A DNA stretch of 29,914 bases, taken from positions 1-29,914 of the IMG/VR virus record IMGVR_UViG_3300031660_000029. The stretch is one strand, 5' to 3'. Under the pieces are notes generated by a model. It was not told the DNA's origin and searched no databases. It saw nothing but the letters and a program-made list of their open reading frames with translations. This stretch comes from a virus. This document shows, piece by piece, positions 1-29,914 of this stretch (position 1 is the stretch's first letter; every line of letters starts with the position of its first letter). The position numbers and the translations under genes are program-made.

Positions 1-14
1 CCTTATCAGTCCAC

Positions 15-551
15 CTATGGCATAAGGATTCGGTGCAGGCCCTTGTCAATCAACCAAGCTCTAACGCCGTTCATTCTGATCCCATGTTTATACTTGACTA
101 GAATCTTAGCGTCAGACCAATCCATTGCCCACTGTTGAGTCTTAGTTAACTTCAACCCGTAGTCGGCATACATACTACGAACTAGCGCGTTCCTTATCGG
201 GATGTAGTGTGTGTTCAATGGTAGCCAGTTCCACAGAGAATTCGATCCCCTGCTACGGTTACTACCCGCTGCCACTGGTATCAGGTTTCTCTCTTCGTTG
301 GCAAACTGCTTCATCCTAGTCATGGCTGACTTCTTATCCAGAAGGTATTGCTCTTCAAACCCTGATCTCCACGCTAAGGATAGCGGCACTACATGCTCGG
401 AATCCCACTTATCGAGTCGGTTGCTGAGCATCTTGCCGTTGTAGTTATCTAGTAGCAGTATGTCACCCTTCCAGTGAATGCCGAGCCTGCCAAGGATGAG
501 CTTACGCGCCTGTCTTGAGTTGAACTTGAACAGCTTCCTGTTGTATTTCAT
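15..551 (-). CDS. HNH-type endonuclease, DUF1524-like
   Basis: The 178-residue product probably cuts DNA or RNA using a metal-dependent His-Asn type active site. Seen directly: residues 50-56 read DSEHVVP, followed by NLIPV at 89-93 and SNRSRG at 97-102. That spacing of a D-x-E-H-x-x-P motif and two later Asn residues is the pattern of the DUF1524/GmrSD C-terminal HNH-like family. There is no signal peptide and no Cys pairs, so it is not a zinc-bridged HNH. The ATG overlaps the stop of the upstream hydrolase gene in an ATGA junction, so the two are translationally coupled. Being last in the lysis cluster is unusual. It may be a mobile homing-type nuclease or a host-DNA or exclusion nuclease; the sequence does not choose between these. 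Confidence 0.7.
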   Translation of the reverse strand: MKYNRKLFKFNSRQARKLILGRLGIHWKGDILLLDNYNGKMLSNRLDKWDSEHVVPLSLAWRSGFEEQYLLDKKSAMTRMKQFANEERNLIPVAAGSNRSRGSNSLWNWLPLNTHYIPIRNALVRSMYADYGLKLTKTQQWAMDWSDAKILVKYKHGIRMNGVRAWLIDKGLHRILMP

Positions 552-1135
552 GGCTTAGAGAATAGGCCGTGAACAATACTTATCATCTTGTCTGACCACT
601 CGCTGAACCAGAATGAGTGGTTTATATTGAACAGCTTTCCATATATGTATTTGTGGTTCTTGTGCCGTAGGTCGTGAACTCCTGCATAGCCAATCCTGCC
701 TGCTTTGCCGAACACATGATTCGGAAGTAACGCCCCCCACCATACAGCCTTGTCCTTTGTATTTACGAACCAGTGACATTGCTCCATACTGCCTGCAGGC
801 CAAGCAAACTTATCGGACGTGCCTGCTCCTGAGAATATCACCACCCTGCCGAACTTGGCGCCTTGATCCACCGCCGACTGTACTACCAGTTGACCGTTAG
901 AGTGAGCGACCACATCCATTCCTTCTTCGTATTCCTTGAAGTGTAGCAGGCTACCACCGTCTTGAAGCAGGCTCGACTTACGCCAGTATGACCAGAAGTG
1001 TCTTTTTTCGTAATGGTAATACCGAACGTCATAACCGAGCCTCCCTAGCCTTTCTCCGAACAAATATAAAGAACCACCGTCCGTGGCGATCCCGTGAACT
1101 ATCAGAACTGGTTTACTTCGCATTGATACGGCCAC
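548..1135 (-). CDS. alpha/beta hydrolase (lipase/esterase-like)
   Basis: The 195-residue product looks like a small alpha/beta-fold hydrolase. Seen: strand-like KPVLIVHG at residues 8-15 (HG oxyanion motif), a nucleophile elbow AHSNG at 77-81 with Ser79, Asp128 in NTKDKAVW and His173 in NINHSF. These are in the right order for a Ser-Asp-His triad. Family knowledge supports an esterase, lipase or amidase, with no substrate visible. It lacks a signal peptide, so it would act in the cytosol or reach the envelope only through holin lesions. It sits directly after the lipoprotein gene and before the HNH gene. The first start is GTG at 1135; ATG at 1123 (MRSKPV) is equally possible, and neither has a clear Shine-Dalgarno. 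Confidence 0.7.
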   Translation of the reverse strand: MAVSMRSKPVLIVHGIATDGGSLYLFGERLGRLGYDVRYYHYEKRHFWSYWRKSSLLQDGGSLLHFKEYEEGMDVVAHSNGQLVVQSAVDQGAKFGRVVIFSGAGTSDKFAWPAGSMEQCHWFVNTKDKAVWWGALLPNHVFGKAGRIGYAGVHDLRHKNHKYIYGKLFNINHSFWFSEWSDKMISIVHGLFSKP

Positions 1136-1137
1136 TA

Positions 1138-2031
1138 TTAGAAGGTTCCGTTATTACTACCGTTCGTTGGATCGTTCGATAGGTTGCCGGTGTTGCCGGG
1201 CATGATCGGTTGCTGATCTATGTTGACGCCTTGATTGACGGCACCGTTCGCGTTCGGCTCTAGTATCTGTGACGTATTAGTGTCGATCATCGCTCTTCCG
1301 TTATCACTGACTGCGGTATCGTAGCTCGTGATGTTGCGGCCTACGATGAACTGATCACCGCTCGTCGTTGTGGATGATCCGGCAACAGAGTCACCACCAG
1401 TGCCTGAACCGCTCTCACCACCTGCACCCTGACCGGCGGTGCCGGAGCTAGATGTGGTTGTCTGATTCGATTCGATGTTGGCTGTTATGTCGCCTGCGTT
1501 CTCACCGGCTGATATGCTTTGTGCTGCTTGTGCGTTCTGACCATTACGGACGGTTCGACCAAGCTCAAGAGACAATAATCCACCAGAGGCGTACTTACCT
1601 ATCATGCCTGTACGGGCCGTCTGGTTCTCTTCAGTTATCCTGATTGCCGCTGCAGTATTCTGTTCAATAGCTTCAACGTCAGATCTTGGGCGGCCCAATG
1701 CGACAGCGACGAGCTCACTCGTAGACTGCTGCGATATGCACGCACTGAACGCTCTAAACTGTTCTGACTCTCCCTGCGCTGTGCCGGGGGTCTTAGACAT
1801 TATCTGTGAGCACTGGCCCTCTTTCTGCTTGACCGCTTGAGACGCTGCAATTGACTTTTGCGCTGCCGCCTGCGTGATGACAGCGGTTCTTGACAGCCGC
1901 TCTTTGCGGTAGGCGATGCCTCCAAACATGTTCTTGACGACGTCACCATTCTTGTCGAACACTGGTTCCTTGATCGTCATCCCGGAACAACCCGCTATTA
2001 ATGCGGCGAGGAATATTACCGTTAATCTCAT
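1138..2031 (-). CDS. secreted lipoprotein with low-complexity C-terminus (possible outer-membrane lysis protein)
   Basis: The 297-residue product begins with a short signal peptide ending in a lipobox LIAGC, so Cys15 should be lipidated. The +2 residue is Ser, which in enterobacteria favours the outer membrane. The middle (about 50-165) is helix-rich and has two further Cys (SQIM and FSACIS regions). From about 190 to the end it is Gly/Ser/Thr/Asn-rich and probably disordered. The gene overlaps the holin candidate upstream by ATGA. I infer that it belongs to the lysis cassette. It could be an oversized outer-membrane spanin or a virion-associated or exclusion lipoprotein. No homologue is recognised, and classical o-spanins are much shorter, so the role is open. 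Confidence 0.65.
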   Translation of the reverse strand: MRLTVIFLAALIAGCSGMTIKEPVFDKNGDVVKNMFGGIAYRKERLSRTAVITQAAAQKSIAASQAVKQKEGQCSQIMSKTPGTAQGESEQFRAFSACISQQSTSELVAVALGRPRSDVEAIEQNTAAAIRITEENQTARTGMIGKYASGGLLSLELGRTVRNGQNAQAAQSISAGENAGDITANIESNQTTTSSSGTAGQGAGGESGSGTGGDSVAGSSTTTSGDQFIVGRNITSYDTAVSDNGRAMIDTNTSQILEPNANGAVNQGVNIDQQPIMPGNTGNLSNDPTNGSNNGTF

Positions 2032-2243
2032 GCTGCACGTCGGTCAGCTATTAGCTTTAGACCAATCATGATGCCTGCATAGCCCGTACTCATCCAAGCG
2101 TAGACAGCTTCGGCAGACTCAACGTACAAAGACAGGTCAATGCCTTTCGTGGCGAACGCGCCGGTGAGAGCCAAGAATACAGCGCTCGTACTGTGTCGCT
2201 TCCAACCCTTCTGAATGCCGTCAAGTTTATTTAGAATGCTCAT
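2028..2243 (-). CDS. putative holin
   Basis: The 71-residue product has two hydrophobic stretches, about residues 18-40 (SAVFLALTGAF then TKGIDL) and 45-66 (AVYAWMSTGYAGIMIGLKL). It has a basic N-terminus (KLDGIQKGWKRHS) and a charged tail (DRRAA). Two membrane spans with charged ends and a length near 70 residues fit class II holins, which form lesions in the inner membrane and release the endolysin. The gene lies immediately after the M15 endolysin and before the lipoprotein, which supports this. A Shine-Dalgarno GGAG lies about 7 bases before the ATG. Holins have little conserved sequence, so the call rests on topology and position. Confidence 0.6.
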   Translation of the reverse strand: MSILNKLDGIQKGWKRHSTSAVFLALTGAFATKGIDLSLYVESAEAVYAWMSTGYAGIMIGLKLIADRRAA

Positions 2244-2244
2244 A

Positions 2245-2673
2245 TCATATCTCCGTGTAGTGCGTTTCGTTGTTTACTTTTTGTGCCAATAAAACCGTGT
2301 GCTCAAGGTCGTAAGATAGGTCTAAATGTACCCACCTTCCAAACTCTTGAATGAGTGTGTTGAACCCAACTATTTTCCTGATCTTCTCGACTGACTCTTC
2401 AGGGGTATAGCCCTTCACCCTAAAGTCAACCGCCGAGCCTTCGACATGCTTAGACGTGTCGTCAGATCCGAGTACGCGGTTCAAGGCTAAACACCTGTAC
2501 CCGCTCGATATATAGATTGGTGCGTCAAGCACAAGCCTGACTATCTCCAAAGTATAAGCCACCCGGTGTAGGTTTTTAATGACCGCATCACTAGGCGTGT
2601 TATCTATACCCTCGCGCTCAGCCGTATCGCTACGGACGAACTCGTCAAGGGTGAAGTGTGGGCTTAGGTTCAT
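2245..2673 (-). CDS. endolysin, M15-family zinc peptidase (D-Ala-D-Ala carboxypeptidase-like)
   Basis: The 142-residue product is a peptidoglycan peptidase of the Peptidase_M15 type. Seen: FTLDEFVRSDTA near the N-terminus (typical of this subfamily), SSGYRC at 56-61, the zinc motif H-x-x-G-x-A-V-D-F at 76-84 (His76, Asp83), a possible catalytic Glu110 and the third zinc ligand in WVHLDLS at 114-120 (His116). It is a single catalytic domain with no cell-wall-binding domain and no signal sequence, as usual for endolysins of Gram-negative phages that need a holin. It sits between a membrane coiled-coil protein and the holin candidate. Confidence 0.88.
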   Translation of the reverse strand: MNLSPHFTLDEFVRSDTAEREGIDNTPSDAVIKNLHRVAYTLEIVRLVLDAPIYISSGYRCLALNRVLGSDDTSKHVEGSAVDFRVKGYTPEESVEKIRKIVGFNTLIQEFGRWVHLDLSYDLEHTVLLAQKVNNETHYTEI

Positions 2674-2675
2674 GG

Positions 2676-2918
2676 CTAAATTGCGTCTAATTTATCCGAC
2701 AGGTCTTTGATGGCAGAAAGTATCCGATCTACATCAAGCTCAACATCGTCGCGCCGGGCGTATGTCTCAACATTATACTGAGTTTGAGCCGCGTCCTTAG
2801 CTTCCAGTGCGTCAATATCCGAAAAGATAACCGCAAGCAGGAACAGGCTGATTGCGTTCAATGCCCCCATAGAAATTGCAGCGACTTTAAACCCCGCATC
2901 CGTGACGTTGATAGTCAT
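2676..2918 (-). CDS. small single-span membrane protein with coiled coil (candidate inner-membrane spanin)
   Basis: The 80-residue product has one hydrophobic segment at about residues 10-33 (AAISMGALNAISLFLLAVIF) followed by an acidic, heptad-like helix to the C-terminus (ELDVDRILSAIKDLSDKL). An N-terminal anchor with a periplasmic coiled coil is the layout of Rz-type inner-membrane spanins, and the gene directly precedes the endolysin. Length is shorter than lambda Rz. Sequence alone does not prove the role; a tail-associated or superinfection membrane protein is an alternative. The ATG has only a weak purine-rich site upstream. Confidence 0.45.
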   Translation of the reverse strand: MTINVTDAGFKVAAISMGALNAISLFLLAVIFSDIDALEAKDAAQTQYNVETYARRDDVELDVDRILSAIKDLSDKLDAI

Positions 2919-2940
2919 TGTCTTCGATCTCGCTATTTAA

Positions 2941-3147
2941 TTATGCAGCATTCGATAAGGGCGTTAGGTCTTCAGTTGTCCAGTAATCCTTCGCAAGCAT
3001 GATGCCTAAATGTTCTTTGTTGCGTGACACTGCATCGGTTTCTTCTTCAGTCAGCGTGGCCTTAGCCTCTAGCTCTACGATTAAGTTAACACTATCCATT
3101 GCTGCGCTATAGTGTTGTGCGATTTCTTCTACTGTTAGTTCATTCAT
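2941..3147 (-). CDS. small hypothetical protein downstream of the tail fibre
   Basis: The 68-residue product is acidic and helical (MNELTVEEIAQHYSAAMDSV at the start, KATLTEEETDAVSRNKEHL in the middle). It has no signal peptide, membrane span or recognisable motif. Its Shine-Dalgarno (AAGAAGGG) is formed by the last codons of the tail fibre gene, so the two are probably co-translated. Small helical proteins in this position are often fibre-assembly or host-attachment accessories, but I recognise no family, so the function is unknown. Confidence 0.6.
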   Translation of the reverse strand: MNELTVEEIAQHYSAAMDSVNLIVELEAKATLTEEETDAVSRNKEHLGIMLAKDYWTTEDLTPLSNAA

Positions 3148-3151
3148 TGTT

Positions 3152-6103
3152 CTACCCTTCTTCTAAAGTTTTAATTCGAGCTGTTAACTCTTGGATTGCT
3201 TTTACTAATACTGGTATCAGCGCTGCTTCTGCTAATTCTTGAGAACCATCATCGCGCTCACCCCACAGGACAAAACCGTCTTTAATGCCCTCATCAGCGT
3301 CAATTACGGCCTTCACTTCTTGCGCTATAAACCCGTGATTTGTTTTGGTGTTTTTGAAGACTTCAGCTGAACCTTCTTCATAAGAACTAAATGTTTCAGG
3401 CAGGTCGCCTAGCTCTCGGTAGTTCCAAGTTCTAGGACGCAGAGCATTTACAAAATCCAGACCCGCCGTAGCGTCTGCAATGTTTTTCTTGTATCGCTCA
3501 TCTGATACCGTACCCCATGCTGCGACACCGTGCGCTGTTCTAATATCCGAGCCGCCGCTGCCTATCGTACAGTACCCGCCACCCGCTGATATATTATAGC
3601 CTATACCTATAGCGTAACTATCTGTAGCGTATGTTGGCCTTGTGCCGTACCCTATGCAAGTGTTGTAGTTGCCCGTTGTTGTGGTATACGAGGTATACCT
3701 GCCTAGGCTAGTGTTTCTTGTTCCCGTTGTAAGGGCGGTCATAGCGGATTCACCAACTGCTGTATTGTAGCTTGCTGTAGTTTCGCTTTGCATCGCCCCC
3801 TGACCAATAGCCGTGTTTCTCGTTCCTGTCGTGTTATCCCTCAAGGCGCTATATCCGATCGCCGTATTGTAAATGCCTGACGTGTTGTACCTTAGCGCGT
3901 ATGTTCCAAGTGCCGCATTCCACGACCCCGTAGTCGTGGAGTTCATGGCGAAGTACCCGACCGCAGCGTTAAGTGATGCGGTGGTGTTGTTGTATAGTAC
4001 GTTCCCCCCTAGTGCTGTGTTGTAGCCGCCCGTGGTATTTTCCCTCATTGCGCTAACTCCAACAGCCGTATTAGTAGTTCCTGTTGTGTTGACATTCAAT
4101 GTATCGTTGCCTAACGCTACATTGTAATCGCCTGTCGTATTGTTCCGCAAAGAATAAGAGCCGAGCGCTGAGTTAGCACCGCCAGTAGTGGTGTCTTGTA
4201 ACGATAGGTAGCCAACTCCTGTGTTAATGTTGCCCGTCGTGTTGAAATGTAACGCATCGTATCCGTATGCTACATTGCCGTACCCTGTCGTGTTATCCCT
4301 CAAGGCGCTATAACCTGTGGCTACGTTGTTATAGCCCGTTGTGTTATTAGCCATAGCGGTAGTGCCGCTTGCCGTATTTTTTTCACCCGTAGTGTTGCTA
4401 CCTAACGTGGTAACCCCTGAAGCTATATTGCTATGCCCCGTAGTGTTGTCATTTAACGCGCTCTTACCTGTCGCTACGTTATTATACCCCGTAGTGTTAT
4501 TTGCTAACGAATTATACCCCGTTGCAGTGTTGCTAGCGCCTGTAGTATTCGCGTCTAATGCGTTCGTGCCGACTGCTGTATTGGTTTCTATGTCGCCGCC
4601 TCCCCTTACCGCAAGGCTTGTAAGTACCCCTACGCTAGTTATAGCGGGTTGTGCTGCATTAGTTACTGTAGCTGCTGTGCCACTTACGTTAGTTTGGTCA
4701 GCAGTCGCACCTACCTCAATGCCTGCAAGTTTAGCTACATTTGCCGCAACCTCTACTGCTAGTGCTGAGTTCTGGTCGCCACTACCCCAATCAGGAAACC
4801 CAATAGGGGTATCTTGATGTGAATACTTGGGTAGGGTGATTGCTGAGTTAGCCAAAGCGGTTCCTGCATTAGCTAGCAGAGTCACCTGTGTATCAGTAGT
4901 AGACACCCCCACAACAACCGCAACTGACGCGACATAGCGATACTTTACGGTAGAGTTCGTTAGTTGTATTTTTGTTCCCGCTTGAAGCTGTGTAGACCTA
5001 TCGAGGTCAACTATCTTAAATTTGTTAGCGTTAACATAAACCCAAGTGTCCTCACTGTTAGTCCATCCGTCTGGATCAGTCAACTCATCAAGAGAGGCCA
5101 GTGCTGTTGCTACATCAGAAATCTCGCCAATGTTGTTTGCGACAAGGTTGACGTTGACGCTGTTTGTTGATACCGCAGTTATATTTCCTACGTTGGTATT
5201 AACGGCACTAACGTCTGAAGCTATGTTGTTTACATTGGTTACGGCTGTGGAAATGCCTGCAACGGTGTTAATGTTTGCTGCGTTTGCTACTGTCGCGTTT
5301 ATGTTTGTCTCATTAGCTACAACAGAGTTTACATTGGCAGCAATGCCTGCAACGGTATTAATGTTGGATTGATTGTCAGCCGTTGCTGTGATGTTTGTCT
5401 CATTAGCAACCGCTGCATTAATGTTTGTAGCGTTCGCTACTGCAGCATTGATGTTTGTCTCATTAGCAACTGCTGCGGTTATATTAGCTGAGTTACCCGC
5501 CGCAGAGTTAATGTTTGCGGCATTGGCAACGGCTGAATTAATGTTGGAAGAATTGGCAACGGCTGAATTAATGTTTGTCGCGTTAGCTGCAACTGCGTTT
5601 ATATTTGTCGCGTTATCAGCAACGGCTTGCACGTCCTGAGTTAATGGCCCTGCTTCAAGATCACCAGAGCTGTCGAAAGACAATACCCTCGATGCACGAG
5701 AGGCGCTTGACGGCAATATAACTCCGTTAGTTTCAGAGGCAGGCATCTGTATGGATCTGTCAATCACTTCTTTGGACTGCTGATTCATCATCACTTGACG
5801 ATCTAGCTGTCGCTCGTGTACGTCAGGGCTGAACGGGTCACCCTCGACGTAATCAGCTTCCTGCGTGTACTCAATAGAGCGGATCATGGTGATCGTCTTT
5901 GAGCTTGCCGGTGCGACAGCGAATACGATGTTGCCACCGCTATCATTATCCAACCCGGAAACAGTAAAGCCAGTAGTCGTTAGAACGTCATCGACGTAGA
6001 CCGCGACATCCGACGTGGCAAATATCTTGAAAGTAAATGCAAACGTCTTATTCGATCCGTTTCCGACTAAGGTGGTTTTGTTGTTCTGTGTGCTGATAGT
6101 CAT
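3152..6103 (-). CDS. tail fibre with T7 gp17-like N-terminus, two repeat arrays and S74 intramolecular chaperone
   Basis: The 983-residue product is a trimeric receptor-binding fibre. Residues 1-140 match the T7 tail-fibre attachment domain (VGNGSNKTFAFTFKIFATSD; a later segment resembles TPDVHERQLDRQV). Residues about 161-330 are 17 decapeptides of the type VANATNINAA, probably a coiled coil or triple-stranded stalk. Residues about 519-824 are 18 exact-length 17-residue repeats with consensus NTTGxxNTAxGxxALxx, a trimeric beta-type repeat. The C-terminal 117 residues form a Peptidase_S74 chaperone starting at S867-DERYK, with GFIAQEV later, which guides trimerisation and then cuts itself off. 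The last residues form a coiled coil (LTARIKTLEEG). It lies between the internal virion proteins and the lysis genes. Confidence 0.92.
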   Translation of the reverse strand: MTISTQNNKTTLVGNGSNKTFAFTFKIFATSDVAVYVDDVLTTTGFTVSGLDNDSGGNIVFAVAPASSKTITMIRSIEYTQEADYVEGDPFSPDVHERQLDRQVMMNQQSKEVIDRSIQMPASETNGVILPSSASRASRVLSFDSSGDLEAGPLTQDVQAVADNATNINAVAANATNINSAVANSSNINSAVANAANINSAAGNSANITAAVANETNINAAVANATNINAAVANETNITATADNQSNINTVAGIAANVNSVVANETNINATVANAANINTVAGISTAVTNVNNIASDVSAVNTNVGNITAVSTNSVNVNLVANNIGEISDVATALASLDELTDPDGWTNSEDTWVYVNANKFKIVDLDRSTQLQAGTKIQLTNSTVKYRYVASVAVVVGVSTTDTQVTLLANAGTALANSAITLPKYSHQDTPIGFPDWGSGDQNSALAVEVAANVAKLAGIEVGATADQTNVSGTAATVTNAAQPAITSVGVLTSLAVRGGGDIETNTAVGTNALDANTTGASNTATGYNSLANNTTGYNNVATGKSALNDNTTGHSNIASGVTTLGSNTTGEKNTASGTTAMANNTTGYNNVATGYSALRDNTTGYGNVAYGYDALHFNTTGNINTGVGYLSLQDTTTGGANSALGSYSLRNNTTGDYNVALGNDTLNVNTTGTTNTAVGVSAMRENTTGGYNTALGGNVLYNNTTASLNAAVGYFAMNSTTTGSWNAALGTYALRYNTSGIYNTAIGYSALRDNTTGTRNTAIGQGAMQSETTASYNTAVGESAMTALTTGTRNTSLGRYTSYTTTTGNYNTCIGYGTRPTYATDSYAIGIGYNISAGGGYCTIGSGGSDIRTAHGVAAWGTVSDERYKKNIADATAGLDFVNALRPRTWNYRELGDLPETFSSYEEGSAEVFKNTKTNHGFIAQEVKAVIDADEGIKDGFVLWGERDDGSQELAEAALIPVLVKAIQELTARIKTLEEG
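3632..4549 (-). repeat. 18 tandem 51-bp coding repeats (17-residue NTTG repeats)
   Basis: Within the tail fibre, 18 consecutive units of exactly 17 residues (918 bases) each begin NTTG, TTTG, NTSG or close variants, followed by N(T/V)AxG and an AL/AM/SL pair. Counting from the first unit at 4549 lands exactly at 3632, with no insertion or deletion. The nucleotide identity between units is moderate, so the array is old or under selection at protein level. Confidence 0.9.
5114..5623 (-). repeat. 17 tandem 30-bp coding repeats (decapeptide VANxTNINA)
   Basis: In the tail fibre, 17 consecutive decapeptides (510 bases) carry Asn at three fixed positions with V/A and I between them, for example AVANETNINA. 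The first unit starts at 5623 and the last ends at 5114 without length change; the final four units have diverged. The array lies between the attachment domain and the middle of the fibre. Confidence 0.88.
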
Positions 6104-6112
6104 AGTATCGCC

Positions 6113-9034
6113 TTATAGTGATGGGTTGTTTTCAAGCCGGTCAGATTTCTTGTTGCCGGTGAATGGCTTTTGAAGCGATCCACCACCACTTTCCAGTAAT
6201 TTTACACCTGCTTCGTTCAGTTCTCTAGCATATCGGTCACGAAACTTCTTTGCGGCGTTATCTCTGCCGATCCGAGCATCTCTTGCCAACCAGTATCTTC
6301 GACCTACGCGAACCTCGTCACTGCCCTCTCGGCTGTCCTCGTACTTCTGCGTGCGTATGGTTGCGCTCCACAGCTTATATCTTTCTTTGCCGACAGTTCT
6401 CTGCCACTGGTAGTACATCTCTCCGTCGGGATCAACTGCCACGAGATCAAGGTCAATAGACCTACCGTACTGCTCAACATAGAACGTCAACTTACTTGTT
6501 GGTGCAGTGAATCCCATTCCTTGCTCAAACAACTCGTTCGACAGCACATCGTTGTGTTCAATCATAGACATGCGAGATCCACTCATGTTGTAAGCGTGCC
6601 AATCTAAGCTATCCATGATGACGTCATTGCCATACAGATCCACCTTGGCCCTTAGATCTTTACGGTGCAGTGGCGAACGCTTCATCAATTGCTTGATGAT
6701 GTTATTCATCATGCCGGACGTCTTAGTCTCACGCATCATTGGGTGAGTGCTGACTGAGGCGTCAGGATTCTTCTCCATAAACTTATCAAGCTCTTCAGGC
6801 GTTCCGAACTTATGCTCTGACAGGGTGCCATTCTTTGATTCAGTTGTAGCTACGAACCCATTGTCGGTTGCCTTAGCCAACCACGATAAGTGGCTCGGAA
6901 TCACGAACGACGCTACCTTCTGTCCAACGAGGCGATTGAAGTTGTCTGCAGACGAGTTTCTGCCATCAAACAAGTTAAACATGTCGCCAAGACTTCTGAA
7001 GTATGCTTTGTCAGAGTAATATTCGCCAAGCCCTACCGCGACAGCCATCCAAGCTGTCTCACGCGCAGACGGATCGTTGAACGATTGAGCTGTAGCGACA
7101 CCCTGCGCCATCATACCAATCTGCATACCAATTGGATCTGCTCGATTGTATGCGTGATACGCATCATTGCGATAGAATGACCACGGCTGTATGCCGTTCT
7201 GTTGCCAGATCTTCTGTTGCGCCCGGCTCTTTGGGTAAGCGCCGGTAATTAGTGGTCGTGGTACCTCAACGGTCTCCCCACTAGAGGTCTTAACCTGCTC
7301 GACATTAAGCATTGCGAGGAGAACACCGGCCTGAATCGTAGAACCAAGCGCCACCTTTGAGGCTGCTATGTCACGCTCGGCACCACCCTTTTTCCACTGA
7401 TCTCTCCACTGCTTTGTCGCAGGGGCCAAGAATGTACGCTCTGTAGCGAACTTCACAATGTTGGTGGGCGTTCTGACGTAAGGTAAGAACATTTTTATGA
7501 ACGGTGTCGAGCTTGCTGCTGACTGCACCTTTTGGCTGAACTCGTCTGTGAGGCCGTTAGTGAATGTGTTGAACTCCGCATAATCAATTGCGGCGTCATT
7601 AACTACTCCTGAGTAAACCTCATCTTCGCCTGACAGAATCTTATGTACTTTCGCGGTGTACTCTTCGCTGCCGTACTCAAGCCCTTCTTGAAATGCTGAC
7701 CGGCGCGAGTGAGCATACGACTGCATATTGTAATTTATCACCTTGTAGACTTCATCTGCTGCGCCGAGCATCCTGAATGGCGTTCTTATCATCCAAGGTG
7801 CCAAGGCGTCAATCATCTTGCCCCAAGGTGAGTTCATATTCTCACCAAGCAAGTTCTCTGCTGAGATAGATGGCTTAAAATATCCATCAACCTTAACGGC
7901 ACCCTTGCTCATAAGAAAGTCTGGATTCTTTTCAGCGTCGCGAAATGCCTTAGCAAATATCTTCGGAGCACTAACCATGCCCTCAATCAATGCCTGCATC
8001 ATCGCGTTCGCTTCTTGCAACATAACGCGATCAACAACACCTTCACCGCCTGCATTCTTCCACATCATATCTCTGCCCTTGCCTATGAATGACGCTGCGT
8101 ATCGCTCACCAACACCAGTCAAGGTTGAAGCTATATTGCCAACTTGGTTTGCAATATGGGTGGTCGGTTGCCATAAGTGACTCGCGCTGATCCATTCATT
8201 GATCGCTTGAGTCTTACGCTTGTATTTATTCTGTACGGCAAAGTCTGTGATCCTGCCTAGATCATCACCGAGGCTCAAGATAGCATCAGCCATCTTTTGA
8301 GTTGTGTTGGTGCCACCCATCTGCAGCATGGCGACTTTCATCTGCTCCATCATCCGATCATCAGTACCAATCGTGATCTTCAGTGCGTTCAATGCTCGAC
8401 CAGTCTCATTTGCTGCGCCTGTAAACGCATGGAACAAGGCCGCCTGTTTAGCCACAAGAGCTCGGTACCTGTATTCTTTAGCTATGTCGCCTTGAGCAAG
8501 TTTAATCTCTTTAGAGGCGTCTCTGAGCTCAACTGCGCCCATAACCATTAACTGCCTTCCTCTGGTTAATTCTTCTGCGGTGCGAATGCTCTTGCCTTTC
8601 TTCAGCCATTGGCTGACAGTTTGGCTGTTTGCAAGCGCTTTGTTGACAGTTTCAGCGTGCGTCTGGTGGTCAGCAGGGTTTTTTGATAGCGATCCCACCG
8701 GGCCATCCCATAAGAACGGCGAGTCCATCATTGCCTTAATATCATCAGCACCGTCGATAGCATGTAGGCTGAAGTTGCGTGACTCGTGCCGGTCAGAATT
8801 TACACTCCTATCTGCGTTGTCTATTGCTTCCTTCGCCATTGGCTCTGGTGCCAACCTCGTAGTTATATCATTAACTTCGTTCGGCGTAAGGTTGTCTGGT
8901 CGTTTCAGGTCTTCGCTCTTTAATGCGCCGACAATGCCTGCCTCTACATCGTTGTACACTGACTTAGCTGCATCAACCCCTGACTTAATCAAGCCAACGG
9001 CCTGCTTTACAGTTCCTTTAGGTGCGCTTGGCAT
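6113..9034 (-). CDS. internal virion protein, large polyvalent-protein-like C-terminal part
   Basis: The 973-residue product is mainly helical and lacks signal sequences. I recognise segments typical of giant phage virion/polyvalent proteins: WQPTTHIANQVGNIASTLTG (about 290-310), PFRMLGAADEVYKVINYNM (about 425-445) and MFLPYVRTPTNIVKFATER (about 515-535). Such proteins are carried in the head and are probably injected with the DNA. The N-terminus MPSAPKGTVKQA resembles that of the upstream gene product. The C-terminus is charged (RDARIGRDNAAKKFRDRYA). The ATG overlaps the previous stop as TAATG, so synthesis is coupled. No catalytic motif is evident. A cytosolic role is possible but less likely given the position between ejection proteins and tail fibre. 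Confidence 0.65.
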   Translation of the reverse strand: MPSAPKGTVKQAVGLIKSGVDAAKSVYNDVEAGIVGALKSEDLKRPDNLTPNEVNDITTRLAPEPMAKEAIDNADRSVNSDRHESRNFSLHAIDGADDIKAMMDSPFLWDGPVGSLSKNPADHQTHAETVNKALANSQTVSQWLKKGKSIRTAEELTRGRQLMVMGAVELRDASKEIKLAQGDIAKEYRYRALVAKQAALFHAFTGAANETGRALNALKITIGTDDRMMEQMKVAMLQMGGTNTTQKMADAILSLGDDLGRITDFAVQNKYKRKTQAINEWISASHLWQPTTHIANQVGNIASTLTGVGERYAASFIGKGRDMMWKNAGGEGVVDRVMLQEANAMMQALIEGMVSAPKIFAKAFRDAEKNPDFLMSKGAVKVDGYFKPSISAENLLGENMNSPWGKMIDALAPWMIRTPFRMLGAADEVYKVINYNMQSYAHSRRSAFQEGLEYGSEEYTAKVHKILSGEDEVYSGVVNDAAIDYAEFNTFTNGLTDEFSQKVQSAASSTPFIKMFLPYVRTPTNIVKFATERTFLAPATKQWRDQWKKGGAERDIAASKVALGSTIQAGVLLAMLNVEQVKTSSGETVEVPRPLITGAYPKSRAQQKIWQQNGIQPWSFYRNDAYHAYNRADPIGMQIGMMAQGVATAQSFNDPSARETAWMAVAVGLGEYYSDKAYFRSLGDMFNLFDGRNSSADNFNRLVGQKVASFVIPSHLSWLAKATDNGFVATTESKNGTLSEHKFGTPEELDKFMEKNPDASVSTHPMMRETKTSGMMNNIIKQLMKRSPLHRKDLRAKVDLYGNDVIMDSLDWHAYNMSGSRMSMIEHNDVLSNELFEQGMGFTAPTSKLTFYVEQYGRSIDLDLVAVDPDGEMYYQWQRTVGKERYKLWSATIRTQKYEDSREGSDEVRVGRRYWLARDARIGRDNAAKKFRDRYARELNEAGVKLLESGGGSLQKPFTGNKKSDRLENNPSL

Positions 9035-10851
9035 TACTTCTTACCCCCAATCTTACGGTACGTCATTGACGAACCATCTTTGGTTAAACTACTGTCGTCA
9101 CCCCTAACTTCAGAGCCGATAGAGCTAGACTCTAAACGTCTACTGCGTTCAAGTCCTGCAGCGTCTCTGGCAACTCCAGTTCCATTTCGGTTGTCCAAGG
9201 ACTTGGGACCCCGTCTGGATAGTCGTAGTCCAGATAGTTCGCTCTCGTAACTGGAATCGATGACAGCTCCAGAGCCTGTAATGTTAGATTCTGCCCACTC
9301 TGGTGGGTTGATTCCTCCGGCGTATTCAACGACGTTGCCTCTTGCTTCTTCATAGCTTGCTGCTCCTGTTTGGTATTGTTTCCACATATCTTCAGTGGTT
9401 TTTACGTTGGTTTTGTTTGACTTCCACGCCGCCGGGAATAGTCCGCGAACAGCCTCCCATGTGATGGACTGCATCTGTCTTGGAAGTATACCACGTTGCG
9501 CGGCTGCTATCCTGTAGGCATCAGCAAAGATCCCATAGGTTCCTCTGGCGCCAGTAAGCGAGTCAGACACCCCGGCACCAAGGTTGTGTTGAACCTCGAT
9601 AGACTTTCCTGATAGTGGCCTCAACAGACCTGCAGCGACAGCATGAGTGTCAATAGTGACGTCGCCATGAGCCCCGTGAGGGTTCACAATGTTATTATAA
9701 AAGTTCCTAACCTTATGGGCATTGCCCAGTTGATCGCTAATATTCTGGGGGGATGGATCATTGTAGATACTCACGGCCTTTGATATTTGCGACAAAGACC
9801 CCCACGCGGTCTCCATTGGCTTGCCTTTGCCTGTTAACCGATCCCCCGCAAACTCGCCTTCTGGTGTAATTATCCTATGGGTTCTTGCGTTGTGTGCTTC
9901 GTCATACGCCCTAATCCAACCTGACTTAAATAATGGGTGTACGTCTTTAAGGGCTTTGCCTGTGATGCCTTCAATCATCCCCGCGAACACGGGCTTAGCG
10001 TATATTCTTTCAACGACCTTCTGCATAGCATCATCGAAGACAAACTCTTGGCTTTCTGATAGCGCACTGACCACCCTCTCTCCAAGTGATACGTTCATAA
10101 ACCAGTCACGCTGCGGAGACTGTACTGCGATCATTCCGGCGATAGTTTCCTCATTCACGCTGAACTGCTCTGCGTATCGCTCAGATAGCGCCCGACCACC
10201 GTCATACCACATCGAGCTTCTCTGTCTTGTCACGTCGTCAACCTCGTCATGCAAGTAAAGTAGGTTGTCTACAATATGCTTGGTGAAGTCATCGACCACA
10301 AGTCCTGAGTCTTCTGGGTTAGGCCCCGCCTTATAGTTTGGGTAAGCCTTAATAAGGTTAGCCACTCTCGGCTCTGCATTGGCAAGAGACTCGCGACCTA
10401 CCGTCAAAACGTCCTTGACAGGGTCGGCAATTATTGGATTCTTTTTTGTCACCTTAGCTGTAGGAACCATCGTGCTTGCACGCTTATCGTCACCAAGCTG
10501 AACTGCTTTGTCGGCACGATCCATTGGAAGCCCTGACTTCTCAGGATAGACCGCTGCATCGATGCCATTACCTTCAAGAGCTGCCTGAACTTCTGGCAAC
10601 TGCATTAGCTTAGCTGTATCAAGAGTATCTCTACGGCCTGTCACAGGCGCTTCTGGTGCCACGTCAGGGTTAGGGCTGCCTACAACATCGTCATATAGTG
10701 CCTTAGCTCCACCGACCACATCGTCGACAATATTACCGGCACCTTCAAGGGTATCGTCGATCAGGTTACTAGCGCCTTCGACAGCGCCTTCGACAGCGCC
10801 TTCAGCGGCTCGTGCTGCTTTGCTAACCACGCCTTTAGGTATTGATGGCAT
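9034..10851 (-). CDS. internal virion protein with possible HhH-GPD/DNA glycosylase-like domain
   Basis: The 605-residue product starts with a low-complexity acidic region (residues 15-60, EGAVEGA and DDVVGGA type). The conserved centre contains IAVQSPQRDWFMNVSLGERV (about 240-260), LGNAHKVRNFYNNI (about 372-385), VTIDTHAVAAGLLRP (about 395-410) and LPRQMQSITWEAVRGLFP (about 453-471). The LGxxHK-xxx-FYNN then IDTH order resembles the helix-hairpin-helix followed by the catalytic-Asp VDTH segment of Nth/MutY-type glycosylases. This is an inference from pattern only. The last 100 residues are Ser/Gly/Arg-rich and look disordered. TAATG junctions link it to both flanking genes, so it is probably co-made and co-packaged with them. 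Confidence 0.6.
   Translation of the reverse strand: MPSIPKGVVSKAARAAEGAVEGAVEGASNLIDDTLEGAGNIVDDVVGGAKALYDDVVGSPNPDVAPEAPVTGRRDTLDTAKLMQLPEVQAALEGNGIDAAVYPEKSGLPMDRADKAVQLGDDKRASTMVPTAKVTKKNPIIADPVKDVLTVGRESLANAEPRVANLIKAYPNYKAGPNPEDSGLVVDDFTKHIVDNLLYLHDEVDDVTRQRSSMWYDGGRALSERYAEQFSVNEETIAGMIAVQSPQRDWFMNVSLGERVVSALSESQEFVFDDAMQKVVERIYAKPVFAGMIEGITGKALKDVHPLFKSGWIRAYDEAHNARTHRIITPEGEFAGDRLTGKGKPMETAWGSLSQISKAVSIYNDPSPQNISDQLGNAHKVRNFYNNIVNPHGAHGDVTIDTHAVAAGLLRPLSGKSIEVQHNLGAGVSDSLTGARGTYGIFADAYRIAAAQRGILPRQMQSITWEAVRGLFPAAWKSNKTNVKTTEDMWKQYQTGAASYEEARGNVVEYAGGINPPEWAESNITGSGAVIDSSYESELSGLRLSRRGPKSLDNRNGTGVARDAAGLERSRRLESSSIGSEVRGDDSSLTKDGSSMTYRKIGGKK
10772..10803 (-). repeat. 12-bp tandem repeat, about 2.7 copies
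   Basis: The 12-base unit GCGCCTTCGACA occurs twice in direct succession and then for 8 more bases (plus-strand reading). It encodes the repeated EGAV of the acidic N-terminal region of the 605-residue virion protein. Near-perfect identity suggests recent replication slippage. Confidence 0.85.
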
Positions 10852-13800
10852 TAGTTCGTGACCTCATTTTGTTCTTCGCGCTCTGCAGCCGTTGCCGCCA
10901 CAAGTGCAGGGATTGAGAATTGAGAATAGCTTTTCTTCTTGCCTGTAAGTGGTATCGACCAGTAGCCATGCTCGTCAACCTGAGTTGGAGTACCGCCATC
11001 AACGAGCGAAATCAACTCAGCCTTCTGTCCTGTCAAAGACTTAACGATCTTGCCATGCTCTCTGTCATACTGTGCCTTGTATCCCTTCTCGTACTTCTTC
11101 ATGTACCGTGAACTCAGCACATTACCGTTGGGCCATGCTATTGCTTCGTAGCCTTCATCTTTGGCTTGGATCATCGCTCTTGCTAGTGAGAGCCTCATCC
11201 ATGCCTTCTTCTTGAATGGCGCATCTGGTGGGCCTTTTAGTTCTGCGTCCAATGCTTTTGAGACATCGTTCACACCTTTCACTAAAGGCTCAATTATATT
11301 TATTTTGTCGCTACCCTCTGCGACGAGTTCCTGAAGTTTCACATAGAACGATCTGAGGCCTTGCGCTGCCTTAATGTTGAGATTAATATCTTTATATTGA
11401 GCAGGTATATTGCTAGGCCTTGATCCGTCGGCGTTGAACGACCTAAGATCTCGCGATGCCATCAACACCTTCAGGTTATCATCTCTTGCTTCAATCTTGT
11501 TTGCTATATGCGAAGCGCGATTTTCCGGCGATTCTGACAGCACTTCCAGTAGATGCCTTGAGAGAGGCCCTGTATATTCTTCTGAGTTACCACCAATACG
11601 ATCCACATCAAGCTCTGTCAAAAGCTCAAGCATCTCCGGGCTTTCATTCAAGGCCCTTCTCTTTTTGTACCTATCTGACAGCATGTCGTCAGGATCTAAG
11701 CCCTTGCTATAGCCATGCTTTGATCCTGCTGAGTGCAGGTCGGACTGGTTCTCGTCAATCATCAGAGTCCTGACAGGCTTGCCGCCGGGAGATGTTGCCA
11801 ACTTTCGGTCTGTCACTCGCAAGAATGCCACGATGTTTTCATCAGGAAATAGGTGGTCTTCTTTTTTGTAGCTGCCATCAATATCAGGCGATATGATCTT
11901 TAGCTCACGGTAGTTGTCATGCTCACCATCAGTCACCATATTGCCCCAATGAGTTTTATTAGGGTTCTGGTCGCCGCTCATGCTGTAGGCCATATCGTTC
12001 ATGTCACCCAATGCTTCTGCTATCGCGTGCTCTGCCTCTTGTAGCGTATAACCATCTTCGTTAATAAGATCAATCCCGCTTAGTTCTGCCCGGTACCCGG
12101 AAATATCGTTTCCTGACACACTTATATACTCATTGCCGTAAGCACCATTATAGACGTAATTAGGCGATTCATTATAGGTCAGATTTGCGTCTTTCTGTGC
12201 CATGAACTCATAATGATAGCGCAAACCCGCGTCGGTTCCGTCAGGGTTTTCTTCCCACCACCGCGCCGTGTCCACAAACTCAGGATTGATTACCCCTGCA
12301 TCGTAGTCCTCCATATAGTCAGCTACAATATCTCGCGGCTGACTCGGTCTTCGGTCTAGCTCAAGCTCCGGCATCACAAAGTCTGCTGCACCTCTAGGAT
12401 CTTCGTTATAAGGTAGCGTATTATCTGCAGTCACCTGCTCAACACGAACCATGTGATCTTGGGTGTACTGCACAACTTCTTCTTGAGTAAACTTCTTCTT
12501 TGGATCTTCGGTAAGGTACTTCTCGATGCCAAGCCATTCAAGTTCTTCAGCCTTTACGCCGGACGCCCTTTTCAGATCGGCAAAGATCTTTTGTCCTGAC
12601 ACAGCCTCATTAGTATCGCCAGTCTTGCTGAGTGCGCCTGCACCTGACTTCTTCGACCACTGAGGTATTAGATCTCCGCGTATCACACTCTCAACATGAG
12701 AGTGCATTCCTAATTCATCAATCTTGAGGGGTATTAGGTTTCTCGTAGGTGCATCAGCGTGCTTTACCGCTTCACCAGTGATTGAGCTTGTTTGTTCTTG
12801 CGTCAGCAACCTTTGTCCTGCAGGCAATGTCGCCGCTTGACCAATGCCCACAGTCGGAAGTGTTGTAGCCTGACCTATCCCTGATCCGGGCAGTGTTGGT
12901 GCTTGACCAATGCCCGTATTCGGAAGCGTTGGAGTTTGGCTAGTGCCGGAATCAGGCAGCCTTGTGGGTGCCGGTAATTGCGCTAAGTTTGGATCAAGCG
13001 TGTTCGGCTCTCTGCCGCCAAGCGATACCATGTAAGCGTCTACGATGCTTTGAGTTTGATTCTCATCAAGGTTCAAGCGGTCTGCAAGATCGTCTATAGT
13101 CATCTCTTCAGGGAATACTGCGGGATTGTAAGCGTCGAAGGTAATCTCTTCCACGTTACCATGACTTGCGGCAACAGCCCTGCTGTCCGTCAGGGTTGTT
13201 TTGGCGTCACCACCAGTCCATCCCTTGAATGTTTGACGCAGGCCTTTTACTGCCTTCGGGCCATGCCGAGCGACTATGTGACCGGCACCCGCGAATGCAC
13301 CGCCCATTGCCGCACCACCTGCCGCCCAATAAGCAGGAGTGGATGAGTCAAACTCCCTTCCTTCTGCTGTAGCGCGTAGATCTTCATCTGCTGCGCCCAT
13401 TGCGGCAGAGTATCCTGCGTTCTCGGCAACCGATACTGCTATAGGCAATAACGGCTTGTCTGCAATCCCTTTCAACAACTGTCTGAAATAGGTTTTGCTA
13501 GTATTCTTTGCGATGCCTCGTGCAGCAATACCCGCGACACTTGCAAGGCCGACCCACGCTAAAGGATCTGCGGCGGTATATGCCAACCCTCTGCCGAATT
13601 GCTTTAGAGTGATGTCTGTCTGGTCATAGGCGTCGATCATTTTCATCATCGACTTTATTGTAGTGGGATCTTGTTTGCTCATCACAGACCAGTCGATAAT
13701 CATCTTAGACAGGTTTGCGTTGTACGACGCAGCATAATTAACACCGTAGTCTCCAAAGTCTTCGTCGGACTCTAGTCTCGGCGGCAGTGGTGGCTGCTTC

Positions 13801-14039
13801 GCGCCCTGTGACTCGTTGCGTGCATAGGTAGCTTCTTGAGATGCTCTGTCGGCTGCATATACCTCTTTCGCAAGGCCGATAAAATCCCCTTGAGTCTTCA
13901 GGACAGACTCGTCTGTAGATGGTGAGCCGGTAGGCTCAAAGTCAGATGACTCAAACTCATCTGGAAGTCCTTCATCTGGAAGTGCTGCTCGGCGTCCGTG
14001 GACGTAGCTTTCAATAGGGCTTATACGGTTATCATTCAT
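10851..14039 (-). CDS. internal virion protein with polyvalent-protein 'EIQSD/IAW' domain
   Basis: The roughly 1062-residue product has three parts. Residues 145-260 are Gly/Ala-rich and hydrophobic (YTAADPLAWVGLASVAGIAA, AYWAAGGAAMGGAFAGAG), consistent with membrane-inserting ejection proteins. Residues about 359-406 are 11-residue TLPxxGIGQAx repeats. Residues about 590-1000 carry DNYRELKIISP, the motif LMIDENQSDLH and WMRLSLARAMIQAKDEGYEAIAW. I know these from giant phage polyvalent proteins as ...NYREL...EIQSDWHQ...W..LALKR...GYD.IAW. The function of that domain is unknown; the invariant acids suggest an enzyme. The apparent first start is GTG at 14045; I prefer ATG at 14039, overlapping the previous stop by 8 bases. 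The next gene starts in a TAATG junction. Confidence 0.68.
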   Translation of the reverse strand: MNDNRISPIESYVHGRRAALPDEGLPDEFESSDFEPTGSPSTDESVLKTQGDFIGLAKEVYAADRASQEATYARNESQGAKQPPLPPRLESDEDFGDYGVNYAASYNANLSKMIIDWSVMSKQDPTTIKSMMKMIDAYDQTDITLKQFGRGLAYTAADPLAWVGLASVAGIAARGIAKNTSKTYFRQLLKGIADKPLLPIAVSVAENAGYSAAMGAADEDLRATAEGREFDSSTPAYWAAGGAAMGGAFAGAGHIVARHGPKAVKGLRQTFKGWTGGDAKTTLTDSRAVAASHGNVEEITFDAYNPAVFPEEMTIDDLADRLNLDENQTQSIVDAYMVSLGGREPNTLDPNLAQLPAPTRLPDSGTSQTPTLPNTGIGQAPTLPGSGIGQATTLPTVGIGQAATLPAGQRLLTQEQTSSITGEAVKHADAPTRNLIPLKIDELGMHSHVESVIRGDLIPQWSKKSGAGALSKTGDTNEAVSGQKIFADLKRASGVKAEELEWLGIEKYLTEDPKKKFTQEEVVQYTQDHMVRVEQVTADNTLPYNEDPRGAADFVMPELELDRRPSQPRDIVADYMEDYDAGVINPEFVDTARWWEENPDGTDAGLRYHYEFMAQKDANLTYNESPNYVYNGAYGNEYISVSGNDISGYRAELSGIDLINEDGYTLQEAEHAIAEALGDMNDMAYSMSGDQNPNKTHWGNMVTDGEHDNYRELKIISPDIDGSYKKEDHLFPDENIVAFLRVTDRKLATSPGGKPVRTLMIDENQSDLHSAGSKHGYSKGLDPDDMLSDRYKKRRALNESPEMLELLTELDVDRIGGNSEEYTGPLSRHLLEVLSESPENRASHIANKIEARDDNLKVLMASRDLRSFNADGSRPSNIPAQYKDINLNIKAAQGLRSFYVKLQELVAEGSDKINIIEPLVKGVNDVSKALDAELKGPPDAPFKKKAWMRLSLARAMIQAKDEGYEAIAWPNGNVLSSRYMKKYEKGYKAQYDREHGKIVKSLTGQKAELISLVDGGTPTQVDEHGYWSIPLTGKKKSYSQFSIPALVAATAAEREEQNEVTN
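12818..12961 (-). repeat. 33-bp coding repeat (11-residue TLPxxGIGQAx), about 4 copies
   Basis: Successive 11-residue units TLPNTGIGQAP, TLPGSGIGQAT and TLPTVGIGQAA are preceded by the divergent RLPDSGTSQTP and followed by the partial TLPAGQ. They form a Pro/Gly linker between the hydrophobic N-terminal part and the conserved C-terminal domain of the virion protein. Confidence 0.85.
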
Positions 14040-15840
14040 AGCCACGGTTTCCGTCTTTGTCAGTTACTGTCTTGATGCTGAGGTGATCTCTAGTCTCTTG
14101 AGAGAGTATATCTACAATGCTATCAACCTTGAGTAGTCCTTTAAACTGCATTACCACGTCGATGTTCTGCTTCTCTTTAGCCGCCCAAGCCTGAAGCCTC
14201 AAATACTCGCCTGAAGATGTTGGGAACGTGTCTGTTGCAGCGCCATTAACATTTAACTCTGTGAAGTCATGCACATACTTATGGGCTTTAATCATATCAA
14301 ACGACTTCAAACCATCGCCACCATAACTAGGAATATTGGTACCCTGAAGTATCTCATCCAAGAACCAAGCGTTGAGATCTACCGGCTCCGGCATTGTGCC
14401 ATCAGCGTTCGGCTTATCTTCTGCGTCAAGCAATAGTGTAGCCCTAGCCAACCAACGATTCTCTTCCTGAATAGCAAGGCCTGTCTCGTTACCATTTCTG
14501 TCTGTTCGAGGTAGTCTGCTTGACACGGTGCCTTGTATTAGTGACTTGAGACTCTTATATCGCTTGGCTTGCCCGTTGTTTCGTGCAGTCGTGAGAGCTG
14601 TGCGCATGGTGTGAGAGCCAAGACTGCCTGCATTGTCATTCAAGAATGCATTAGCTTCATTGTAGTGTTCAGACAACCCTGTCTGCCGGTACTGATTAAT
14701 AAGTGTAAGTGCTCCCTGTTCGACACGGTGGTCAGGATCGCCACCCTTAACCATAGCGTTCATGGTCTTTATGATGCCCATAGTGTTCTCAACACCCATA
14801 GTCTTGACCATCCGCGCTATCGCGGCAGGATCTTGTATAGTTAAAGCCGCAGTTGTTGTTGCATCACGGCCAGTCTGGACTGACTGCACTGCCATGCCCT
14901 GCAAGAATAGGAACGTGTTGTACTCTCTCTGCTGCTCGACCATCACGGATCGGCTATCATCAACAGACTTAACTTTTGACTCGATCACTTTATATTGAGC
15001 TGAGCTAATTTCGTTGTTGATATATTGTTCGGTAGCGTCGTTATAAATTTGCTCAGTCCTGCTGTAGAACTCACCGTCTTCCATCTCTGCGTCATCTGAA
15101 CTTTCATTAAGAACCGCTAGCCTGCCTATGGTGTTGCGGGTATTTAATGACTGGACGTGTTCGCGCTCAAGGGCCGGTGCGTCACTAGGCAGAATAAGCC
15201 CGGTTTCAACCATGTCATTAATGGTGGATTTAATCATCCCCTTTGTCGGAGCGTCCTCTAATAGCTCCAATGAGTCCTGTTTTGCAGTCTCAATTTTAGC
15301 GTCGCTATTGAAGTTAAAGATGTCCTCGCTGTGCTTATAGTCAATTTTAAACCTCTCAGCCTCAAACAACACCTTAGCTCGTTCGTTTGTTAGGCCGCTC
15401 TCGTAAATAAGCTCGGCTGCCGACGAAGAGCCTTGGTCGTACTGATCAGCAAATCCATCAGACAATATGGTTCGCTTACCGTCTTTAGAGGTTTCAGTGA
15501 TCGGCTGCTGCATCTGTCCACGACGGATATTTGCTGCATCCCTCTGGTACTGGTTCACGGCTCTCGATGCCTGTGACCTAAACTCTGCCTCTTCGACCTT
15601 TACCGCAAGTGCTTGCCGCCGAGTTGCTATGCCGTCCATCACGCCAAGCACAGTGCCTGCGATCTGCTCAGCCACTCTTACTTTCGTATTGCCCTCTTGA
15701 ACTGCCATGCCAACCGTGCGTTCAGGGATGAACCGTTCGTTTCTTACCCTGTGCGGAGTGACGTTGCCAATCAAGGCCGCGCTAGTCCTCGCGCTTGCCA
15801 TTGAGGTGTTTGTCGTATTTTTAAATTGAGTTAATTTCAT
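14032..15840 (-). CDS. putative internal virion / ejection protein, helical
   Basis: The 602-residue product is charged and almost entirely helical, with Gln/Ala/Glu-rich stretches (QALAVKVEEAEFRSQASRAV, about residues 77-96). It has no signal peptide, membrane span or catalytic motif that I recognise. Its N-terminus is basic and unstructured (NVTPHRVRNERFIPERTVG). Position between a gp14-like protein and the three giant virion proteins suggests it is part of the internal head/ejection apparatus. Proteins of similar size and composition occupy the same place in several podoviruses, but I cannot name a family. Its ATG is in a TAATG junction with the upstream gene. Confidence 0.6.
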   Translation of the reverse strand: MKLTQFKNTTNTSMASARTSAALIGNVTPHRVRNERFIPERTVGMAVQEGNTKVRVAEQIAGTVLGVMDGIATRRQALAVKVEEAEFRSQASRAVNQYQRDAANIRRGQMQQPITETSKDGKRTILSDGFADQYDQGSSSAAELIYESGLTNERAKVLFEAERFKIDYKHSEDIFNFNSDAKIETAKQDSLELLEDAPTKGMIKSTINDMVETGLILPSDAPALEREHVQSLNTRNTIGRLAVLNESSDDAEMEDGEFYSRTEQIYNDATEQYINNEISSAQYKVIESKVKSVDDSRSVMVEQQREYNTFLFLQGMAVQSVQTGRDATTTAALTIQDPAAIARMVKTMGVENTMGIIKTMNAMVKGGDPDHRVEQGALTLINQYRQTGLSEHYNEANAFLNDNAGSLGSHTMRTALTTARNNGQAKRYKSLKSLIQGTVSSRLPRTDRNGNETGLAIQEENRWLARATLLLDAEDKPNADGTMPEPVDLNAWFLDEILQGTNIPSYGGDGLKSFDMIKAHKYVHDFTELNVNGAATDTFPTSSGEYLRLQAWAAKEKQNIDVVMQFKGLLKVDSIVDILSQETRDHLSIKTVTDKDGNRGYE

Positions 15841-16592
15841 TAATCACCTCCACCCGCGCCAGAGGTTGTGTAACCTGTATTGGCGATGTCTGCCTTATAA
15901 TTTCCGTAAATGCTCGCACCTTGGCTAGCGGCGCTACCAATCGTGCTTAAAATAGTTCCGTAGGACTGTGCGTTAAGCTGCTTTGCCGCTGAATTACCCC
16001 TAGATCGAGTTGCGTCGGCTGCGCCAGTTTGCTCATTCAAGTATATCTCTGCCTCTATTCCTGCGTTGAATCGTATGGCGGCTGCATTAAGAGAGCCAGT
16101 CATCATAATTACGTTAGCTCGGTCATTCTCTTGAGCTAGATAATTGAACACGGTCATTACGCCGCGATCTTTTATAAAGTTTCGCTCTGTCTCTGCTTCA
16201 TCAAGTTCGTTCGATAAGAATAGTAGCGGCGTACCTTGGTTGACTGCGAATCCTGTTGCTGCAGCGCCTGATCTAATTGACCCTGCAAGCTGCTTCTCGC
16301 CACGAACATGCCTGCGGATTTCCTCTACATACTCAATTGTGAGTAGCTCGGCGTTACGCTGCGCGTTGCGACGTATAGCTCCGGCGTTTGCACCGGCAAT
16401 CATCATCGTCGTATCTGCGTTGAAGTCTGCTGCGGTTAAGGATAGCTCGTTATTGCGTCTTGCCATCCCTAATATGCTTGCTGCATTGGCTGCGCCCTGT
16501 CTTCGGGCGTCACGAGCCGCACCTCTTTGTACCGAGGCGTTATACACGCCGCTCACGACAGTTACCGCCAGAGCCGATACTGCGACGCTCAC
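15840..16592 (-). CDS. internal virion protein, T7 gp14-like
   Basis: The 250-residue product is Ala-rich and helical. It begins with a short hydrophobic helix (VAVSALAVTVVSGVYNASVQ), continues with Ala/Asn/Arg-rich helices (AANAASILGMARRNNELSLT), then a SGAAATGFAVNQGTPL segment near residue 107. That Gly-rich 'SG...G...GTPL' turn inside a long helix is characteristic of the gp14-like internal virion protein family, small ejection proteins that enter the outer membrane at infection. The C-terminus is Gly/Ser-rich. The gene is coupled to the cupin-like gene upstream (ATGA) and to the 602-residue protein downstream (TAATG). Confidence 0.68.
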   Translation of the reverse strand: MSVAVSALAVTVVSGVYNASVQRGAARDARRQGAANAASILGMARRNNELSLTAADFNADTTMMIAGANAGAIRRNAQRNAELLTIEYVEEIRRHVRGEKQLAGSIRSGAAATGFAVNQGTPLLFLSNELDEAETERNFIKDRGVMTVFNYLAQENDRANVIMMTGSLNAAAIRFNAGIEAEIYLNEQTGAADATRSRGNSAAKQLNAQSYGTILSTIGSAASQGASIYGNYKADIANTGYTTSGAGGGD

Positions 16593-17047
16593 TGTATTTT
16601 CTCCATATCATCGCACTCGATAAGTGGATCATCATAATCCATCGTGGCTACATGGGCCACCATGTCATCTAAATCTACACCTTCATCGACGGGAAACACG
16701 TTCACCCAATGCACGTCAGTCCACGTCTTACCGATACGCTTACTGCCTGCTTCGGACTTAAACATCTCAAAGCCCTTGATTGATATTATGCCTTCCGATT
16801 CTGTCCAGACTTGTATCACGCCACTCGCTAGAATGTTGATGCAGTCCTTTTTATGGATCATGCCGGTCAGAATGGTGCCTGCAGGGATGAATAGGCTTCG
16901 GACGTAGATACCGCCAAGAACCATCTCGGTCACCTTCAGGCCTGTCTGCTGCGGCTGCCGCATCATCTTTTCTTCAATCGCGGCAAGCTCAGCACGATAC
17001 GACTGCAGCTCACTGATTGTCTCGCTATTTGCCTGCAAGTTATTCAT
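16589..17047 (-). CDS. small cupin-like virion-region protein
   Basis: The 152-residue product, starting MNNLQANSETI, has an N-terminal helix (ELAAIEEKMMRQ) and a beta-rich centre: YVRSLFIPAGTILTGMIHKK, then INILASGVIQVWTESEG, then SEAGSKRIGKTWTDVHWVNV. This order fits a single-domain cupin jelly roll, with IPAGTxLTGxxH as its first motif. Similar small cupin-like genes occur next to tail and internal-protein genes in podoviruses; their role is unknown. The frame is open to 17110, but the start at 17047 has a perfect GGAGGT five bases upstream and the upstream extension lies inside the tail gene. It overlaps that gene by 8 bases. Confidence 0.72.
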   Translation of the reverse strand: MNNLQANSETISELQSYRAELAAIEEKMMRQPQQTGLKVTEMVLGGIYVRSLFIPAGTILTGMIHKKDCINILASGVIQVWTESEGIISIKGFEMFKSEAGSKRIGKTWTDVHWVNVFPVDEGVDLDDMVAHVATMDYDDPLIECDDMEKIQ

Positions 17048-18761
17048 TGCCGACCTCCAAGTTGCCATGTAGGGCAAGCACATACGACTTGAATGGTACG
17101 TCCTGCTCAATTCTAATAGTGGCGTTGTTGCCTTTACCTAAGTTATGCACTTTAACATCACCCGTAATAAACGGCTCTCGCTGACCTTGCGGTGTTGACG
17201 GGTGACGTGTATCTGCACGCTTACCGTTGATTAGTGGTGGGTATGATTCGTGCAGCTTCGCATAGATCTCACCCATCCACTTGTTACGTCCAAGGCTTGA
17301 GCCGTCAGGACTTTGTGGAACTATTGGCATTGTCTCAAGGATGCACGAGTAAGACAAGCCTACCTGAGAATATCTTGCCCCTCTTGGCACCGTCAGAGTA
17401 CCGCCTGCGGTCACTGTCTGGTTTGGAGTCGTGGCACCATCCAAGATAATGCTTACCTCTTCATTCGCTAAGTGCTCAAGGCCTGTGATAACGGTGAATG
17501 CGCTGCCTGCTTCTTGAATCGCACAGAAGTCTAAGTTATCCACCGTCTCATCAAGACGAACTACGTTGCGCGTAACGCCACGCCTTACGCAAAGCCATAC
17601 CTCGTCCTTATTTGGTCGAGGGATAACCGCTAGTGACTCTACAATGCCGTCAATGTCGTGCTTAGCCCAACCGAGTCCTTCGTAGTTGCCACCACCCAAA
17701 CTAGGGTCGTAGGTCATAGATAGTAGCTGACCGTCATCAGTGACAGCCCATAGGATTGACTCAGGGATCTGTTGATAGGCTATCTGATTCAAACCAAGAT
17801 CACCGAAGTGATTGGATAGTAGCGTCAGGTCGAGTGAGTCATAGATCTCGACGTTTGAGCGTAGGTTAAGCCCGTAATTCCGCAGCTTAATGCCTGAAGC
17901 CTGTACAAATACAGTCTCAGTGCCTATGAATACGGGTTGTATGTATCGTGAGCCGTAGCTCGATTGACGGGTAATGTCTGGTGGATTAGCAGGCGCAAGG
18001 AACCCATTAGGTAAGATGCGATGCTCGTTGCCGGTAGTGCCGACAATTAAAACCCGTGACGGAGACAGCCATTGAATGAGCTCTTGAGTGTAAGCCGCAA
18101 TAACTAAAGTCAAAGGGTCATCATTTGCATTGGTTGCCCCCGCCGCGAATTCTGTGAAGTCTGCTGTACGGCTCATCCAGATCGTCTGCGGATCTGCAAT
18201 GCGTCCGGCGAACACTAATCTCTGCTGAAAATAGCAGATCGTCCGAGGGAAACCGCCGGGCTCACCATCTGCGTTACCGTTCCACGGTGCGCCATTGTAT
18301 ACCGGCTGACTCAGTGTCCATGAGGTACCTGAGTTGCGTACTAGTTTTCGTGGGTTCTTGCCGTCAACAACGAACAATATCTCGTCATTGGCTTGGGCGT
18401 ACTGGATGTCTAATACGTCGGCTGTCGTATAAGGTGTTGTAACCTCAACGGCATTACTGGTGCCGGGGGTGAGAACAAGAGCTCCATCCTTCCAGAACCT
18501 TAGCTTGCCTGCAGTCGCTTCTATAATATAGGCGATGTCACGAGATACGATATGAGGGATGAACCGGGCTTCGTTGTTATCCTTGGTGCCACCTTGGTAT
18601 CTCAGCGGTGGGCGTGTGTATGCGCCACCACGACGGTCAGGTAGCCAGTTGTTTAGCGTCTTACATCCAGTTCGGTATTGGGGTGAGTCAACACGGCCCA
18701 TTACTAACGGTGATAGTTCACCGCTTACGAAGTTATTAAATAACGGGCGTACTCTCGACAT
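17040..18761 (-). CDS. tail tubular protein B-like (tail nozzle) protein
   Basis: The 573-residue product begins MSRVRPLFNNFVSGELSPLV, followed by NNWLPDRRGGAYTRPPLRYQ. This opening (RP...NFxxGELSP...GR.D...Y..G...L.N....GG...RPG) is shared by a podovirus family that serves as the tail tube/nozzle, the counterpart of T7 gp12. The rest is beta-rich, as in beta-propeller nozzle proteins, with repeated strand pairs (IAYIIEATAGKLRFWKDG, EILFVVDGKNPRKLV, QTIWMSRTADFTEFA). It directly follows the tubular A-like gene, the usual order. No enzymatic motif is visible. Confidence 0.85.
   Translation of the reverse strand: MSRVRPLFNNFVSGELSPLVMGRVDSPQYRTGCKTLNNWLPDRRGGAYTRPPLRYQGGTKDNNEARFIPHIVSRDIAYIIEATAGKLRFWKDGALVLTPGTSNAVEVTTPYTTADVLDIQYAQANDEILFVVDGKNPRKLVRNSGTSWTLSQPVYNGAPWNGNADGEPGGFPRTICYFQQRLVFAGRIADPQTIWMSRTADFTEFAAGATNANDDPLTLVIAAYTQELIQWLSPSRVLIVGTTGNEHRILPNGFLAPANPPDITRQSSYGSRYIQPVFIGTETVFVQASGIKLRNYGLNLRSNVEIYDSLDLTLLSNHFGDLGLNQIAYQQIPESILWAVTDDGQLLSMTYDPSLGGGNYEGLGWAKHDIDGIVESLAVIPRPNKDEVWLCVRRGVTRNVVRLDETVDNLDFCAIQEAGSAFTVITGLEHLANEEVSIILDGATTPNQTVTAGGTLTVPRGARYSQVGLSYSCILETMPIVPQSPDGSSLGRNKWMGEIYAKLHESYPPLINGKRADTRHPSTPQGQREPFITGDVKVHNLGKGNNATIRIEQDVPFKSYVLALHGNLEVGNE
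17053..17058 (-). promoter_or_regulatory. Shine-Dalgarno GGAGGT for the cupin-like gene
   Basis: The minus strand reads GGAGGT five bases before the ATG at 17047. This full-strength site inside the end of the tail-tube B-like gene fixes the start and argues against the earlier in-frame ATG at 17110. Confidence 0.85.
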
Positions 18762-18766
18762 GGTGT

Positions 18767-19342
18767 TTATCGTATGCCATTGAATCTTGCGTTAGTTAGT
18801 GATAGCCGTGAGTTATCCGGGCGTCCGCGCTCTTGCGAGTTGGACTGTCGGGCCTCGATCATCGTGTCTTTGTACATCATAAAATATCGCTCACCTGTAG
18901 TGCTGCTGCCCTTGAGAGGGATGGCTAGACGGCTTGCGATTAAATACATCAAGGCAGAGGTAGCGGTTGCGTCAAACTCAGCAACACCTACATCAGCCAC
19001 ATAATCAATTGTTGGAGCTCTATTGGCGTGTATCTCTTCACCGTACCTTGACCATGACTCATCAGCCTCAAGTTTAATCTTGACGACTTGTAAGCACTTA
19101 GGGTTAGTCGGTAGTTGGTACGCCTTAGTGAATCCTATTCCTGCGGTGCTAGTGCTCTCAGGGAGCTCTGCAGTACGCATAGCAAAGCGCCACGAGGTAG
19201 CTCGTAGCACTTCTAAACGCGTAATGTCATAGAGACCACGAAAGGCGATAGCTTCATCACCTTGATCGTCGTCAACATTCAGCGTTGCCTCGATCCCCAA
19301 TAAGGAGAACGAGGCGTTTGCTAATTGCGTCTTGCTAGACAT
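18767..19342 (-). CDS. tail tubular protein A-like adaptor (gp11-like)
   Basis: The 191-residue product starts with QLANASFSLLGIEATLNVDD, then RGLYDITRLEVLRATSWRFA and a later WSRYGEEI...DYVADV...FDATATSALMYLIASRLA. This pattern (N.AL..LG....I.s..D.....a......Y...r..vL....W.FA) is that of gp11-like head-tail adaptor proteins, which ring the portal exit and connect it to the nozzle. The length fits the family. The stop of the capsid gene abuts its start with no intergenic base. Confidence 0.87.
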   Translation of the reverse strand: MSSKTQLANASFSLLGIEATLNVDDDQGDEAIAFRGLYDITRLEVLRATSWRFAMRTAELPESTSTAGIGFTKAYQLPTNPKCLQVVKIKLEADESWSRYGEEIHANRAPTIDYVADVGVAEFDATATSALMYLIASRLAIPLKGSSTTGERYFMMYKDTMIEARQSNSQERGRPDNSRLSLTNARFNGIR

Positions 19343-20215
19343 TTATGCTTCAGAACACTCAATCTTAACGACTTGAACTTCTTCAACACGAACCGCTCCA
19401 CGAGTCCACTCACCATAAATCTGCAGCGAGTTAGACTTGTCATGGCGACGATCAACCTCAACAGAGAGATCGTTCGCTACACCCAAGCATACCGCTTGGT
19501 CAGTGTAGGCAAAACAGTCTCGAATGCTTGAGGCTACAGCCAACTTCTCAGTGGTTCTGAAGCTAAAGCCCATGAACTTACCACCAAGATCGCCGTCGAT
19601 TAGACGTAAGATCTGAGAGTAGTCAGCGCTTGTTAGCTCTGAATCACTAAGCAGTTCCATTTGCTGTTTGCCGGTAAGGGCTACAAAGCAGTTGGTGTAT
19701 GCCATATCAATCTCAGCGGCAAGAAACTTAGCACGAGCTGAGCGCAACTTAGCGACAGTCATACCGGCTGAACCGTGAACGATTGTTTGGCCTGAGCCAA
19801 GAGTGACGTTTGATTCGGTACCATTGGCAGCGACAGCAATAGAATTGCCACCCAATGCGTCAATGATGACCTGATCGAAGTCTACGTTGTAAGCACCCAT
19901 AAGCTCTTTCTGGTACGCAACTCGTGGATCAATCTGCATCCGAGCCTCGTCCGTCTTATCAATCATCTCAGCCCAATGCCGATCTGCCATATTGACACGT
20001 CGTTTGGTATGAGGTACTTCGCTTTCGGGTGTTGCAGCGTGGCGTGAAGCCTTTGCTGAAGAAAGAACCTGTCCAACTCGATCAATTTCTAAAGATCGAC
20101 CTGTGACTGATTTTTCATAAACGGTGTTGCGTAAACGTGAATCACGTTGCGCGGCTAAGTGTAATACGTCGTCGGTGTACTGGCGTACCCATGCGACATC
20201 AGGTGTATAAGCCAT
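19343..20215 (-). CDS. major capsid protein
   Basis: The 290-residue product is the main shell protein, called from position (after scaffold, before tail adaptor) and features of small HK97-fold capsids. Features are a helical N-terminus (YTDDVLHLAAQRDSRLRNTV), a conserved VNMADRHWAEMIDKTDEARM segment near residue 95, DYSQILRLIDGDLGGKFMGF near 205 and a C-terminal strand EWTRGAVRVEEVQVVKIECS. It resembles the Phage_capsid_2-type family, although I cannot confirm the family. There is no N-terminal delta domain or protease nearby, consistent with a separate scaffold. Its Shine-Dalgarno TGGAGG is strong and preceded by an A/T-rich tract, in keeping with high expression. Confidence 0.85.
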   Translation of the reverse strand: MAYTPDVAWVRQYTDDVLHLAAQRDSRLRNTVYEKSVTGRSLEIDRVGQVLSSAKASRHAATPESEVPHTKRRVNMADRHWAEMIDKTDEARMQIDPRVAYQKELMGAYNVDFDQVIIDALGGNSIAVAANGTESNVTLGSGQTIVHGSAGMTVAKLRSARAKFLAAEIDMAYTNCFVALTGKQQMELLSDSELTSADYSQILRLIDGDLGGKFMGFSFRTTEKLAVASSIRDCFAYTDQAVCLGVANDLSVEVDRRHDKSNSLQIYGEWTRGAVRVEEVQVVKIECSEA

Positions 20216-20221
20216 TTTCGG

Positions 20222-20227
20222 CCTCCA
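20222..20227 (-). promoter_or_regulatory. strong Shine-Dalgarno of the major capsid gene
   Basis: The minus strand reads TGGAGG six bases before the capsid ATG, preceded by an A/T-rich leader (TTTATTTATTAACTTAA). It is the best-developed leader in the window and fits the need for abundant capsid protein. Confidence 0.8.
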
Positions 20228-20363
20228 ATTAAGTTAATAAATAAACGATTAATCGAGAGGTTATCCGTGAGGGCCTGTCTGACAGCTAACGCGATGTCTG
20301 CGTGCAGTAGTGCAACCTATTCTAAGGGCCGTTGAGGGTTGTCCTTAGTTGTCTGTTGAAAGA

Positions 20364-20392
20364 ATCCACCGCAGCTTACGGATGCGGTGGAT
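20364..20392 (-). terminator. terminator-like or processing hairpin between scaffold and capsid
   Basis: ATCCACCGCA and TGCGGTGGAT form a perfect 10-bp stem with a 9-base loop. On the minus strand it is followed by TTCTTTC, only a weak U-tract. It may be a partial intrinsic terminator that lowers read-through, an RNase processing site, or an RNA-stabilising 5' hairpin for the capsid message. A full terminator would cut off all downstream virion genes, so a second promoter would then be required. Confidence 0.55.
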
Positions 20393-20467
20393 CTCCAATC
20401 AACAAGAGAGACAAAGTAATCACTTACCTTGTACCCTGAGTTTGTGGCCTAAATCAGAGTGCGTCAA

Positions 20468-21382
20468 TCATTTCGGTGTAGATTTTTTATATAATAAACT
20501 CATTCTATCTACAGCCCACTGTTCACGAGCTGCATACGCAGGATTGTTCCTGAGTTCTACGATCTGCTCGTTGGCCTGATCGACTGTCATATTGAAGTTG
20601 GCTGCTGCAGAGCTTAATGGAACTCCCTTGTCACCCATCGTCTCAGCGACAGCGACGAGAGCCTTCATCAATGGAATGTTATTGCCGATAGCAGGGTTCG
20701 TATTGAGCTCGTTGATAAGCGACTCACCACCAAACTGCATTGCTGCTAGCTTAATGTTAGTAAAATTGCGTTGTGCTCCCTCACCCCACTCAGCATTCAA
20801 AGCATCACCAGAAGCAACGGCTTGAGCATTGGCTGCATCATTGCTTGCGGTTGTCCGCTCTGCCTCTGCACGCTGCAATCTAGCAGATTGAGACTCGCTC
20901 AGTCCAATAGAGTGATGCAGTGATTGGATGTTAGGATCTTGTACGCTGTACTCGTCCGACGATGCCGGTCTACCCATCCGATTGTAATACTTATCCCAAC
21001 CTTCTTGGTCTTGCGGGTCTGTCGGTATGCGAGAAACCCCCGGTACCTCTTCAAGTTTCGCATAGAACTCTGCACGCTGCTTGTCGCTTGCGTCCTGTCC
21101 GGGTATGCGTATTGACTTGCTGATCAGTGACTCGGCACCAATGTAGGACTTAGCCAAGTCATCAGCGTTTGCGAACTTACTCAGTCGTGCGTCTTCACGG
21201 TAGTCGGCGCTAAGCCATGCCCGTTCTTCTGGCGATGCTGCAGACGCTGCCTCTGTCGCTTGAATGATTGGCGCTTGTGGTTCTGCTACTGCTACAGACG
21301 CTACTGGCGCTACTGAAGGTGCTACTGAAGGCTCTGCTGATCCTTCGGTACCTGCTTGGAATGTCGTTGCGGCTTCACTCAT
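20468..21382 (-). CDS. scaffolding / capsid assembly protein
   Basis: The 304-residue product has a disordered Ala/Pro/Val-rich N-terminus (EPSVAPSVAPVASVAVAEPQ). A conserved segment ERAWLSADYREDARLSKFAN and ADDLAKSYIGAESLISKSIR follows, as seen in podovirus scaffolds, then an acidic helical middle with Gln/Ala runs. The C-terminus is helical and ends basic (DRMSLLYKKSTPK), like the basic capsid-binding tail of scaffolds. It sits between portal and capsid genes, the standard place. It should direct procapsid assembly and then leave. The ATG overlaps the previous stop (ATGA). Confidence 0.87.
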   Translation of the reverse strand: MSEAATTFQAGTEGSAEPSVAPSVAPVASVAVAEPQAPIIQATEAASAASPEERAWLSADYREDARLSKFANADDLAKSYIGAESLISKSIRIPGQDASDKQRAEFYAKLEEVPGVSRIPTDPQDQEGWDKYYNRMGRPASSDEYSVQDPNIQSLHHSIGLSESQSARLQRAEAERTTASNDAANAQAVASGDALNAEWGEGAQRNFTNIKLAAMQFGGESLINELNTNPAIGNNIPLMKALVAVAETMGDKGVPLSSAAANFNMTVDQANEQIVELRNNPAYAAREQWAVDRMSLLYKKSTPK

Positions 21383-21597
21383 CTTACTTTCTCATAGGTT
21401 TGGATTAAATCAATATGGGCTCGGCGCATACCTTCTTGCACTCCGCGCTCATACTCTGTTGGTGCGTCAATTCTCGTGTTAATACTTTTCTGCAGCTCTT
21501 TTACATACTCTTCAAAGCCACCCTGACCACCCATGTACCTCTCTGTTGCGAGACGTAGTGGTGATGCCGGTATCTTAACGCTATTGCGTTGGGCCAT
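21379..21597 (-). CDS. small conserved-position protein between portal and scaffold
   Basis: The 72-residue product is basic at the start (MAQRNSVKIPASPLRLATER) and helical after residue 28 (EEYVKELQKSINTRI, RRAHIDLIQTYEKVR). No motif is recognised. It overlaps the portal gene by 17 bases and the scaffold by 4, so it is translated with them. A role in head assembly is inferred from position only. Confidence 0.6.
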   Translation of the reverse strand: MAQRNSVKIPASPLRLATERYMGGQGGFEEYVKELQKSINTRIDAPTEYERGVQEGMRRAHIDLIQTYEKVR

Positions 21598-23146
21598 TAG
21601 CTTGCTGCTCCTGTTGTTGCATTGCTTGTTGTTGTTGCTGCATAGCTTCTTGCTCAGCCTGTAGCGCTGCAGCGTAGTCTTTCTCGCTCTTCACGTTAGC
21701 ACTAGGCACGTCAAGCACGTCTGCAGCGTTACGCAGGCCTGCTTCAATGTCAGGTAGGTGCCGGACTTCAGGATACATCTGCGCTGTGTTCATGATAAGA
21801 CCAAGCCATCTCTCATAGCTTTCAAGCTGCGGCATACCTTGAGACTTACTCAATGGTGAGACGTACTCTATGTCAAGCTCTTGATTAGCCAACTCTGGTG
21901 GCAGCTCATCTAGCGCACCACCCTGCAACATCAAAGTGAATACGCGCTCGATCAACGGGTTCAATAGCTCAACAGTTAATCTGCCTGCAGTTGGTGCCAG
22001 TTGTCGTTGCAATAAGTCGTATCGGATCTTGAACTCGGTTGCTGTATCGCCACCACTGCTCTGCATAACCAGACGGTCTTCGTAGAACATTGATCGGATT
22101 GAGTTCTGGATCTCTTCACCTTTGATCTGAGCAACCTGCCATGAGATCTGACCTTCACGCAATGCTCTTAACTTATCAACGTCCTTCACAATGGTCACGC
22201 CGGTACGGAATAACTCATCGTCAACTAAGTTGTCAGGCGTTGTCTTGTAGCCTTCATTGATGTCTTGCTCCCATCCACTCAACTCGAGCTCTTTAGCTCT
22301 GTTGATCACGCGACAATCAGGCAATGATCTCATGCCCGGCCCTGTTCCCCATACCTGCCCGGCAGCTTGCTGCCATCTCGGTACCATGTAAGGGATCTTG
22401 GCATCTATTCTTGTGTGAGCAACCGTCTTGTCTTCAACACTAACAATGGTTGTCTCATAATATCCAGTGGTGCGACCATTCAGGCGCTCTGGCTCACAAG
22501 ATATAATGAACTCAAAGTCCTTATGCCTATCGTTGTCGCTCTCTGCTGCTGCCTGCACCTTCGGCATTACCGCGTCAGGGTATAGGTCAACCGCATTTAC
22601 TGCTGAGATTAACTCCTTAACCATGACATAGTCTGCTCTGCCGTTCGTGCCTTCTTTGAACACGAGCTTCTTGAGATGTATGTTGGTGAACTTTAGCCTG
22701 CCAAACGCTGCATCTGTCGAGTCATCCTCAACGTGTATCGCTGCAGTGTTGAACGCGCCCAAGTCTAAGTAGAGCTGAGCTATGCTTGTGACGAAGTTGG
22801 ACTCACGAAGTGCTTCAAAGATCTTCACCTGCTGAGTCTCAAAGTATTCTCTGGTAGCCTTAGCCTTGTCGAGATCCTTGTCGCGCAGTCGTAGCAATGC
22901 CCATAGGTAGTCAGGCGTGACAGCGCTGTGCAGGAAGTTCGCTAGAACCTCATTGGATCGCATAGCAGTCGAGTCAAACACATCAAGCTGCTTCTCTGAG
23001 TTGCCATCGACAACCTTCTCATCAGTGAAGTAGGCATGACTTGGTAGAACATATCGTGCGATGTCCTGAAAGTCTCGTAGTATCGGTGTTCTCGCAGCAT
23101 CTAGTCGGGCGTACTCACCAACGATCTGATTCGCTTTGTTACTCAT
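21581..23146 (-). CDS. portal (head-to-tail connector) protein
   Basis: The 521-residue product matches the podovirus head-to-tail connecting protein family (PF12236 type). The N-terminus has EYARLDAARTPILRDFQDIA and RYVLPS, followed by FDSTAMRSNEVLANFLHSAV and TPDYLWALL, all family hallmarks. The centre contains MRSLPDCRVINRAKELELSG and the wing/stem region, and the C-terminus is Gln-rich (MQQQQQAMQQQEQQANGPTQ). It forms the dodecameric ring for DNA entry and exit and contacts the large terminase and the gp11-like adaptor. The start overlaps the upstream stop as TAATG. The position after terminase is standard. Confidence 0.9.
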   Translation of the reverse strand: MSNKANQIVGEYARLDAARTPILRDFQDIARYVLPSHAYFTDEKVVDGNSEKQLDVFDSTAMRSNEVLANFLHSAVTPDYLWALLRLRDKDLDKAKATREYFETQQVKIFEALRESNFVTSIAQLYLDLGAFNTAAIHVEDDSTDAAFGRLKFTNIHLKKLVFKEGTNGRADYVMVKELISAVNAVDLYPDAVMPKVQAAAESDNDRHKDFEFIISCEPERLNGRTTGYYETTIVSVEDKTVAHTRIDAKIPYMVPRWQQAAGQVWGTGPGMRSLPDCRVINRAKELELSGWEQDINEGYKTTPDNLVDDELFRTGVTIVKDVDKLRALREGQISWQVAQIKGEEIQNSIRSMFYEDRLVMQSSGGDTATEFKIRYDLLQRQLAPTAGRLTVELLNPLIERVFTLMLQGGALDELPPELANQELDIEYVSPLSKSQGMPQLESYERWLGLIMNTAQMYPEVRHLPDIEAGLRNAADVLDVPSANVKSEKDYAAALQAEQEAMQQQQQAMQQQEQQANGPTQ

Positions 23147-24204
23147 TATCCACCACCATTGGCTTTGCTAAATATTGTTATCGCTTCTTCTTGCTTTCTA
23201 ATCTCTTCGGCACTGGCATTAGAGCCTCCGGCAACTGGCATCTTTATTGGTGGCGGTGCATTTGGATCACCGGGCGCCCAAGGCTTAGTTGTCGCCTCAA
23301 AGGTGCCATCATTCGGATCATCATCCCCACCCGGAGTCGGCAAAGGTCGATCAGGATCGCCATACACTATTGGTGGTGGGTTGTGGTCGTCTGCATACAC
23401 CCAATTGGTAATGCCTGCCTTGCGTGCTGCTGCTGAGTTAGCGAATAGCTGACCAGTGACAGGATCTTTTACTTGGTTCTCAGGTGTGTCAGGCACAAAG
23501 TTATTGAGGACTCTTGCCTCTTCAACTTCGTCATATTGGGGCGTTCTGTCAATCACAGTGTCTTTGGTGACCTGATCAACCGCTTCAATGGTGGTTGCGT
23601 CTTCAGGGGCTGTCTCTTCATCTTCTGGATCAACATGAACCGTGTCATCCAAGCCGTCTCCGGGGGGCGTAACCTCATCGCGGTCTACATCAGCCTCATC
23701 TTCAATCTGGTCGGTAAGCGGACGGGCATCAGGCTCTGCACCACCACCGACAACGGGTGGCGGCGGGGGAGCCTCGTTAGACTTCCAGTAATCAATCTGA
23801 CCCGCAGAATATCTAAACCCTTTCGAGTCAAGCATACTCCTTACTTGGTCATAGCCAGACTGAGTTCCACGCTGCCCTTCAAGGGCCGCTAAGGATTTAC
23901 TAAAAGCATCAAATTCACCAAAGTTATGACCGGCTGCCACCCAATCGTTTACGGTAATATCAACCCCATGCATTGTATTATCATAGAGATCTCCTGCGCC
24001 TGACACCCTGCCTCGCGGGTCGCTCCCTCCATAGCCGGTTGAACCGTAGGTTCTGGTGCCGTCATTGTTATATATCTCTCCACGATCTGCGGCAGAGCCG
24101 GGCGAAGGCTGATCGCCTCCGGCACCGCCGGGCCATCCACCACCACTCCAGTCGCCGGGCCAACCACCATTACCATCTCTTCGCTTTCCATCATTTCCAA
24201 ACAT
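23146..24204 (-). CDS. disordered Gly/Pro/acidic protein between terminase and portal
   Basis: The 352-residue product is strongly biased. Residues 1-70 are rich in Gly, Asp, Ser and Trp (DWSGGGWPGGAGGDQPSPGS), residues 145-250 are Pro/acidic (EAPPPPPVVGGGAEPD, EDEADVDRDEVTPPGDG) and the C-terminus has PNAPPPIKMPVAGGSNAS. Two patches look foldable: DITVNDWVAAGHNFGEFDAF (about 80-99) and PVTGQLFANSAAARKAGITN (about 258-277). No family is recognised. TAATG junctions on both sides tie it to terminase and portal. A head-assembly or packaging role is inferred; it could also be a decoration or linker protein. Confidence 0.6.
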   Translation of the reverse strand: MFGNDGKRRDGNGGWPGDWSGGGWPGGAGGDQPSPGSAADRGEIYNNDGTRTYGSTGYGGSDPRGRVSGAGDLYDNTMHGVDITVNDWVAAGHNFGEFDAFSKSLAALEGQRGTQSGYDQVRSMLDSKGFRYSAGQIDYWKSNEAPPPPPVVGGGAEPDARPLTDQIEDEADVDRDEVTPPGDGLDDTVHVDPEDEETAPEDATTIEAVDQVTKDTVIDRTPQYDEVEEARVLNNFVPDTPENQVKDPVTGQLFANSAAARKAGITNWVYADDHNPPPIVYGDPDRPLPTPGGDDDPNDGTFEATTKPWAPGDPNAPPPIKMPVAGGSNASAEEIRKQEEAITIFSKANGGG

Positions 24205-25730
24205 TATGTATTACCGTGTATTTTAGGGCGGGAAGTTTTGCGGCCTCCACTAAAGTTTACGACAGGCTCTGCAAAAGTCAATACGACTGCGTCTGATAGG
24301 TCAGGGCTAAAGCCGAGCTTAGTCTTAATCACAGCCTTGGGTAGTAGCTGTAATCTGCCGTTTGAGTCTGTCGTGTACAGCGTAGCGCAGAGGTCTGCTT
24401 GAAGCTCATCACTATCTATGATCTGAACCTGTTCGTTGTCTTTGGTCAGCCAGTTATTGAACTCACCGTACATCTCTGCACGCTTGTTGATGTAGTATTC
24501 GTCTTTGATTGCCGCACCACCAAAGGCAATGCAGCGTATGTCTACTCGTGTTAGCTCTCTCAACCTGTCCACAAGGTCGGCGCCATAGCCCATGTCGATG
24601 AATACAACGTCAGGTTGCAGCTCATTGATCGAGTTTATGCAGAAGGTCACGCGCTGACCGAATGTCTTCACGTCATCTCCACGCTTGTACCTTAGATCCT
24701 CAAGCACCCTGCCTTGTCTTAATGCGATGGCGAACCTGTCGCCACCTAGACTTGGATCAATGCCCATGATTCGCGGCCCAATAGATGATACCGACGAGAT
24801 CTTGCGTGCCTTGAGTACGTCTTCAGGAAGTATCAGGCCTGCTTCACCCGTCATCTGGAACGCTTCGCTTGCGTAGCATGGATACTCTTGCATGAAGAGC
24901 CGTGAACCGTCGATGCCATTGCCTGACAGCTCAACGATCTTGTTGCGACGCCATGCCAACTGACTGTCACGCAGGTTGAAGTTGACGACAAGGTTCTCTT
25001 CTTCTGGTGATCGTTCCCACTCTTCAGGCAGGGTGGATGTCATGTACTCTGGCTGCAGGAACCACGGTATAAAGATTGGCTTGAATAGGCTCTGACCGCT
25101 GACTGCTGCCTGCCATTGCGTGTGGAAGTAGTTGCCCATCCCATTAGCGGTAGACTCAAGATAGTTCTCTGTGTCTACGCCTTCAGACAGCATTGCGTTC
25201 ATCACACCGGCAGCATGATCTGCAGCATGGGGCCAGAAGGCTACCTCTGATCCGTGGAAGAACTGTATGTTGCTACTACGTCCGACTGCCTTACTGCCTG
25301 CAGTACCTACCCGGTACCCTGAGTCCTTATTGCCGAATGTGAGCTTGCGTCCACTGTCGCCGGTAAGGGTCGGCACCATCTGTGGTGGGCAGTAGTCTTG
25401 GAATCGTTTCACCATCTCAAAGATCGTGTCTGTTGCATCAGATAGGTGAGTCAGGATGAATGCTGATACCCCCTTGTTGCATGTGACCTTGCGGTAACCG
25501 ATACCGCCGATCAATGTTGATACACCCTGCTGTCGTCCTTTAAGTATGATCTGCCTGACGTAACCGCGCTCTTGCAACTGCAGCTCACGATCAGCGAGTA
25601 CAATCCTCTGTGCATCGTTGACCTTGAACGGCTGTATAGTTGCTGTTGCCTTGTGCTTTATCTGCAGACAGTTCTCTGCATAGAATGCAAAGTCGTTTGA
25701 TGCCGCTATTCTGAACTCGTCAAGAGTCAT
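24204..25730 (-). CDS. terL: terminase large subunit
   Basis: The 508-residue product is the DNA-packaging motor ATPase and nuclease. Seen: a deviant Walker A, KGRQQGVSTLIGG (residues 64-76, Val in place of the usual Lys before Ser-Thr), and an acidic Walker B-region match HGSEVAFWP near 158. The RNase H-like nuclease acids are in MGIDPSLGGD (near 323), VVFIDMGYGADLVDRL (near 377) and DLSDAVVLTFA (near 483). Length fits the family. It acts at the portal vertex with the small subunit. Its ATG lies in a TAATG junction with the preceding 105-residue gene. Confidence 0.93.
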   Translation of the reverse strand: MTLDEFRIAASNDFAFYAENCLQIKHKATATIQPFKVNDAQRIVLADRELQLQERGYVRQIILKGRQQGVSTLIGGIGYRKVTCNKGVSAFILTHLSDATDTIFEMVKRFQDYCPPQMVPTLTGDSGRKLTFGNKDSGYRVGTAGSKAVGRSSNIQFFHGSEVAFWPHAADHAAGVMNAMLSEGVDTENYLESTANGMGNYFHTQWQAAVSGQSLFKPIFIPWFLQPEYMTSTLPEEWERSPEEENLVVNFNLRDSQLAWRRNKIVELSGNGIDGSRLFMQEYPCYASEAFQMTGEAGLILPEDVLKARKISSVSSIGPRIMGIDPSLGGDRFAIALRQGRVLEDLRYKRGDDVKTFGQRVTFCINSINELQPDVVFIDMGYGADLVDRLRELTRVDIRCIAFGGAAIKDEYYINKRAEMYGEFNNWLTKDNEQVQIIDSDELQADLCATLYTTDSNGRLQLLPKAVIKTKLGFSPDLSDAVVLTFAEPVVNFSGGRKTSRPKIHGNT

Positions 25731-26047
25731 TACTCAAATACTTCTTCTGACCCTGCGTCCTTGTCGAAATTAACTATGACCAACTCGCCTGCAGGATTCA
25801 TTTCTATCTTGCTGCTAGTGTCATGCATTGCGCGTAATCCACGAGACGCTTCTCTAGGGCTTGTAACCCTACGCATAATCTCATCGTGGAATAGGTCACT
25901 GTATGGCTCTGAACTGGTAACGGAGAATTGAAACAGTAGCAATAGGTCTAGCTCATGCACCCGAATGTCTTCAAAGAGCATCCACATGATCGGCTGTAGT
26001 TCTTTTTCTTGGGTGTTGTAATGCTCTGCTTGGTCTTGCTCTTTCAT
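25730..26047 (-). CDS. hypothetical protein upstream of terL
   Basis: The 105-residue product has a hydrophobic helix in the middle (HELDLLLLFQFSVTSSEPY), a basic patch (MRRVTSPREASRGLRAM) and an acidic C-terminus (NFDKDAGSEEVFE). No motif is recognised. A clear GAGG site precedes the ATG, and the stop overlaps the terL start. The position suggests a packaging-linked role but nothing in the sequence proves it. Confidence 0.6.
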   Translation of the reverse strand: MKEQDQAEHYNTQEKELQPIMWMLFEDIRVHELDLLLLFQFSVTSSEPYSDLFHDEIMRRVTSPREASRGLRAMHDTSSKIEMNPAGELVIVNFDKDAGSEEVFE

Positions 26048-26074
26048 AACTTCCTCTCTTGTTGGCTGATTGAA

Positions 26075-26296
26075 CTACTTCTTTGACTTCGCCTTCTTGA
26101 TGTCATTAGGCTTGTCCGTTGTAATCTTGCGCTTGGTAGCGGTAGCCCTTGTCTTGGGCTTATCCAGATCCACTATGTAATAGCTGTGAGAGACTGGATC
26201 ATATACTTGGTGCCGGTCACCTTCAGGTTCACAATACTCTACGTCTGTTAGTACATGGTCGATGGTGATCTTTAGTTTCTTGCCGTTGCTATACAT
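26075..26296 (-). CDS. small basic hypothetical protein
   Basis: The 73-residue product has a beta-like first half (KLKITIDHVLTDVEY, YDPVSHSYYIVDLDK) and a very lysine-rich tail (RATATKRKITTDKPNDIKKA). It could bind nucleic acid through the tail, which is inference. AGGA lies about 8 bases before the ATG, and the gene overlaps the terminase small subunit candidate by 8 bases. Confidence 0.6.
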   Translation of the reverse strand: MYSNGKKLKITIDHVLTDVEYCEPEGDRHQVYDPVSHSYYIVDLDKPKTRATATKRKITTDKPNDIKKAKSKK

Positions 26297-26531
26297 TTTT
26301 TATTCCTGCAATTCTGCTGTCGAAGTCATCCATATCATTAGTGATGACGTGTTCTAGGGTTCGCATGTCAGGTAATGTTTTAGACATGAGGATCTTTGCT
26401 GCGTTTACTTGGGATGCTGACATTAGATCGTCCTCCGCAAGTACATGATCTTGCAGGCGATTAATGAGCATACTGGTGCGAATTTTATCGCGTGTCCGTT
26501 GGACGTGTGGAAGTTTTTTTCTTGCTGCCAA
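26289..26531 (-). CDS. putative terminase small subunit
   Basis: The 80-residue product contains RDKIRTSMLINRLQDHVLAE and SQVNAAKILMSKTLPDMRTL. The pattern 'R.kIr...L..rLq.h......ms..Q..AA..LL.K.lPDl...e' is one I associate with small, DNA-binding terminase small subunits of podoviruses. It sits two genes before terL. The start is a TTG at 26531 with an AGG about 10 bases upstream; the next Met (residue 21) would remove the conserved first helix. It would recognise the packaging site and recruit the large subunit. Confidence 0.55.
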   Translation of the reverse strand: MAARKKLPHVQRTRDKIRTSMLINRLQDHVLAEDDLMSASQVNAAKILMSKTLPDMRTLEHVITNDMDDFDSRIAGIKNV

Positions 26532-26533
26532 AG

Positions 26534-26746
26534 TTATAACCTAAGTTGCTTTGTACGTTTGTTAGCGACACCATAATCAATTGCTTGGTCGCCTGCCTTG
26601 AGGATCTCTATTTTCCCCCCTTCTTGTACGAAGGTCAATGTATCTGAAGCAAGTTGTTTCTCAAGAGCACGCTTGGCAGTTACGGGCGACAAGTAGTCCT
26701 TGTTCGCCCCCATCGCCACCAGATCTCGTTTGGTTATCTCAACCAC
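26534..26746 (-). CDS. small hypothetical protein
   Basis: The 70-residue product (VEITKRDLVAMGANKDYLSP at residues 2-21) is mixed in charge with no recognised domain; LVAMGANKDYLSPVTAKRAL could form a helix-turn-helix-like pair. The start is GTG with AGGA 7 bases upstream, overlapping the preceding gene by 8 bases. Confidence 0.55.
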   Translation of the reverse strand: MVEITKRDLVAMGANKDYLSPVTAKRALEKQLASDTLTFVQEGGKIEILKAGDQAIDYGVANKRTKQLRL

Positions 26747-27122
26747 ACTGCTTTCCTGCGTTGATTTCTTTGAATGCGTACCGTAGTGCGTTCACTGTTG
26801 TTTCAAGTTGGTCGGCAACAAAGCCAACATAGAGCGCTCTTCTACCAAACCTAATGTATCTGTACGCTGCTGCTGCTGTAATGTATGACTTAGGGAACGG
26901 TACCATAAACGTCTTGCGAACGGGGGGTAATGGTTCAAACGTCGGCATTGCCCTTATTGGCGTCTTAGTCACTCCATGCCGGGTACCGAGGTTGTACATG
27001 CGTAAGATCTTCTCAGCCTCTCGTATGCTTGGTGTTGACTCTATTGGGTTCCTGCTGCCGGTCATCACGATGTGGTGGGTGCGTCGGTCTACGCTCGATA
27101 ATATTGTGTATGTAGTTTTCAT
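26739..27122 (-). CDS. hypothetical protein, possible helix-turn-helix at C-terminus
   Basis: The 127-residue product starts MKTTYTILSSVDRR. An earlier in-frame ATG at 27191 is rejected because the start at 27122 forms an ATGA junction with the DUF1364-like gene. The middle is Pro-rich (PIRAMPTFEPLPPVRKTFMV). The C-terminal ALYVGFVADQLETTVNALRY resembles a helix-turn-helix, so DNA binding is possible. No family is recognised. It could be a late-gene regulator given its place just before the packaging genes, but this is inference. Confidence 0.55.
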   Translation of the reverse strand: MKTTYTILSSVDRRTHHIVMTGSRNPIESTPSIREAEKILRMYNLGTRHGVTKTPIRAMPTFEPLPPVRKTFMVPFPKSYITAAAAYRYIRFGRRALYVGFVADQLETTVNALRYAFKEINAGKQCG

Positions 27123-27445
27123 TTGATTGTTATTAGCTCTTCGTTGATTAGTCGTTGTTGTGTTTCCTGCATTGCTCTTGCTCTTGCCCATTCCAGTGTC
27201 TCTCTGCTCAGGCCCATCGGTCTTGGTGCTCGTCCATCCTCAATTGCATGACAGTCGTGGCATCCATCATAGATGAATATGTCTGACACCTTACCACCCA
27301 TCACCGCACCAATGAAGCTGACGTGACACCCGACAACAGTATCTTGTGAGCTGCACTTGGTTGCTATGCGTAGCTTACAGGTCTGACCCTTGCATGATTT
27401 AAGGATCTTGCTGCTGCGTACCTTTACATCTTTTATAAAGCTCAT
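27119..27445 (-). CDS. DUF1364-like Cys/His protein (putative nuclease of the nin region)
   Basis: The 108-residue product has a Cys/His set like DUF1364 proteins of lambdoid phages. The set is Cys18, Cys23 and Cys31 (SCKGQTCKLRIATKC), VVGCHVSFIGAVMGGKVSD at 37-55, and GCHDCHAIEDGR at 61-72. It probably binds zinc. DUF1364 proteins are grouped with HNH-like structure-specific nucleases in recombination clusters, though activity is not established for this protein. Its start overlaps the stop of a 57-residue gene (TAATG). Neighbours NinB-like and VRR-NUC support a recombination module. Confidence 0.72.
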   Translation of the reverse strand: MSFIKDVKVRSSKILKSCKGQTCKLRIATKCSSQDTVVGCHVSFIGAVMGGKVSDIFIYDGCHDCHAIEDGRAPRPMGLSRETLEWARARAMQETQQRLINEELITIK

Positions 27446-27618
27446 TAGTACAAGCCTCTCGGTTTTAGTATTTTGAAAGCAATCTTTATTGACCGCTTGC
27501 CATAGTTTATATATGTGACCTTATTCGCATGATGGCGGTCAACCGTGATCTTGTTTTTATAGCAACCCATCAATCCGTTCGGGTACTTATTCTCCCAATT
27601 TATGTAGCTGATCTTCAT
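27445..27618 (-). CDS. short basic hypothetical protein (57 residues)
   Basis: The frame starts MKISYINWENKYPNGLMGCY and ends AFKILKPRGLY. It fills what would otherwise be a 170-base gap. The ATG is in an ATGA junction with the NinB-like gene and the stop is in a TAATG junction with the DUF1364-like gene, exactly as its neighbours are joined. That makes it very likely a real gene. The product is basic, mostly beta by appearance (NKITVDRHHANKVTYINYGK), with no recognised family. Confidence 0.7.
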   Translation of the reverse strand: MKISYINWENKYPNGLMGCYKNKITVDRHHANKVTYINYGKRSIKIAFKILKPRGLY

Positions 27619-28079
27619 CTCTTCACCATTAGTGCTTCGTAATATAAATCATCAGGACGTGGCAGTTGATACACCCCTGCCTGTTCCCAATACTTGTACA
27701 TCCTATCTAGGTACAGCGCCTTCTGCTTTACCGTGAACAGTGATGTCATTGGCAGCAAGCCCATTATGTCTATGCGGTCTTCTAAGCCGTGAGACTCAAG
27801 GGCCTTCTGATACTTGGGCGCCAGTAGTGGTTCTTCAGCCATGATTATACCAAGTCCACAATAATACTTTGACATATTTTTAGCCTCATCGGACGTGTAC
27901 TCTTTCCGCTGACGTTCAATCTCACCATACAACACATGGCTTAATCTGTTCTGCTTTGCGCTGCGGGTGTCTTTAACCTCATGTATTGAGCAATGCCAAC
28001 TAACGGCACGATCACGCTTGCAAAACATTGCGAGAAAGTCTGCCTCTTCTCGATCAGTGTTCACTGGATAGGTTGTCAT
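27615..28079 (-). CDS. NinB-like recombination protein
   Basis: The 154-residue product starts MTTYPVNTDREE; an earlier ATG at 28091 is rejected because 28079 forms an ATGA junction. It contains IHEVKDTRSAKQNRLSHVLY and GEIERQRK followed by a Lys/Tyr-rich helix. The end has LLPMTSLFTVKQKALYLDRM, then YWEQAGVYQLPRPDD. The 'K..RS..QN.l.h....eI' opening and 'T......f..Yld.i..y....G..LP.P' ending are the NinB (Orf) pattern, a single-strand-binding recombination mediator that works with RecA-type or phage recombinases. The substrate inference comes from family knowledge. Confidence 0.72.
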   Translation of the reverse strand: MTTYPVNTDREEADFLAMFCKRDRAVSWHCSIHEVKDTRSAKQNRLSHVLYGEIERQRKEYTSDEAKNMSKYYCGLGIIMAEEPLLAPKYQKALESHGLEDRIDIMGLLPMTSLFTVKQKALYLDRMYKYWEQAGVYQLPRPDDLYYEALMVKR

Positions 28080-28429
28080 TTCAGGTACCACTGGATCTCG
28101 TCACGCGCTACTGTCCAGTCGTGGCATACGACAGCCTTGTACCCCTCGCCGGTAACAAAGCCCATGAACTCCAACTGGTTCGGTCTTGTCCGGCCCTTCT
28201 CAGCCTTCATCTCGATGTACAGCCCATGATAGCCATGCCGGGCTACGGGTAAAAAGAGGTCGCTTACCCCTGCCTTTACCCCCTCTGCTTTGAGCTTTAC
28301 GCCGGTAATAACATTGCGCTGACCACCATTAGGGATTGCATGTAACCACCTGAGCTCTGGATGTAGTCCGCTCATTGCATTTGCCCAAGTGATTAGTGCG
28401 GCTTGATGTTGGTGTTCTGTCTTCTTCAT
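28076..28429 (-). CDS. VRR-NUC domain nuclease
   Basis: The 117-residue product is one VRR-NUC (PD-(D/E)xK-type) domain. Seen: EHQHQAALITWA at the N-terminus, LHAIPNGGQRN at 29-39, KLKAEGVKAGVSDLFLP at 45-61 with metal-binding Asp57, LYIEMKAEKGRTRPNQLEF at 70-88 with Glu73 and Lys75, and a C-terminal GYKAVVCHDW. Stand-alone phage VRR-NUC proteins are thought to be structure-specific nucleases that resolve branched DNA before packaging. Both ends use ATGA junctions with neighbouring genes, placing it in the recombination module. Confidence 0.9.
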   Translation of the reverse strand: MKKTEHQHQAALITWANAMSGLHPELRWLHAIPNGGQRNVITGVKLKAEGVKAGVSDLFLPVARHGYHGLYIEMKAEKGRTRPNQLEFMGFVTGEGYKAVVCHDWTVARDEIQWYLK

Positions 28430-29136
28430 GCGCCAGTCCTCTGGTGACGGGCCTTATGGTATCGAGTGTCCAACATTACGGCGATTGAGTATTCTAACCA
28501 TGCTGTAGGTGTCATGCCGCTGTCTTCAGCTAGAATCTCTATGTCGCTAATGTTCCTTTCCGTAAGCTCAATAGACGGTTTCTCTTTACGGGCTACAGGG
28601 ATAGGTCGCGGAGCAATAAGATCACTAACAGATCCCAACGTAGGCATGTCGCTAAAAAAGTGACTTAAAGTATCAGCAACCGACTTCGGATTAGCATCTT
28701 TGTTTTCTGGCGCTTGTTGATCCGGGCGGTCTATGCGTAATGCCTCGCTGTCTGCTTTGTGCTGTTGAGCTACGTCGGCGTCGATCTGCTTGATCTGCTC
28801 GTTCATCTTCTTGATTAGCTTATTTGCTTCAGACTTGGTTAGCTGCTCAATATGACCAACGTGCGTGCCAAGCTCCGTAGATAGAGATTTTATGTACTCG
28901 TACTGCTTGGCGGTTGCACCTTCGCTGAATAGATCTGCCTTTGGTGACGGTGCAGCGATCAGGCCCTGCCATTTTTGCATTATAGCCCTGTCGATCAATC
29001 TGCGTTGTGCGGACTTACTAATCAGCATAAGTCTGTTTGCAATTTGGTCAGACTTGTAGCGAGGCAACTTTTGCGTGCGTCTGTACTGTAACCATTTTGT
29101 CCATGCTAGTTTATTTAATTGCTTGCTGTCGTTCAT
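28426..29136 (-). CDS. hypothetical replication/recombination-region protein
   Basis: The 236-residue product starts LNKLAWTKWLQYRRTQKLPR, similar in style to the 'W..wl.yR...K' segments at the ends of phage replication proteins. Residues 74-110 read ATAKQYEYIKSLSTELG and then EQLTKSEANKLIKKM, a 'KQ..yI..L...lG' unit seen in several phage DNA-metabolism proteins. The centre is acidic and disordered (DRPDQQAPENKDANPKS). The C-terminus looks helical (ISDIEILAEDSGMTPTAWLE). No enzymatic motif. It is coupled to VRR-NUC by ATGA and overlaps the preceding 59-residue frame by 26 bases. Confidence 0.62.
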   Translation of the reverse strand: MNDSKQLNKLAWTKWLQYRRTQKLPRYKSDQIANRLMLISKSAQRRLIDRAIMQKWQGLIAAPSPKADLFSEGATAKQYEYIKSLSTELGTHVGHIEQLTKSEANKLIKKMNEQIKQIDADVAQQHKADSEALRIDRPDQQAPENKDANPKSVADTLSHFFSDMPTLGSVSDLIAPRPIPVARKEKPSIELTERNISDIEILAEDSGMTPTAWLEYSIAVMLDTRYHKARHQRTGA

Positions 29137-29290
29137 TTTGATTTCTCTTGTTGTGATAACGCTTACCGATTGTTAGATAGAGTTGTGCCACTACTGACAT
29201 TGTGTACTCTTTTGGCACTGTCTCCATCACCTCACGCATCGCAGTAAGCACTCGCTGCGCGTGGTCGTGTGATTCTTTACTATGACTCAT
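29111..29290 (-). CDS. short hypothetical protein (59 residues)
   Basis: The frame starts MSHSKESHDHAQRVLTAMRE and ends KRNQNERQQAIK with TAA. Its ATG lies in an ATGA junction with the upstream 121-residue gene, and it spans the apparent gap before the 236-residue gene, overlapping the latter by 26 bases. The product is helical, with a hydrophobic patch TMSVVAQLYLTIG. No family is recognised. The junction and full use of the gap make it a likely gene. Confidence 0.6.
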   Translation of the reverse strand: MSHSKESHDHAQRVLTAMREVMETVPKEYTMSVVAQLYLTIGKRYHNKRNQNERQQAIK

Positions 29291-29652
29291 CGACTACCTG
29301 TGTTTGTGAATGCTATCTTCATCATGCCACCAAGCCTCTTTAGGTTTGCTAGTCGCTGATCGTCCGACATATCCATCAGTGCTGCCTGACGTTGATGGTT
29401 CTGTGTGGCCCGGATCTCAATGAGCAGGTCTGCAGCATAAAACCACTCTCGCTCTCTGCCGATCAGGTTATCCCACGCCTTTGATACTCGTAGCGCGTCG
29501 TTATCAGTGTACCCTGCCTTCACCAAAGCCTTGTAATAAACACCTAGCATTGTTCTGAACTCGGTGTCATCACGGTGAGTTGGTCGCCACTTGAGGCCAA
29601 TAGACATCATAGTGACGCACTTCTCTGCGACTACTTTCTTTAGGTTGCTCAT
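29287..29652 (-). CDS. hypothetical protein of the replication module
   Basis: The 121-residue product starts MSNLKKVVAEKCVTMMSIGL; the longer frame from 29736 is rejected because 29652 forms an ATGA junction. It is helical, with EFRTMLGVYYKALVKAGYTD and AWDNLIGREREWFYAADLLI. The 'Y...L......d..l..a.......reWF....ll' spacing is common in small proteins following O-like replication proteins, perhaps loader-type, but I cannot name a family. Confidence 0.6.
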   Translation of the reverse strand: MSNLKKVVAEKCVTMMSIGLKWRPTHRDDTEFRTMLGVYYKALVKAGYTDNDALRVSKAWDNLIGREREWFYAADLLIEIRATQNHQRQAALMDMSDDQRLANLKRLGGMMKIAFTNTGSR

Positions 29653-29914
29653 TGTAATGCCCAATCCTTCGCTGTTGATGCGTTGCCGGTACCTGATAAC
29701 TTCTTGTCGATCCACGATGCATTGAATGCTGACCATGAACGCTCGACTGCCATCGTGATGCCCTGTTGTGGTGTTAGCCCTGCTTTAGATATTTGAGACA
29801 TTGTACCATTGAATGCTGTTTTGGAGTTCGTTGCACGCTTCTTGGATCTCACTTGCAACCACTCGACCACCGTGTCTTCATCAACACCCTCTGCGATCAC
29901 TGCAGACTTGAAAT
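29649..29914 (-). CDS. phage replication-type protein, C-terminal part (5' end outside the window)
   Basis: The frame is open to the window edge; upstream of the GTG at 29900 the codons read FKSA, so the gene almost certainly continues outside. About 87 residues are visible. They contain EDTVVEWLQVRSKKRATNSK, AFNGTMSQISKAGLTPQQGI and ERSWSAFNASWID. This 'V..WL..R..K....T.tA..g...ei.KAGl....ai....eR.W.aF.a.W' end domain recurs at the C-termini of phage O-like replication proteins and some regulatory proteins. Replication initiation is the likely role, but the catalytic or DNA-binding part is not visible. Confidence 0.6.
   Translation of the reverse strand, partial: FKSAVIAEGVDEDTVVEWLQVRSKKRATNSKTAFNGTMSQISKAGLTPQQGITMAVERSWSAFNASWIDKKLSGTGNASTAKDWALQ

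Follow-up and report, generated by a model that had tools for sequence, protein, structure and literature searches.

A predicted HhH-GPD DNA glycosylase domain encoded in a podovirus ejection cassette

DUF7178 is a domain filed under unknown function. Its predicted fold and conserved active-site residues give us high confidence that it has the fold, and belongs to the enzyme class, of the HhH-GPD DNA glycosylases. In the window, by which we mean the whole 29,914-base stretch of an IMG/VR virus record that was analysed, the domain lies in a 605-aa protein whose gene sits among genes for internal virion proteins, and it carries a Lys/Asp pair that aligns with that of Ogg2. We favour, with moderate confidence, a reading in which this protein is an ejected bifunctional glycosylase/AP lyase, nearest to Ogg2, that is encoded in a podovirus cassette and repairs an oxidised purine of the incoming genome. 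With this analysis DUF7178/phrog_3842, a family found in at least 591 stretches in one scan of viral contigs, gains a fold and an active site as well as an activity that can be tested.

Predicted fold and active site

The gene and the conserved parts of its product are as follows.

9034..10851 (-): 605-aa protein with the DUF7178 glycosylase-fold domain; ATG start, Pfam and phrog matches, TAATG at both ends
9262..10404 (-): modelled domain, residues 150-530, core HhH-GPD fold (AlphaFold2, VIA)
10102..10119 (-): SPQRDW, residues 245-250, putative counterpart of the HhH-GPD 'S/T.Q' stretch (conservation in A2/A3, weak hhalign comparison)
9691..9717 (-): HKVRNFYNN, residues 379-387, second helix of the HhH-like element (conservation, hhalign, model)
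9640..9657 (-): TIDTHA, residues 399-404 (conservation, hhalign, model)
9457..9474 (-): MQSITW, conserved C-terminal helix with near-invariant Gln and Trp (alignments, hhalign)

The 605-aa ORF matches Pfam DUF7178 (E 3.7e-25) and phrog_3842 (5e-26), which is likewise filed under unknown function. The Pfam match is split into two pieces because the window protein has an insert relative to the Pfam model; compared with stand-alone members the insert is ~90 residues long, at roughly residues 260-345 (alignment A4). A preliminary description, made from the sequence alone, had pointed to SPQRDW, HKVRNFYNN and TIDTHA, all of which are present in this ORF. The interval it gave, 9415-10130, covers residues about 241-479 and falls inside a larger conserved domain of about residues 180-500. 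A second family of unknown function, phrog_2878 (631 positions), is partly matched by all 60 members of set A2, in the window protein at residues 191-257, and is possibly a further, divergent branch of the DUF7178 family.

The window domain was modelled by AlphaFold2 from 55 sequences, with five rows from annotated records left out (mean pLDDT 94.1, pTM 0.91). At the HhH position the model has a pair of helices with a short turn between them. A Foldseek search of the PDB with this model returned nothing significant, only chance matches. In a VIA comparison with 997 PDB chains, five matches scored above Z 5, and every one has the glycosylase fold: Qng1/DUF2419 (8.4 and 8.3), Pa-AGOG (8.2 and 7.8) and mouse OGG1 (6.5), with cyclin A next at 2.7; a Z near 8 can reflect a common arrangement in helical proteins. 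For this reason a second, insert-free member was modelled, the 200-aa stand-alone protein of an S-CBP2-type cyanophage (pLDDT 96.5). Its top Foldseek matches were MjOgg and Tm1821, with probability 1.00, TM ~0.6 and E-values short of significance (5e-3 at best). VIA ranked MjOgg first (Z 13.1 over 174 residues, 3.4 A), followed by SsOgg (13.0) and Tm1821 (12.4), and at lower ranks EndoIII of B. stearothermophilus (10.6), AGOG (9.8) and hOGG1 (9.7). All 50 of the best 50 rows listed were HhH-GPD proteins. Both models have the all-helical, two-part glycosylase fold of the superfamily. An HhH-GPD fold had been set beforehand as the test of the proposal in the preliminary description, and the proposal withstood it with the window protein as with the stand-alone one.

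We compared four sets: A2 (n=60, window-type, including two actinophage proteins), A4 (n=19, mixed), A5 (n=12, diverse stand-alone) and A7 (n=54, closely related). Lys380 (codon 9714-9712), the predicted Schiff-base nucleophile, and Asp401 (codon 9651-9649), the predicted catalytic Asp, are invariant in A2 (60/60), A7 (54/54) and A4 (19/19). The invariance extends to those rows of the sets, 8 and 14 in number, that had been picked without the motif concerned. Since the two residues are invariant in all 60 A2 members, and since the ORF matches both DUF7178 and phrog_3842, the resemblance first noticed is not a product of chance. In the AlphaFold2 model, helices flank HKVRNFYNN and the next helix starts right after Asp401. 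This residue thus stands where the helix following the HhH begins, the place of the catalytic Asp in HhH-GPD enzymes, and it aligns with that of Ogg2 and of Nth/MutY/AlkA. Lys380 lies in the second HhH helix, as does the catalytic Lys of bifunctional glycosylase/lyases, and aligns Lys to Lys with Ogg2. Most members have His at the third motif position; Trp stands there in the two A2 proteins from actinophages. The Lys-to-Asp spacing of 18 in the stand-alone member (K116-D134) equals that of E. coli Nth (K120-D138). Around SPQRDW, positions S96, P97, W101 and N104 are conserved in A2/A3, and a weak hhalign comparison with the A7 profile places the segment on LTPQSKA of Ogg2. The Gln and Trp of the MQSITW helix are invariant in A4 and A7, and the helix aligns with the ELDxxLW helix of Ogg2.

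Profile comparisons were made with Ogg2 sequences collected from archaeal genomes with Pfam PF22175. The window-type set A2 alone gave weak, non-significant hhalign results against both Ogg2 (8/200 shuffles as high) and Nth/MutY/AlkA, and A7 alone was weak against Ogg2. We attribute this to the insert or to shallow diversity; a diverse stand-alone set was needed. Set A5 aligned with Ogg2 over 182 columns with a score of 52.4 and a probability of 93%, and none of 200 column shuffles scored as high (best 23.9). For A4 the score was 42.1 and the probability 75% (0/200 shuffles as high, best 20.4). In the A5 alignment three residues of DUF7178 are in register with their Ogg2 counterparts: the Lys with that in GxGxKEASHF, the Asp with that in (I/L)D(R/F)H, and the His with the Ogg2 His; the QAITW helix lies opposite ELDxxLW. 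The Asp of IDTH, whose conservation and alignment with a catalytic Asp the preliminary description had set as a test, is invariant and lies on the catalytic Asp of Ogg2 in a profile-profile comparison. Against Nth/MutY/AlkA, A4 scored 22.2, a value reached by 1/200 shuffles, and the unshuffled alignment again places Asp on Asp. A direct PDB sequence search with the protein or the profiles returned no glycosylase, and an NCBIfam search gave no match. No A2 member matched PF22175 at E up to 0.1, DUF7178 being matched instead, and in a tree Ogg2 and DUF7178 stand opposite each other across long branches. DUF7178 is therefore best described as a relative of Ogg2 (PF22175), not as a member.

The preliminary description had likened the protein to Nth/MutY-type enzymes. 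Its recognition of an HhH-GPD protein with a catalytic Asp stands; the nearest enzyme is Ogg2, and the Nth-type Fe-S motif C-x6-C-x2-C-x5-C occurs in 0/60 and 0/54 members, the 605-aa protein having no Cys at all. The canonical GxG hairpin was found in 1/60 and 0/54 members, so that the hxGxG signature of the superfamily is missing from nearly all of them. Variant hairpins exist among HhH-GPD enzymes, including AGOG, whose hairpin is atypical, as is that of DUF7178. With the strict signature lost, DNA binding may differ, and the superfamily assignment rests on the fold and the catalytic residues. Membership of Nth/MutY was rejected since both the Fe-S cluster and the GxG hairpin are absent. 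Together, the fold, the active site, the Lys, and the lack of an Fe-S cluster and a GxG hairpin lead us to place DUF7178 in the HhH-GPD superfamily as a bifunctional enzyme and a relative of Ogg2, outside Nth/MutY.

Genomic setting and relatives

Downstream of the capsid and tube genes, the gene order in the window is gp14-like, 602-aa ORF, 1064-aa ORF, DUF7178, gp16-like, tail fibre. The DUF7178 gene thus lies within a gp14-gp16 cassette, as do genes for T7-type internal virion proteins. Its companions in the cassette are as follows.

15840..16592 (-): gp14-like internal virion protein gene, start of the cassette (phrog_418, E 2.8e-4, a weak match)
14032..15840 (-): 602-aa ORF in the gp15 position, placed there by position only (no Pfam or phrog match)
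10851..14045 (-): upstream 1064-aa ORF, polyvalent-like large protein (weak phrog_7348 match; TAATG overlap with the DUF7178 gene)
6113..9034 (-): downstream 973-aa ORF, T7 gp16-like internal virion protein (phrog_6651, E 1.2e-15; TAATG overlap)

Coupled translation of the DUF7178 gene with its two neighbours is suggested by the TAATG overlaps on either side. The 1064-aa ORF has no Pfam match; its stretches MIDENQSDLHSAGSKHGY and EAIAWPNG resemble polyvalent proteins. Because no homology could be detected between the flanking window ORFs and the giant single ORFs of L011, the notion of one split polyvalent protein is a positional inference.

Three further ORFs of the window have features of their own. 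The tail-fibre-like ORF at 3152-6103(-) carries numerous repeats of the types NA(A/T)NI and TTGxxNTAxG. Its C-terminal SDERYKKNI segment resembles an intramolecular chaperone, and in many relatives the ORFs downstream of the gp16-like gene are homologous to the beginning of this ORF. A 195-aa ORF at 548-1135(-), beginning VLIVHGIATDGGSLYLFGERL, is alpha/beta hydrolase- or lipase-like and lies beside lysis genes. At the window end, a 178-aa ORF at 15-551(-) has an HNH-endonuclease-like pattern, DSEHVVPLS...RNLIPV.

The same setting recurs among relatives. Among the 57 relatives whose ORF is shorter than 900 aa and is followed by 1.5 kb or more of sequence, 35 have a gp16-like gene as the next one downstream of DUF7178. 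In larger ORFs, DUF7178 is joined with ART-PolyVal, LPD22, LPD37, InPase or GNAT, as in polyvalent proteins, which have been proposed to act early after delivery into the cell (PMC5512222). Gene position and polyvalent fusions together make it likely that the DUF7178 protein is delivered with the virion.

The family takes two forms. The insert-bearing form, ~300-380 aa, occurs within 500-850-aa ORFs beside a gp16-like gene or in ORFs of up to 4,350 aa. The stand-alone form, ~190-230 aa, is represented by 183 records, from phages of Mycobacterium, Gordonia, Streptomyces, Synechococcus, Prochlorococcus, roseobacters and others; its hosts include Actinobacteria, Cyanobacteria, Alphaproteobacteria, Bacteroidota and Acidobacteriota. 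A tree of representatives groups all sampled insert-bearing (virion-type) sequences in one clade (support 100/99), consistent with a single move of DUF7178 into ejection proteins. Bacterial and archaeal genome contigs hold 19 loci, among them three Bradyrhizobium chromosomal contigs (L103, L104 and L105) in which DUF7178 lies inside ~1150-aa ORFs, probably within prophages.

Stand-alone copies are among the first genes of the podoviruses A-4L, P12053L, S-CBP2 and ICBM2. In Synechococcus phage S-CRES3 (L153), a stand-alone DUF7178 gene (4986-5585) and a gene for a pyrimidine-dimer DNA glycosylase (9715-10209) lie ~4 kb apart, a pairing that suggests a setting of DNA-damage repair. Some actinophage stand-alone copies are labelled 'glycosylase', and the S-CRES3 copy is labelled N-glycosylase/DNA lyase; for the stand-alone form, therefore, annotators had already noted the idea of a glycosylase. 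A search of one literature library found no paper on DUF7178, and no prior description of HhH-GPD proteins in virions or of 8-oxoguanine in connection with polyvalent proteins or cyanophages. In the main text of the polyvalent-protein paper (PMC5512222), the words 'glycosylase' and 'base excision' are absent.

Proposed role and alternatives

What would a DNA glycosylase do in an ejection cassette? We propose that the DUF7178 protein is packaged together with the remaining internal virion proteins and driven into the cell along with the genome, where it would bind DNA and flip a modified purine, most probably an oxidised guanine, out of the helix. Asp401 would activate Lys380 and stabilise the leaving base; Lys380 would form a Schiff base with C1', beta-elimination would nick the strand, and host base-excision repair would complete the process. 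The purpose would most likely be to repair damage to the virion DNA, or damage suffered on entry, before host or phage gene expression. We put forward oxidised-purine repair as the role tentatively, at somewhat less than even confidence, and 8-oxoguanine as the substrate is a guess by analogy with the nearest fold.

An ejected glycosylase might instead be a weapon or a counter-defence, excising modified or normal bases from host or defence-marked DNA. In its favour, ART-PolyVal and other polyvalent partners are enzymes of conflict (PMC5512222), and hosts do use DNA glycosylases, for example Brig1, to defend themselves against phages (PMC11078745). We nonetheless consider this unlikely: the closest folds are those of 8-oxoguanine repair enzymes, and the spread of stand-alone copies across phages of five host groups suggests a general target, not a host-specific one. 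A less probable alternative is an N-glycosylase that acts, like Qng1/DUF2419, on nucleotides, nucleosides or RNA and not on DNA lesions. In favour of it are the degenerate state of the DNA-binding GxG hairpin and the top rank of Qng1/DUF2419 with the window model, where its Z of 8.4 is tied with the 8.2 of AGOG. The insert-free member, however, matches DNA glycosylases far better, and every sampled member keeps the Lys that is catalytic in bifunctional DNA glycosylases, so we give this explanation little weight. Very improbable is an inherited fold that now serves as a non-catalytic structural or DNA-binding part of the ejection tunnel, as the structural cassette and the large insert might suggest, because Lys and Asp, which such a part would not need, are the same in every member sampled, over many host phyla.

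On the preferred reading of an ejected repair enzyme, base excision would join the enzymatic activities presumed to enter the cell with phage DNA. As a broader and equally tentative suggestion, members of a widespread podovirus clade may package and inject a base-excision enzyme of their own, with which incoming DNA is scanned and repaired, or host or defence-marked DNA attacked, in the first minutes after infection and ahead of any gene expression. An activity of DNA repair or DNA attack would then be brought in as part of the virion; the target could be other than 8-oxoguanine.

Comparison with known systems

Among known phage proteins, there is a parallel with polyvalent proteins (PMC5512222), with whose domains DUF7178 is fused. 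Brig1, which removes alpha-glucosyl-hmC from T4 DNA (PMC11078745), and Brig3 (PMC13160076) are also DNA glycosylases in phage-host conflict. In contrast to DUF7178, they are host-encoded and belong to the uracil-DNA-glycosylase superfamily, not to HhH-GPD.

Of the enzymes with a similar fold, Qng1/DUF2419 (7U07, 7ULC) ranks first for the window model; it acts on queuosine monophosphate, not on DNA, and is absent among the matches listed for the stand-alone model. Nth/MutY enzymes share the fold, as the EndoIII match illustrates, and the Lys and Asp positions of Nth, whereas DUF7178 has neither the Fe-S motif nor an LPGVG hairpin and matches their profile more poorly. Pa-AGOG, an archaeal 8-oxoguanine glycosylase (1XQO/1XQP), is matched by both models (Z 8.2 and 9.8) and scores below Ogg2 for the stand-alone member. 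Ogg2 (PF22175, Ogg-HhH; MjOgg 3KNT/3FHF, SsOgg 3FHG, Tm1821 3N0U), a family of 8-oxoguanine DNA glycosylase/AP lyases from archaea and Thermotoga, shares the fold along almost the entire chain (Z 12-13, 172-181 residues). It is ~200 aa in size, like stand-alone DUF7178, and both have the Lys and D-x-H in register, a C-terminal Trp helix and no Fe-S cluster. The two differ in that identity is ~13% and the DUF7178 hairpin is GxxHK or GxK instead of GxG, and in that the virion form of DUF7178 has the ~90-residue insert and sits in ejection or polyvalent proteins.
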